Positions 1 to 64,000 of a stretch of DNA of 64,000 bases are shown here, in pieces. The stretch spans positions 1 through 64,000 of the forward strand of contig FAXN01000039.1 of the NCBI GenBank assembly GCA_001493195.1, read 5' to 3'. The DNA comes from Sulfurovum sp. enrichment culture clone C5. Lineage in GTDB: Bacteria > Campylobacterota > Campylobacteria > Campylobacterales > Sulfurovaceae. The number at the start of each line of letters is the position of its first letter. Positions within the stretch are counted from its first letter, which is position 1. Made by a program: the position numbers and the translations under genes. Under the pieces are notes generated by a model. It did not search any database, was not told the DNA's origin, and was given only the letters and a program-made list of their open reading frames with translations.

Positions 1-213
1 AGGGTCGTGTTCGTTAACTTGTGAAAAAAGTGCAACATATTCCTCTTGTGTCCCGACTGCAACAAAGCGTATGCGCATATCTTTTATTTTAGACTCAAAA
101 AAAGGATTCGCATAAAAAACAACATCACAATCTCTTGAAGCAAACTCTTGTGCCAAAGCAATAAGAGGGAGTATATCCCCATAGCTTCCAAATGCACCAA
201 TCAATATTTTCAT
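1..213 (-). CDS. Glycosyltransferase, GT1/MGT-like (N-terminal part, truncated by window edge)
   Basis: Minus-strand translation from ATG at 213: MKILIGAFGSYGDILPLIALAQEFASRDCDVVFYANPFFESKIKDMRIRFVAVGTQEEYVALFSQVNEHDP; G-x-GD-x-P-x-xALA motif typical of UDP-glycosyltransferase N-domain. Confidence 0.75.
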   Translation of the reverse strand, partial: MKILIGAFGSYGDILPLIALAQEFASRDCDVVFYANPFFESKIKDMRIRFVAVGTQEEYVALFSQVNEHDP

Positions 214-447
214 ATTTTTTCTTAAATTTATTTTAGTATAGTGACTACCCATAGAATCTCCTTTTGGCAATATTTTCAATTTTTCTTTTTCAAAAACAGT
301 TCGATTAAAGACTTAATATGACCTAGTAGACTGATAAGCACATTCTTTTGCAATGTGATTTGTGGTGACTATTCGGCTTCCCTGTACATTAAAAAGCATA
401 TCATCCGGTATCTTCTCATTTGTTAATCTTTTTTCTTGTTTAGTTTT

Positions 448-1587
448 TTACCATTTGCTTAATGTCTTAAATGTATCGTCTGATAATGACTTAGCTGGCA
501 ATTTTTTGAATATCACGTTTCGTATAGCACTCAATATCTTCGAACTAGATTGTGCCATTTTCCCTAATATGTATGATTTGTCACGAATCATCTTAACTCT
601 TTTGTAACGTCTTTTCTCAAACTTTGCTAGAGCTTTTTTGATATCTTCTTTTTCGCTCAAAATCTCTGCGAGCACGTCCGCATCTTCTATACCCATCGCC
701 GCACCTTGTCCCATATTTGGCGTGATCGCATGAGCTGCATCTCCTATCAACACAACTCTCCCTTTGGTAATACAAATTTCGGACAAGTCTTTTATTTCAT
801 TAAATACACATTTGGACTCATCCGTTATGGCTGACGATACGATTTTCCAAAGTCCACCGAATTGGAATTGTTCAAGCAGTTGTGCATGATTTGGAATATT
901 GTTTTTATCAAATTTGTCACTATCTAACAAAGCATATATATACAGCTTGCCACCGTCGGTTGGCATATACCCAGCTCTTTTGCCCAATCCCATATGTTCG
1001 AAAATAGCGTTTTGCATAAACTCTTCTGGTTTTTCGGCAATAAATCTCCAGCATCCTTGTTTTGCGTCTCTGAGCGGTATATCGCCAAATAATGACTTTC
1101 TTGCGATAGAGTGTATGCCGTCTGCTCCCACCACAATATCATATATGTGTGTCTCACCGTCTTCAAAAGATACCTTGACGCCGTTTTCTTCGTTTGCTAT
1201 ATGAACTACTTTTTTACCGGTAATGATATTTGCTTGATTGATGCTCTCTAGGAGTATCTTACTGAGTGTATCTCTACGAATTCCATATGTACCAAAACCG
1301 CTTTTTTCTTCTATGTAAGCCAGGTCATCTACCACTATTTTGTCGCCTTTTTCATCCAATCCCACCATAGCAGATAGCTTGATCGCATTTTGTGCCAGAT
1401 GATCGGCAAGCCCCATTTTTGCGAGGATTGATACGGCGTTTATGCCGAGCAAAATTCCTGTGCCGTCAGTCCTGATACTCTGTGCTTGTTCTACCAAGAT
1501 TGGAGAAAGTCCGATGGCTTCAAGCCTATTCATCGCTGTCAGTCCCGCTATGCCACCGCCTATGATTAAGATTTTGTAGTTTTTCAT
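448..1587 (-). CDS. FAD-dependent monooxygenase (group A flavin hydroxylase, salicylate hydroxylase/UbiH-like)
   Basis: GGGIAGLTAMNRL dinucleotide-binding motif; VVGADGIHS; GRVVLIGDAAHAITPNMGQGAAMGIEDADVLAE. Confidence 0.9.
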   Translation of the reverse strand: MKNYKILIIGGGIAGLTAMNRLEAIGLSPILVEQAQSIRTDGTGILLGINAVSILAKMGLADHLAQNAIKLSAMVGLDEKGDKIVVDDLAYIEEKSGFGTYGIRRDTLSKILLESINQANIITGKKVVHIANEENGVKVSFEDGETHIYDIVVGADGIHSIARKSLFGDIPLRDAKQGCWRFIAEKPEEFMQNAIFEHMGLGKRAGYMPTDGGKLYIYALLDSDKFDKNNIPNHAQLLEQFQFGGLWKIVSSAITDESKCVFNEIKDLSEICITKGRVVLIGDAAHAITPNMGQGAAMGIEDADVLAEILSEKEDIKKALAKFEKRRYKRVKMIRDKSYILGKMAQSSSKILSAIRNVIFKKLPAKSLSDDTFKTLSKW

Positions 1588-1601
1588 TCCCTTTCCTTTT
1601 A

Positions 1602-1898
1602 TTACTTTTTTAAAGGATGTGTTTGTAAAAACCCATGCAATGCATCGAGATATTTTAAAAACGCATCCAACCCTTTGGGTGTGATAAGATAGATACTTTT
1701 CGGGCGACGCCCCTCAAAAAATTTGCGTACCTCAATATATCCGCTCTCTTCGAGTGTGCGCAAATGGGATGAGAGATTTCCATTAGATGCCCCGGTCGCT
1801 TCCAAAAGTTGCGTAAAACTCACCCCCTCTTCATTTCCTGAAATGATAGAGACGATGCGCGTTCGTAGGGGTTGGTGTAAGATAGGATCAAACATCAT
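1602..1898 (-). CDS. Winged-helix transcriptional regulator (ArsR/MarR-like)
   Basis: 98 aa, GVSFTQLLEATGASNGNLSSHLRTLEESGYIEVRKFFEGRRPKSIYLIT wHTH pattern. Confidence 0.8.
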   Translation of the reverse strand: MMFDPILHQPLRTRIVSIISGNEEGVSFTQLLEATGASNGNLSSHLRTLEESGYIEVRKFFEGRRPKSIYLITPKGLDAFLKYLDALHGFLQTHPLKK

Positions 1899-2571
1899 AT
1901 TTTTTTAAATATCCCCATAGTGCCAACTGCCCAAAACCGGAAAATATCACACCAATAACCCGTCCTAAATCACTGATAAACAGTTCACTCTCAAATGCGC
2001 GATGGGTATAATCGATACCGTTTGAAACGAAATAACATGCCGAGGCTACGATAGAAATGAAACCGATAACGATTAAAAATCTGCCGTACGTCTTGATTGC
2101 TTTGTGGGTAAAATGACCCAAAACAAAAAGGGCAAGCCCTATGAAAACCATCCAGTAAAAATAGAGCGTAGCAAATGTACCGAAGATTAAAACCGTACCG
2201 CTCATGATAATCCCAAGGGTCGTAACGAGCGCATACATCTCACCGACGAACCGTTGATTCTTTCCAAAAGGGCGTTCTACACGGCTGTTTTCATGTACTA
2301 TACTTTTCAGTACATAAACATAGAACATGTAGCATGAGACGACCAATACCGACATCATAATCGCTATTTTGAAACCTAAATCAAGTTTATCAAACATCAA
2401 AAGTTCAGGTGTCACTCCAAAATTGAGTAAACTCAAGAAAGCGGAAAACAGGATTGTCGTGTGGAGAATCGACTTGGGTACCAGTGCCGAACTGCTATTA
2501 TCGACAACCGCCTCTTTGATTTGGCGGATACGCTCTTCTATCTCATCGTGTTCCATTACCATCCTTTGCAA
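1888..2571 (-). CDS. Multi-pass membrane protein of unknown function
   Basis: Several hydrophobic segments; overlaps start of the downstream regulator (likely co-transcribed). Confidence 0.65.
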   Translation of the reverse strand: MQRMVMEHDEIEERIRQIKEAVVDNSSSALVPKSILHTTILFSAFLSLLNFGVTPELLMFDKLDLGFKIAIMMSVLVVSCYMFYVYVLKSIVHENSRVERPFGKNQRFVGEMYALVTTLGIIMSGTVLIFGTFATLYFYWMVFIGLALFVLGHFTHKAIKTYGRFLIVIGFISIVASACYFVSNGIDYTHRAFESELFISDLGRVIGVIFSGFGQLALWGYLKKYDV

Positions 2572-2809
2572 ATTAGTTTGTATTTCAAACTATATAGAAA
2601 TAAAACTTTAATATTATTGAAAAACTTCAAAACTAATAATTAAAAACATATTATTATCTTAATTTATGTATTATATTTTTATTATTGAGTCTATTTAAAA
2701 TATATCTTGAAAAATCAATATCATGCATAAAGGAAAAAGATGGAAGCAAATACCGAGTATCGCAATGATGTATCCATATGTTATGTAAAAGCTCAAGAAA
2801 GGATATTCC

Positions 2810-2999
2810 ATGGGTAAACGCTACGAAAAACTAAGTCAAAAAGATAAAGAGTTTATTGCTCATCAGCACCTTTTTTTATTGCAAGTGCCAGTAACGGCAG
2901 TGAGGTCAACCTTAGTCCTAGGGGTTATGATATTTTTCGTATCATCGGTGATAATGAGGCAGTAGCAACACTCCATTACCTCAGCTTGATGCGACTTTG
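2810..2999 (+). pseudogene. Decayed pyridoxamine 5'-phosphate oxidase-family gene (frameshift and truncation)
   Basis: ATG 2810 gives MGKRYEKLSQKDKEFIAHQHLF; after a poly-T tract, a second frame continues as ASASNGSEVNLSPRGYDIFRIIGDNEAVAT, typical of the family, then stops. Confidence 0.6.
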
Positions 3000-3065
3000 A
3001 TATTTTGTGAGCGCGAATGGTTTGAGATATAAGCGGGGGACAAAAATTAAAAGGCGGTAATTTAA

Positions 3066-3641
3066 ATGAAAAACTTTTTAGAATCATCTGACATTATTGA
3101 TTTCAATCATTCTGCTGTAGCTACAAAAGCTCACGAACTAGCTGATGGATGTCAGAACGAGAGAGATATAGCAAAACGGTGTTTTGAATTTGTCAGAGAT
3201 GAGATAAGCCATACTGGCGATGCACGCAAAGGTATCACAACATGTAGTGCAAGCGAGGTTTTAGAACATGCCACAGGATGGTGTTATGCCAAAAGCCATT
3301 TGTTGGCAGCATTACTTCGTGCGAATGGAATTCCAACAGCTCTATGTTATCAAAGATTAGATTGCTCAGAATATATAGATGGTGTATTTTTTCTTCATGG
3401 ACTTAATGCCGTATATCTTAAGGATTTTGGTTGGTATCGCATTGATGCTAGAGGAAATAAAGTTGGTGTAAACGCTCAGTTTAATCCGCCAGAAGAAAAG
3501 CTAGCATTTGAGTTAAGAGAAAATGAATATGATTTACCAGATTTATATTCAGAACCTTTAGATATCGTTGTAAAAGCATTAAAAACACATAAAAACTATA
3601 GTGAAATGATCGAAAATTTTCCAGACATCAAAAAACCTTGA
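3066..3641 (+). CDS. Transglutaminase-like domain protein
   Basis: CFEFVRDEI...GWCYAKSHLLAALLRANGIPTALCYQRL...HGLNAVYLKDFGWYRIDARGN: Cys-His-Asp transglutaminase core. Confidence 0.85.
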   Translation: MKNFLESSDIIDFNHSAVATKAHELADGCQNERDIAKRCFEFVRDEISHTGDARKGITTCSASEVLEHATGWCYAKSHLLAALLRANGIPTALCYQRLDCSEYIDGVFFLHGLNAVYLKDFGWYRIDARGNKVGVNAQFNPPEEKLAFELRENEYDLPDLYSEPLDIVVKALKTHKNYSEMIENFPDIKKP

Positions 3642-3695
3642 CTTCTCGCCTAGATTGATTTATAATCATCATAGACAGACCAAAGGAGTACACAA

Positions 3696-3887
3696 ATGAA
3701 TACCATAGACAAAGAATTAGAAAGCAGAAGAGGGGAGATTCACTTCGGACTTGAAGTATTGTACAATCTAAATATGCGTATAACTGGCTGGGATATACCA
3801 GAACTTGATGACAACGAGGCATCAAAAAAACTTTTTGCTATGATAGAAGAAGAACTAGCTAAACTCAAAAAAGAAGTAAACAAATAA
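3696..3887 (+). CDS. Small conserved-looking protein of unknown function
   Basis: 63 aa ORF, stop directly followed by the next ATG at 3888. Confidence 0.55.
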   Translation: MNTIDKELESRRGEIHFGLEVLYNLNMRITGWDIPELDDNEASKKLFAMIEEELAKLKKEVNK

Positions 3888-5499
<1,612 letters not shown>

Positions 5500-5546
5500 C
5501 TAAAATTTTAATTGCGTTATTTTACCAATTATATATAGAGAGTTTA

Positions 5547-6980
5547 ATGAAAGATATATTAATCATAGCCGAGGGAATATTTGCAAAGCATTTTATTTTA
5601 TGGCTAAATAAAAAGAAGATTGTTGGTAATCACTACAACATAGTATCTACTTCTATAAATTTTAGAGATGTAAAATTAAACAAAAATATCGTATATTCTA
5701 GAGTTGATGCTACAAGTGAAAGTAAAATTCAAAAACTACTCAGTCAAAAAAAATACTCACATATCTTCATAATAATAGAAAACTTTGATGATGTTGATCA
5801 TATATTGCAAAACATAAATAAAATAGACAATAAAATAAGAATAATCTTGGCAAATCATTGGGAAAATGATAAAACATTTAAACATGCAAACAATATAACA
5901 TTAGTTAATATTAATGACTTAATATCTAGTAACTTATATGACAAGCTTCCAAACGTTCCTCTTGTTGCAAACAATATAGGCCTTAAAGAGGGCGAAATAA
6001 TGGAGATACATATACCATTTGGAAGTAGTTATGCATATAGGCATATAGGATCTATTTTGCAACAAAAATGGAAAATAGTCGCCTTGTATAGAAATGACAA
6101 GATGATAATGCCAAATAGTGCAACAATGATAAAACCAAATGATACTATTCTAACGATAGGAAAGCCTTCTGTGCTTGAAGGAATATACAGGATAGTAAAC
6201 AAAAGAAGAGGGCTATTTCCTGAACCTTTTGGTAAAAATATATATCTATTGTTAGACTTGAGATTTGACAAAAAAAATGCACTAAACTACATAGAACAAG
6301 CAATTTCTGCCAACAAAATGATAGATAATAACTCAAAACTTTTTATCCATATAATATATCCACCAAATCTTCAAATAACTGAAAAAATAAAAGAGATTGC
6401 AAACAATGAGATAAAAGTTGATATAACATTTGATTTAAATGGTATCGATGAGATTATAGAGTACAACATTACTAGATATGATATTGGTCTTGTGGTTTGC
6501 AGTAATCAAACTTTTTATTCTAAACATAGAAAAACATCACTTTTTAATACGAAAAAAATAATATATATTCTTGGTCAAACAGAGATAGGAAATATCAAAA
6601 ATGCATCTATCATCATGAATGACGAAGAGGCAATGGAATCAATATCCATGATTGCTTTCGATTTTTGTCAAACTTTTAAACTACCTCTAAAGCTTTGTGA
6701 CTTTGATCCAAATGGCGATTTTGAAGATAGAAAAATGACCGTAGAACACTATGAAACTATAGCAAATCTTTTTAATGTAGAATTTTCGGTAGAAAAAGAA
6801 ATAGCAAATCCTTATAGAGAACAGTTACAAATGAAAAATACTTTAAATATATGTGCTTTTAAAAAGAAAAATATAAATTTATTGACAAGATTGAAAGATT
6901 TTGTAAAAACTACTTATATTTCCAAGAGTACAAATCCACAAATGCTTATACCTTTTGAAAATAGTGAAAGTCAAAACTGA
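5547..6980 (+). CDS. COG3400-type TrkA-C/RCK domain protein
   Basis: N-terminal nucleotide-binding-like region and LKEGEIMEIHIPFGSSYAYRHIGSI...MIKPNDTILTIGKP TrkA-C pattern; position between tgt and aroB as in related genomes. Confidence 0.7.
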   Translation: MKDILIIAEGIFAKHFILWLNKKKIVGNHYNIVSTSINFRDVKLNKNIVYSRVDATSESKIQKLLSQKKYSHIFIIIENFDDVDHILQNINKIDNKIRIILANHWENDKTFKHANNITLVNINDLISSNLYDKLPNVPLVANNIGLKEGEIMEIHIPFGSSYAYRHIGSILQQKWKIVALYRNDKMIMPNSATMIKPNDTILTIGKPSVLEGIYRIVNKRRGLFPEPFGKNIYLLLDLRFDKKNALNYIEQAISANKMIDNNSKLFIHIIYPPNLQITEKIKEIANNEIKVDITFDLNGIDEIIEYNITRYDIGLVVCSNQTFYSKHRKTSLFNTKKIIYILGQTEIGNIKNASIIMNDEEAMESISMIAFDFCQTFKLPLKLCDFDPNGDFEDRKMTVEHYETIANLFNVEFSVEKEIANPYREQLQMKNTLNICAFKKKNINLLTRLKDFVKTTYISKSTNPQMLIPFENSESQN

Positions 6981-7038
6981 TTTTATTAAAAAAATTAAGA
7001 TAAAATATATAAATTAAAACTTAAAAGGCTTTGTTATT

Positions 7039-8088
7039 ATGATTATCCCAGTAACTCTCAAAAAAGAATGCGACAATTCATACGAAGTAACAATAGATGA
7101 TTTAGGTATTCATGGCTTTGATACAAAGGTTGCTATCGTAACAAATACTACTGTAGCAAACTTGCATTTAAAAACATTGCTTTCTAGAATTACAGCCAAA
7201 ACATTAAATGTCATAATAATACCAGATGGGGAAGAGTATAAAAATTTTAAAACCATAGAATATATACTAGATAAAATGTTTGAATATAAATTGGATAGGA
7301 AATCGATTCTTATTGCTTTTGGTGGTGGAGTAGTTGGTGATATGACAGGTTTTGCAGCTAGTATTTACCAAAGAGGTATTGATTTTATACAAATACCAAC
7401 AACTCTTCTTTCTCAAGTAGATGCGAGTGTTGGTGGGAAAACTGGCATAAATAACAAATATGGCAAAAATTTACTAGGCGCTTTCCATCAGCCAAAGGCA
7501 GTATATATCGATACAGCATTTTTAAAAACTTTACCTCAAAGAGAATTTAATGCTGGTTTTGCTGAAATAGTAAAAATGGCTGTGACATTTGACGCAGAAC
7601 TATTTGATTTTTTAGAAAATGCCGATTTGTCAAATAGTGATATGCTTACGAGAACTGTAGCAAAATGTGTTCAGCTAAAAGCCGATATAGTTAGCAAAGA
7701 TGAAAAAGAGATGGGCATAAGAGCGGCACTAAATTATGGACATACATTTGGTCATGTGATAGAAAATGAAACAAATTATAGTGAATTTTTACATGGTGAA
7801 GCTGTGGCAATTGGTATGGTTATGGCAAATAAACTTGCTTGTGAACTCGGATTTATGACATCGGATGAAGCATCTAGAGTTAAAAGGCTATTACAAAAAT
7901 ACGATCTTCCTGTAAGCTATACCATCAAGGATATAGATGATTTTTATGAACATTTTTTCCTTGATAAAAAAAGCGCAAACGATAAAATAAAATTTATATT
8001 ACCAAAGCACTTAGGACATCACGCCATTACATCTGAAATTTCTGAAAAAATTGTAAAAAAAGTTCTAAAACACTTTGGAGATAACTAA
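7039..8088 (+). CDS. aroB: 3-dehydroquinate synthase
   Basis: AFGGGVVGDMTGFAASIYQRGI, IPTTLLSQVDASVGGKTGIN, LNYGHTFGHVIE. Confidence 0.98.
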   Translation: MIIPVTLKKECDNSYEVTIDDLGIHGFDTKVAIVTNTTVANLHLKTLLSRITAKTLNVIIIPDGEEYKNFKTIEYILDKMFEYKLDRKSILIAFGGGVVGDMTGFAASIYQRGIDFIQIPTTLLSQVDASVGGKTGINNKYGKNLLGAFHQPKAVYIDTAFLKTLPQREFNAGFAEIVKMAVTFDAELFDFLENADLSNSDMLTRTVAKCVQLKADIVSKDEKEMGIRAALNYGHTFGHVIENETNYSEFLHGEAVAIGMVMANKLACELGFMTSDEASRVKRLLQKYDLPVSYTIKDIDDFYEHFFLDKKSANDKIKFILPKHLGHHAITSEISEKIVKKVLKHFGDN

Positions 8089-9689
8089 TGATAAAGAAAA
8101 TATTATCAAACCTACATATTGCTCTTTTGCTTTTTTCCATAAACTTCGCTTTTGCAGACATTAATCAAACCGATATAAGTGGCAACATAAAATCGGAAAT
8201 TAAAAATATAGATGAAAATATAAATAGCAATAATTGGATTATAGCTTATGAAAATTATAATAATTATCAAATATTAAATGACAAAAAAGAAGAGCTAGAC
8301 TATAAAATAAGACGATTAACCAAAAAAACAAGTTTAACAAATGAACAAAAAATAAAATTACAATCATACAAAGATGAACTCAGTGGTATAAACAATAAAT
8401 TATTGCTTTTAGGCGAATATGATAGCGAGCCATTTAAAAAGCTTTTATCTCCAAACAAAATAGAAAATCAACCAAATATAACAAATCCATTGGGCATATT
8501 TTATGCATTATCTTATCAGGAAAAACTCAGAATTGATCAAAAAGAATTTCATGACAGATATAGCTCACTCAATGACTTGATAAGCGATTTAGAAACAAGA
8601 AAAACGATGTTAGAGAATTTGGTTAAGGCTTCAAGCAACAATAAAGAAAATTATAAAGAATTAGAAAAAACAACAAAACTGATAGCAACATTTGAGCCAT
8701 TAAAAGAGATAATAGAAACAACAAAAAATGTATATGACAAAAAAATATATGAAATCAAATCAAATTTAACGGATAATATAGCAAAAGAAAGCAAGAAACT
8801 TATAATTGTAGGCATTATTATAGGTATATTTTTTGGACTACTTTTATTGACAAAATATATCACAAGAAGATACATCACAGAACCAGAAAAAATATACAGT
8901 ATAAACAAAGCGTTAAATGTTACATTTATAATTTTTACTGTTCTTGTATTACTTTTTGCTTACATAGAAAATGTTGGATATCTAGTAACTATACTCGGAT
9001 TTGCATCAGCTGGTATCGCTATTGCTCTAAAAGAATGGTTTATGAGTATCATGGGATGGTTTGTTATATTTTTTGGCAATAGCATACACTTAGGAGATAG
9101 AATTAGATTTTTAAAAGATGGCAATGAGTATTTAGGAGATGTTATCGATATTTCATTGTTAAAAATCACAATACTTGAAGACATCACACTAACTACCTTT
9201 GATAGAAATAGAAGAGCTGGTAGAGTGGTATATATTCCAAATAACTATGTTTTTACAAATATGATAGCGAATTATTCACATGAAGGACTTGATACTGTTT
9301 GGGATGGTATAGACTATACTATAACATTTGACTCAAATATAAACAAAGCTGCAGAGATAACAAAAGAGATAGCTACAAAATATTCAAAAACATTTGCAGA
9401 CAATACAAAACGCAATCTAAATAAACTAAGAAGAAAATATCATTTTAAAAATATAAAAGTTGAGCCTAGAATATTTACACTCATAAGCCCATACGGTATA
9501 AAAATAAGCGTATGGTATCTAACAAATAGTTATGCGACACTATCTCTTAGAAGTACAATATCGGCTTCGATTGTCAATGCAATAAAAAAAGAGGATGACA
9601 TAACATTGGCATATCCAACTCAAGCTATAAATATGAGTGAAGATAAACAAAAATATATTTACGAAAGTCCTACAGAAGATATTAAATGA
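8088..9689 (+). CDS. Mechanosensitive ion channel family protein (MscS-type)
   Basis: C-terminal TM region plus LGFASAGIAIALKEWFMSIMGWFVIFFGNSIHLGDRI MscS pore and beta-domain signature. Confidence 0.93.
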   Translation: MIKKILSNLHIALLLFSINFAFADINQTDISGNIKSEIKNIDENINSNNWIIAYENYNNYQILNDKKEELDYKIRRLTKKTSLTNEQKIKLQSYKDELSGINNKLLLLGEYDSEPFKKLLSPNKIENQPNITNPLGIFYALSYQEKLRIDQKEFHDRYSSLNDLISDLETRKTMLENLVKASSNNKENYKELEKTTKLIATFEPLKEIIETTKNVYDKKIYEIKSNLTDNIAKESKKLIIVGIIIGIFFGLLLLTKYITRRYITEPEKIYSINKALNVTFIIFTVLVLLFAYIENVGYLVTILGFASAGIAIALKEWFMSIMGWFVIFFGNSIHLGDRIRFLKDGNEYLGDVIDISLLKITILEDITLTTFDRNRRAGRVVYIPNNYVFTNMIANYSHEGLDTVWDGIDYTITFDSNINKAAEITKEIATKYSKTFADNTKRNLNKLRRKYHFKNIKVEPRIFTLISPYGIKISVWYLTNSYATLSLRSTISASIVNAIKKEDDITLAYPTQAINMSEDKQKYIYESPTEDIK

Positions 9690-10942
9690 AAAAAGTACAC
9701 TTTAAAACATTTGGGTGCAGGACAAATCAGTTTGACACTCAAATAATGTTATCAAATCTTAAAAACTTCACTATTGAAGATGATGATAGCACAAGTGATA
9801 TTATAGTCATCAACTCTTGTACTGTCACAAATGGTGCGGACAGCTCAGTAAGAGGCTACATATCATCCATAAAAAGAAAAAATCCAAATGCAAAAATTAT
9901 ACTAGCTGGATGCGGGGCTCATTCAAAAGGTGATGCTCTTTTTGAAGAAAATGCAGTTTTTGGAGTCATGGGACATTCTGAAAAATCAAATATCAATAAT
10001 CTTTTGCAAAAAGAAACCCCTTTTTATGAAATAGGTGATTTGAATTATGTAGATTCATCGATTGTTGAAAATTTTGTTGGAAAAAGTAGGGCATTTATAA
10101 AAATACAAGAGGGTTGTGACTTTGATTGTTCTTACTGCATCATACCGTCAGTAAGAGGAAGAGCAAGATCACACAAAACCGAAACAATACTAGAGCAAAT
10201 TTCTCTTCTGGCATCAAATGGTTATGGTGAGTTTATACTTACTGGGACAAATGTTGGTAGTTTTGGCAAGGATATAGATACAAATTTGGCAAAACTGTTA
10301 AAAAAAATATCTCTTATCAGGGGTGTTAGACGGATACGGATAGGAAGCCTAGAGCCGATACAAATAGATGATGAATTCAAAGAGTTGCTAGATGAATCAT
10401 GGATGGCAAAACATCTTCATATTGCCCTTCAGCATACTGATGATAAAATGTTGGGTATCATGAATAGGAGAAATAATTTTATTGAGGATGAAAAGTTGCT
10501 CAATTTTATTAGTCAAAAAGGTTATGCGATAGGTACTGATTTTATAGTTGGTCATCCTGGAGAAAGTGAGCAAATATGGGAAAATGCACTTGCAAGAATT
10601 AACGCCTTACCATTAACTCATATTCATGCTTTTACTTATTCAAAAAGAGATGCTACAGCATCATCGGTTATGAAAGATATAGTAAAGGGTGATATAGCAA
10701 AAGTAAGACATGCCGAACTTACAAATTGTATAAATGAAAAAAATAGAATTTTCAGAGAAAGCAACCATACAAATCTAGAAGTTTTGATAGAATCAACAAA
10801 AAATAAAAACTCATACAAAGGGTATGATCAATTTTATAATTTGCTAGAGGTTAAAAGCAAACTAGATTTGTCAAATAGCTGGATAATAGCCCAAAATGCA
10901 GAGGTAAGAAATGATAAAAACTTTTTTGAATATGAATGCTAA
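9686..10942 (+). CDS. mtaB: tRNA (N6-threonylcarbamoyladenosine-C2)-methylthiotransferase MtaB
   Basis: FGCRTNQFDTQ N-terminus; radical SAM motif CDFDCSYCIIPSVRGRARS; ILTGTNVGSFG. Confidence 0.95.
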   Translation: MKKVHFKTFGCRTNQFDTQIMLSNLKNFTIEDDDSTSDIIVINSCTVTNGADSSVRGYISSIKRKNPNAKIILAGCGAHSKGDALFEENAVFGVMGHSEKSNINNLLQKETPFYEIGDLNYVDSSIVENFVGKSRAFIKIQEGCDFDCSYCIIPSVRGRARSHKTETILEQISLLASNGYGEFILTGTNVGSFGKDIDTNLAKLLKKISLIRGVRRIRIGSLEPIQIDDEFKELLDESWMAKHLHIALQHTDDKMLGIMNRRNNFIEDEKLLNFISQKGYAIGTDFIVGHPGESEQIWENALARINALPLTHIHAFTYSKRDATASSVMKDIVKGDIAKVRHAELTNCINEKNRIFRESNHTNLEVLIESTKNKNSYKGYDQFYNLLEVKSKLDLSNSWIIAQNAEVRNDKNFFEYEC

Positions 10943-12566
10943 AAGATTAAAAACAATTGCATTATTGTTTGGTATTTTGGTAATTATAGTAATTATTGGA
11001 ATATTTAAAAACAACAATACAACAATCACAAGAGGTGAAGTAGAAAAGCTTGATAAGAATGGCACTATAACAAAAGTTATAGTAGATGGAAATTATCTAT
11101 ACCTCAATACAAAAAATAAATCTTATAGAATATATAAAGATGCTATTGATTATAAAGACTTTTTTGACAAATATCCAGTAGAAATCAAAGATGATGGTGT
11201 GGATTTGTCCATGATGGCAATATTTGCCATCATTATATTACTTGGTATTTTTTATATATCTAGCAAAAAAAAGGATTTGAATTTTTTAAAATCAAGCTCT
11301 TTTAACAAAAATGAAGCACAAACCCCAAGCGAACACATTTCCCCAATGAAAACAGATATAAAATTCAAAGATGTTGCTGGCATCGATGATGTAAAAGAAG
11401 AACTTGAAGAGATTATAGATTTTTTGAAAAATCCAAAAAAATACAAAAATTTTGATATAAGACTACCAAAAGGCGTGCTATTAGTAGGTCCTCCTGGTGT
11501 TGGAAAAACGCTTATAGCCAAGGCTGTGGCGGGAGAAGCTGATGTGCCATTTTTTTATCAAAGTGGAGCAACTTTTGTAAATATATATGTTGGTATGGGA
11601 GCAAAAAGAGTATCTGCATTATTTCAAATGGCGAAAAAAAATGCTCCTAGTATCATATTTATAGACGAAATTGATGCCATAGGTAAGAGTAGGGGTGGTA
11701 GACAAAGTGACGAAAGAGAAGCAACGCTAAATCAACTTTTAACAGAAATGGATGGTTTTGAAGATAGCTCTGGAGTTATCGTCATAGCTGCTACAAATAA
11801 GATTGATGTGCTTGATGATGCACTTTTGAGAGCTGGTAGATTTGATAGAAGAATCTTTTTGTCATTGCCAAGCATAGATGAGAGAATAAAAACACTTGAA
11901 CTTTATCTATCCAAAAAATCTCACAGTGTAGATGTGAGAGAACTTGCAAAAATGAGTATTGGATTTAATTTTGCTTCACTTTCAACATGGGTAAATGAAG
12001 CTGCACTTTATGCAATAAAAGAAAATAAAAGATATATAGAAACTAGTGATTTTGAAGCTGTAAAAGACAAAGTAATAACAGGAAAATCTAGATTTTTAAC
12101 ATATGATGATGAAGAGAGAAATATACAAGCAACATATCAAGCAGCAAAAGCATTACTTGCAACTTGGTATGATATAGGCTTTAGTAAAATTGGTATTGCT
12201 ATGCAAAACTTTGAAACGATGGATCATAACCTAACATCAAAAAATACGATGATAGAGAAGATAAAAGTTTACCTCGCTGGTTCAATTGCAACAAATTTAA
12301 AATACAAAAATATCTATTCAAATAGTATCAAGGATATAGAGTTAAGTAAAAATTTAGCAGATAAGATAATAAACGATTTTGAACTAATTCTTCAGAGTGA
12401 CACAAAGATAGAATCATCTGAGCAAATATTGCAAACGGCCAAAAAAGATGCTACTGCGATTTTGGAAAAATTAGATTCAACACTAGATGGTATAGCTGAA
12501 CATATTTTAGAAAATGAATTTATTACGCAAGAAGAAGTTAGAGAGATGCTTCGTGAAATTTTTTAG
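10911..12566 (+). CDS. FtsH-family AAA ATPase lacking a recognisable HEXXH zinc motif
   Basis: Walker A GPPGVGKT, Walker B IIFIDEIDAIG, SRH DALLRAGRFDRRI; position of canonical HEAGH reads YQAAK (IQATYQAAKALLATW). Confidence 0.9.
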   Translation: MIKTFLNMNAKRLKTIALLFGILVIIVIIGIFKNNNTTITRGEVEKLDKNGTITKVIVDGNYLYLNTKNKSYRIYKDAIDYKDFFDKYPVEIKDDGVDLSMMAIFAIIILLGIFYISSKKKDLNFLKSSSFNKNEAQTPSEHISPMKTDIKFKDVAGIDDVKEELEEIIDFLKNPKKYKNFDIRLPKGVLLVGPPGVGKTLIAKAVAGEADVPFFYQSGATFVNIYVGMGAKRVSALFQMAKKNAPSIIFIDEIDAIGKSRGGRQSDEREATLNQLLTEMDGFEDSSGVIVIAATNKIDVLDDALLRAGRFDRRIFLSLPSIDERIKTLELYLSKKSHSVDVRELAKMSIGFNFASLSTWVNEAALYAIKENKRYIETSDFEAVKDKVITGKSRFLTYDDEERNIQATYQAAKALLATWYDIGFSKIGIAMQNFETMDHNLTSKNTMIEKIKVYLAGSIATNLKYKNIYSNSIKDIELSKNLADKIINDFELILQSDTKIESSEQILQTAKKDATAILEKLDSTLDGIAEHILENEFITQEEVREMLREIF

Positions 12567-13071
12567 TGGTTTTGGATTTCAAAACGAACAAGAACTCTTT
12601 AATGATTTTTTGCCAAAAGGCGAATATGTTGTAGCTGGTTTTAGCTATGGAGCCATAAAAGCTTTTGAATATGTCTTAAATAACAAAAATAGAATAGATA
12701 GACTTATACTTTTGTCGCCAGCATTTTTTCAAAACACATCCGATGCATTTAAAAGAACTCAAATGAGATATTTTAACTCCAACAAAGACGAATATATGAA
12801 AAATTTCATGGACAATGTTTGTCTGCCAAATAACCATATATCACTTCAAAAATATATCCGTGATGTAGAAGCAAAACAATTAGATGAATTACTAAGTCAT
12901 AAATGGGAATTAGAGGATATAAAAAATATTATAGATAAAAATGTAAAAATAGAAGTATTTTTTGGCGAAATGGATAATATTATAGATACAAAAGTTGCAA
13001 ATGATTTTTTTTCAAAACTAACAACAACTTATTTCATCAAAAAGGCAGGGCACTTACTAGATGTTAAATAA
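12553..13071 (+). CDS. bioV: Alpha/beta hydrolase, BioV-like pimeloyl-ACP methyl ester esterase
   Basis: GTG start at 12553 (MKFFSGFGFQNEQELF); GFSYGAIKAFEYV nucleophile elbow; FFGEMDNIID; AGHLL catalytic His. ORF track start 12514 judged too early. Confidence 0.7.
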   Translation: MKFFSGFGFQNEQELFNDFLPKGEYVVAGFSYGAIKAFEYVLNNKNRIDRLILLSPAFFQNTSDAFKRTQMRYFNSNKDEYMKNFMDNVCLPNNHISLQKYIRDVEAKQLDELLSHKWELEDIKNIIDKNVKIEVFFGEMDNIIDTKVANDFFSKLTTTYFIKKAGHLLDVK

Positions 13072-13696
13072 TAAAAATATCACAATTTGGTTTAAATATA
13101 CTCTATTTGTACTATTTGTCATTACTTGGATATGGTCTAGCATATCTCCTTTTAGTAGGCATGATTGGATATTGGAAAATATTTTAGTAATAATGATATT
13201 GGCTGTTTTAATCCTAACTTATAAAAAATTTAAGTTTTCAGATGCCTCATATATAATGATCACTATATTTCTTATTTTGCATGAATTTGGAGCACATTAT
13301 ACATATTCTCTAGTGCCTTACGATGAGTGGCTAAATTATAATTTTGGTTTTACAATAAATGGCTTGATGGGCTGGGAGAGAAATCATTTTGATAGATTTA
13401 TACATCTTATTTTTGGTATCCTTTGGGCATATCCTGCAAAAGAATTTTTTGCTAGAAAATTATCATTGAACAATAACTGGAGTTGGTTTTTTGCTCTAGA
13501 AAGTGTAATGTCTTTTTCACTTCTTTATGAGCTGATAGAGTGGTTGGTTGCCGTGGTATTTGGTGGGGAACTCGGTATGCAGTACCTTGGAACACAAGGA
13601 GATATTTGGGATGCACACAAAGATATGCTTTTAGCAACGCTAGGTGCCATGGTTCCTATAGTCATAGCGATTATTATAAAAAAATTAAAAAGGTAA
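13061..13696 (+). CDS. DUF2238/YjdF-like membrane protein
   Basis: Multi-TM; HEFGAHYTYSLVPYDEW, NHFDRFIHLIFG, YLGTQGDIWDAHKDMLLATLGA. Confidence 0.85.
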   Translation: MLNNKNITIWFKYTLFVLFVITWIWSSISPFSRHDWILENILVIMILAVLILTYKKFKFSDASYIMITIFLILHEFGAHYTYSLVPYDEWLNYNFGFTINGLMGWERNHFDRFIHLIFGILWAYPAKEFFARKLSLNNNWSWFFALESVMSFSLLYELIEWLVAVVFGGELGMQYLGTQGDIWDAHKDMLLATLGAMVPIVIAIIIKKLKR

Positions 13697-13699
13697 AAA

Positions 13700-14515
13700 A
13701 TGATGAATAAAGTTGTAGTTATTACTGGATGTAGCAGTGGAATAGGACTTACAACTGCAAAACATCTAAAAGAAAATCAAATGAGTGTTTGTGCAACAGC
13801 TAGAAAAACAGAAGATGTTAAAAAATTAAAAAAAATAGGATTTGATGCTTATAAACTTGATGTTACAAATAATCTAGATATAAAAAACACCATCGAAGAG
13901 ATTGTAAACAAATATGGAAAAATAGATGTTTGGTTTAACAATGCTGGTTATGGACAACCTGGAGCAATTGAAGACTTGCCAACAAAAGCACTTAGAGAAC
14001 AATTTGAAATAAATGTTTTTGGTATGCATGAATGCACTATTCAAATTTTAGAAGTTTTTAAAAAACAAGGTTATGGCACCATCATACAACATAGTTCTGT
14101 TCTTGGGATAATTTCTCTTTTTGGAAGAGGAGCGTATAATGCAAGTAAATATGCGATAGAGGGTTTAAGTGATACTTTGAGATTGGAATTGACAGACACA
14201 AAAATAAAAGTTATTACACTAAATACTGGTCCGATAACAAGTGATTTTAGAAAAAATGCGACAGCAAAACTCCAAGAAAATATAGATATAGAAAATTCGC
14301 GGTTTAAAGAGTTGTATCACAAAGGCTTAAAGGGTGAGGGCAAAAAAGTACCATTCAATGAAGAGGCTATGTCTGTTGCAAAAATTGTCCACAAGATAAT
14401 TGTTTCAAAAAAACCAAAGCCTAGATACTATATCACCAAAGCTACATATTTGTTAGGTTTTTTAAAGAGAATTCTTAGTACAACTATGCTTGATAAAATA
14501 CTCTTGAAAATATAA
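13700..14515 (+). CDS. SDR-family NAD(P)-dependent oxidoreductase
   Basis: VITGCSSGIGLTTAKHL, NNAGYGQPG, YNASKYAIEGLSDTLR. Confidence 0.95.
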   Translation: MMNKVVVITGCSSGIGLTTAKHLKENQMSVCATARKTEDVKKLKKIGFDAYKLDVTNNLDIKNTIEEIVNKYGKIDVWFNNAGYGQPGAIEDLPTKALREQFEINVFGMHECTIQILEVFKKQGYGTIIQHSSVLGIISLFGRGAYNASKYAIEGLSDTLRLELTDTKIKVITLNTGPITSDFRKNATAKLQENIDIENSRFKELYHKGLKGEGKKVPFNEEAMSVAKIVHKIIVSKKPKPRYYITKATYLLGFLKRILSTTMLDKILLKI

Positions 14516-14525
14516 AAGGAATAAA

Positions 14526-15053
14526 ATGGATAAGATCAAAATAGGGGTAGTAACGACTAGTGATAGGGCTAGTCAAGGTATCTATGAAGATATTTCTGGA
14601 AAAGCAATAATGGAAGTTTTGGGAGAATATATATCAAATGAGTGCGTTTATGAATATCGTTGCATAGCCGATGAGCAAAATTTGATAGAATCAACACTTT
14701 TAGAGTTAGCTGATATCAAGTGTGACCTCATAGTTACAACAGGTGGCACTGGTCCAGCACCTAGAGATGTAACAACCGAAGCAACAGAGAATGTATGCCA
14801 AAAACTTTTACCAGGTTTTGGCGAGCAAATGAGAGCAGTTAGCCTAAAGTATGTTCCTACTGCGATTCTCTCTCGCCAAAGTGCTGGAATTTGCAAAAAA
14901 TCACTCATAGTAAATTTACCAGGAAAACCAAAATCCATCAGAGAATGTTTGGAAGCTGTTTTTCCAGCTGTTCCATACTGCTTAGATCTTATAGGGGCAG
15001 GGTATATAGAAGCCAATGAAGAAAATATCACAATCTTTAGACCAAAAGCATAA
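14526..15053 (+). CDS. mogA: Molybdopterin adenylyltransferase
   Basis: VVTTSDRASQGIYEDISG; TTGGTGPAPRDVTTEATE; GICKKSLIVNLPGKPKSIRE. Confidence 0.92.
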   Translation: MDKIKIGVVTTSDRASQGIYEDISGKAIMEVLGEYISNECVYEYRCIADEQNLIESTLLELADIKCDLIVTTGGTGPAPRDVTTEATENVCQKLLPGFGEQMRAVSLKYVPTAILSRQSAGICKKSLIVNLPGKPKSIRECLEAVFPAVPYCLDLIGAGYIEANEENITIFRPKA

Positions 15054-15056
15054 AAA

Positions 15057-15269
15057 ATGAATATAGATTTTATAGAATCAAAAATAAACGAGATATTACA
15101 AGAACTTGAAAACGAAGCAATTAGTTGTGTTACAAATCAAAACTTCGATAAAAAAACAACAAACTTGAAGTTAAAACCTCTTGTTAGTAGTAAACAAATA
15201 CTTATAAATGCTCTAGAGAGCATAAAAATGGCCGATAGGCTTTCAAGAGAAGGGCTGGAAAAAAAATAA
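15057..15269 (+). CDS. Small protein of unknown function
   Basis: 70 aa ORF tightly following mogA. Confidence 0.5.
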   Translation: MNIDFIESKINEILQELENEAISCVTNQNFDKKTTNLKLKPLVSSKQILINALESIKMADRLSREGLEKK

Positions 15270-15289
15270 ATTCACTCTATTGGATAAAA

Positions 15290-15362
15290 ATAGATTGCTT
15301 CGACGCTTCGCTTCTCGCAATGACAGTCATTGCGAGGCTTTTAAAAGCCGTGGCAATCCATA
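15290..15362. repeat. Dispersed palindromic intergenic repeat
   Basis: CTCGCAATGAC-A-GTCATTGCGAG perfect inverted repeat (15314-15336) plus GGCTTTTAAAAGCC (15336-15349), flanked by GATTGC...GCAATCC. Confidence 0.75.
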
Positions 15363-15371
15363 ATTAAATTT

Positions 15372-15983
15372 TTAACTTATTTTAGTTGCAGTCATTGCAA
15401 ATACTGTAAACGCACCATTTGGCTTTTCTATGATATTTGCTGTTTCAAACTTAATATCATCAAAACCAACTTCTTTTGCAATAGCTTCCAATTCACCTCT
15501 ATCGAAACCAAAATGAAATACTCCAGTATTGTCTCCATGAAAAGTTCCATCTTCACTATCTAAATCAGCAATTGCTATAAAACCACCACTATTTACCATA
15601 TTAAATAATTTTAAAAACAACTCTTTTATATTTTCTACATGATGGATAGTCATAGAGGATACGACACCATCGAACTTCAAATCATTTCCACACTCAGATA
15701 TATCACCATAAATAACTTCTGTATCACATAAAAATTCATTTTGTTTTGCCAAAAACTCATCTAGCATGGATTTTGAATTGTCTATCGCAACTATTTTGCT
15801 TATATTTGGAGCCAAAAAATAGGTCAAAAGCCCTGTACCAGCACCAAAATCAGCTAAAACCATCTCTTTTTGTATTGATATATTTTTTAATATTACATCT
15901 GCTATCTCTTTTGCATTTTTTACTCTAGTGCTGCTCATGTCCCAATTTTTTGACTTTTTTTCAAATAAATCTTGTTTTTTCAT
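15372..15983 (-). CDS. Class I SAM-dependent methyltransferase
   Basis: VLADFGAGTGLLTYFLAPNISKIVAIDNSKSMLDEF; start taken at ATG 15983 (MKKQDLFEKKSKNWD). Confidence 0.92.
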   Translation of the reverse strand: MKKQDLFEKKSKNWDMSSTRVKNAKEIADVILKNISIQKEMVLADFGAGTGLLTYFLAPNISKIVAIDNSKSMLDEFLAKQNEFLCDTEVIYGDISECGNDLKFDGVVSSMTIHHVENIKELFLKLFNMVNSGGFIAIADLDSEDGTFHGDNTGVFHFGFDRGELEAIAKEVGFDDIKFETANIIEKPNGAFTVFAMTATKIS

Positions 15984-15991
15984 ATAAATTC

Positions 15992-16663
15992 CTAAAATAA
16001 AGTATCTTTTTTTTCTAATTTCACGGTATCCCAAAAGAATTCTACGTGTTTTTCAAATAATGATACCATAGAAGAGGTTGGTTTTTTGTCAATTTTGAGC
16101 AAAGTTATCTGCATTTGATAGAAAAATAGGGGTGAAAAGAACTCATTTGCTAAAAGTAGAGGGTCTGATGATTTGATCATTTCATCTTGCATCATAGAAA
16201 ATAGGTAAGATGATAGTTTTTTGACATTTTCTTGGTAAAAATATTCATTATATATCTCTCTAATATTAATATTATTAAATATTTCCTGCATAAGTAGCTT
16301 AAATAGTGCCTCATTTTTACTATCAAAGCTTATAAGCTTGAAAGTAGTGGCAATGCTAGAAAGCAACGTCTTGCCGTGCTTATAGGCATCTGGGGCATTG
16401 AAATTTGAAAAAAGGCTTGTGATAGCGGAGCTTGTAAGCTCGGCAACTAAAGTAGAGAGTATTTCGTCTTTATTTTTGAAGTGATTGTACAATGCACTCT
16501 GCTTTATACCCAGTTCACCAGCTATATCCCTTACGCTTGTAGCCTTATATCCACTTGTAGCGAATAATTTAAGAGATACATCTAGGATAGAGCTTCGTGT
16601 TCTATCGCCCCTAGACAGGGGCTTTGATTCATTTAGTTCATTATCCATATCTTTACTCCTCAT
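15992..16663 (-). CDS. TetR/AcrR-family transcriptional regulator
   Basis: RSSILDVSLKLFATSGYKATSVRDIAGELGIKQSALYNHFKNKDEILSTLV TetR HTH. Confidence 0.95.
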   Translation of the reverse strand: MRSKDMDNELNESKPLSRGDRTRSSILDVSLKLFATSGYKATSVRDIAGELGIKQSALYNHFKNKDEILSTLVAELTSSAITSLFSNFNAPDAYKHGKTLLSSIATTFKLISFDSKNEALFKLLMQEIFNNINIREIYNEYFYQENVKKLSSYLFSMMQDEMIKSSDPLLLANEFFSPLFFYQMQITLLKIDKKPTSSMVSLFEKHVEFFWDTVKLEKKDTLF

Positions 16664-16681
16664 ATATTATTATAATTATAG

Positions 16682-16825
16682 TGAACATTTGTTCATTTGT
16701 CAATAATATAGTTCAAGAATTAGGTGAACACTTGTTAATATAATAACTTTATGACTATATTTAAAAAGAACACTCGTTCATTAATGTAATAGTGTTATAT
16801 ATACATAACTGAACGCTTGTTAATT
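16682..16825. promoter_or_regulatory. Four-copy, 42-43 bp-phased operator-like array upstream of the TetR gene
   Basis: TGAACATTTGTTCATT (16682), TGAACACTTGTTAATA (16725), AGAACACTCGTTCATT (16767), TGAACGCTTGTTAATT (16810). Confidence 0.7.
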
Positions 16826-17245
16826 TAATACCTTGTATACGCCTATATATCGTACTTTTAGTTTATGTGTATTTATTGATACATCGAATATGGTCAATTT
16901 TTGAAAAGCTATGGTGTTTTTAAATTAAATAATATTATATTAACTATAATTGCTTATGGGTTTTAGTGTTGGAATTAGCTGGAGAAACTTTGGGTATCTA
17001 AAATATATGTTTTGTGTTTATGAACTCAATGACCAAAATTAGAAATGAAGATAAATGATAAAAACAATTAGCACTATAAAATTTTAAATAAAGCCAAAAG
17101 ATCAAAAATATACTAAAAATAGTAAAAAATAATATCGCTAGATCTATTTATAAAAACACTTGAGTAGGGTTACTTATGTTTTTTATAGAATTTATATTAT
17201 GTTAACCATATAATAATTATGCGCAAAAATACCATTGATATATTT

Positions 17246-18064
17246 TTATTGGCACAATTTTCTAATTTTTTCTTTTCCATTTCTGACTATTATTTGACCT
17301 TCTTCGGCTTGCTTATAAAATTCAATAATATCTTCATCCTTGATATTATTTATTTTAAACTGTTTATCCATTAAATCAAATTTTTTATCATTTTCATCTA
17401 TAGCTTTGAATATATTTTTATTGAAATAAATACACATACGCTTGTATTTCTCTACATCCTCCGATTCTCCTACAATATAAAAAAAAGAATCTACATTATT
17501 AATATTTATAAATTTTGCTCTCTCGGTATTATTATTTAATAATTGATCCAATGACATCAAGCCATCCATTGCTTGCAAAACCATAAACTCTCTTTCGGCA
17601 TATCTATATGACAAAATAAAAGTAGTAGCATTTGTAATAAGTACTAATGCCATTGCACCAAATAGTATTTTAGTTCTATTTTTCTCAACATTATTACTAT
17701 TTTGATGTCCATAGATATAAACTGCTATATATCCAGGTAACAAAATCAAAAACCAAAGAGCTATAAAAGCAAGAAGTAAAAAAAATTTTGAACTATTTAT
17801 TGACATAATATCTATTTCATAAAAAAATTCAAAAAAATTCCAAGGAATAATTAATATTAGAAAAATTTGCCAAAATATTGGTTTAAAAATTTTTTTATCA
17901 AAACAAAAACCATAAATTCCTATTAAAAAAATGATTGATATAATAAAGTGAAAAAAATTGATTACTCCTAAATCTTTTACTGTATCAATAAAATAATAAC
18001 CAACTATGCATACTAACACAATGAAATATATTTTAAAAAATATTTTACTTATTGATAACGTCAT
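17246..18064 (-). CDS. Membrane protein of unknown function
   Basis: 272 aa, several N-terminal hydrophobic segments, no recognised family. Confidence 0.6.
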   Translation of the reverse strand: MTLSISKIFFKIYFIVLVCIVGYYFIDTVKDLGVINFFHFIISIIFLIGIYGFCFDKKIFKPIFWQIFLILIIPWNFFEFFYEIDIMSINSSKFFLLLAFIALWFLILLPGYIAVYIYGHQNSNNVEKNRTKILFGAMALVLITNATTFILSYRYAEREFMVLQAMDGLMSLDQLLNNNTERAKFININNVDSFFYIVGESEDVEKYKRMCIYFNKNIFKAIDENDKKFDLMDKQFKINNIKDEDIIEFYKQAEEGQIIVRNGKEKIRKLCQ

Positions 18065-18165
18065 ACTACTCCCATAACTTCTTTATTATAAAATAATTAT
18101 ATCCAAAATTTACGCCCTATTTTATGCTATACTTATATATATCATATAAAAGAAGTTAATCATTT

Positions 18166-20979
18166 ATGGGAAAAAAGAAAAAAAGCTCGAGTATAAAACT
18201 GAACAATAAGATTAGAGCGTTTTTTAGCGGTTTGCCTTTTGACGAAGGCGTAACAACACTAAATAGTGAGCAGTTAAAAGGCTTAATGCTTCTGCTTGAA
18301 ATCAATCCTCACAATATGAACAAAGAGGAAATGGTTAGAGCTCTTAGAAGAATTTGGAGTGATGCGGAGTTCAAATCAAGATCTTCAATAGTATCTTTTT
18401 TGACTGATAAAAAAGAATTGAATCTAGAATCAAACAAATCAAGTGTTTCTCAAAAAACAGCAAATATATTAGATATCCTCTCTACTATTGAACACACAAA
18501 AGAAGAAGAATACACTGTACTTGAATCATTTTTGGATACTTCAAATCACAAAATAACACCAGAAAAAATACGAAACAAAATATTCTATAATAGACAAAAA
18601 AAATACTTACAAAAGATAGAAGATATCCTAAAAGTTCATTTTGACAATATGAGCAGGATAGAATTTCATCATAGTTTTTATTTTAAAATTAAAGAATATG
18701 AATTTAATAAAATATTGACCTGCATATCTAAACCTATCGATTTTGAGCTAACAGAAGAAAATCTAAGTTCTACATTAGAAAATCTAAAGGCAGAAAAAGA
18801 ACATATTATAAAAAATAAACAAGATGAGATAAACTCATTTTTAAAAACGATAGCAAATAAAGAAAATCCTTATCTAAAAATTGAAGAGATAATAGAATCG
18901 ATTAAAAATATGCCTCCAGATGGAAGCTTGGAACACTCCCCTATTTCATTTGAGAAAATTGAAGAAATTTTACATACGATAAACAAAAAATACTATCTAA
19001 TGCAAAGCAGTGATGATTTCATCATAGAAAAAGAGGCATACTATACATATTTGGGGGATGACTTTAGATATAACATATCTGTAACATATTCAAAAAAACT
19101 ACTATATAGTATGATACTAAAAGGTGAAAAATTATATATTCAAGAAGAATTTGATTCACTAAAAGATAGGCTGATAGAAGATTTCAATATTCAGATAAAA
19201 GACTTAAAAGACGAGATGAGTTCGTATGCCACAGGGCTTAAAATCCAAGATGATTTTATATCTGATTTTATACTAGATTTTCTAACGGCACAAGTAGAAA
19301 ACTCTAGAAATTTAAAAATAAAAGAAAAAACAAGAAGAAGGATAATATACCACTGGCTTGAATATATAAAACCTTATCTTGAAAAATACAAACAAGAACA
19401 ACTTTTGGCAAAAAGCATTAGGGATTTTAAACTTCTTTTTCCACTTGCTAGAAGTTTAAAAAGAAAAATTATTTTTCATGTAGGTCCAACTAACAGCGGA
19501 AAAACATATAGTGCTTTAAATATTTTATCAAAAGCTGACACAGGAACATATCTAGCTCCACTTAGACTTCTCGCACTTGAAGGGTATGAAAATCTTAACA
19601 AACTAGGTGTTACAACTTCACTTATCACTGGCGAAGAAGAGATTATAAAAGAAGACTCTACACACATAAGTTCTACGATAGAAATGATGAATTCACAAGT
19701 CGCCATAGATGTATGTGTCATAGATGAGATACAGATGATAAATGATAGAGATAGAGGATGGGCATGGGCAAATGCACTTATCGGTATGCCTGCAAAAACT
19801 ATAATATTGACTGGATCATCTGATGCACTTAAGGCTTTGGAAAAACTTTCGCTATATCTAGAAGAAGAATTGGAAGTAGTACACTTTGAGAGAAAAAATG
19901 AACTTGAAATTTTATCTCACCCTACTTCTATGAATAAAATAGAAAAACAAAGTGCCATAGTAGCATTTTCGAGAAAAGATGTATTGGCACTCAAGCAACA
20001 ATTATCATCAAAATATACAGTATCTGTAGTATATGGCAATCTTTCTCCAGAAGTACGACGCGAAGAAGCTAGAAGATTTAGAGAAGGAGAAAGTGAGATA
20101 CTAGTAGCAACTGACGCTATTGCTATGGGGTTGAATCTTCCTATAAAAACTATACTTTTTGCAAAAGATAATAAATTTGATGGGGTGCATAGAAGAGAAC
20201 TTGAAACATCTGAGATACTTCAAATATCTGGTCGTGCTGGTAGATATGGTTTTGAAGAAAAAGGATATGTGGGGGCATTGGATAGTGGAACTCTTGAGAC
20301 TATCAAAAAATATTTTTATACTCCGCTAAAAGATATAGAACTTCCAGTAAGTGTAATGGCAAGTTTTGAACATGTTATGCTCATAGGAGACATACTACAA
20401 ACTGACAATTTAGTTGATATTTTAGACTTTTTTGCAGAAAATATGGATTTTGTTGGTCCATTTGTAGCAGCAAATATAGATAGTATGTTAGAAATATCAA
20501 CCATTGTTGATGAGTATAAACTAGATTTAAAAACAAAATATCACTTTGCTTGTGCACCAGCTAGTTTGTCTTCTCCTTATATAGAGTCTGTTTTACATAG
20601 ATATATAAGACTTATGGAATCTGGAAAAAAAGTAAATTATAATCCACCAAAAGACTTGCCAAAATTTGCTCAAACAAATGATATGCTTTTAAATGCAGAA
20701 GATAGAGTAAGAGAAATTTCATTATATCTATGGTTATCTTTTAGATTTCCTCAATTTTTTGAAGACACCCAGATGGCAATACAAAGCAGGATTAGACTAA
20801 ATAACTTTATAGAAAATTCTCTAAAACATGGATATTTTGTCAAAGAGTGTCATAGGTGTGGCAAGGTTTTAGATTTTTCATATAGATACTCTATCTGTGA
20901 AGAGTGCCATATAAAAGGTCGAAGAGGTACAAGATTTGCAACACACAAAAATAGAGAGAAAGTAAAATTAATAAAATAA
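18166..20979 (+). CDS. Suv3-like DExH RNA helicase with C-terminal Zn-ribbon-like segment
   Basis: HVGPTNSGKTYSAL, APLRLLALEGYENL, CVIDEIQMINDRDRGWAWANAL, ATDAIAMGLNLP, QISGRAGRYG; C-terminal CHRCGK...CEECHIKG. Confidence 0.85.
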   Translation: MGKKKKSSSIKLNNKIRAFFSGLPFDEGVTTLNSEQLKGLMLLLEINPHNMNKEEMVRALRRIWSDAEFKSRSSIVSFLTDKKELNLESNKSSVSQKTANILDILSTIEHTKEEEYTVLESFLDTSNHKITPEKIRNKIFYNRQKKYLQKIEDILKVHFDNMSRIEFHHSFYFKIKEYEFNKILTCISKPIDFELTEENLSSTLENLKAEKEHIIKNKQDEINSFLKTIANKENPYLKIEEIIESIKNMPPDGSLEHSPISFEKIEEILHTINKKYYLMQSSDDFIIEKEAYYTYLGDDFRYNISVTYSKKLLYSMILKGEKLYIQEEFDSLKDRLIEDFNIQIKDLKDEMSSYATGLKIQDDFISDFILDFLTAQVENSRNLKIKEKTRRRIIYHWLEYIKPYLEKYKQEQLLAKSIRDFKLLFPLARSLKRKIIFHVGPTNSGKTYSALNILSKADTGTYLAPLRLLALEGYENLNKLGVTTSLITGEEEIIKEDSTHISSTIEMMNSQVAIDVCVIDEIQMINDRDRGWAWANALIGMPAKTIILTGSSDALKALEKLSLYLEEELEVVHFERKNELEILSHPTSMNKIEKQSAIVAFSRKDVLALKQQLSSKYTVSVVYGNLSPEVRREEARRFREGESEILVATDAIAMGLNLPIKTILFAKDNKFDGVHRRELETSEILQISGRAGRYGFEEKGYVGALDSGTLETIKKYFYTPLKDIELPVSVMASFEHVMLIGDILQTDNLVDILDFFAENMDFVGPFVAANIDSMLEISTIVDEYKLDLKTKYHFACAPASLSSPYIESVLHRYIRLMESGKKVNYNPPKDLPKFAQTNDMLLNAEDRVREISLYLWLSFRFPQFFEDTQMAIQSRIRLNNFIENSLKHGYFVKECHRCGKVLDFSYRYSICEECHIKGRRGTRFATHKNREKVKLIK

Positions 20980-20994
20980 AAGTAAAGGTATAAA

Positions 20995-22155
20995 ATGATC
21001 GAAAATAGTTTTCACTACATTGCAATACTCATAATGATAATCGGCTCTGTGGTGTGGATAGAAAAAAAATATCCTTTAAAAATTTTTCATATATTGCCAA
21101 GTATTGTAATCGTTTATGCCCTTGTAATGTTAATAGCAACTCTAGGAGTTTGGAGTAAGAGTGAAAATATAGAAAACACTTACAATACATTCAAAGACGC
21201 CCTCCTCCCTGCTATGATATTTTTAATGCTTTTGAATGCTGATATGAGATCTATCGCAAAACTTGGCAAAAAAATGATATTTACCTTTTTACTTGCAACA
21301 TTATCCATCATGCTTGGGTTTATTCTCTCTTTTAGTATTTTTCACAACTTACTCTCAAATGATGCATGGATGGGTTTTGCTGCTCTTTGCGGATCATGGA
21401 TTGGCGGTACTGGAAATATGATGGCTATCGCTGGAGCTTTAAATGTCCCTAGTGATATTATGGGAAATATTTTGATTACTGATTCCATAAACTATACATT
21501 ATGGGTTATGCTACTTTTATCACTTGTTCCGTTTGGGCATAAATTTAACACTTGGAGCAATGCTGATACTTCTATCATTGATGATGTTGCAAAAAAACTT
21601 AATACAAATATACAAAATGAAGAAATTTCAACTGCTTCTATATTATTTTTGCTTGGTTTGTCTTTTTTTGTAAATATATCTAGTGACATCATCTCTTCAT
21701 ATCTACCCACAACAAAATTTCTAAGTCACTATACATGGATTGTTTTACTTTCTACTTTTTTTGGAGTAATGGGTGCCATGACACCTGTAAGCAAAGTTGC
21801 TGGATCAAACATAATATCATCTATGATGTTGTATCTTTTGGTCGCACTTATGGCATCACGAGCTGATTTTAGCCAAATGTCACAAGCCCCTATTTTTATT
21901 ATTGCAGGTTTTACTGTTTTGTTAGTTCATTTTATCTGTATGATTATATTTGCAAAAATTTTCAAACTTGATCTTTTTTCACTAGGAGTTTCGTCATTGG
22001 CAAACATAGGTGGAGTGGCATCTGCACCGATACTAGCAAGTGCATACTCAAAGGCATTGGTACCGATAGGTGTCATAATGGCATTGATGGGATATATCTT
22101 AGGAACTGCTGGTGGTCTAGGGGTAGGAATCATTTTAGAAGCTATCGCAAAATAG
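20995..22155 (+). CDS. DUF819 family membrane protein
   Basis: Multi-TM; ALCGSWIGGTGNMMAIAGALNVP; SSLANIGGVASAPILASAYSKALVPIGVIMALMGYILGTAGG. Confidence 0.9.
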   Translation: MIENSFHYIAILIMIIGSVVWIEKKYPLKIFHILPSIVIVYALVMLIATLGVWSKSENIENTYNTFKDALLPAMIFLMLLNADMRSIAKLGKKMIFTFLLATLSIMLGFILSFSIFHNLLSNDAWMGFAALCGSWIGGTGNMMAIAGALNVPSDIMGNILITDSINYTLWVMLLLSLVPFGHKFNTWSNADTSIIDDVAKKLNTNIQNEEISTASILFLLGLSFFVNISSDIISSYLPTTKFLSHYTWIVLLSTFFGVMGAMTPVSKVAGSNIISSMMLYLLVALMASRADFSQMSQAPIFIIAGFTVLLVHFICMIIFAKIFKLDLFSLGVSSLANIGGVASAPILASAYSKALVPIGVIMALMGYILGTAGGLGVGIILEAIAK

Positions 22156-22215
22156 TATTCACAATCAATACACATTGTTGTTTTATAATTCTCTCATAAT
22201 CAATAAAAGGAGATT

Positions 22216-22812
22216 ATGATGAAAAAAACAAATTTAAAAAATATTTTGGTTGCTGGGCTAATCATTACAACATCAACTTTCGCATTCGCCAATCATTCAA
22301 ATGAAAAATCTTTTATAGGCGGAGTTATAGCTGGTGCTATTCTAAGCAATGCTTTTACCACAGATAAATATGCCGATAGACCTGTATATGTATATAATGA
22401 TAGATATTATTATGGTGGTGACTATAGAAATGGTTATTATAACCACAATGGAGTTAGACTATATGGCGGAAAATATTATAATCAATCTAGATTAAATAAT
22501 TATAGAAATCATATTGTATCTCTGAATGATAGATACAACAATAGTCCTGTTTATGTTTACAATGGAAGATATTACTATGGCGGAAAATACAAACATGGAT
22601 ACTATTATTTCAAAAACTATAGACTAAGCGGTGGCAAATATTATTACCAACCAAGAACTTATTACAAACATAAAATTGGTTATAATAACACGATAGACAG
22701 ATACAATCAAAACACAAGAAGTTACAATGATGACAGATATGATGACAGATATAACGATAGAGACGACAACAGATATTATGACAGAAACGACAGAAGAGAC
22801 AGGAACTATTGA
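22216..22812 (+). CDS. Secreted/periplasmic Tyr-Asn-rich repeat protein
   Basis: Signal-peptide-like N-terminus; two copies of PVYVYN(D/G)RYYYGG(D/K)Y(R/K)(N/H)GYY...GGKYY; Asp/Arg/Tyr-rich C-terminus. Confidence 0.75.
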   Translation: MMKKTNLKNILVAGLIITTSTFAFANHSNEKSFIGGVIAGAILSNAFTTDKYADRPVYVYNDRYYYGGDYRNGYYNHNGVRLYGGKYYNQSRLNNYRNHIVSLNDRYNNSPVYVYNGRYYYGGKYKHGYYYFKNYRLSGGKYYYQPRTYYKHKIGYNNTIDRYNQNTRSYNDDRYDDRYNDRDDNRYYDRNDRRDRNY

Positions 22813-22816
22813 TTTA

Positions 22817-22993
22817 TTGGACAAATTGTCCAATAAAAAAAATGAACTATTGACTCAATACAAAGCATTAAAAGTACCACTAGAATATGCACAAAATGAT
22901 TTTGATAAAGGTCTTATAGAAGAAAAGATGGCAATTTTAGCAAAAGATATTAAATCTTTAGCAGCACAAATAGAAGAGATAAAAGAAGTTTAA
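22817..22993 (+). CDS. Small coiled-coil-like protein, non-ATG start (TTG) or frameshift product
   Basis: Frame 22727..22993 reads LLDKLSNKKNELLTQYKALKVPLEYAQNDFDKGLIEEKMAILAKDIKSLAAQIEEIKEV; no suitable ATG in frame. Confidence 0.45.
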   Translation: MDKLSNKKNELLTQYKALKVPLEYAQNDFDKGLIEEKMAILAKDIKSLAAQIEEIKEV

Positions 22994-23052
22994 TTTTAGT
23001 TATTTAATGGTACGATACCAACAATTAGTAGTATCGTGCCAAAGAGAACTTT

Positions 23053-24123
23053 ATGGAAATCAAATCAATTCATACCAATACTTTTCAATCCCCACTTAAA
23101 ACTCCATTTAAAACTGCCCTTAGAACAGTACATAATTTAGAAGATATTGTCATAATAATAGAGTGCAAAAATGGCATGTTGGGATATGGCGAAGGTTCTC
23201 CTACTGCGGTAATTACTGGTGAAACATTGGGAACGATGAGAGAAGCTATCGAATATATATCTGGGTTTCTAATTGGTTTAAATATTCAGAGTGATTTTGA
23301 TGATATCATAAACATAATTCATACAAAACTTTTACACAATACTACTGCAAAATCAGCACTAGAAATTGCTATATATGATTTAATATCAAAATATCATAAT
23401 AAGCCCCTGTTCTCTTTCTTAGGTGGGGATAAAATGTCATTTGATACCGATATAACCGTAAGTTTAAATGATATAGACAAGATGATTGACGACTCAATAA
23501 ATGCAGTAAAGCTTGGATATGACACACTTAAAATAAAACTTGGAAATGATGCAAAAAAAGATACAAATCGAATCATAGAAATATATAATGCTTTACCGAA
23601 AAATATTACTCTTAGGCTCGATGCAAATCAAGGTTGGAATGTTGAACAAACTATAGGAATTATGCAACAAATAGAAAATCTTAATATCTTTCCACAATTA
23701 TTGGAACAACCGATAAAAGCCGATAATATTGATGGGTTAAAACAGATAAGAGACAAAATAAAAACTCCTATCTTGGCAGATGAAGCAGTATTTAGCCTAT
23801 CCCAAGCCAAATATATATTAGAAACAAAATCTGCTGATTTTCTTAATATAAAACTTGCAAAATGTGGTGGCATAAGCGAAGCTCTGAAAATTGCTAAATT
23901 AGCACAAGACTATAATGTAAAATGTATGATGGGATGTATGTTAGAAGGCCCTATCGGCATAGTTGCATCTTTACACGTAGTATCTGCTATGTCGGATACA
24001 ATAACCATGATAGATCTTGATGCTGTTGCACTTTTGGCAAATGAACCAAAAAACTGTAGTGTTATATTTGATGAAAGCCACATAACACTATCTAAAAATA
24101 GCGGGCTAGGAATAACTTACTAA
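23053..24123 (+). CDS. Dipeptide epimerase (L-Ala-D/L-Glu epimerase-like, enolase superfamily)
   Basis: GYGEGSPTAVITGET, LKIKLG, LRLDANQGW, ILADEAVFS, NIKLAKCGGI. Confidence 0.92.
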   Translation: MEIKSIHTNTFQSPLKTPFKTALRTVHNLEDIVIIIECKNGMLGYGEGSPTAVITGETLGTMREAIEYISGFLIGLNIQSDFDDIINIIHTKLLHNTTAKSALEIAIYDLISKYHNKPLFSFLGGDKMSFDTDITVSLNDIDKMIDDSINAVKLGYDTLKIKLGNDAKKDTNRIIEIYNALPKNITLRLDANQGWNVEQTIGIMQQIENLNIFPQLLEQPIKADNIDGLKQIRDKIKTPILADEAVFSLSQAKYILETKSADFLNIKLAKCGGISEALKIAKLAQDYNVKCMMGCMLEGPIGIVASLHVVSAMSDTITMIDLDAVALLANEPKNCSVIFDESHITLSKNSGLGITY

Positions 24124-24189
24124 ATAATACTGTTTATCCTCTATTAATCAAACAAAAGTATAATAAAAATAGAAAAATTAGGATTTACA

Positions 24190-25509
24190 ATGTCAAAAAA
24201 ATTATTTTTTATTATTTTATTTAATCTATCTATACTTCATGCTGGATATTATTTAAGCCCAAGCCAAAGAGAGCAAAGCAAAATAGACAAGATGCCAAAA
24301 GCTGAATTTAGCGATTTATCAAATATACCGCAAGATTTATCATACTATGCAAATCAAGTTAAATCTTTTAGTTACTTGGAGCAAAAAAGATACGATAACG
24401 AATATAATCAAAAATATTTTGCTCCTTGGGTTAAAAGTGAACTCATAATTCCTCCTCAAGACTTTGGTTGGGAAACAAGATTTGTCAGAGAAAAGCCTAT
24501 TTTTAGAGAAAATGCATCTCAGATATCGCCATATATATATGAAGAGTGGATAAGTAGTGCCAATATGGGTTCTTTTAATGCTATAAAAGCACGAGCTATA
24601 ACACTCAAGAGGCTAAATCTAAAATCACTTCCAACAGATGAAGAGTTCTTTAGAAATCCAAATCAAATAGGAGAAGGTTTTCCTTTTGATTACAACCAAA
24701 ATAGTGCTTATCCACCAAATATGCCACTTTTGATTTCTCATTACTCAAAAGATGAAAAATGGGCATTTGTGCAAGGTGCATACGCCTTTGGATGGGTAAA
24801 AACAAAAGACATTGCACTAGTTGATGATGATTTTATACAACAATTTCAAAATGGAAATTATGCGATAACAATCAAAGACAATTTAAGGCTATATAATGAC
24901 AATCATGCGATAAGCCTAGTAAAATTAGGAACTATTTTCCCATACGATAAAGATGGGTATTTTTTTGCTACAAAAGATAAAAATGGATATGCAACTTTAA
25001 CTAAATTCAATCCAACAGAAAATGGAATAATTTCTCACAAACCTCTAAAATTTACTCCAGAAAATATCACAAAAGTTGCAAGTCAATTTAAAAATGAACC
25101 TTATGGATGGGGAGAAAATTATGAAACAAGAGACTGTTCTGCATTAACACGAGACTTTTTTGCACCATTTGGTATATTTTTGGACAGAAATTCTGGACAA
25201 CAGGCAAAAAATGGATGTCAAGTATCCATAAAATCTCTTGATAAAAATGATAAAAAGAAAAAAATTTTAGAAAATGCAAAACCATTTAGATCTATGCTAT
25301 TTGTGCCAGGACATATAGTGCTTTATGTCGGAGAATACAACAATGAACCTGTAGTTATGCACGCTTATTGGGGGATTAGACAAAATGACTGGACAAAACT
25401 CATCACAGGAAGAACGATAATCTCAACAACCGAACCTGCAAAAGAACTAAATTCTACAAGAGCAGGAAGCCAACTAATCGAAACTTTACAAAGCATAGTT
25501 TCATTTTAA
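24190..25509 (+). CDS. SH3-domain NlpC/P60 (C40) peptidase
   Basis: Lead peptide; PYGWGENYETRDCSALTRDFFAPFGIFLDRNS...FVPGHIVLYVG NlpC/P60 catalytic core. Confidence 0.9.
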   Translation: MSKKLFFIILFNLSILHAGYYLSPSQREQSKIDKMPKAEFSDLSNIPQDLSYYANQVKSFSYLEQKRYDNEYNQKYFAPWVKSELIIPPQDFGWETRFVREKPIFRENASQISPYIYEEWISSANMGSFNAIKARAITLKRLNLKSLPTDEEFFRNPNQIGEGFPFDYNQNSAYPPNMPLLISHYSKDEKWAFVQGAYAFGWVKTKDIALVDDDFIQQFQNGNYAITIKDNLRLYNDNHAISLVKLGTIFPYDKDGYFFATKDKNGYATLTKFNPTENGIISHKPLKFTPENITKVASQFKNEPYGWGENYETRDCSALTRDFFAPFGIFLDRNSGQQAKNGCQVSIKSLDKNDKKKKILENAKPFRSMLFVPGHIVLYVGEYNNEPVVMHAYWGIRQNDWTKLITGRTIISTTEPAKELNSTRAGSQLIETLQSIVSF

Positions 25510-25534
25510 AAATTATTAAGATAGAATTCCATCC

Positions 25535-26131
25535 ATGAAACAGACAAAAAATTTTAAAACACATATAATCGCAGGAAAATACAAGGGTAAACCTATAGAA
25601 ATTCCTTCAATTGATACCACAAGAAGTTCAAAATCTATTTTGAGAGAATCGCTATTTAATACTTTACAATTTGAAGTTATTGATAAAAACTTCTTCGAGG
25701 TATTTGCTGGAAGCGGTTCTGTTGGACTTGAAGCATTGAGCCGTGGAGCAAAACATGCTTACTTTATAGAAAAAAATAAAATAGCATTCAATACACTTCA
25801 AGAAAATGTAAAAAATATCAACAAAAATGATTCTACTATGCTTATTGGGGATAGTTTTGAAAAATTTACAACAATATACAACATACTAAAGAATGATCAT
25901 ACAAAAACATATTTTTATTTTGATCCACCATTCTCAATAAGAGAAAATATGGATGATATTTATAAAAAAACTATAGATCTCATATCATCGATAGATAAAG
26001 ATATTTGTGAACTTGTTATAATAGAACATATGAGTGATATAGAGTTGCCAGAGACTATAGGAAATGTAAACTTGCTTAAAATAAAAAAATTTGGTAAAAG
26101 TACACTTAGCTATTATGCACCAAGAGAATAA
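25535..26131 (+). CDS. rsmD: 16S rRNA (guanine966-N2)-methyltransferase RsmD
   Basis: IIAGKYKGKPIEIP...RSSKSILRESLFNTL; FAGSGSVGLEALSRGA; YFDPPF. Confidence 0.92.
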   Translation: MKQTKNFKTHIIAGKYKGKPIEIPSIDTTRSSKSILRESLFNTLQFEVIDKNFFEVFAGSGSVGLEALSRGAKHAYFIEKNKIAFNTLQENVKNINKNDSTMLIGDSFEKFTTIYNILKNDHTKTYFYFDPPFSIRENMDDIYKKTIDLISSIDKDICELVIIEHMSDIELPETIGNVNLLKIKKFGKSTLSYYAPRE

Positions 26132-28119
26132 TCGCTCTCTTTTAGCATTTTAGCTTCAAATAAAAATTGTGATGGTTTAAATTCTGTTTTTTTAACTTTA
26201 TCATAAGTAGCAAACGAGAGATTTAATTTTTCTTTTGCCCTAGTTACTGCAACATAAAAAAGTCTTCTCTCTTCTTCTATTTCCCCACCCCTACTCATAA
26301 GTTTAGTATTTGGAAATCTTCCATCCATCAAATCAACCACATATACATCCATGAACTCTAATCCTTTACTGGCATGAACAGTTAGCAAGTTTACTCCATC
26401 TCCTTGACTAAGCTCCCCTGCCCCTAAAATCATAGCATTTAGAAATCTGTCTATTTCTTTATAATTTTTAGATAATTCATATAAAAGCATTGCTTTTTGT
26501 AAAATTCTCTCTCTTGCCCCAGTATATCTGTTCTCTTCTATTTCGCCATTTTTAAGTCTTGAGCGTTGTAGGCTCAAAAGCTCAACAATACTCTCATACA
26601 AAGGAGACTTTATAAGCTTTGCTATAATTTTTGATGGGCTTTTTTCTTTTTGTATTTGACTATAATATTCTTTAATATATTCAAAAAACTTCATATTATC
26701 ACTATCTGCTTTTTGATGGGAATATAAAGGATGATTTGATTTTTTAAAATCTTTTGTTAGACTATCATCTCCCTCAAAAAGACTGTTTGTTGTCATGGGA
26801 TTTTTTTTGGGTAATTCTTTTATGGATGGATCTAATATACCTTTTATCAAATTACCTTCTCCAAGATAGACGAGTGACAAGAAAAACTCTTTTGCTACAG
26901 CAGGACCAACACCTTTTGCATACTCAAATATGTGCAAAAATGCCATCATATCTTTAGGATTAGAATAAAGACTCAATACATCAAGTAAAAATTTAACCTC
27001 TTTTGTATCAAAAAAACTTGTTCCTCCCTTTCTCTTACAAGGAATACCAAGTTCTCTCAAAGTTGCTTCAACGCCATCAGCACTTGAGTTGTTTCTAAAA
27101 ATAACAGCTACATCATTATGTGGAACATGTGATGACCAAATAGCGTGAGAGATGGCATGATACTGCTCAAAAAGTTCATTGTATATCATTAATCTAGGCG
27201 GAACATCTTGCTTGTCGCAGCCTACTTTGAGTTGTTTTGGATAAATTCTAGGATTATGCTCTATTACACGATTTGCTAACTCTAAGATAGATGCTGTTGA
27301 ACGATAATTGGTAATCAAAGAAAACAAACTTGCATCTTTATATCTCGTAGTAAATGTTGATATATTTTCGATATTTGCACCATTAAATGCATAAATGCTT
27401 TGATCATAATCACCAACACAGAATAAAGACTTAGGTCTCATTGCATCTATCAGGACACCTTGCAGGGTATTTGTATCTTGATACTCATCTACAAGTATCT
27501 CTTCAAAATATATATTTTCAGTATTTAAAAACTCTATCGTATTTAAAAGCAAGTCATTAAAAGATACAAAACCGTATTCTCTCTTCTCTTCTTCAAATTT
27601 CTCTATGATAAGAAGATATTTATCCACAAAACACTCATGATCAGGATAGCTCGACAAAAACCACTTATCAAAAGTATCAATAGATGCATTTTGATATAAA
27701 CTATAGAGTTCATATAGATAAAGGGCTGAAAATGCTTGAAGTTCATAATCAGAAAAAGCAAATTCTTCATATATGCTTTTGAAAAGTGTTTTTAGTTCAC
27801 TTGGTTGTTTTAGTGCAACCTTACTATCTCTTGCCTTTAGCCATCTATAGCAAACTGCATGAAATGTTCCTGATTCTATTTGTGATACTATCTCTTTGGG
27901 GAAATATCGCTCCAAACGAGCTAGCATCTCACCTGCTGCTTTGTTGGTAAAGGTTAAAAGTAAAATTTGCTTTGGATCTAATCCAGAGTACAATAGATGG
28001 GCTATCCTACCAACAATGGTAGATGTTTTTCCAGTCCCAGCACTTGCAATTACAAGATTATGTCCGAGACTAGCCGTAGCAGCTTTAAGTTGCTCTGCAT
28101 TTAGTGTATTTAATGCCAA
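26113..28119 (-). CDS. UvrD/Rep-family ATP-dependent DNA helicase
   Basis: LNAEQLKAA, IASAGTGKTSTIVGRI, LLLTFTNKAAGEML, VDEYQDTN, GDYDQSIYAFNGA, TVHASKGLEF, RRLFYVAVTRAK. Confidence 0.95.
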   Translation of the reverse strand: MALNTLNAEQLKAATASLGHNLVIASAGTGKTSTIVGRIAHLLYSGLDPKQILLLTFTNKAAGEMLARLERYFPKEIVSQIESGTFHAVCYRWLKARDSKVALKQPSELKTLFKSIYEEFAFSDYELQAFSALYLYELYSLYQNASIDTFDKWFLSSYPDHECFVDKYLLIIEKFEEEKREYGFVSFNDLLLNTIEFLNTENIYFEEILVDEYQDTNTLQGVLIDAMRPKSLFCVGDYDQSIYAFNGANIENISTFTTRYKDASLFSLITNYRSTASILELANRVIEHNPRIYPKQLKVGCDKQDVPPRLMIYNELFEQYHAISHAIWSSHVPHNDVAVIFRNNSSADGVEATLRELGIPCKRKGGTSFFDTKEVKFLLDVLSLYSNPKDMMAFLHIFEYAKGVGPAVAKEFFLSLVYLGEGNLIKGILDPSIKELPKKNPMTTNSLFEGDDSLTKDFKKSNHPLYSHQKADSDNMKFFEYIKEYYSQIQKEKSPSKIIAKLIKSPLYESIVELLSLQRSRLKNGEIEENRYTGARERILQKAMLLYELSKNYKEIDRFLNAMILGAGELSQGDGVNLLTVHASKGLEFMDVYVVDLMDGRFPNTKLMSRGGEIEEERRLFYVAVTRAKEKLNLSFATYDKVKKTEFKPSQFLFEAKMLKESDYSLGA

Positions 28120-28167
28120 TATCCAACCTCAATTTTTAAATGGATTGTAGCTAAAGTTTATTGTTGT

Positions 28168-28728
28168 TTAGTTTGAAGTTTTTGGTAATGCTTTTAACTT
28201 ATCAAGTAGATGAATGTAATTATCGATGGATTGAAGACCTTTTTCATATCTCCATCTCAATATAAACTCTATAATTTTATATTTTTTTTCAATTTCAAGC
28301 ATTTCACCTTTACCATAATATCCAAGAGATATATTTTTAGCTTTTTTCTTCTCTTCTCCTATGGAATCGTAACTTATCGCTATGATTTGTATATATTTAC
28401 CGACTCTAAGCTCACCAAAATCATCATCCCTTAGTCCAATACCAGCCAAATTCATAGCTTTATATTTGAAAACATTATCAAAATCTGGACATTTTTCATT
28501 GATTTTGAGCTCAGAAAATAGTTTTCTCAAAGACTCCATATTTAGAGTTCTATCTTCTTTATAATTTGACTTTATATCTGTTGTATTTGTTTTTTCAACC
28601 ATACTTGTAGGTATGGTATTTGTAGTTTCAAAATCATTATCAAATAAATTCTGCTTAGAATTTATTTTTTTATCCAGTTTCTCATTTAGTGCCTTAAGCC
28701 TGCTTAAACCATTCGACATAAACTCCAC
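28168..28728 (-). CDS. Hypothetical protein
   Basis: 186 aa ORF, no recognised domain. Confidence 0.6.
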   Translation of the reverse strand: MEFMSNGLSRLKALNEKLDKKINSKQNLFDNDFETTNTIPTSMVEKTNTTDIKSNYKEDRTLNMESLRKLFSELKINEKCPDFDNVFKYKAMNLAGIGLRDDDFGELRVGKYIQIIAISYDSIGEEKKKAKNISLGYYGKGEMLEIEKKYKIIEFILRWRYEKGLQSIDNYIHLLDKLKALPKTSN

Positions 28729-28855
28729 CTTGATTTATATATTATTTGCTATTATACAACATATTTTATAATATATACTAATTTTTTAAAAAAATACAAA
28801 TTTTTTGCTTATATTACTTTGGATATAATAAAAAATAAATAATTAAGGGATTTTA

Positions 28856-30118
28856 ATGGATTATCTAGAGATAGAAGGTGGTCATAAACTAAAAGGGAGT
28901 GTAACTATTAGTGGAGCAAAAAATGCTGCTCTTCCTATTATTGCAGCTACACTACTAAGCGACAAAGATGTAAAACTTACAAATTTACCAAATGTTGTTG
29001 ACATAAGAACTCTTCTTAAACTTTTGACAATGCTAGGCGGCGATGTAAAACATAACGATACTGTTGCTGATATCAACAATGCTGGCATAAATTCAACAAA
29101 AGCTGTTTATGAGATAGTTTCTCAAATGAGAGCTTCTATATTGGTTCTTGGTCCACTACTTACTAGATTCAAACATTGTGAAGTGAGTTTACCTGGTGGA
29201 TGTGCCATAGGACAAAGACCTATTGATATGCATTTAAAAGCATTGGAGCAAATGGGTGCTATCATAGAGATAAAAGGTGGTTATGTTAGAGCTGAAGCAC
29301 CAAATGGACTTATGGGGGCTAAGATCGAGTTTGACAAAATTACAGTTGGCGGAACTGAAAATGTAGTTATGGCTGCTGCACTTGCAAATGGAACTACTAC
29401 TATCATGAACGCGGCACTTGAACCTGAAGTTGTTCAGTTGTGCGAAATGATAAGAGATGCGGGTGTTGATATACAAGGTATTGGAACAAGCGAACTTACC
29501 ATAGTAGGTACAAATGGAGTTCCTCTTGAGTTTAAAACAACAGACATAATCCCTGATAGGATAGAAGCTGGAACTTATCTATGTGCTGCGGCTATAACGC
29601 ATTCTGATATAACACTAAAAAAAGTAAACATAGAGCATATCAAATCTCCTATTGCGAAACTAGAAAAAATGGGATGTACTTTTGATGTAGAAAATGACAA
29701 TATCACTATACACTCTCCAGAAGTGATAAAACCAACTCATCTTATCACTACCGAATACCCAGGCTTCCCTACTGATATGCAAGCTCAATTTATGGCTGTT
29801 GCTACCATCGCAGATGGTGAGAGTATCATAGAAGAGAGACTTTTCGAAAATAGATTTATGCATGTTAGTGAACTTAACCGTTTAGGAGCTGATATATGGC
29901 TAAAAGGCTCGCTTGCAGCCGTTCATGGCGTTAAAGAGCTTAATGGTGCTGATGTCATGGCAACTGATCTTAGGGCTAGTTCTGCCCTTGTTCTAGGTGC
30001 TTTAGCAGCAAATGGCATTACAAATGTTAGAAGAATATATCATCTAGACCGTGGTTATGATAACTTGGAAGGCAAATTGTCACTTCTGGGTGCAAAAATA
30101 ACACGCAAAAAAGACTAA
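28856..30118 (+). CDS. murA: UDP-N-acetylglucosamine 1-carboxyvinyltransferase
   Basis: [38 protein letters not shown] (active-site Cys region); [16 protein letters not shown]. Confidence 0.98.
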
Positions 30119-30130
30119 AAATAACTTGTC

Positions 30131-30178
30131 ATTCCTGCGAAAGCAGGAATCCACATATACCGCATCAAGTGCGGTATA
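30131..30178. repeat. Tandem hairpins (TCATTCCTGCGAAAGCAGGAATCC-type repeat plus second stem)
   Basis: ATTCCTGC-GAAA-GCAGGAAT (30131-30150) and TATACCGCA-TCAAG-TGCGGTATA (30156-30178). Confidence 0.75.
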
Positions 30179-30209
30179 ACAATTTTAGAAAGTACAAAAA
30201 GGGTAAAAA

Positions 30210-30671
30210 TTGGCTATCGAAATTGAGAGAAAATTTTTAGTAGATATGAGCAAGCTACCAAAGCTTGACTGTGGCATAAAAATACTCCAAGGATATCTAC
30301 TAGCACATTCCCCAAGCATTAGAATACGCATTGCAAATGATAAGGCATTTTTGACTATCAAAGGAAAACCTACCAACAACATCTCAAGAAGCGAATTTGA
30401 GTATGAAATCCCCCTATCCGATGGCTTAGAACTACTAAAAGAGTGCAAAGAGCTTATCATATCAAAAACGAGATATGAGATAATGTATGAAAATCATTTG
30501 TGGGAATTGGATATTTTTGAAGAAGAAAATAAAGGGCTGATCGTTGCTGAAATAGAGCTATCTAGTGAAGATGAGAGCTTTACCCTGCCTTCATGGGTTA
30601 CTTCTGAAGTATCGAACGATATGAGATATACAAATGCAAATCTCATTTCACACCCATATTGTGAGTGGTAG
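30210..30671 (+). CDS. CYTH domain-containing protein
   Basis: IEIERKFLVD start; LTIKG; YEIMYENHLWELDIFE; GLIVAEIEL. Confidence 0.92.
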   Translation: MAIEIERKFLVDMSKLPKLDCGIKILQGYLLAHSPSIRIRIANDKAFLTIKGKPTNNISRSEFEYEIPLSDGLELLKECKELIISKTRYEIMYENHLWELDIFEEENKGLIVAEIELSSEDESFTLPSWVTSEVSNDMRYTNANLISHPYCEW

Positions 30672-30687
30672 AGAAAAAGGAATAAAA

Positions 30688-32547
30688 ATGAATTCAAACA
30701 CCCACATTCAAGAATATTTAGAAAACTATTTGAAACTTTCAAGTCCAGAATATGCAATTTTACTAAATGGCAAATGGGGAAGTGGTAAAACATATTTTAT
30801 AGATACCTTTATTGGTGAATATAAAGAACCGAATATCAAATTTATTAAAATTAGTCTTTTTGGTCTAAAAAACACTAATTCAATTGATGAAGAAATTTTT
30901 CAAAACCTACATCCATTATTAGGATCAAAGTATGCAAAAATAACTGGTAACATATTAAAAAGTGCACTAAAACTAGGTGTTAACCTTGATTGGAATCAGG
31001 ATGATAAAAAAGATGGAACAGTAAATGTTGACTTAAAAGAATTTAACCCTTTGGATTTTTTTTCTGATAAGAAAAAATCTAAACAGGAAATAATATTCAT
31101 TTTTGATGACTTGGAAAGAACAGAAATAAATTTAAAAGAAGTTCTAGGATATATAAACTATTTAGTGGAACAGTCAAATTTTAAAGTCATAATATTAGCT
31201 AATGAAGAAAAAATTAATAATGATGACTACAAAGAGTTCAAAGAAAAAATTATTGGAAAAACATTTGAAGTAAAACATTCTTTTGAACATATATTAACCT
31301 CTTTTATAGACACAAAAACAGATTCTTCTAAACAGATACTAAAAACAAATACACAAATAATAAAAAATGCTTATGAAAAAGCTGGTTACAATAATTTGAG
31401 ACATATTTCTCAGATATTATTCGATTTTGAATATTTTACTAAAAATATCGATGAAGAGTATTTAAAGCATAAAGAGTTTGTTTCAATCTTAATAAATAAT
31501 TTTTTTGCAATCTCTATTGAGTTAAAAAGTGCAAACTTATCGAGAAAAGAATTATTTAAAAGACCAACTATAGTATGGAATTTTATAGACAATAAAGAAA
31601 ATAAGGAAACAGAGATTGAAAAAGTATACAAAAAATATAATATTAACAACAATCCTTTATTTGATGGGAAAATCTGGGTTAAAATTCTTTTAGATAACTC
31701 CATTGAAAAAGAGGAATTAAATGAATTAATAAGCAACTTATCTTTCTTTTTAGAAGAATACAATGAACTATCTTGGGTCAAGATATGGAATTATAGAGAA
31801 TTATCGGATAAAGACTTTACTGAAAATCTTAATGATGTAGTTAATAAATTTAAAAATTGCGAATATGATATTCCTGAACATTTTATACATGTAATTGCAT
31901 TACTTATATTTTTTAGTAAAAATAAATTATGTACACTTACGGTGGAAGACATTAAAAAGCAGGTCGAAACTTGTATTACCAATAAGTATAGCAATCATCA
32001 AAATTGGAAAAATAAACTTTTTAAAAATAGTATGAGATTCAACTCAACTGGATTAGGTTACACAGGCGAAGATGATCAAGACTTTGGAGATATTTTTTCA
32101 AAAATAATAGAAGAAAATAAAAATATTTATGAATTAGAGGAAAATAATAAACAAAAACAGTTGCTAAAAAAATTTCTTGAATCAATAAAAAAATTGGACA
32201 AAGAATTTTTAATTAGCTTTTTACTAAAAGATTTTGAATCAACTCCAATACTAAGTTATTTAAATCCTAACGATTTTACAACACTGTTGACAACTATAGA
32301 AAATAAAAATATTTCAAAATTGACTGATATATTGCATGAAAGATATGCTGATAACAAATCTCTTGACGGCAAATTATACTATTGTCATTTAACTGACGAG
32401 TTGATTTTTTGGAAAGATGTTAAAGCTAATTTAGATACATATATACAAATTACAGATGAGAACAAAATAAGCATTTTTTTACTAAAACAGTTCAATGGTT
32501 ATTTGGTTGAAAAAATTATTGAGAAAATGGAACAGTGCCAATCTTAA
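30688..32547 (+). CDS. KAP-type P-loop NTPase fold protein
   Basis: Start taken at ATG 30688 (MNSNTHIQEYL); Walker A LLNGKWGSGKTYFIDTF; Walker B IIFIFDDLERTE. Confidence 0.8.
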   Translation: MNSNTHIQEYLENYLKLSSPEYAILLNGKWGSGKTYFIDTFIGEYKEPNIKFIKISLFGLKNTNSIDEEIFQNLHPLLGSKYAKITGNILKSALKLGVNLDWNQDDKKDGTVNVDLKEFNPLDFFSDKKKSKQEIIFIFDDLERTEINLKEVLGYINYLVEQSNFKVIILANEEKINNDDYKEFKEKIIGKTFEVKHSFEHILTSFIDTKTDSSKQILKTNTQIIKNAYEKAGYNNLRHISQILFDFEYFTKNIDEEYLKHKEFVSILINNFFAISIELKSANLSRKELFKRPTIVWNFIDNKENKETEIEKVYKKYNINNNPLFDGKIWVKILLDNSIEKEELNELISNLSFFLEEYNELSWVKIWNYRELSDKDFTENLNDVVNKFKNCEYDIPEHFIHVIALLIFFSKNKLCTLTVEDIKKQVETCITNKYSNHQNWKNKLFKNSMRFNSTGLGYTGEDDQDFGDIFSKIIEENKNIYELEENNKQKQLLKKFLESIKKLDKEFLISFLLKDFESTPILSYLNPNDFTTLLTTIENKNISKLTDILHERYADNKSLDGKLYYCHLTDELIFWKDVKANLDTYIQITDENKISIFLLKQFNGYLVEKIIEKMEQCQS

Positions 32548-32553
32548 CTTATC

Positions 32554-32766
32554 TCAATCTTCATTTAAAGCTTTTAGAAAATCTTTTTCACTAGCTACTG
32601 TTTTATCAGCCATACTATTTGCCAAAATAGAACCAAGCTTTTTATCTTCTTCATCTTCATCATAGATTACAATCTCTATATTTTTATCTTTAAAAAGTTG
32701 TTTAACAGACTTCAAAAAAGAGCTATCAAGTTCATTACTACTAAGTTGATATGCTACTTGCATCAT
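32554..32766 (-). CDS. Small antitoxin-like protein
   Basis: 70 aa; acidic hinge (YDEDEEDKKLG) and C-terminal ASEKDFLKALNED resembling RelB/Phd-type antitoxin tails; family assignment weak. Confidence 0.45.
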   Translation of the reverse strand: MMQVAYQLSSNELDSSFLKSVKQLFKDKNIEIVIYDEDEEDKKLGSILANSMADKTVASEKDFLKALNED

Positions 32767-32832
32767 CTCTCCTTTTTTATTTGATTATAACATAATTTTA
32801 ACTAAAAAGTATATTGGGGAAGTATTGTTTTC

Positions 32833-33900
32833 TTAACGGCTCTCACCTTTTAAAACATCCACAACATTTGTTGCATACGAGCCTTTTGGTAGTGTAAAAG
32901 ATAGCTCATACTGGGCTTTTTCCATAACATATCGTGTTTTGATATCTTCTACTCTTATCCATGCGTATCTCCTAGCACCATCCACATTTATATCTTCATC
33001 AAACTTCTCTTCAAACATCCTAGCAACACCAGTTGCCTTACTCGCTCTTTTGCCAGGCAATAGCCCAGTAGGTGCTATGTCTTTTAAAAAAAATCTTTCA
33101 CTTTCGCTTTGTAAATCCTCTGCTTCAAAAACTTTTCCAAATGGATAATGCATCATCATATCACCACTCAAAATCTTGAAAAAATGTTTCTGTTTTTTAA
33201 CACCCTCTAGTGAGCCTTTTGGGATATCTAGTATCCCCTCTATTTCGCTTTCACTAAATTTTTCAAATAGCAGATTTATCTCCATTCTTTTTGAAAGCCA
33301 AGAGTTAAAAAGATAGCTTTGATACGAGCCTACTAAAAATTCTCTTGTTTTTGGATCATTTACTCTCATAGTTCCTTCAATGATCTTTTTGCCCTCTTCC
33401 CAGTTGTTGCCATCATTTCCAAATCTTTGATTGCCAAAATAGTTTGGTATGCCATACTCTTTTATCCACTCCAGAGTCGAATCGAGTTTATCTTTTTGGA
33501 TACCTAAAACTTTTTTGAGACGAAGTTCAAATCTGTTGCCTTTTAGATGCCCTACTCGCACTTTGTTGTTGTGTTTTGTGGTTTCGAGTATCTTTATCTT
33601 GTCATGATCAAAAGTTGCTAGCTTTTCTTCAAATTTGGCTGGAAGTGATATGTATTGGATAGTCATAGCATACTTGTCTTTTAGCCCAGCATAGCCAATG
33701 TCGCGATTTTTTATCCCTAAAAATCTAGCAAATATTCCTATAAGCTCCCATGTCGTGAGTTCTTTTTTTCTCACTTTTAAAATCAAGTGTTCACCCTCTC
33801 CACTAAATTCATAAAGTGGTATCTCTGTGACTATAAAATCACGTGGCGTTGGGGTAAATAAAAAATCATTTTTTATATTGAGCGGATAAAGTAATTTCAT
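32833..33900 (-). CDS. truD: tRNA pseudouridine(13) synthase TruD
   Basis: PRDFIVTEIPLYEFSGEGEHLILKVRKKELTTWE; GYAGLKDKYAMTIQYISLP; PNYFGNQRFG. Confidence 0.97.
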   Translation of the reverse strand: MKLLYPLNIKNDFLFTPTPRDFIVTEIPLYEFSGEGEHLILKVRKKELTTWELIGIFARFLGIKNRDIGYAGLKDKYAMTIQYISLPAKFEEKLATFDHDKIKILETTKHNNKVRVGHLKGNRFELRLKKVLGIQKDKLDSTLEWIKEYGIPNYFGNQRFGNDGNNWEEGKKIIEGTMRVNDPKTREFLVGSYQSYLFNSWLSKRMEINLLFEKFSESEIEGILDIPKGSLEGVKKQKHFFKILSGDMMMHYPFGKVFEAEDLQSESERFFLKDIAPTGLLPGKRASKATGVARMFEEKFDEDINVDGARRYAWIRVEDIKTRYVMEKAQYELSFTLPKGSYATNVVDVLKGESR

Positions 33901-34055
33901 GGCTATCTTTTTTATTGGAAGTATATCATTTTGATACTAAGTCCTCCCAAAATAGCTTAAATATCTATTAAAATAAATATTCAAAAACAACCAAAATACT
34001 AACTTTTAGCAAAAAACCATATAATTACATAGATTTAAGCCCTTTAGGAGAAAAA

Positions 34056-35363
34056 ATGCTCAGATTTGCCCCGTCGCCAACAGGTGATATGCATATCGGT
34101 AATTTGCGAGTAGCAATCATAAATTATATCGTTGCTATGCAAAACCATACAAATTTTATAGTCAGAATCGAAGATACCGACAAAGAGAGAAATATAGAAG
34201 GCAAAGATGCCGAAATATTGCAAATACTTGAGAAATTCTCTCTTCCATATAGTCAACTTTTTTATCAAAGTGCCAATCTTCACATTCATCAAAACTTAGC
34301 CATAAAGCTCCTTGATGAAGACAAGGCTTTTGTTTGTACATGTACACCGGATGAGCTTGAAGCTGATAGAGAAAATGCAAAACAAAATGGTATTGCCTAT
34401 AGATATAGCGGAAAATGTGCCAATAAAACAAAAGAAGAGTTAGCCAAAATAAAAAAAGATAATACTCCTTTTGTTATCCGTATCAAAAAACCTGAACTTG
34501 ATATTAGTTTTACAGACCTCATAAAAGGAAGCTTTACAATGCATCCAAATGAAGTTGATAGTTTTGTAATTCTTAGAAACGATAGTACTCCTACATATAA
34601 CTTTGCTTGTTCTTGTGATGATATGCTTACAAATATCGAAACAATTATAAGAGGTGAAGACCATCTAAGCAACACTCCAAAACAGATACATATAAAAAAA
34701 TCGTTGGGATATGAATTTGATACAAAGTATGCTCATTTGCCTATAATATTAAATAATGAAAACAAAAAAATGAGTAAGAGAGATGATGCTAGTTCTGTAA
34801 AATGGTTGTTAGAACAAGGCTTTTTACCTGATGCAATCATCAATTATCTTTTACTTTTGGGTAATAAAACTCCAAATGAAGTATTTAGGTTGCCTGATGC
34901 TATCTCTTGGTTTGATTTGAAAAATATTTCAAAAAGTCCTGCGAAATTTGATATTGATAAGTTAAGATTTTTAAATAGAGAACATTTAAAAGCTATGGAT
35001 AACAAAAAAATTTCCAAGCTATTTGGATTTAGTGATGAAGCCATAGGAAAACTTGGCAAACTATATCTAGAAGAGGCGAGCACTCTTAGTGAACTAGAAC
35101 CTAAGATAAAAGCTATTTTTGCACCAAAAAATTTTGATAACGAGTGGGCAAAAGAGATGAAAATCATCCAAGATGTTTTACTAGATGCACCTTTTATCGA
35201 AGATTATGATGCTTTTAAACAATATATCATAGACCAAACAGGATTAAAAGGGAAAAGTCTGTTTAAACCGCTTAGACTACTTCTGACAAATGCTGAACAT
35301 GGTCCAGATTTAAGCGAAATATACTTACAAATCAAATCATACCTACTGGAGGTTATCTCATGA
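34056..35363 (+). CDS. gltX: Glutamyl-tRNA synthetase (GluRS, GltX2-like)
   Basis: LRFAPSPTGDMHIGNLR HIGH motif; RIEDTDKERN; KMSKRDDASSV KMSKS-type motif. Confidence 0.95.
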   Translation: MLRFAPSPTGDMHIGNLRVAIINYIVAMQNHTNFIVRIEDTDKERNIEGKDAEILQILEKFSLPYSQLFYQSANLHIHQNLAIKLLDEDKAFVCTCTPDELEADRENAKQNGIAYRYSGKCANKTKEELAKIKKDNTPFVIRIKKPELDISFTDLIKGSFTMHPNEVDSFVILRNDSTPTYNFACSCDDMLTNIETIIRGEDHLSNTPKQIHIKKSLGYEFDTKYAHLPIILNNENKKMSKRDDASSVKWLLEQGFLPDAIINYLLLLGNKTPNEVFRLPDAISWFDLKNISKSPAKFDIDKLRFLNREHLKAMDNKKISKLFGFSDEAIGKLGKLYLEEASTLSELEPKIKAIFAPKNFDNEWAKEMKIIQDVLLDAPFIEDYDAFKQYIIDQTGLKGKSLFKPLRLLLTNAEHGPDLSEIYLQIKSYLLEVIS

Positions 35364-35605
35364 GTTTTATAATTAATATTATCAATGGACTAATAACACT
35401 GTATATTTTTGCAATTTTAGCAGTAATACTCTTTAGTCTTTTTGCACCACACATAAAAAATCCTGTGCTTGACTTTTTGATCAGCATAGTAAATCCACCT
35501 TTGAAATTGATAAGAGAAAAAATGCCTTTTGTTGTTGCAAATGACATTGATTTTTCTCCTCTTGTTCTAATCATAGGTTTACAACTTATCAGAGCATTGT
35601 TTTAA
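35360..35605 (+). CDS. YggT family membrane protein
   Basis: Short two-TM protein with VNPPLKLIREKMP signature. Confidence 0.8.
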   Translation: MSFIINIINGLITLYIFAILAVILFSLFAPHIKNPVLDFLISIVNPPLKLIREKMPFVVANDIDFSPLVLIIGLQLIRALF

Positions 35606-35613
35606 GGGGCAAA

Positions 35614-36891
35614 ATGAAACTAAAAATAATAATTGCAATCCTAGCTCTACTAGCAATAACTGCGAATGCCAAGATCGTAAATCTTGATGATTTGGACAGA
35701 ATGATAACAAGTGGAGAAAAAGACTATTATATATGGAAATTTATTTCTAGTCCAAATACAACAACCGAGGATGCTAAAAAAGCAATAGAGCAAGCATCTT
35801 ATGTTAATGGTTCGATGGCAAAAGCATACGAAGCAAAAACAGGTATACATATAAAAGCTGGGACATTTTGTAAAACATCAGACTGTGCTCCACCCCCACC
35901 GTCGAATAATTCTGTTCAAGGAAATAGATACTTTTATCAAGGTATAAAATTTGTAAAAAACAATGAATTACAGCAAGCCATAAATTATTTCGACTACTCA
36001 AGAAAAATTACAGACAAGCCACAAGACAGAGATAGAGCAACATTTTGGGTTTATTTGTTATCAAAAGATAAAAAATACCTTGACATGCTCAACGAAAGTA
36101 AAGATGTAAATATATATTCCTTGCTTGGAGCTGATTTTGTAAATGGCAAATACCCAGAAACAATAACTCCAAAACTTAAAAATGTTGAGATAGGTGGATT
36201 TGACACAACAGATCCAATCCATTGGGCAAAATTAAAACAGCAAATGTTTGATCCAAATACAAATTTGCAAAACTTAGCACAAAAGTATGAATATGATTCA
36301 ACATCATCACATTATGCTTATATAAAGTCTGTTGCTTCAAAATACAAAGAGATATACTATCCCCTTCCCTATAAGGATATATTGGCTCCTCTGCCAAATG
36401 AGAGACAAGCACTACTGTATGCGATTGCAAGACAAGAGAGTAGATTTGTACCTGCATCAGTTTCGAGATCTTTTGCTCTTGGGATGATGCAAATCATGCC
36501 TTTTTTGGTAAAACATATAGCAAGTGAAAGAGGAGAGGATGTAAATTTGGATGATATGTTTGAACCGCAAAAAGCTTTGCAGTATTCAAATCATCAACTT
36601 AATTATCTAAATAAATACCTTCATCATCCACTCTTTGTGGCTTATGCCTATAATGCTGGCATAGGATTTACTAGGGGATTGATAAAAAGAAACGATATGT
36701 TTAAATCAGGAGCCTATGAGCCTTATCTAAGCATGGAAAGAATAGAAAATATCGAAGCAAGAGAATATGGAAAGAAAGTTTTAACAAATTATGTTATATA
36801 TATGAATAAATTAGGTGTTCCAACCAGAATATATCCTTTGGTGCAAACACTAAATGATGGAACAAAAATAGATAGATTTAGAAATTACTAA
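35614..36891 (+). CDS. Soluble lytic murein transglycosylase
   Basis: ALLYAIARQESRFVPASVSRSFALGMMQIMPFL; VAYAYNAGIGFTRG. Confidence 0.93.
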   Translation: MKLKIIIAILALLAITANAKIVNLDDLDRMITSGEKDYYIWKFISSPNTTTEDAKKAIEQASYVNGSMAKAYEAKTGIHIKAGTFCKTSDCAPPPPSNNSVQGNRYFYQGIKFVKNNELQQAINYFDYSRKITDKPQDRDRATFWVYLLSKDKKYLDMLNESKDVNIYSLLGADFVNGKYPETITPKLKNVEIGGFDTTDPIHWAKLKQQMFDPNTNLQNLAQKYEYDSTSSHYAYIKSVASKYKEIYYPLPYKDILAPLPNERQALLYAIARQESRFVPASVSRSFALGMMQIMPFLVKHIASERGEDVNLDDMFEPQKALQYSNHQLNYLNKYLHHPLFVAYAYNAGIGFTRGLIKRNDMFKSGAYEPYLSMERIENIEAREYGKKVLTNYVIYMNKLGVPTRIYPLVQTLNDGTKIDRFRNY

Positions 36892-36902
36892 AGGGTTAAA
36901 TT

Positions 36903-38120
36903 ATGAGTAATGATTTTTATATACCACAACCTAGTCCTTTTGACCCAGATGAAAATGGTCATTTTGGAATATTTGGTGGTAGATTTGTACCAGAAACACT
37001 TATGCCGGTTCTCGAAAAACTTAAAGCTGATTATGAAGCAATTAGATTTGATAAGGATTTTTGGGCAGAAGTTGATTATTATTATAAAAACTATGTTGGA
37101 CGCCCTAGCCCACTATTTTTTGCTGAAAATTTATCACGTGAACTTGGTGCAAAAATATACCTAAAAAGAGAAGATTTAAATCATACTGGTGCACATAAAA
37201 TCAATCATACCGTAGCTCAAGCGATACTTGCCAAAAGACTTGGTAAAAAAAAGGTTATTGCTGAAACTGGTGCTGGGCAACATGGCGTTGCTACTGCTAC
37301 AGTCGCGGCATTGTTTGGGCTTGAATGTGAAGTTTTTATGGGAGAAAAAGATGTGGCTAGACAAGAGCTTAATGTCTTTAGGATGAAACTTCTTGGTGCA
37401 AAAGTACATCCAGTAACGTCTGGAAGCAAAACGCTCAAAGACGCCATGAATGATGCTATAAGACATTGGGTAACTAATGCTAGAGATACATTCTATATCA
37501 TAGGAACGGTTGCTGGTCCACATCCATATCCTATGATGATAAGAGATATGCAATCTATCATCGGTTGGGAAGCAAAAAAACAAATTCTTGAAGTTGAAAA
37601 TAGACTTCCTGATTGTGTTATAGCGTGTATTGGTGGTGGCTCTAATGCTATGGGTATCTTTAATCATTTCTTGGAAGATAATGGCGTTGAGTGCATTGGA
37701 ATAGAAGCTGGTGGACTTGGCGTTAATACCGATAAACATGGTGCGTCTTTGGAAAAAGGAAGCCCTGGTGTACTTCATGGTCAAATGACATATTTACTTC
37801 AAGATGATGATGGTCAAATACTTGAAGCACATTCTGTATCGGCAGGTCTTGACTATCCAGGAATTGGTCCAGAACATGCATATTTGAAAGATTTAAAAAA
37901 AGTAACTTATGACAACATCACAGATGATGAAGCTCTTGATGCATTTGTATGGCTATCACAAAGCGAAGGTATTATACCTGCCTTTGAAAGTTCTCATGCA
38001 ATTGCATATCTTAAAAAAATGAAAGATATAAAAGATAAACTCATAATCGTAAATGTATCAGGTAGAGGCGACAAAGATATGATTCAAGCAAAAGAGATAC
38101 TAAAAGAACAATTCAACTAG
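36903..38120 (+). CDS. trpB: Tryptophan synthase beta subunit
   Basis: [65 protein letters not shown]. Confidence 0.98.
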
Positions 38121-38128
38121 GAGATACC

Positions 38129-39523
38129 ATGAATATCACAACAATAAAACTAGAAAATATTGATATAGAATTAATTTTGACAAATGCGAATGATTTAGAA
38201 AAAACTTTTGATTTTGAGTTGCTAAAAAAATTATCATTTAAAGCAGAACAAGATGATCTTTGCTTTTTACCTGAAAGTAATAAGCTTTATGTAGGTTATA
38301 GTGATGACATATCAAGCTCTATAGCTACTTCTTTTCGCTTTGTAAGCACCAAAGAGTACATAAACAACATCAAATTAACAACATCGCTAGATGACCAAGA
38401 ATCCATATATCAAATAGTAATTGGCGCATTTTTGGGTAATTATAAATTTGATAAATACAAAAGTAAAAAAATAGATATTCACATAAAATCTTTATATATA
38501 TCAACTCCTAGCGAAAAAGATTTTAGTGAAACTATCAAAAAAGCTACGACTATAGCAAATTCGACAAATTTTACTAGAGATATAGTCAATATGACGCCTG
38601 ATGACTGCTATCCAAAAGTTTTAGCCAAAATAGCCACAACATTAGCAAACGAAAACAATTTAGAGTGCAATATACTAAAACAAAAACAGATTGAAAAAGA
38701 AAAAATGAATGCTCTTTTGGCAGTCGCAAGAGCAAGCAGACACGACCCAAGAGTTATACATCTTTCGCACAAACCAAAAAATGCAAAACGTAAAGTTTTG
38801 ATAATTGGAAAAGGACTTACATACGATAGTGGCGGATTGAGCTTGAAACCTTCTGATTTTATGACTACTATGAAATCTGACAAAAGTGGTGCTTGTGCAG
38901 TACTTGGAATTATGAAAAGTGTAAGTGAGTTAAATATAGATATAGAGGTTCATGGGTTTATTGGTGCAGTAGAAAATATGATAGGTGGAGATTCTTTCAA
39001 ACCAGATGATGTACTTGTTGCTAAAAATGGCAAAACTATTGAAGTTAGAAACACTGATGCCGAAGGAAGACTTGTACTTGCCGATGTCCTTGATTTTGCA
39101 CAACAAGAGATAAGCGAATTTGACTATATCATAGACCTTGCAACACTTACAGGGGCTTGTGTAGTTGGTGTAGGAAATTATACAACTGGTATCATGGGAC
39201 ACAATGAGAATCTTAAAAATAAAATGAAAGAATGTGCAAAAAAATCAGGCGAATTTGCGACACCACTGGATTTCAATAGATTCTTGGCAAAAACACTTAA
39301 AAATGAAGTTGCAGATATATGCAATATCTCAAACACAAGATATGGCGGTGCATTAACAGCTGGACTTTTTTTGAGTGAATTTATAAAAGATGAAAATAAA
39401 GATAAATGGTTGCATTTAGATATTGCTGGACCTGCTTATGTCGAACATATTTGGGGAGTTAATCCACACGGCGCAAGTGGTGCTGGCGTGAGGATGGTAG
39501 TAGAGTTTTTAGAAAGTTTATAA
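38129..39523 (+). CDS. pepA: Leucyl aminopeptidase (M17)
   Basis: LIGKGLTYDSGGLSLKPSDFMTTMKSDKSGAC; NTDAEGRLVLADVL. Confidence 0.97.
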   Translation: MNITTIKLENIDIELILTNANDLEKTFDFELLKKLSFKAEQDDLCFLPESNKLYVGYSDDISSSIATSFRFVSTKEYINNIKLTTSLDDQESIYQIVIGAFLGNYKFDKYKSKKIDIHIKSLYISTPSEKDFSETIKKATTIANSTNFTRDIVNMTPDDCYPKVLAKIATTLANENNLECNILKQKQIEKEKMNALLAVARASRHDPRVIHLSHKPKNAKRKVLIIGKGLTYDSGGLSLKPSDFMTTMKSDKSGACAVLGIMKSVSELNIDIEVHGFIGAVENMIGGDSFKPDDVLVAKNGKTIEVRNTDAEGRLVLADVLDFAQQEISEFDYIIDLATLTGACVVGVGNYTTGIMGHNENLKNKMKECAKKSGEFATPLDFNRFLAKTLKNEVADICNISNTRYGGALTAGLFLSEFIKDENKDKWLHLDIAGPAYVEHIWGVNPHGASGAGVRMVVEFLESL

Positions 39524-39527
39524 AAAC

Positions 39528-39547
39528 GTCATCCCAAACGGGGTGAC
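39528..39547. terminator. Short hairpin between convergent pepA and antiporter gene
   Basis: GTCATCCC-AAAC-GGGGTGAC stem with one G-T wobble. Confidence 0.55.
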
Positions 39548-41160
39548 TAAATTTGGCAAGTTAAAGCTTTTTGAACAAGTAAATTAGAAATTATTTCTCT
39601 ATCATTTATAACATGTTTTATATTTAAATCTTCGAGTATTTTTTCTTCATTTTCATTATTTACAACCACAACAATATTTGTATCTTTAGATATAGAGACG
39701 ACATTTTCGCAAATAAGCCTTTTTTGCTTTTCATTTGCTATGGATACGATAACCCCATTTGAACCTTTAACATTAAAATGCTCTAATACACTTTTTTGTG
39801 CTGCATTTGCAAAAAATATATCTTTTTCCCCATTTAGTATTGCTTTATCAACCAAAGCTATATCATGTTCCAAGATTATATACTTGATACCTAGTTCTTT
39901 TAAACTTTTTGAAACATGTTGCCCTATAGGCCCATATCCGCATATAACCATATGATTACTAAAACCATCATCTCTAAATGCTCTTTGTCTGAGAATAGTA
40001 GGTTCTGGCATAAGAAAATCTACAATATTCTTAATATTGTTGAGCATAAATGGAGATAAAATCATGGATAGTATGACAGAAATTACCAAAATTTGATTTT
40101 CGACTCCGCTAATAATTTTATTTGAATATGCCAAGGTAAATATTACAAGTGCAAACTCTCCAACCTGACTAAGGGCTATTGTGGTTTTGAAAACTGTTCT
40201 TTTTTGAGAAAAAGGATAAAGTGTTGCGAATATTATTATTGCCTTTATGCTTATAATTATCATTGTAATAGCTACAATTTCAAACAAATAATCAATTATC
40301 CAATGCCAATCTATCTGCATCCCAATAGTTATAAAAAATAGCCCCAACAACAAATCCCTAAATGGAACAAGGTCTGATTCAATTCTAAATCTATATTTTG
40401 TTTCTGCAAGCATCATCCCTGCCAAAAAAGCACCTAGTGAATATGAAAAACCTAGCTGTTCTGCAATAAAAGATGTTAGTGTAACTAAAAATAAAACTGA
40501 TATTAAAAAAATCTCTTCGGATTTTGTCGCAGCTATGAGTTTAAAATATCTCTCTATTATATATTTACCTAGGAATAAAAATGTAATGATGATGATGATA
40601 GAATTTATCAATAGATTAATTAAAACTTGATCTAGCGACTGGTTATTGGATGCAAAAACGGAAACCATGATAAGTATTGGAATTACAGCCAAATCTTGAA
40701 ATATCAATACTCCAAGTACGATTTTTCCATATCCAGAGTGAAGTTCATTTTTTTCATTTAAAATTTTAAGTACTATGGCTGTTGATGATAAAGACAAAGC
40801 AAAACCTATCGTCATAGAAGCGTGCAAAGAGATATCAAATATATATAAACATATAAGTGTAAAAATAAATCCTGTTAAAATAACTTGCAAAAAACCAAAA
40901 ACAAAAACTTCTTTTTTTGTTTTTTTCAAGTACTTAAAAGAAAATTCTAAACCTATTGTAAACATCAAAAAAACAATCCCAAATTCTGATATTTGCGTCA
41001 AAAATCCTCTTGATTCTTGGTCAAAGTGGTAAAAAGAAGCTATTATAAACCCTGTTATAATATAACCTATTATTGTTGGTATTTTAAATTTTTTTAGAAA
41101 TATATTTATAAAAATAGATATTGCTAAAACAACTATAAATAATAATAAATTATTGTGCAT
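39547..41160 (-). CDS. KefB/CPA2-type cation:proton antiporter with TrkA-N domain
   Basis: Start at ATG 41160 (MHNNLLLFIVVLAIS); multi-TM Na+/H+ exchanger domain; VICGYGPIGQHVSKSLKELG RCK domain. Confidence 0.93.
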   Translation of the reverse strand: MHNNLLLFIVVLAISIFINIFLKKFKIPTIIGYIITGFIIASFYHFDQESRGFLTQISEFGIVFLMFTIGLEFSFKYLKKTKKEVFVFGFLQVILTGFIFTLICLYIFDISLHASMTIGFALSLSSTAIVLKILNEKNELHSGYGKIVLGVLIFQDLAVIPILIMVSVFASNNQSLDQVLINLLINSIIIIITFLFLGKYIIERYFKLIAATKSEEIFLISVLFLVTLTSFIAEQLGFSYSLGAFLAGMMLAETKYRFRIESDLVPFRDLLLGLFFITIGMQIDWHWIIDYLFEIVAITMIIISIKAIIIFATLYPFSQKRTVFKTTIALSQVGEFALVIFTLAYSNKIISGVENQILVISVILSMILSPFMLNNIKNIVDFLMPEPTILRQRAFRDDGFSNHMVICGYGPIGQHVSKSLKELGIKYIILEHDIALVDKAILNGEKDIFFANAAQKSVLEHFNVKGSNGVIVSIANEKQKRLICENVVSISKDTNIVVVVNNENEEKILEDLNIKHVINDREIISNLLVQKALTCQI

Positions 41161-41170
41161 ATAACCCTCT

Positions 41171-41746
41171 TTATTCTTGTGCATCCGCCAATGTAAGAGC
41201 AAAAAGGACATTAATGCCACTTTTTTCTAAAACATTTTTTGCTTCTTGTAGCGTAGTTCCTGTTGTAATTATATCATCTATCAAAATGACATCAACATTT
41301 ACTTTGCCATTATAGGTAAAATTTCTTGGATTTTCCAAACGAAACTGCAAAGTCTTACCAGAATATTTAATGTTATTAGACGACAGGAGAGAAGCTTGAA
41401 GCACTTTTGAATATTTTGTCTTCATGGAGTTTGTCAAAATTGCTACATGGGAATATCCATTTTTTACTTTTTCATCTATGCCGACTATGTGTATTTTTCT
41501 TTTGTCGTTTGAGATAAATTCATTTATAAAAGGTTTAAAAGTTATTTTAGATATTGCAGAAAAAACTCTATAACCCAAACTCGTGTGTTTGGTTAATAGC
41601 ATGGTTTCTATAGTGGAGTATTTATAAAAACTATAAACATCAAGCGTACCTACAACTCTTTTTGTAATATTTGGTTTTAAAAGAGAGGTTTGACACTCTT
41701 TACAAAATGTTCTAAATGATAATTTTTGACAACTTAGACATCGCAT
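41171..41746 (-). CDS. ComF-family phosphoribosyltransferase-like protein
   Basis: N-terminal CLSCQKLSFRTFCKECQ; PRTase motif VDVILIDDIITTGTTLQEA. Confidence 0.92.
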   Translation of the reverse strand: MRCLSCQKLSFRTFCKECQTSLLKPNITKRVVGTLDVYSFYKYSTIETMLLTKHTSLGYRVFSAISKITFKPFINEFISNDKRKIHIVGIDEKVKNGYSHVAILTNSMKTKYSKVLQASLLSSNNIKYSGKTLQFRLENPRNFTYNGKVNVDVILIDDIITTGTTLQEAKNVLEKSGINVLFALTLADAQE

Positions 41747-41753
41747 CTTTTTC

Positions 41754-42200
41754 TCACAAATAATGTCTTATCACTATAGCATAATGCAATATCCAAAGAT
41801 TAATAACAAATATAAGTAAAGATGAGCCACGAGAAATGATATTTTGCCAAAATGTTCTTTGAGTATCATTTGTTTTATATGCAACTATGAAGTGTACGAT
41901 AGTCAAAATGATAAGAATTCCAACTAAAATAAGTTTTTTTTGCAAAGTTAATACCACTTCACTCTCGTTGCCATCAATCAAAAGTGACAATAACCCATTT
42001 TGAGATACCATCAATATCCCTGTAATTATCAAAAGTAAAAGCGAAATTACCTGATAATATCCAAAAAGTGGAGCTATTCTCGGATATACTTCTCTTTGTG
42101 CTGTTTTATCTCTCATAAATATGCCCAAAACGAACATAAATACAGCTCCACCTATCCATGCAATGGCCGAAATGAGATGAAGATGTATCGACCAACCCAT
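41754..42200 (-). CDS. CopD-like membrane protein
   Basis: IHLHLISAIAWIGGAVFMFVLG plus further TM segments. Confidence 0.7.
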   Translation of the reverse strand: MGWSIHLHLISAIAWIGGAVFMFVLGIFMRDKTAQREVYPRIAPLFGYYQVISLLLLIITGILMVSQNGLLSLLIDGNESEVVLTLQKKLILVGILIILTIVHFIVAYKTNDTQRTFWQNIISRGSSLLIFVINLWILHYAIVIRHYL

Positions 42201-42206
42201 TTTTTT

Positions 42207-44015
42207 CTAGCTATCCAATTTCAATACTGCCATAAATGCCTCTTGAGGCACATCGACTTTACCTATTGACTTCATTCTTTTTTTACCAGCTTTTTGCTTT
42301 TCCAAAAGCTTTCTTTTTCTAGTAATGTCTCCGCCATAACATTTTGCAGTTACATTTTTACCAACTGACTTCACATTACTTCTAGCAATTACAGTATTTC
42401 CTACGCTAGCTTGAATAGCAACTTCAAAAAGTTGTCTTGGGATAAGCTCTTTTAGTTGATTTACAAAAGCAAGCCCTCTGGTTCTTGCTTTTTCATCTGG
42501 AACAATGATAGATAATGCATCAACTATATCTCCAGCTACTCTAATATCTAGTTTTACAAGTTTTCCAGGTCTGAACCCTATCGGCTCATAATCAAAGCTT
42601 GCATAGCCCTTTGTAGTGCTTTTTAGCTTATCGTAAAAATCCATAACTATTTCATTCATAGGAATATCATATTCAAGCAAAACTCTAGTTTCATTTAAAT
42701 AATCCATTTTTATTTGGATACCGCGACGATCACTCAATAATTTTATCAAGTTGCCTACAAACTCTTGAGGTGTAAGAATCGTCGCTTTTACGTATGGTTC
42801 AAAAATAGTATCTATTTTTTGAGGCTCTGGCAATTCGCTTGGATTTTGAATCTCAATCTTTTCTCCATTTGTTTTTAAAATTTCATAAACAACTGTTGGA
42901 GCGGTAGCAATCAAATCAAGATCAAATTCGCGTTCTAATCTCTCTTTTACAACCTCCATATGAAGCATTCCCAAAAATCCAGTCCTAAAACCACTTCCTA
43001 ATGCCATAGAACTTTCAGGTTCAAAACTCAAAGAACTATCATTTAATTTAAGTCTATTAAGTGCATCTCTAAGGTCTTCAAATTTATCTGTTTCGATTGG
43101 ATAAATTCCTGCAAATACAAAAGGTTTGGCAGGAGAAAAGCCTTCTATCGCCTTGGCAGTAGGATTTTTGGCATCTGTTATAGTATCTCCGACCATAAGG
43201 GCATCTACATTTTTTAGTCCCATCACAACTATGCCAACTTCACCGGTTTTTATCTCATTTGTTTTCGTAGGTGCTATTGGATGTGGATACATAAGATCTA
43301 ATATCTGATGTTCTCTTTTTGTATTTATGACTTTTGCCAATTGACCTTTTTTTAGACTCCCCTCAAAAACCCTAACAAGTGCCAAAGCACCGAGATAATT
43401 ATCAAACCAACTATCATATATCAAAGCTTTAGCAGGAGCATTCTCATCACCATTTGGCGCTGGTATCTTTTCAACAATTGTATCTATAAGCTCTTTTACA
43501 CCCTGTCCAGTCTTGGCTGAAACCAAACAATGCTCAGTGGCATCGATGCCAATCGCATGTTCAAGTTCAGCTAGTACCCTATCGGGATCTGCAGCAGGAA
43601 GGTCTATTTTATTGACAACTGGAAGCAATTCAAGATTATTTTCAATTGCTATGTATACATTTGCTATCGTTTGTGCTTCAACGCCTTGTGCTGCATCAAC
43701 GATAAGCAATGCCCCTTCACTTGAAGCCAAAGATCTACTTACTTCATAAGAAAAGTCAACATGCCCTGGAGTGTCTATGAGATTTAATATATAAGGCACC
43801 CCATCTTTGACATAATCAAGTCTAACACTTTGAGCTTTGATGGTTATGCCACGCTCTTTTTCTATATCCATAGTATCCATGACTTGAGCAGACATTTCTC
43901 GCTCGCTTATAGCTCCACACTCTTGGATTATTCTATCAGCCAAAGTTGATTTTCCATGGTCAATATGAGCTATTATTGAAAAATTTCTTATATTACTCTG
44001 TGGCACATTGGCCAT
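42207..44015 (-). CDS. lepA: Elongation factor 4
   Basis: [40 protein letters not shown]-terminal [22 protein letters not shown]. Confidence 0.98.
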
Positions 44016-44077
44016 ATATCTTTCCTTTTAAAAACTATTTTTAAAATACTCTAATAAATCTTTACTATTTGTAAATT

Positions 44078-45001
44078 CTACTTTCCATCAAAAAGAGAAT
44101 TTACACTCTCATTGTTGTAAACTCTTCTTATTACTTCGCCCAGCATCGGTGCAGTAGAAAGCATTTTTATTTTATTTGAAGTATGTTGCATAGGTATTGT
44201 ATTTGTAACTATTAATTCATCCAATGAGCCATTTTCTATTCTATCAAATGCAGGACCAGAAAGCACTGGATGTGTGCAACATGCCATAACGCTAGTAGCG
44301 CCTAATTTTTTCAAGGCTTCAGCTGCTTTTACCATAGTTCCAGCAGTATCTATCATATCATCAATAAGTATGACATCCTTGCCATTTACATCGCCTATGA
44401 CATTCATCACTTCTGATTCGTTTGCTTTTTCTCTTCTTTTGTCAACTATAACCATATCAAGACCTAGTTTTTTAGCAAAATATCTAGCTCTTGCAACTCC
44501 TCCAATATCTGGACTTGCAATAATTGGGTTTTTAAATTTTTTAGATTTTATATAATCTACAAAAAGAATAGCACCATACAGATTATCAACAGGTATGTCA
44601 AAAAATCCTTGTATTTGAGAAGCATGAAGATCTACCGTAACTACTCTTGTAATACCTGCTGTTTCCATAAGGTTTGCAACAAGTTTTGCAGAAATTGGAA
44701 CTCTTGGGGCTGCTTTTCTATCTTGTCTAGCATATCCATAATAAGGAACTACGGCTGTAATTGATTTGGCAGATGAACGCTTCAAAGCATCAGTCATAAT
44801 CAAAAGCTCCATTAGATTATCATTGGCAGGAGCACAAGTTGGTTGTATTATAAAAACATCTTTTCCTCTTACGCTTTGTGCAATTTGTACATTTATTTCT
44901 CCATCAGAAAAACGATTTATAGTTGCATCAGAAAGTGGCATTTCTAAATATTTGGCTATCTCGCTTGAAAGCTCTTCATTCGCAGTACCAGAAAAAATCA
45001 T
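44078..45001 (-). CDS. prs: Ribose-phosphate pyrophosphokinase
   Basis: Start at ATG 45001; DVFIIQPTCAPANDNLMELLIM; YYGYARQDRK; VILIDDMIDTAGT. Confidence 0.97.
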   Translation of the reverse strand: MIFSGTANEELSSEIAKYLEMPLSDATINRFSDGEINVQIAQSVRGKDVFIIQPTCAPANDNLMELLIMTDALKRSSAKSITAVVPYYGYARQDRKAAPRVPISAKLVANLMETAGITRVVTVDLHASQIQGFFDIPVDNLYGAILFVDYIKSKKFKNPIIASPDIGGVARARYFAKKLGLDMVIVDKRREKANESEVMNVIGDVNGKDVILIDDMIDTAGTMVKAAEALKKLGATSVMACCTHPVLSGPAFDRIENGSLDELIVTNTIPMQHTSNKIKMLSTAPMLGEVIRRVYNNESVNSLFDGK

Positions 45002-45087
45002 ATATCCACCCATTAGGCAAATCTCCATCTTAATAATATATTTAATATATTATATCCAAAGATTGATAAACATATGATTTTGAACCG

Positions 45088-46110
45088 CTAGACTATTATG
45101 CCGCCGCCAAGTAATTTTTCATCATCATAAAGTGCTGCAACTTGTCCACGTGCCACTCCAAAAACACTCTCTTTAAACACTATTGTAGCATTATCGCCTT
45201 TCATAGATACGATTGCTGGCGTTGCTTTTGTTCTATATCTGACTTTTACATTACATTCAAAACTATCTTCAACACTTTCAAGAAGAGAAATATTTTTTAT
45301 TTTTATTTCTGTTATTTCTAGCTCTTCTTTTTTACCTACGACTATTTGATTTGATTCGGGTTTTATATCTAAAACAAAATGAGGGTCATGAGCTCCATTG
45401 ACAAAAAAACCTCTTCTTTTGCCTATGGTATAGTGCATATATCCTTTATGTGTTCCTACGACTTTGCCGCTAGAATCTATCGTTTCGCCTTCCATGTCAA
45501 CATTCATATGTTTGTCTAAAACTTCTAGATATGTATTTTCAACGAAACATATCTCTAAGCTTTCGTTTGAACTGGAAATGCGAGATAAAAAATCATAGTT
45601 TTTTGCATACTCTTTTACATCTTCTTTAATCCACTCTCCAAGTGGAAAAAGAATTTTTGGCAAAACAGCCTTATCGATTTGTGCCAAAAAATAACTCTGA
45701 TCTTTGCTCTTGTCAACACCTTCAAATATAGACGTGCCATCACATTTTACATAATGACCAGTTGCTATCATATCAGCTCCTATGCTTTTTGCAAATTCAA
45801 ACATTTTTCCAAATTTGATATTTCTATTGCACATGATGCATGGATTTGGGGTAAGTCCATCTTTATAAGAAGATACAAAATAATCATAAACCTCTGTTTT
45901 AAATTCTTTACTCAAATCCAAAAAGTGTGCTTTTATACCTATATTTGAAGCTACTTGCTCTACTTTTGAAAAATTTTCTTCATGATAATTTAGTTTGTCG
46001 TGGAGCCTCATATATACGCCCTCGACTTCATATCCAGCTTTTTGCAATAAAATAGCAACTACACTTGAGTCGATTCCACCACTCATGCCTACTAAAACTT
46101 TTTTTTTCAT
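45088..46110 (-). CDS. mnmA: tRNA-specific 2-thiouridylase
   Basis: [58 protein letters not shown]. Confidence 0.97.
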
Positions 46111-46112
46111 TC

Positions 46113-47282
46113 TTAGCTTTTACACTCTATACTTTGCCACTCTTTCATAAGTCTATCTCTTAAATACTCGCTAGATGCTGGGATGAGATTATTATTTAAA
46201 TCTTGTCCAACTGAAAAATAATACATTGGTGTATTGCAAGTTTTTATAAAATCGACAAGCTCTGTGATACTAAAAGTTTCATCAAACTTAGTAATAATCA
46301 AATAATCCAACCCCAAGAAAGAGAAATTTTCATACATTCTTTTCATATCTTCTTTTTTTAGAGTTGCAGGTAAAACCAAAGCTATACTTATCTTGCTTTT
46401 TGATGCACTATTTATAAATGATGCTGTTTCTAAAAGTTTTTTTATATCAAATGGAGATATCCCACCAGTATCAACAAAAATCAAATCTTTATTACGATAT
46501 TCATGAAGCTGCCAAATAAACTCATTTTCTTCATTTAAATCAGCGTAATCAACACTAAATAAGCTAGCATATCCTTTTAATTGTTCACTTGCCGCCAATC
46601 TATTTTGATCCAAATTTATAAAAGCAATATCATAATCTTGAACATTATTGTTAAAATTTGATGCTATTTTCGCTATAGAAGTAGTCTTTCCAACACCAGT
46701 TGGTCCAACCATCATTAGTATATTTGGCTCTTTATCGGCATTATTTACAAAAGTAAAATTTGACTCCAACTCATCTAACACAAAATTTAAAATAAGATTT
46801 TTATCTTCTGTGATATCGCTCATTATCAAACTATCAAGTGTATTTTTAAGCCATATCTCATCAATGCCTATTTTTACCAATCCTTTTTGTATTGTTTCGA
46901 TGCAAGGTTCTTTTGTTTCATTCAAAACAGATGTTATATCTTCTAGTGCTTTTATCTCTTGTGCAAGTTCTTCTTCCATGGCATTAACATTTGAATTACT
47001 CTCCATGTCTGCTAATTCTTTTTCAATCTCTTTTATAGTGTCTAAAAAATCATCTGGATATTCATCTCTAGGATGAATCTCTATACTGTCAAGCTCCAAA
47101 GCATCACTTTCTTCCAAAATATTGTCTATTTCCAAAATGGGGATAAAAGATACTGAATATCTGATCCTATCTCCATCAATTAGTTGTTTTGTTGATTGAT
47201 AATTAACACCATTTGGATATTTAGAATGTATTTGTTTGTATATTTCTATTATTTCATTGCCTAAAAAAGTTTCAGCATTCAT
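46113..47282 (-). CDS. flhF: SRP-type GTPase FlhF
   Basis: [50 protein letters not shown]; upstream folK-pepQ-aroQ order. Confidence 0.9.
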
Positions 47283-47771
47283 TCAAAGCCCTTTCATCCA
47301 CGATAGTGGTAGTAAAACAGAATCCCTCGCACTCCAAAAAGGATGCGGCAATATGAGATTTGATCTATTTAAAATTATTTTGTCATATTTTATCATATCT
47401 ATATCTAAAGTTCTCGGTGCATTTTTAAAACTTCTTTTTCTTCCAAATTTTTTTTCAGTATGAAGTATGAATCCAAGCAACTCTATTGGTGTTAATTTCG
47501 TATCCACAAGAATTAGAGCATTATAAAAAAATGGCTGTTCCATGTATCCAAAAGGCGGATTTTTTAAGATAGGCGATGTTTGGATAATATTTATAAATCC
47601 ACTACGCTTTAAAAACCAATACAAATGCTCGAATCTTTTAGTAACATTTCCGATATTTCCGCCAATACCCAAAAGAACTTTGTGTCTATTGTATTTTTTA
47701 TTTGAAATATAAGGGTAATGTGAAGTTTTTATCTTGTAGTTATTGCTTCCTATATCGGTTATTTTAAACAC
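47283..47771 (-). CDS. folK: HPPK, 6-hydroxymethyl-7,8-dihydropterin pyrophosphokinase
   Basis: LLGIGGNIGNVTKRFEHLYWFL; KKFGRKRSFKNAPRTLDIDMIKYD; LPHPFW. Confidence 0.95.
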   Translation of the reverse strand: MFKITDIGSNNYKIKTSHYPYISNKKYNRHKVLLGIGGNIGNVTKRFEHLYWFLKRSGFINIIQTSPILKNPPFGYMEQPFFYNALILVDTKLTPIELLGFILHTEKKFGRKRSFKNAPRTLDIDMIKYDKIILNRSNLILPHPFWSARDSVLLPLSWMKGL

Positions 47772-48792
47772 CTAAAATCTCCGCCTTACCATTTTTCATA
47801 ACAACAGTATCTTCTATCCTTACTCCAAACTCATTTGGCAAATAAATTCCAGGCTCTATTGTAAAAACCATTCCATCTTCTATAACAGTCTCAGATTTTG
47901 AAGAAATCACAGGAAACTCATGTATATCAAGCCCTACTCCATGCCCAGTAGAATGAACAAAATAATCTCCAAACCCATGGTCATTTATAATATCTCGTGC
48001 TACTTTATCAATCTCACTTGCCTTCATCCCACTTTTGGCTTCTTTTATAGCACTTTCATGGGCTTTGAGAACGATATCATATACTTTTTGTTTCTCTAGA
48101 TTATCAAAATGTTGAAGCAAGGAACAATTAATATTACTGCCGATATTTATCGTTCTTGTTCTATCAGAACAATATCTTTCAAACTTCAATCCGGCATCTA
48201 TTAAAAGTAAGTCATTATTATTTAATTGTGTTTCTGTTGGATTTGCATGTGGTTTAGCTGCATTTGAATTTATGGCAACTATCGGGGAAAAGCTAAGTTC
48301 ATATCTTCCTTGAAAACTTAAATGCTCTTTAGCAAAGTGTGTCAATCTAAATTCATCCAATCCAAGCATATCAGGATATATATTTAGTGAAAATTTATCA
48401 AAAGCTTCACGCCCTAAGCTTGCAGCTTGATTTAAAAGTTCAATCTCTTTTGCAGTTTTTATTATACGTTTTTTTTGAGAAAAGCTTTTATGAAAGGTTA
48501 TGTCAACTTTTAGTCCATGAGATAGTTCATTGAAATCAAACAAACTAAACTCTTGTGGATCTATGATGATTTTTTTTATATTATTTGATATTAGTAATTT
48601 TTTTACAACGCTTATCAAATCTCTGTCTACTATTATTTCAACATTATCTCTGCACCCAAGCCTTGCATCAAGCTCATATCTACCATCTGTTATAAAAAAT
48701 GATTCACTCCCAAGCTGAACAAATATAGCATTATCACAGCTATATCCGCACTCATAATATATAGAGTTTTCATCTTTTAACAGATAGTTCAT
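47764..48792 (-). CDS. M24-family Xaa-Pro peptidase
   Basis: LLIDAGLKFERYCSDRTRTINIG; HSTGHGVGLDIHEFPVIS; GMVFTIEPGIYLPNEFGVRIEDT. Confidence 0.95.
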   Translation of the reverse strand: MNYLLKDENSIYYECGYSCDNAIFVQLGSESFFITDGRYELDARLGCRDNVEIIVDRDLISVVKKLLISNNIKKIIIDPQEFSLFDFNELSHGLKVDITFHKSFSQKKRIIKTAKEIELLNQAASLGREAFDKFSLNIYPDMLGLDEFRLTHFAKEHLSFQGRYELSFSPIVAINSNAAKPHANPTETQLNNNDLLLIDAGLKFERYCSDRTRTINIGSNINCSLLQHFDNLEKQKVYDIVLKAHESAIKEAKSGMKASEIDKVARDIINDHGFGDYFVHSTGHGVGLDIHEFPVISSKSETVIEDGMVFTIEPGIYLPNEFGVRIEDTVVMKNGKAEILGV

Positions 48793-48796
48793 TTAA

Positions 48797-49270
48797 TTAT
48801 TTTTGCGCCTCTGTTCTAGCTTTTTTTATTGCAGCAACTTCATTTAAGATTTGTATCATACCTATCATTGCCAAATGATAACCGTATGGTCCCATTCCCA
48901 AAATTTGACCAGCACATACTGGAGCTATTAAAGACTTATGTCTAAACTCTTCTCTTTGGTGTATATTTGATAAATGAACTTCGATAGCTGGCAAACTAAC
49001 TGCAGCTATTGCATCTCTGATGGCTATAGAAGTATGAGTATAAGCAGCTGGATTGATAACGATACCATCACTATCTCCCAAACACTCTTGAATTTTATCT
49101 ACTATTTCACCTTCTAAATTACTTTGGAAAAACTCAACTTCTATATTGTTTTGTTTTGCGATTTGCTCCATTTGAGCATGAATGTCATCCAATTTTATTG
49201 AACCATAAACACCTTGTTCTCTAATGCCAAGCATATTTAGATTTGGACCTTGGATTACTGTAATTTTCAT
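48797..49270 (-). CDS. aroQ: Type II 3-dehydroquinate dehydratase
   Basis: [65 protein letters not shown]. Confidence 0.98.
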
Positions 49271-49341
49271 TTAAAAACCTACCTTCTTATAAATATTTTA
49301 GTATGATTGTATCAAAATAGTTTTAAACCTAATTTTCAAGG

Positions 49342-50556
49342 ATGTTTATGAATATATTGGTAGCAGATTTCATATATACAAATGAAGGTTACCTGCAAGG
49401 AAAAGCTGTTGCTTTTGATGAAACCATACAAAAAATAGATGATTTTGATATTTTAAAAAATCTATACCCAAATGCCAAAATTATCAATACACCAAAAAAT
49501 TCTGTAATCTATCCTGGATTTATCAATAGTCATGTTCACCTTGAATTTTCCAACAATAAAACAAGTTTAGAGTATGGTTCTTTTGTGCCATGGCTAAAAT
49601 CTGTCATCAAAAATACTGATATGATACAAAAATGTACTACAAATGATATGAAACGAGCATGTGAAGAGATGCTAAAAAGTGGAGTTACAAGTTTTGGAGC
49701 CATTAGTTCAAATGGCAATGACTTACAAGTTTGCACCGAAACTCCTCAAAGAGTTGTATTTTTCAATGAAATACTAGGAAGCAAAGAAGAAAACAGTGAA
49801 GTATCGTATGACCTATTTATAAAAAGAGTTGAAAATTCTCTACAACACAACTCTCAAAAATTTAAAACAGCAATATCCATACACTCTCCATATTCAACAC
49901 ATCCTATCCTGATAAGAAAAGCCATCTCTTTGGCGAAAAAGAAAAAATTTCTCTTAAGTGCTCATTTATTGGAAAGTAAAGCGGAAAAAGAGTGGATAGA
50001 AGAAGGAAATGGAGAATTTTATAATCTGTATAATGAATTTTTTGGCATCACAAAACCCATAAATACGAAACAATCATTTATGCAAGAGTTTAATGATACC
50101 CCAACCCACTTTATACATCTCTCAAGTGCTACTCTTGAGGATATAGCATATCTGGAGAGTAAAAATCATTCAGTGGCACATTGCCCTAGATCAAATAGAC
50201 TTCTTGGATGTGGTATACTTGATGTATGCAAATTAAATATGCCATGGAGTACAGCAACTGATGGACTTAGTTCAAATTGGTCTTTAAATATTTTTGATGA
50301 GTTAAGAGCATCATTAATGCTACATGCAACTGATGATTTGCATAATCTTGCTGATAGTCTAATAAAAAGTATTACTAGTGTGCCAGCTAAAATTTTAGAT
50401 TTGAATTGTGGAGTTATTGAAGTTGAAAAGTTTGCTGATTTTACTATAATTACACTACCTGATAGTCCAAATGCAGTAGAGGAAATTTCCCTTTGGGCAA
50501 TTTTACATACAAAACAAGTAAATCAACTTTATATAGGAGGAAACAGATATGTTTAA
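49342..50556 (+). CDS. mqnF: Amidohydrolase, aminofutalosine deaminase-like
   Basis: YPGFINSHVHLEFS; SAHLLESKAEKEWIE; SVAHCPRSNRLLGCG; ATDGLSSN; neighbourhood aroQ-x-sppA as in Campylobacter. Confidence 0.8.
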   Translation: MFMNILVADFIYTNEGYLQGKAVAFDETIQKIDDFDILKNLYPNAKIINTPKNSVIYPGFINSHVHLEFSNNKTSLEYGSFVPWLKSVIKNTDMIQKCTTNDMKRACEEMLKSGVTSFGAISSNGNDLQVCTETPQRVVFFNEILGSKEENSEVSYDLFIKRVENSLQHNSQKFKTAISIHSPYSTHPILIRKAISLAKKKKFLLSAHLLESKAEKEWIEEGNGEFYNLYNEFFGITKPINTKQSFMQEFNDTPTHFIHLSSATLEDIAYLESKNHSVAHCPRSNRLLGCGILDVCKLNMPWSTATDGLSSNWSLNIFDELRASLMLHATDDLHNLADSLIKSITSVPAKILDLNCGVIEVEKFADFTIITLPDSPNAVEEISLWAILHTKQVNQLYIGGNRYV

Positions 50557-51406
50557 AACGATTAGTGATGTGCTAAAATGGATTGGAAGCCATTTTTTAG
50601 GCTTATTGTTTGTTTTGATTGTGCTTATCATAATTTTACCAAGCGAAAAACCAAAAAACTTTAATGCAAATCTTCAAGAGATAGAATTAAAAGGTCCGAT
50701 AATGTCCAGTGATGACATTTTAAAGCAAATTGAGGATGCCAAAGATAATGAAAAGATAAAAGGTGTTCTTTTTTCTATCAACTCCCCAGGTGGTGCAGTA
50801 GCTCCATCTATTGATATAGCTTATGCTATAAAAGATTTAAGCAAAACAAAGCCTGTGCTTGTATATGGTGGGGATGTTATGGCAAGTGGTGGATATTATA
50901 GTGCTATTTACGCAAATAAAATTATGGCAAATCCTGGTTCTATGATAGGTTCTATCGGCGTTATAATGGAAGGGGCAAATATCGATCCTTTGCTCAAAAA
51001 AATTGGTATAGAGACACAGATAGTAAAACAAGGAAGATACAAAGAGATAGGAACAATGAGTAGAGAGTGGACAGAGGAAGAGAGAAAAGAGTTAGAGACG
51101 ATTACTCGCGATACTTATGATCTCTTTGTTAAAGATGTAACAAGTGCTAGAAAGCTGAATATAAAAAATATGGATCAATACGCCGATGCTCATGTTTATT
51201 CTGCCTTAAGAGCAAAAAATGTTGGACTTATTGACCTCATAGGGACAAAGCAACAAGCAAAAGAAGAAATCAAAAAAATGTCCAATGTTAAAGAGGCAAA
51301 ATGGAAAGAAAAAGACAAGGTTGATCAGTTTTTTGATAAACTAAGCAGCGAAACGGCTTCAAAAATAAGTAGTTATATTTTTGGGCTAAAAGCAACCATG
51401 TTTTAA
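50549..51406 (+). CDS. sppA: Signal peptide peptidase SppA (S49)
   Basis: LFSINSPGGAVAPSIDIAYAI; GDVMASGGYYSAIYANKIMANPGSMIGSIGVIM. Confidence 0.95.
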   Translation: MFKTISDVLKWIGSHFLGLLFVLIVLIIILPSEKPKNFNANLQEIELKGPIMSSDDILKQIEDAKDNEKIKGVLFSINSPGGAVAPSIDIAYAIKDLSKTKPVLVYGGDVMASGGYYSAIYANKIMANPGSMIGSIGVIMEGANIDPLLKKIGIETQIVKQGRYKEIGTMSREWTEEERKELETITRDTYDLFVKDVTSARKLNIKNMDQYADAHVYSALRAKNVGLIDLIGTKQQAKEEIKKMSNVKEAKWKEKDKVDQFFDKLSSETASKISSYIFGLKATMF

Positions 51407-51415
51407 AATGATTAT

Positions 51416-52018
51416 ATGAATAAAATTAGCTCTATATTTTTATCAATTACACTTATTTTGATTGCAAACGACGATACAAGCAATATTGTACAAGAAAAAG
51501 TAAATGGTGAACTTTATACTGCCATTTGCCAAAACCAAGAAAAAATATCAATCTTAAACTCAAAAAATGAAAATATATTTACAAAAAATATTGATTGTAC
51601 ATTTATAAATTTTGAAGATTTTAACAAAGATGGCTATAAAGATTTAACCGCAAATACCACTACTACTCAAAACTTGATAGTATATAGTCCAAAAACAAAG
51701 AAATTTAATTTCATTGAAGATTTTTCAAATTTTCCAAATGCTACAAACATAGATAAAACAAACAAATACTACTCATATCATCGTAGTGGCTGTGCTGATA
51801 TGCTCTGGGATAGTGATCTTTTTTATATAAAAGATAACAAAGCGATACAACTAGGCAATATACATGGAGATGAGTGCGAACTAAATACAATCTCGATAAA
51901 CAAAAGCGATAACCAAAAAGATATGAAAATTATATCAACTCAAATATTGGAAAAATATAAAAATGGTAAATTTGGTTTTATAGATAGTTATTGGAAAGAA
52001 CATAATAAAGAGTTTTGA
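51416..52018 (+). CDS. Hypothetical exported protein
   Basis: Signal-peptide-like N-terminus; NFEDFNKDGYKDLTANTT Ca-binding-like repeat motif. Confidence 0.55.
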   Translation: MNKISSIFLSITLILIANDDTSNIVQEKVNGELYTAICQNQEKISILNSKNENIFTKNIDCTFINFEDFNKDGYKDLTANTTTTQNLIVYSPKTKKFNFIEDFSNFPNATNIDKTNKYYSYHRSGCADMLWDSDLFYIKDNKAIQLGNIHGDECELNTISINKSDNQKDMKIISTQILEKYKNGKFGFIDSYWKEHNKEF

Positions 52019-52253
52019 AAAACAAAATCACGTGTCTATTGTTAAATCAACAAGAAATGCTCTACTAAAAATAATACTTTGGGCTTATCAATACATCCAA
52101 AAACCTTTATAAAACCTTAATTTATTCAAAATAATCTCAATATTTTATAATTAGGTAAGTTTTTTATACTATAATTCGCCGATTAATTTTTACTGGGAGA
52201 TATTTTTCTCCTTTAATCTTTAAAATAAAAGCTATACAAGAGAGGAAAGAACC

Positions 52254-52871
52254 ATCGAGTTACTATTATATACAATTATTGTTTTCGCTGCTGCATTTTT
52301 TATTATCACATCAATCAGATCAAAATTAACAATCATATTTAGACCAGCACTAGCTTTGCTTATCATGATATCCTTGGGTGTTACCAGTGCTGAAGCCACT
52401 TACGATCAAATAGCACAACATGCTGGAATGGATAATAAAAAATTTGAAATAATCGTTAAGAAAATTGTCAAAATAGAGTCTACTACTGGTAATTATCATA
52501 CTATAAATAAAAAAAGCGGTGCCTATGGACGCTACCAAATTATGCCACAAACAGCCAGACTCTATACAAAAAAGCTTGGTATCCCTTATGGTCAATGGAA
52601 ACTACCCGCAAATCAGGATAGAATATTCAAAGCTATTCTCAAAGACAATATTAAAGCATTAAAAAACAACGGAATTAAGATTACTGCCTTTACTATTTAC
52701 GGTTCACATCAACAGGGTGCAGGCGGTTTTAATGTGATTATGAAAAACAAGAAGCTTACAAAACATATTGAAATAAATATACGAAATAACCTTCCGAAAA
52801 AACTAAAAAAAACAGATAGCTCAAGACTTGCAATAGTATGGAAGAACTATTGGGAAAAAGAGCTTGCCTAA
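52254..52871 (+). CDS. Lysozyme-like/lytic transglycosylase-like protein, start codon unclear
   Basis: KIESTTGNYHTINKKSGAYGRYQIMPQTARLY; open frame extends upstream to a good SD before ATC 52254; only TTG 52356 is a canonical start. Confidence 0.65.
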   Translation: MELLLYTIIVFAAAFFIITSIRSKLTIIFRPALALLIMISLGVTSAEATYDQIAQHAGMDNKKFEIIVKKIVKIESTTGNYHTINKKSGAYGRYQIMPQTARLYTKKLGIPYGQWKLPANQDRIFKAILKDNIKALKNNGIKITAFTIYGSHQQGAGGFNVIMKNKKLTKHIEINIRNNLPKKLKKTDSSRLAIVWKNYWEKELA

Positions 52872-52931
52872 ACTACAAGCTTCTTATTAATTAAATCTCG
52901 TCTTAGTTCGCAATACCTTTGTTTTAAATAA

Positions 52932-54443
52932 TTACATATGTTTTTGTTGTCTTTTTAAGGATGCATCGAGCTTAAGTGCATCTTGTTGTTTATAATTCAA
53001 ATCAAAGCCACGAAGAAATTTTGGTAAAATTCGCCCTTTTATTTTCATTATATCATCAGCAATAACATTGGCTACTTCTAAATCTTGCATATTTTTTATA
53101 TTTGTTAAATATACAAATATATACTCCGCTAAAGTATCTAGATAAAACGCCGTTGACTTACCACTATATTCATATACCCATTTACTAAATGCTCTAAAAT
53201 TATCAAAAACACTTTTCTCATCCCATATCAATTTTACAGTATGAGTAAAATTGCCACTGTTATAACACAAATCCCAATACCTAGCAAATACTTTCATCTC
53301 ATCTATAGTCTCAACATTTAAAAGGTTATTGGAAATGATGTCATATGGTGGAATATGTGAATATGCCATACTATACTCTTCATCGTGTCTATTTATGCGT
53401 GTACCAGATAATTTTTTTAGTATTCCTATTTGTATCTCTGCACTACTAAAGCTTACCAAGGTATCTAGGTTGCGTCCAAACTGTTCTAAACTCTCTCCTG
53501 GAAGTCCAACTATGAGATCTAAATGTAAATGTGCTTTAGTGTCTGTTTGTAAAAAAGTTATATTTTCAACAATTTTTCTAAAATTTAGTGGTCTACTAAT
53601 ATTTTTTGCAACTGTTTTGTCTAGTGTTTGTATTCCTATCTCTAATTGTAACGATGTTGGAGGAAATTGTATCAACCGTGAACGCAAAGACTCGGGAAAT
53701 ACTTCTGGTATAACTTCAAAATGAACAAAGTAAGGGGATTCTTTTAAGAGAAAAAAATCAAGCAGTCTATTTGCATATTCGATATTTAGGTTGAAAGTAC
53801 GATCAATAAAGCGAAAATTTCTTGCTCCACGACTCCATAATCGCTCAAGAGATTCCAAAAACTTATCTTCATCAAAGTATCTAACCCTTTTATCTATCGA
53901 TGACAAACAAAACTCACATAGAAATGGACAGCCTCTTGATGCTTCGACATATATATGACGATTTGCGATATCTTCATCATTGTAATAATCATAAGGCAAT
54001 AAGATATTTTTAACGTCCAATGGCGTAGATTTATATATAAGCTCTTGTCGTTTTTCTTTATTTAAAAGACGTTTACAAAGATTATAAAGTGCATCTTCAC
54101 CCTCACCTTGGATAATATAATCTGCTTTGTCTATGTTTATCCTATATGGCGTATAACTAACTTCTGGACCACCAAGTATGATGATAACTTCTGGAGCTTT
54201 ATCCTTTAGTATAGTTAACAATTGCTCTATCTTGGATGCATTCCAGATATAAACACCAATTCCTATAATTTCAGGTTTTAGCTCCAGTAAACTTTGTGCG
54301 ATTAGCTCATTTTCTTCTTTGATGGCAAATTCAACAATAGTTGCATCTAGCTTAATCTCATGTAAATTAGCATACAAATATCGTAAAGCTATAGAGGTAT
54401 GAGAATATCGTGCGTTTAGTGTTGTAAGGACTACGCGACTCAT
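52932..54443 (-). CDS. B12-binding-domain radical SAM protein (DUF4080-like)
   Basis: LELKPEIIGIGVYIWNASK; GGPEVSYTP; EASRGCPFLCEFCLSSID. Confidence 0.93.
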   Translation of the reverse strand: MSRVVLTTLNARYSHTSIALRYLYANLHEIKLDATIVEFAIKEENELIAQSLLELKPEIIGIGVYIWNASKIEQLLTILKDKAPEVIIILGGPEVSYTPYRINIDKADYIIQGEGEDALYNLCKRLLNKEKRQELIYKSTPLDVKNILLPYDYYNDEDIANRHIYVEASRGCPFLCEFCLSSIDKRVRYFDEDKFLESLERLWSRGARNFRFIDRTFNLNIEYANRLLDFFLLKESPYFVHFEVIPEVFPESLRSRLIQFPPTSLQLEIGIQTLDKTVAKNISRPLNFRKIVENITFLQTDTKAHLHLDLIVGLPGESLEQFGRNLDTLVSFSSAEIQIGILKKLSGTRINRHDEEYSMAYSHIPPYDIISNNLLNVETIDEMKVFARYWDLCYNSGNFTHTVKLIWDEKSVFDNFRAFSKWVYEYSGKSTAFYLDTLAEYIFVYLTNIKNMQDLEVANVIADDIMKIKGRILPKFLRGFDLNYKQQDALKLDASLKRQQKHM

Positions 54444-54456
54444 GAAAGAACAAAAC

Positions 54457-55530
54457 CTATTTTGAAGATTTTGCTCTTCTTTTTTGCTCTAAGAGCAATT
54501 TATCTCTTTGCATTTTACTTTTATTTTTAGCCAAAAGCTGCATATCCTCTACTTCATCCATTTCATCTACTATCTCAACGCCCAACATAACTTCTAAAAC
54601 ATCTTCAAGTGTAACCACACCTTCAGTTTGTCCATAATTATCATGAACTATAAATAAATGTGTTTTTCTTTTGATAAACATATCTATCAAAAGAGATACT
54701 GGAACATTTTCAGACACACTATGTGCTTCCATGATGATATCTTTTAGTTTAGTATCATCTCTCTCTTCTATACTCTCTTCTAGTATTGCTTGATTTAAAA
54801 CAACGCCGATAATATTATCGATAGAATCGCTATATATTGGGATACGAGAATGTATATACATTCTATCATCCTCTATGGCTTCTTCTACTATCATATCAGC
54901 AGGGAAAGCCACAACAACACTTCTTGGAGTCATTATATCTCTTGCTTTAATATTTTTTAATTTTAAAAGATTTTCTATCAGATGACTCTCTTTTTGCTGG
55001 ATTGTCCCTTCTCTTTCTCCCATGGCGACAACGGCCATTATCTCATCTCTTGAAAAATCGCTTGTATGCTTTTTGCCTTTTGATATAAAGTTAGTAATAA
55101 GCATAGAAACCCATACAAATGGAAATGTTATTTTGATCAAAAACTCTATAAGAAACGCAGAAGGTATAAGTAATCTTTTCCAATAAATTGCACCAATAGT
55201 TTTAGGAACTATTTCAGATACATAAAGTATTAAAAGTGTTAAAACAAAAGCAATAACTGCTTGCATATCAGAACCAAATATTTTTTGAGCCTCAGCACCT
55301 ACACCTGCAGCACCCATAGTGTGAGCAAAAGTATTGAAAGTTAAAATAGAAGATATCGGCTTATCAATGTTTGCTTTTAAATGTTTTAAAATGTCTATGG
55401 CATCCCCATGTTCTTCTTTTGATAATGTTTCGATATAAGAATTTGTACTAGAAAGAAGCACTGCTTCGAGTATAGAACACATAAAAGATACTAAAAGTGC
55501 GAGGGAAAGGTATGTAAGAAGTAGTGTCAT
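54457..55530 (-). CDS. CNNM (DUF21)/CBS-pair hemolysin-family transporter
   Basis: N-terminal DUF21 TM domain; SEIVPKTIGAIYW; ARDIMTPRSVVVAFPAD; HDNYGQTEGVVTLEDVLEVMLGVEIVDEMD. Confidence 0.92.
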   Translation of the reverse strand: MTLLLTYLSLALLVSFMCSILEAVLLSSTNSYIETLSKEEHGDAIDILKHLKANIDKPISSILTFNTFAHTMGAAGVGAEAQKIFGSDMQAVIAFVLTLLILYVSEIVPKTIGAIYWKRLLIPSAFLIEFLIKITFPFVWVSMLITNFISKGKKHTSDFSRDEIMAVVAMGEREGTIQQKESHLIENLLKLKNIKARDIMTPRSVVVAFPADMIVEEAIEDDRMYIHSRIPIYSDSIDNIIGVVLNQAILEESIEERDDTKLKDIIMEAHSVSENVPVSLLIDMFIKRKTHLFIVHDNYGQTEGVVTLEDVLEVMLGVEIVDEMDEVEDMQLLAKNKSKMQRDKLLLEQKRRAKSSK

Positions 55531-55589
55531 ACAGACACCTTTTTAAGATTAAAGGTATTACACCTACAATCTGAATCATTTGTGGTCAT
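55527..55589 (-). CDS. Putative 20-aa leader peptide translationally coupled to the CNNM gene
   Basis: AAGGA SD then ATG 55589: MTTNDSDCRCNTFNLKKVSV, stop in ATGA overlap with next ATG. Confidence 0.5.
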   Translation of the reverse strand: MTTNDSDCRCNTFNLKKVSV

Positions 55590-55636
55590 TGAATAATAAT
55601 CCTTAAGATTTAACTCTCTAAATTTAGAGTTTTCGT

Positions 55637-55645
55637 ATTATAACA
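55637..55645 (-). promoter_or_regulatory. Extended -10 promoter (TGTTATAAT) for leader/CNNM transcript
   Basis: Minus strand TGTTATAAT followed by an initial hairpin CTCTAAATTTAGAG and an SD. Confidence 0.5.
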
Positions 55646-55677
55646 TAAAAAATATATTTAACTTAAACTTTACTATG

Positions 55678-57210
55678 CTAAGACAAAAGTTTCATAGCAA
55701 AATCGATAGCTTCTTGTGTCTTTATCTCTCCACTTATAATTCTAGCTATCTCTTCTACTCTGCCATTTTTATCCAAAACTACTGTTTTGCTTTTTTTCTC
55801 ATCTTTTGTGATCAAAATATGTTGATTTGCTTTAGATGCGAGATGTGGCTGATGAGAAATTGCAAATATCTGATAGTTTTTTGATAGTTTTAAAAGCATA
55901 TTTGCTATAGCGATAGATTCATCTCCACTCACATTGGCATCAATTTCATCAAAAATCAAAACACCTTTTGAATTTTCTTGCGTATTGGTTGTACTAGAAA
56001 CCAAAAGAGCAAGCCTTAAACGATTAAACTCACCACCACTAAGTGTTGATGTTTTTGAACCACCCAATCTGATATCCATCTCATCAACGCCAGTTAAATT
56101 CATAGCTGTTTTTGAAATCTCAAAAGAAGCCTGTGGTAACTTTAAATCTTTAAGCAATGGATTTAATATGCTTAAGATGCTATTTGTTTCTTTTGTTCTG
56201 ATAGATGAAATAAGGCTAGATGATTGCTCTAACATCTTTTCTTGTTCTTTTATAAATTTTTCCAAACTCGTTTTATCTTCTATGATGTGATTAAAGCTTT
56301 CTAGCTCTTCTTTTTTCTTGTCTCTAAATGCAAGTGCTTCTTCTATAGAGCCATATCTGTTTTTTAGAGATGATAAAGCCTCTATTCTGTTTAAAACAGC
56401 CTCTATATCCATATCTTCTAATTCCATATTTTTAGATATTGCCTCATCTATATCTATCCTGATATTGTTAAACATATCAAATACACCAGAGCCATCTATA
56501 TCTAAAAGTCTATAAAATTCTGCTATTTTGCTTTCGTAATCAAATATATTTTCTAAAGCTCCGATTGATTCTTTTATTTTGTCTAGTTTTGAAAGTTTTT
56601 GTTTAATTTCAAGTAGCTCTTCGTATTCATCAACTTTTGGGTTTATAGTGTCTATTTTTTGAATTTCAAATTTAGCAAACTCTATCAAATCATTTACTTT
56701 TGTCTCTTTTTCTACGATTAAACTTAACTCTTTTTGTGCTTTTTTAAGCTCAAAAAACATCAAACCAAAATCATCGAGCATTTTTTTATAGTTTTCATCT
56801 CTAGAAGATATAAAATCATCTACTATACTAATTAATGTTTGACTATCGAGAATGCCCTTGTCTCTAACACTTAGATATTTGATATAAGGATTAAATATCT
56901 CCTCAAGTGTTTTTTTTGAAATATTCTGATCATTTACAAGAAACCTAACTTTGTCTTTTTTTATAGTTTTTACATACAAATCATCTTCGAGCAAAAGCAA
57001 ATCGCTATCCATATCACTTGGTTTAGAGATAGATATCTCACACATAGAGGCATAATTTTGCACATTAAGTCCGAAACTTCCCAATATCGCACTCATTAAA
57101 ACAGATTTGCCAGCACCACTTGGTCCAGTAAAAACTATAAGCCCTTGAGTAAAATCTATCTTCTCATTTTCAAAATCAATAAGTTCTTTTAAAACAATAC
57201 TTTCAATCAT
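55678..57210 (-). CDS. recN: DNA repair protein RecN-like SMC ATPase
   Basis: LIVFTGPSGAGKSVLMSAILGSFG; TLSGGEFNRLRLALLV; LIFDEIDANVSGDESIAIA; AISHQPHLAS. Confidence 0.93.
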   Translation of the reverse strand: MIESIVLKELIDFENEKIDFTQGLIVFTGPSGAGKSVLMSAILGSFGLNVQNYASMCEISISKPSDMDSDLLLLEDDLYVKTIKKDKVRFLVNDQNISKKTLEEIFNPYIKYLSVRDKGILDSQTLISIVDDFISSRDENYKKMLDDFGLMFFELKKAQKELSLIVEKETKVNDLIEFAKFEIQKIDTINPKVDEYEELLEIKQKLSKLDKIKESIGALENIFDYESKIAEFYRLLDIDGSGVFDMFNNIRIDIDEAISKNMELEDMDIEAVLNRIEALSSLKNRYGSIEEALAFRDKKKEELESFNHIIEDKTSLEKFIKEQEKMLEQSSSLISSIRTKETNSILSILNPLLKDLKLPQASFEISKTAMNLTGVDEMDIRLGGSKTSTLSGGEFNRLRLALLVSSTTNTQENSKGVLIFDEIDANVSGDESIAIANMLLKLSKNYQIFAISHQPHLASKANQHILITKDEKKSKTVVLDKNGRVEEIARIISGEIKTQEAIDFAMKLLS

Positions 57211-57213
57211 ATA

Positions 57214-58083
57214 TTATCGTTTATCGCCCCAATGCAATTTTTCTCTCAATACATCAAAATAATTTCTTTCTAAACTATGGATAAGCCTAGCACCTCTTTT
57301 TGCACCCTTTATGATGAGTATATCATCTGGTTTTAGTTCATAATCATCCTGCCCATCAATTACAGCTATATTGTTTTCATCGGGCGATGTAAGCTCTATG
57401 GTAAAATCCCCTGGAACAACAAGCGGTCTTTGTGTAAGTGAATGTGCCGATATTGGAGTCATGATAAAAGCATGAGTAAGCGGATACATGACAGGTCCAC
57501 CAACTGCTAGATTGTACGCAGTAGAGCCAGTGGGAGTTGATACTATAAGTCCATCGCCTCTATATGTATTGAACCATTTATCATCAATCGATGCATTTAC
57601 TTTTACCATTTTTGAAATGGCACTTCTTGTCAATACTACATCATTAAAAGCAAAAAAACTGCTTCTCTTTCCATCTGTTGATTTTATGATACCTTCTATC
57701 ATCATACGTTCATCTATTCTATAATTTTGAGATATTAAATCTTTTATAAATTTTTCTACATTATCCAAACTTACATCAGCTAAAAATCCCAAACTGCCTG
57801 CATTTATACCAAAAACTGGTTTTTTGTGTTTATAACTTCTTCTAACAAGCGACAACAAACTGCCGTCTCCGCCTAATGAAACAAGCACATCAGATTCTTT
57901 ACACATATCATCAAATGATATTCCACTCTCCCCTATCATCTCAGCAGATTCCTTTGAGAGCAATACTTTTAAGCCATATTTTTCAAAAAGTTTTTTTACA
58001 TTATTAAAAATTATTTTTATTTCTGGCTCATTGGGTTTTAGAGTGAAACCAAAAGTATCTATTTTTTCCAAAAGTTTTGTCAT
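57214..58083 (-). CDS. nadK: NAD kinase
   Basis: LVSLGGDGSLLSLVRR; GINAGSLGFLADV; DGLIVSTPTGSTAYNLAVGGPVMYP; start at ATG 58083. Confidence 0.97.
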   Translation of the reverse strand: MTKLLEKIDTFGFTLKPNEPEIKIIFNNVKKLFEKYGLKVLLSKESAEMIGESGISFDDMCKESDVLVSLGGDGSLLSLVRRSYKHKKPVFGINAGSLGFLADVSLDNVEKFIKDLISQNYRIDERMMIEGIIKSTDGKRSSFFAFNDVVLTRSAISKMVKVNASIDDKWFNTYRGDGLIVSTPTGSTAYNLAVGGPVMYPLTHAFIMTPISAHSLTQRPLVVPGDFTIELTSPDENNIAVIDGQDDYELKPDDILIIKGAKRGARLIHSLERNYFDVLREKLHWGDKR

Positions 58084-58224
58084 AAAATCACACAAATCCT
58101 GATAAAATTTATTTATAAAAAAGAATACCATAAAAGCAATTAAAGCACATATACAAATCGAAAAAATCGAAATCTTTATGAAACTTTGGTTATAATCGCG
58201 TCAAAATTTAGTTAAGGATTGCAT

Positions 58225-59997
58225 GTGAGAACACATTATTGTTCAACTGTAAACACAGAACATATAGGACAAAAAGTAACAGTTGCAGGCTGGGTAGCTA
58301 GCAGAAGAGACCATGGTGGAATAATTTTTATTGACATTAGAGACAATGATGAAGTTGTTCAGCTTGTTTGTGATCCAAATGATAGTAAAGATGCACACAA
58401 AATAGCAGAAGACATAAGGGATCAATTTGTAATTATTGCAACAGGCGTTGTGAGAGCGAGAGGCGAAGGTTTAGAAAATCCAAATCTTAAAACTGGAAAA
58501 ATAGAGATAGTTGTAGATAAAATTACTGTTGAAAACAAATCTTTAACTATGCCATTTGAACTAGGCGATAGCAAAGTAAATGAAGAGATCAAATTAAAAT
58601 ATAGATATTTAGATCTCAGAACTCCAAAATCTCATAAAATATTCAAATTAAGAAGTAAAGTTTCTATCATAGCTAGAAATACACTAGATAGCCTTGGATT
58701 TATGGAAGTTGAAACACCAATCTTAACAAAATCAACACCAGAAGGCGCTAGAGATTATCTAGTGCCAAGTCGTGTTCACAATGGAGAATTTTACGCTCTA
58801 CCGCAATCCCCTCAACTCTTTAAACAACTTTTGATGGTTTCTGGCTTTGATAAATATTTTCAAATTGCAAAATGTTTTAGAGATGAAGACTTAAGAGCAG
58901 ATAGACAACCTGAATTTACTCAAATAGACGTAGAGATGAGCTTTTGCAACCAAGAAGATGTTATGAAAGTAACAGAAAAGCTTTTATCTGATGTATTTAA
59001 TGGTTGTGGATTTGATGTACCTCAAACATTTGATCGTATAACTTACAATGAAGCTATGGAAAAATACGGCTCAGATAAGCCTGATTTGAGATATGACCTC
59101 TCCATGGTAGATATGATTGATATTTTTGCTAGATGTGATAATGCAATTTTTGCCAATATCGCAAAAGATTCAAAGAAAAATCGTATAAAAGCACTAAAAG
59201 TGCCAAATGGCGACAATATATTTTCAAAAAGACAAATGCAAGGTTTTGAAGAATTTGTAAAGCAGTTTGGTGCTGGTGGACTTGGATATTTCCAAATGAA
59301 AGAAGATGGACTCAAAGGTCCTTTGACTAAATTTTTTAGCGAAGATGATTTAAAAGCGATAATTGACAGATGTCAACTAAGTTTAGGTGATGTTGTATTT
59401 TTTGGTGCTGGAAGTAAAAAACTTGTATGGGATTATATGGGTAGATTTAGAATATTCCTAGCAAATGAGATGAATATCATTCCTGAAAACAGATTTGAAT
59501 TTGTATGGGTTGTGGATTTCCCAATGTTTGAAGTTGAAGATGGTAGAACAAAAGCTCTTCATCATCCATTTACTATGCCACGTCTTGATGAAAATGGACA
59601 AATCACTTATGAAGATATCGAAGAACTTGAATCAGTGGCTTATGATATAGTTTTAAATGGCTATGAGATTGGCGGAGGATCTATACGTATTCACAAAGAA
59701 GAGATACAAAAACAAATATTTAATCTCCTTGGTATAGAAAAAGAAGAAGCTGATGAAAAATTTGGCTTTTTACTAGACGCACTCAAATTTGGAGCGCCTC
59801 CTCATGGCGGTTTTGCATTGGGACTTGATAGGCTTATAATGATAATGACTGGAAGTTCTAGCATAAGAGATGTTATAGCATTCCCTAAAACACAAAAAGC
59901 ACAATGTATTCTCACTCATGCACCTAGCATTGTTGATGAAGCACAACTTGACGAACTAGCACTTAGAATCAAAAAAACAAACAAGGATGTAAAATGA
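58225..59997 (+). CDS. aspS: Aspartyl-tRNA synthetase
   Basis: GTG start 58225 ([10 protein letters not shown]); [55 protein letters not shown]. Confidence 0.98.
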
Positions 59998-60578
59998 AAA
60001 AATTATTTCTAATCATAGGAGCACCAGGAAGCGGAAAGACTACTGATGCACAATTAATTGCAGCGAAACATGACAATATCACACACTACTCAACAGGCGA
60101 TATGTTCAGAGCTGAAATTGCAAGTGGAAGTGATAGAGGAAAAACTATAGATAGTTATGTTAGTAAAGGCAACTTAGTTCCTATAAATATAGTTATAGAA
60201 ACTATAGTAGAAGCTATCAAAAAAGCTCCAACTCCAGTTATCGTGATAGATGGTTATCCTAGAAGTGTTGAGCAAATGGTAGAATTGGACAAATATCTAG
60301 CAAATGAAGATAGCGTTGAATTATCTTCTGTAATAGAAGTTAGAGTGAGTGAAGAGACTGCAAAAACAAGAATTTTAGGTCGTGCAGCTGAATCTGAAGT
60401 GGTTAGAGATGATGACAATGTAGAAGTATTCTACAACAGAATGAAAGTTTATACAGATCCACTTGCTGATATACAAGAATTTTATACTGCTAAAAACCTT
60501 TTGAAAGTAATCGATGGCGAAGGCACAATAGAAGAGATTGTAAACAATATGGACGCTTTTGTTCAAAGCAAAATCTAA
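59994..60578 (+). CDS. adk: Adenylate kinase
   Basis: [40 protein letters not shown]. Confidence 0.95.
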
Positions 60579-60589
60579 TTTTTCTCCTT

Positions 60590-60620
60590 TTGATAACTCT
60601 TAAATAACAAGAGTTATCAA
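60590..60620 (+). terminator. Strong hairpin downstream of adk
   Basis: TTGATAACTCTT-AAATAAC-AAGAGTTATCAA, 12-bp perfect stem followed by TCTTTCC. Confidence 0.75.
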
Positions 60621-60682
60621 TCTTTCCACAATAAATTCATCTTTTTTTGATAAAATATATAAAATTTACTAAAAGGTTGACA

Positions 60683-61216
60683 ATGAAAAAAATATTATCT
60701 ATACTTATTTTGTTTTTCGCTTGTAGCACATCTATCTTTGCCGAAGATGCAGCTATAATCAATTCACAAGCAGATATCGCTGTTCAAAAATTCTATAAAA
60801 ATGTAAAAGGTGGAGAAGAATTTCTAGGAAAAGTTAAAGGCTACGTTGTATTTCCAGTAGTTTATAAAGCTGGATTTATCATAGGTGGCGAATATGGAGA
60901 AGGTGTTCTTAGATATGACGGAGAGAACAAGGGTTATTATAGTTTAACTTCTGGGTCTATCGGATATCAAATTGGAGCTCAAAAAAGAGCTATACTAATT
61001 GCATTTATTTCACAAAGAGCTTTAGATAAGTTTTTAGAGAGCAATGGATTAACAGTTGGTGTAGATGGTGGCATCAATGTTGGTTTATGGGGAGCGAGTA
61101 AAGATTTGAGCACTGTAAGTTTTGAAAGTGATGCTGTTGCTTTTGTATTTGACGAAGCTGGATTAATGGGCGGTATAGCCATAGATGGAAGCAAAATAGC
61201 TCCAATTGCTAGATAA
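60683..61216 (+). CDS. SYLF-domain lipid-binding protein, exported
   Basis: Start at ATG 60683 with signal peptide; GYVVFPVVYKAGFIIGGEYGEGVL; C-terminal GLMGGIAIDGSKIAP. Confidence 0.9.
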   Translation: MKKILSILILFFACSTSIFAEDAAIINSQADIAVQKFYKNVKGGEEFLGKVKGYVVFPVVYKAGFIIGGEYGEGVLRYDGENKGYYSLTSGSIGYQIGAQKRAILIAFISQRALDKFLESNGLTVGVDGGINVGLWGASKDLSTVSFESDAVAFVFDEAGLMGGIAIDGSKIAPIAR

Positions 61217-61237
61217 ATTATGGAGGATTTATTTCCT

Positions 61238-61825
61238 CTATAATTTTTGTATTACTTTTTCTGCTATAGATTTTTCAATATTCAGATGCTTTTGTTCATC
61301 CTTATTTCCAAAACCTAATCCTACTTGCACACCAAGCAACACACCTTTATTTTTTACCAATACATGAAGTCCTGCACCTGCCTTTAGACCGCTTCCACCA
61401 TAGTATGCTCCATCGCCTACTCCTGATACAGATTTTACATTTTGTATATATTTTCTGTTGTTTTCAAATTGCTCATCAACTTTCATTGCTTCACTTTCAC
61501 TATCTGATGAAATAGTTAGCTGAACAAATTTCATATCATCTTCACTAGCTTCCCAAAAACATCTTCTCATGCCAAGTGGATTTGCTGGCTTTGTATCATG
61601 AGTTGTTATCTTTATACTTGCTTCTGGAAATATCTCTTGAATATCTTTTGATGTCAGCATTTCACAAGGATCATAAACTTTCATAGAAATATCTTGTGAG
61701 TTTGTAGTGCCAATAGAAGTTGCATTTTCATCTTTTGAATTTGAAGAATCATCATTTGAACATGCAACAAAAAAAATCACCAAACCAAATGCCACTAAAA
61801 ATCTTATGCTTATATTAGTCATCAT
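61238..61825 (-). CDS. Putative lipoprotein of unknown function
   Basis: Lipobox-like VIFFVACS; CEMLTSKDIQEIFPEASI DUF3558-like pattern. Confidence 0.7.
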   Translation of the reverse strand: MMTNISIRFLVAFGLVIFFVACSNDDSSNSKDENATSIGTTNSQDISMKVYDPCEMLTSKDIQEIFPEASIKITTHDTKPANPLGMRRCFWEASEDDMKFVQLTISSDSESEAMKVDEQFENNRKYIQNVKSVSGVGDGAYYGGSGLKAGAGLHVLVKNKGVLLGVQVGLGFGNKDEQKHLNIEKSIAEKVIQKL

Positions 61826-61854
61826 TGCTCCCTAATTTACTATATATTCATACA

Positions 61855-63132
61855 TTATAACTCATCTTCATCCTCTTTTGATGAAAGTGAAAGAAGTTTT
61901 TTAGGCTTAAGTCCTAGTTTTCTCATCCCCTCTACTCTATTTATCAAATTCCCTTTACCAGACGAGAGTTTATTCATGGCACTTTCGTAACTTGTTTGAG
62001 TAGTTTGTATATTTTTACCGATACGCTCCATATCTTCTACAAATAATGCAAATTTATCATAAAGAGCTTCGGCAGATTTTGCAATACTAATCGCATTTTG
62101 CTCCTGATACTCTCTCCTCCATATATGCTCTATTGTTCTAAGAGTTACTAAAAGCGTAGAAGGAGAAACAATAATGATATTTTGTTCATACGCATTTTTA
62201 AAAAATCCATTGTCTGATTCTAACGCAAGCAAAAAAGCACCCTCTATTGGCATAAACAGAAGTACAAAATCAAGAGATTTCAAACCTCCCAATTCTTCAT
62301 ATTTTTTTTGGCTAAGATTTTTTACATGTGCATTTATGGATGCTATATGAGCTTTTAAAGATGAATTTCTATCTATCTCATTTTCTGCTTTTATAAAATT
62401 ATCATACGCTACGAGTGAAACTTTTGAATCTATAACGATATGCTTATCTTGGGGCAATTTGACTATCACGTCCGGACGGTAGATTTTATCATCTTCGCCT
62501 TTTAGGGTATTTTGCACAACATACTCATGCCCTTCTCTAAGTCCTGACTCTTCTAAAACTCGTTCTAGCACTATCTCGCCCCAGTTGCCTTGAGTTTTAT
62601 TTTCACCTTTTAATGCTTGAGTGAGGTTAAGCGCATCTTGACTAAGTCTCTCATTTAAAGTTTTTAAGTTTACTAACTCATCTTTGATACTTTGTCGCTC
62701 TTTTGCATCATGCACGAACATATCACGACTTTGTTTTGAAAATGCCTCTATCTGCTCTCTAAATGGCTTTAAAAGCGTATCTATACCTTGCTTATGAGTC
62801 TCGTCAAATGTTTTTGTCTTTTGTTCAAAGATTTGAGAGGCTAGATGAGCAAATTCTGTCTTCATTTGTGATTTTGTTTCATCTAAAAGTTGTATCTTCT
62901 CTTCAAAAGCTCGCTTGTCATCTTCAAACTTAGTTTGTAATACCGCAAGCTCTTTTTCCAAACCATAATACTCCTGCTCTCGCTCTTGGAGCATTTTCCC
63001 TATTTTTAAACTACTCTCTTGCTCTTTAGCTAGAGTTTCTTGAAGCTGTGTTGTAAATGTATTAGACGAAGATAGTTCATACTTTGCTTTCATCCACAAC
63101 CATACAAATATCAAAATTGCAACTAAAAGCAA
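61855..63132 (-). CDS. rmuC: DNA recombination protein RmuC
   Basis: TQGNWGEIVLERVLEESGLREGHEYVVQ; RPDVIVKLPQDKHIVIDSKVSLVAYDNF; MPIEGAFLLAL. Confidence 0.95.
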   Translation of the reverse strand: MLLVAILIFVWLWMKAKYELSSSNTFTTQLQETLAKEQESSLKIGKMLQEREQEYYGLEKELAVLQTKFEDDKRAFEEKIQLLDETKSQMKTEFAHLASQIFEQKTKTFDETHKQGIDTLLKPFREQIEAFSKQSRDMFVHDAKERQSIKDELVNLKTLNERLSQDALNLTQALKGENKTQGNWGEIVLERVLEESGLREGHEYVVQNTLKGEDDKIYRPDVIVKLPQDKHIVIDSKVSLVAYDNFIKAENEIDRNSSLKAHIASINAHVKNLSQKKYEELGGLKSLDFVLLFMPIEGAFLLALESDNGFFKNAYEQNIIIVSPSTLLVTLRTIEHIWRREYQEQNAISIAKSAEALYDKFALFVEDMERIGKNIQTTQTSYESAMNKLSSGKGNLINRVEGMRKLGLKPKKLLSLSSKEDEDEL

Positions 63133-63262
63133 AATGATAGCAACTATAAAATATGACTGATTTATGGCATATCCTTTGTATATATTTTATTAGTCTTATT
63201 ATATCTGATTTGGATTGATAGATTTAAAAATATGTCAAATTGACATAAAAAATAAAAAACGA

Positions 63263-63835
63263 TTAAAACTTTAACAAATCCTCATCCAATCCCCATAAAA
63301 GTTTTTCTAGCTGGGGATAGATTGTTGCGTGATAACCATATCCACCATTTTCAAACTCATCTATGGCGTCTTTTTTGCTCCATTTTTGTTTTATGATTCT
63401 GTATGATGCTGCGACTACGCCAGTCCTGTCACTTCCATGCCAACAGTGTATTAGTATGGGCTTTGGAGCATTTTTGATGATTTCCAATGATTGTTTTATC
63501 TCATCTATGGACATTTTTGATGTTTTGATTTTGATGCTATATAGAGTTATATTGCTATCTTTTTGAAAAATATCACTATCATCATGATATTGCCTAAAAG
63601 AAAGTATAGATTTGATGCCCAGTTTTTTTATAGTATCCAAATCTTTGCTTGTTGGCTGTTTTGATCTGTATAGTTCATCGTCTATCTTGTAAAGATTACT
63701 TAGATTACTGCCTAAAATAGGTTGAGCCCATATGATTGGTCTCGGTCTTGTGAGATTGGTATCTAGATTTAACTCTACAGATAAACCTAGAGTTGAGATA
63801 ACGATAAATGTTATTATAATTTTATAAATTCTCAT
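63263..63835 (-). CDS. Dual-specificity/tyrosine phosphatase-like exported protein
   Basis: HCWHGSDRTGV CX5R P-loop; RSKQPTSKDLDTIKKLGIKSILSFR. Confidence 0.92.
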   Translation of the reverse strand: MRIYKIIITFIVISTLGLSVELNLDTNLTRPRPIIWAQPILGSNLSNLYKIDDELYRSKQPTSKDLDTIKKLGIKSILSFRQYHDDSDIFQKDSNITLYSIKIKTSKMSIDEIKQSLEIIKNAPKPILIHCWHGSDRTGVVAASYRIIKQKWSKKDAIDEFENGGYGYHATIYPQLEKLLWGLDEDLLKF

Positions 63836-63922
63836 TGTATACCTATTTTTTGGTAATTATATCTAGTTTGAATTTAATATGTAAAATATTTGTTTTATGG
63901 AGGGAATGATTTGATGTAGTAA

Positions 63923-63945
63923 ATAGCAGAGAAATTCTCTGCTAT
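63923..63945 (-). terminator. Hairpin downstream of cold-shock gene
   Basis: ATAGCAGAGAA-A-TTCTCTGCTAT 11-bp perfect inverted repeat. Confidence 0.6.
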
Positions 63946-63954
63946 GCAAAAAAA

Positions 63955-64000
63955 TTAAAGAATGTTAACGTTTTCTGCTTGTGGACCTTTTTGACCTTGT
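63955..64000 (-). CDS. Cold-shock protein (C-terminal end, truncated by window edge)
   Basis: Minus-strand translation QGQKGPQAENVNIL followed by stop, typical CspA C-terminus. Confidence 0.85.
   Translation of the reverse strand, partial: QGQKGPQAENVNIL

Follow-up and report, generated by a model that had tools for sequence, protein, structure and literature searches.

Four helically phased sites beside dif, probable operators of a neighbouring TetR-family gene in Campylobacterales

Four short palindromes precede a TetR-family gene (tetR) in the window, the stretch of 64,000 nucleotides from Sulfurovum sp. enrichment culture clone C5 that was analysed here. On comparative evidence they quite probably constitute the operator array of that gene, with the protein presumably binding them as dimers. 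The retention of four phased sites next to the chromosome-dimer resolution site dif throughout the order suggests a DNA-binding protein that controls its own expression and is connected with the end of replication. The Campylobacterales gain a concrete terminus candidate, consisting of a protein and a DNA site, that is testable in strains of Sulfurovum and Sulfurimonas that are cultivable and non-pathogenic.

All four sites are present where a sequence-only reading had located them, and as 14-mers they are spaced 43, 42 and 43 bp (Table 1); the proposal that they are dimeric TetR operators gains support from the comparisons, and we treat them as putative operators. The motif GAACRYTYGTTMAT has five copies in the 1.6-Mb genome, namely the four array sites and a fifth that lies within a coding sequence; in the same genome the reversed pattern, used as a control, has none. 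With this single exact copy outside the array, the motif is not a common genome-wide repeat. Shuffled upstream regions contained a single site in 0.6% of cases and two or more in none. Among 11 genomes of the genus, including the window's own, ten have a tetR orthologue (65-94% identity), and alignment of the upstream regions revealed the array before the gene in all ten, at spacings of 42-43 bp; in one of them (G004) three sites are present and the contig ends there. The sites are conserved in their letters and the spacers are not: the majority letter in the genus alignment averages 90% in site columns, 65% in spacers and 55% beyond the array. Such strong purifying selection speaks against the idea that the array is the residue of a lost target operon. 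Sulfurovaceae conserve, in addition, a weaker fifth dyad at a fixed distance past site 4 (about 31 bp centre to centre, or approximately three turns), which reads roughly AAG-CC-N8-GGG and is unlike the operators.

Table 1. Features of the tetR-dif locus in the window
Feature	Coordinates	Strand	Remarks
Class I SAM-dependent methyltransferase, next gene of the tetR operon	15372..16034	-	Pfam Methyltransf_11; longest ORF, true start probably near 15980
TetR-family gene (tetR)	15992..16663	-	probable start 16648; Pfam TetR_N; orthologues throughout the order
Predicted tetR promoter	16675..16703	-	-35 TTGACA 16698-16703; 17-bp spacer 16681-16697 with site 1; -10 TATAAT 16675-16680
Putative operator site 1, TGAACATTTGTTCA	16682..16695	.	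inside the tetR promoter spacer; kept in 10/10 same-genus orthologues
Putative operator site 2, TGAACACTTGTTAA	16725..16738	.	array aligned among same-genus orthologues
Putative operator site 3, AGAACACTCGTTCA	16767..16780	.	array aligned among same-genus orthologues
Putative operator site 4, TGAACGCTTGTTAA	16810..16823	.	array aligned among same-genus orthologues
Fifth dyad, conserved	16835..16858	.	weaker than the operators; columns -35 to -17 stay in register in 66 Sulfurovaceae-like loci
dif, XerCD chromosome-dimer resolution site, TTTTTATAGAATTTATATTATGTTAACC	17180..17207	+	single copy in the genome; agrees with dif of Sulfurovum and Sulfurimonas as published (PMC2731167)

Across the order, 163 distinct TetR orthologues were gathered, nearly all of them with an array. 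A strict scan with a fixed consensus detected four sites in 90 of them, three in 32, two in 18, one in 11 and none in 12; when the scan was relaxed, most of the short arrays regained an in-phase site, the third or the fourth, and the contig ends of MAGs remove some flanks of loci. All 339 adjacent spacings measure 21-24, 31-34 or 41-45 bp, i.e., two, three or four helical turns, with means of 22.06, 32.11 and 42.36 bp and a standard deviation of about 0.5, and half-turn gaps are absent (0/339). The Sulfurovaceae mostly follow a 4-4-4 pattern of turns and Sulfurimonas-like loci a 3-3-3 pattern, and the remaining orthologous arrays are 2-2-2 or mixed (e.g., 4-3-4, 2-3-4 and 3-2-4). As spacing counts are not phylogenetically independent, changes were counted on the protein tree, where the spacing class switched at least eight times and the phase was kept. 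Because the spacings are quantised across the order and the classes have switched this often, there is strong evidence, from sequence comparison, that selection keeps helical phase and not exact distance. Evolution has altered the operator spacing several times, order-wide and always by whole turns, which amounts to a natural experiment on helical phasing. The earlier proposal of one-face phasing with probable cooperativity, made from a single array, is thereby borne out by quantised spacings in the order at large. Since two, three and four turns are all tolerated, rigid packing of neighbours appears less likely than a contact made by way of bending or wrapping of the DNA, or of a flexible protein interface. 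It counts against the operator model that in two orthologues tetR adjoins dif without an array, and that one orthologue has a single site.

The protein itself has a TetR_N domain (Pfam PF00440, 4.9e-15, above the cut-off), and its AlphaFold model (pLDDT 88.6) shows a TetR fold that matches TetR structures, the nearest of which are ordinary ligand-responsive regulators. Site 1 had been described as lying about 20 bp upstream of the tetR start; the upstream location is correct and the distance to the probable start is ~34 bp, with relatives starting at MDN (window 16648). On the minus strand the sequence reads TTGACA-AATGAACAAATGTTCAC-TATAAT, with site 1 within the 17-bp spacer. Of 85 Sulfurovaceae-like loci, 82 have site 1 in this promoter frame, which never encloses sites 2-4. 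We also considered that every site might have its own promoter, and rejected this idea as the TTGACA/TATAAT frame occurs at site 1 only. A palindrome over the gene's own promoter and conserved alongside the gene, as in TetR autoregulatory operators, is thus found here, and it favours the autoregulation that the sequence-only reading had suggested. By standard promoter logic, autorepression of tetR is highly likely because site 1 occupies the promoter spacer. Cooperative autoregulation is a well-supported reading of these loci, in which the cooperativity is presumed. Among the Sulfurimonadaceae and the difH clades, the same promoter pattern on a site was found in only 5 of 61, which counts against the operator model. 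Upstream of tetR in one locus (L190), the operators have drifted to TAAACA-type half-sites and the promoter frame is retained, likely reflecting a change in specificity.

Directly after tetR, a family of SAM methyltransferases is encoded in 70 loci of the Sulfurovaceae, giving a two-gene operon headed by tetR. This operon, together with the TetR fold, would suit an ordinary repressor that responds to a ligand and controls tetR and the methyltransferase gene as a stress operon, and for which the nearness to dif is merely inherited gene order. We consider this explanation quite possible, if short of probable. However, no conserved operon partner of tetR was found in the Sulfurimonadaceae and the difH clades, and the methyltransferase is absent beside tetR in them, yet the array and the dif linkage stay; other neighbours change freely. 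DUF2238 membrane proteins recur near tetR: one is encoded at 13061-13696 in the window, the gene follows the methyltransferase in many Sulfurovaceae, and in two genomes (G005 and G010) it is divergent from tetR, past the array and dif.

Autoregulated TetR-family repressors of the EthR, CprB and HapR types bind several operators cooperatively. The system described here resembles them in its TetR fold, its short palindromic operators and its predicted autoregulation via the promoter, but differs in having four separate operators, a whole-turn spacing that has been altered in quantal steps only, and a fixed linkage to dif. According to the mechanism we propose, a TetR dimer on site 1, being placed between the -35 and -10 elements, would block RNA polymerase at the common promoter of tetR and the methyltransferase gene. 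Dimers on sites 2-4, on the same face of the DNA and at whole-turn distances, would stabilise the occupancy of site 1 cooperatively, and about 140 bp would probably be bent or wrapped into one nucleoprotein complex, which would stand beside dif at the replication terminus. More speculatively, the terminus position may matter in itself, for example by reporting the replication of the terminus or by linking it to division or segregation. Taken as a whole, a cooperative operator array of the adjacent repressor is a likely mechanism; protein binding, cooperativity and repression are the steps that we infer. Comparison of the genomes itself shows that the sites are conserved, that their spacings are quantised in whole turns, that the promoter is overlapped, that dif is adjacent and that other non-coding sites are absent, although the adjacency to dif could be inherited gene order. 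A comparable arrangement is the promoter compaction by Helicobacter pylori Fur, where, according to the abstract (PMC5007355), several repressor operators condense promoter DNA at short range; unlike TetR, Fur belongs to an unrelated, metal-responsive family.

Where an insertion or rearrangement parts tetR from dif (G008, G064 and G016), the array has remained beside tetR instead of dif, and no array was found in the dif neighbourhoods of genomes without a detected tetR. A mobile element may have caused the separation in G008, since phage-like genes lie past the array on the dif side (L028, 8099-15123) and dif is on a different contig. Genome-wide pattern scans with a fixed consensus found no non-coding copies outside the array that would indicate a wider regulon, apart from one site near the beginning of an ORF in a Sulfurimonadaceae genome. 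In eight genomes of this family, 38 of 39 off-array perfect palindromes lie well inside ORFs and the remaining one, in a single genome, very near the 5' end of an ORF; several are conserved solely through protein conservation, and near-matches in the window's own genome are mostly coding. A wider regulon was rejected on these grounds, and the suggestion of a decoy array finds no support either, because no other non-coding sites were found with which it could compete. The earlier statement that no divergent target gene is present within the next ~400 bp proved true, as none is conserved in the window's family; the far side of the array varies between species, and such a target was rejected.

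The dif site was found as a sequence conserved beyond the array, on the side away from tetR. It has the features of a classical dif: a 28-bp palindrome with a conserved XerD arm, present in single copy near the terminus. Within 136 orthologous loci with at least 900 bp of upstream sequence, dif (97) or difH (23) occurs no more than 2.1 kb away in 120, and the array lies between dif/difH and tetR in 116 of the 116 loci having both. Viewed from the dif side, 43 family genomes have a dif match, and in 33 of these tetR is within about 2 kb; the orientation of dif relative to tetR is constant in 94 of the 97 classical-dif loci. In two loci, L200 and L210, tetR is about 100 bp from dif and the array is not recognisable. 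The end of a 272-aa ORF in the window (17246-18064, minus strand), which has a hydrophobic N-terminal half and no Pfam match, is 39 bp from dif. No relative was found beside tetR in other loci, and the ORF may therefore have been inserted at dif recently.

The array locus is at the replication terminus. Because the GC skew of the window is too noisy for this purpose, the terminus was placed from the positions of dnaA and from dif coordinates in the literature. The gene tetR is opposite dnaA, at 0.44-0.56 of the chromosome from it, in 24 of 25 mapped genomes; the exception (G012, locus L189) has a tetR pseudogene (3 TGA, 1 TAA) without an array, and no dif nearby. In Carnoy and Roten 2009 (PMC2731167), dif of Sulfurovum NBC37-1 is given at 1,186,929 and the turn of the GC skew at 1,189,307. 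Genome G047, evidently this strain by its dif position, has dif at 1,186,915-1,186,934 and tetR at 1,187,692-1,188,339. Similarly, difH of Nitratiruptor SB155-2, given at 1,001,399 in the same survey (PMC2731167), can be set beside tetR of G209 at 1,000,617-1,001,240 (minus strand).

In the difH clades, the array is 45-123 bp from difH and the divergent neighbour is xerH, assigned via PDB 5jjv (E 4e-103). The switch between XerCD/dif and XerH/difH accounts for two changes on the protein tree, and since tetR adjoins difH and xerH in the difH clades, its linkage has outlived a change of recombination system. Such closeness to difH and xerH would be expected if the array controlled Xer recombination, either as accessory sequences of dif, like those of ArgR/PepA at cer, or by regulating the divergent xerH. 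This is nevertheless an unlikely explanation: the array-to-classical-dif distance ranges from 34 to 1906 bp, and is 32 kb in one genome, in contrast to the fixed distance to the core site in cer-like accessory geometry; a xer gene next to the array is lacking from most XerCD-type loci; and dif sites without tetR have no array. A replication-fork barrier akin to Tus-Ter or RTP, to which the terminus position and the several putatively strong protein sites would be suited, is highly improbable, given that the sites are all on the same side of dif and nearly symmetric, and that site 1 clearly has the placement of a promoter operator.

MatP has a ribbon-helix-helix fold. Like MatP-matS and ZapT, a member of the MerR family (PMC7188993), the protein studied here is a predicted DNA-binding protein linked to the terminus, but its fold is different and it has one array instead of many dispersed sites. 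Closer precedents are SlmA and RefZ, TetR-family DNA binders with chromosomal roles and sites at conserved chromosomal positions (PMC6657595). A function of this kind comes into consideration mainly because the only evident non-coding target of the repressor is its own promoter, retained next to dif order-wide, which is odd for a normal metabolic regulator. In such a case TetR would be mainly a SlmA-, RefZ- or MatP-like factor of chromosome structure or division, the array would serve to load it at dif, and autoregulation would just set its level. We regard this as possible, in view of the TetR-family precedents, the lack of other non-coding targets, the missing operon partner outside Sulfurovaceae, and an adjacency to dif/difH that outlasted both the exchange of recombination systems and a wholesale turnover of neighbours. 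On the other hand, the protein scores far under the family cut-offs for SlmA (NF007015, 23.4 bits against 120) and RefZ (NF037937, 57.4 against 180), so that membership in either family was rejected, and its nearest folds are those of ordinary regulators. Nor does one short array at the terminus resemble the dispersed sites of SlmA, RefZ and MatP: SlmA sites number dozens chromosome-wide and avoid the terminus, and the five RefZ motifs are on both arms and near oriC (PMC6657595). A separation of 21-32 kb between tetR and dif is, moreover, tolerated in two genomes. It is therefore as a tentative and somewhat doubtful proposal that we suggest that, in Campylobacterales, a self-regulated, phased complex of four TetR dimers by dif/difH marks or organises the terminus, coupling it with division or segregation; if true, the TetR fold would here be the basis of a terminus system. 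Autoregulation is compatible with a landmark as well as with an ordinary regulator, and these explanations are not mutually exclusive.

No link between this TetR and dif was found in the open-licence papers searched, and the literature searched names no MatP- or SlmA-like factor in Campylobacterales. The available part of the 2009 survey of dif/Xer and difH/XerH in this order (PMC2731167), whose published recombination site is the one neighbouring the array, does not mention an adjacent TetR gene or array.

Elsewhere in the window, positions 10911-12566 (plus strand) encode an FtsH-like AAA ATPase that is conserved in the genus. Its zinc-protease HExxH motif has seemingly been lost and reads ATYQAAKALLATWYD, and the protein is possibly an inactive FtsH paralogue.
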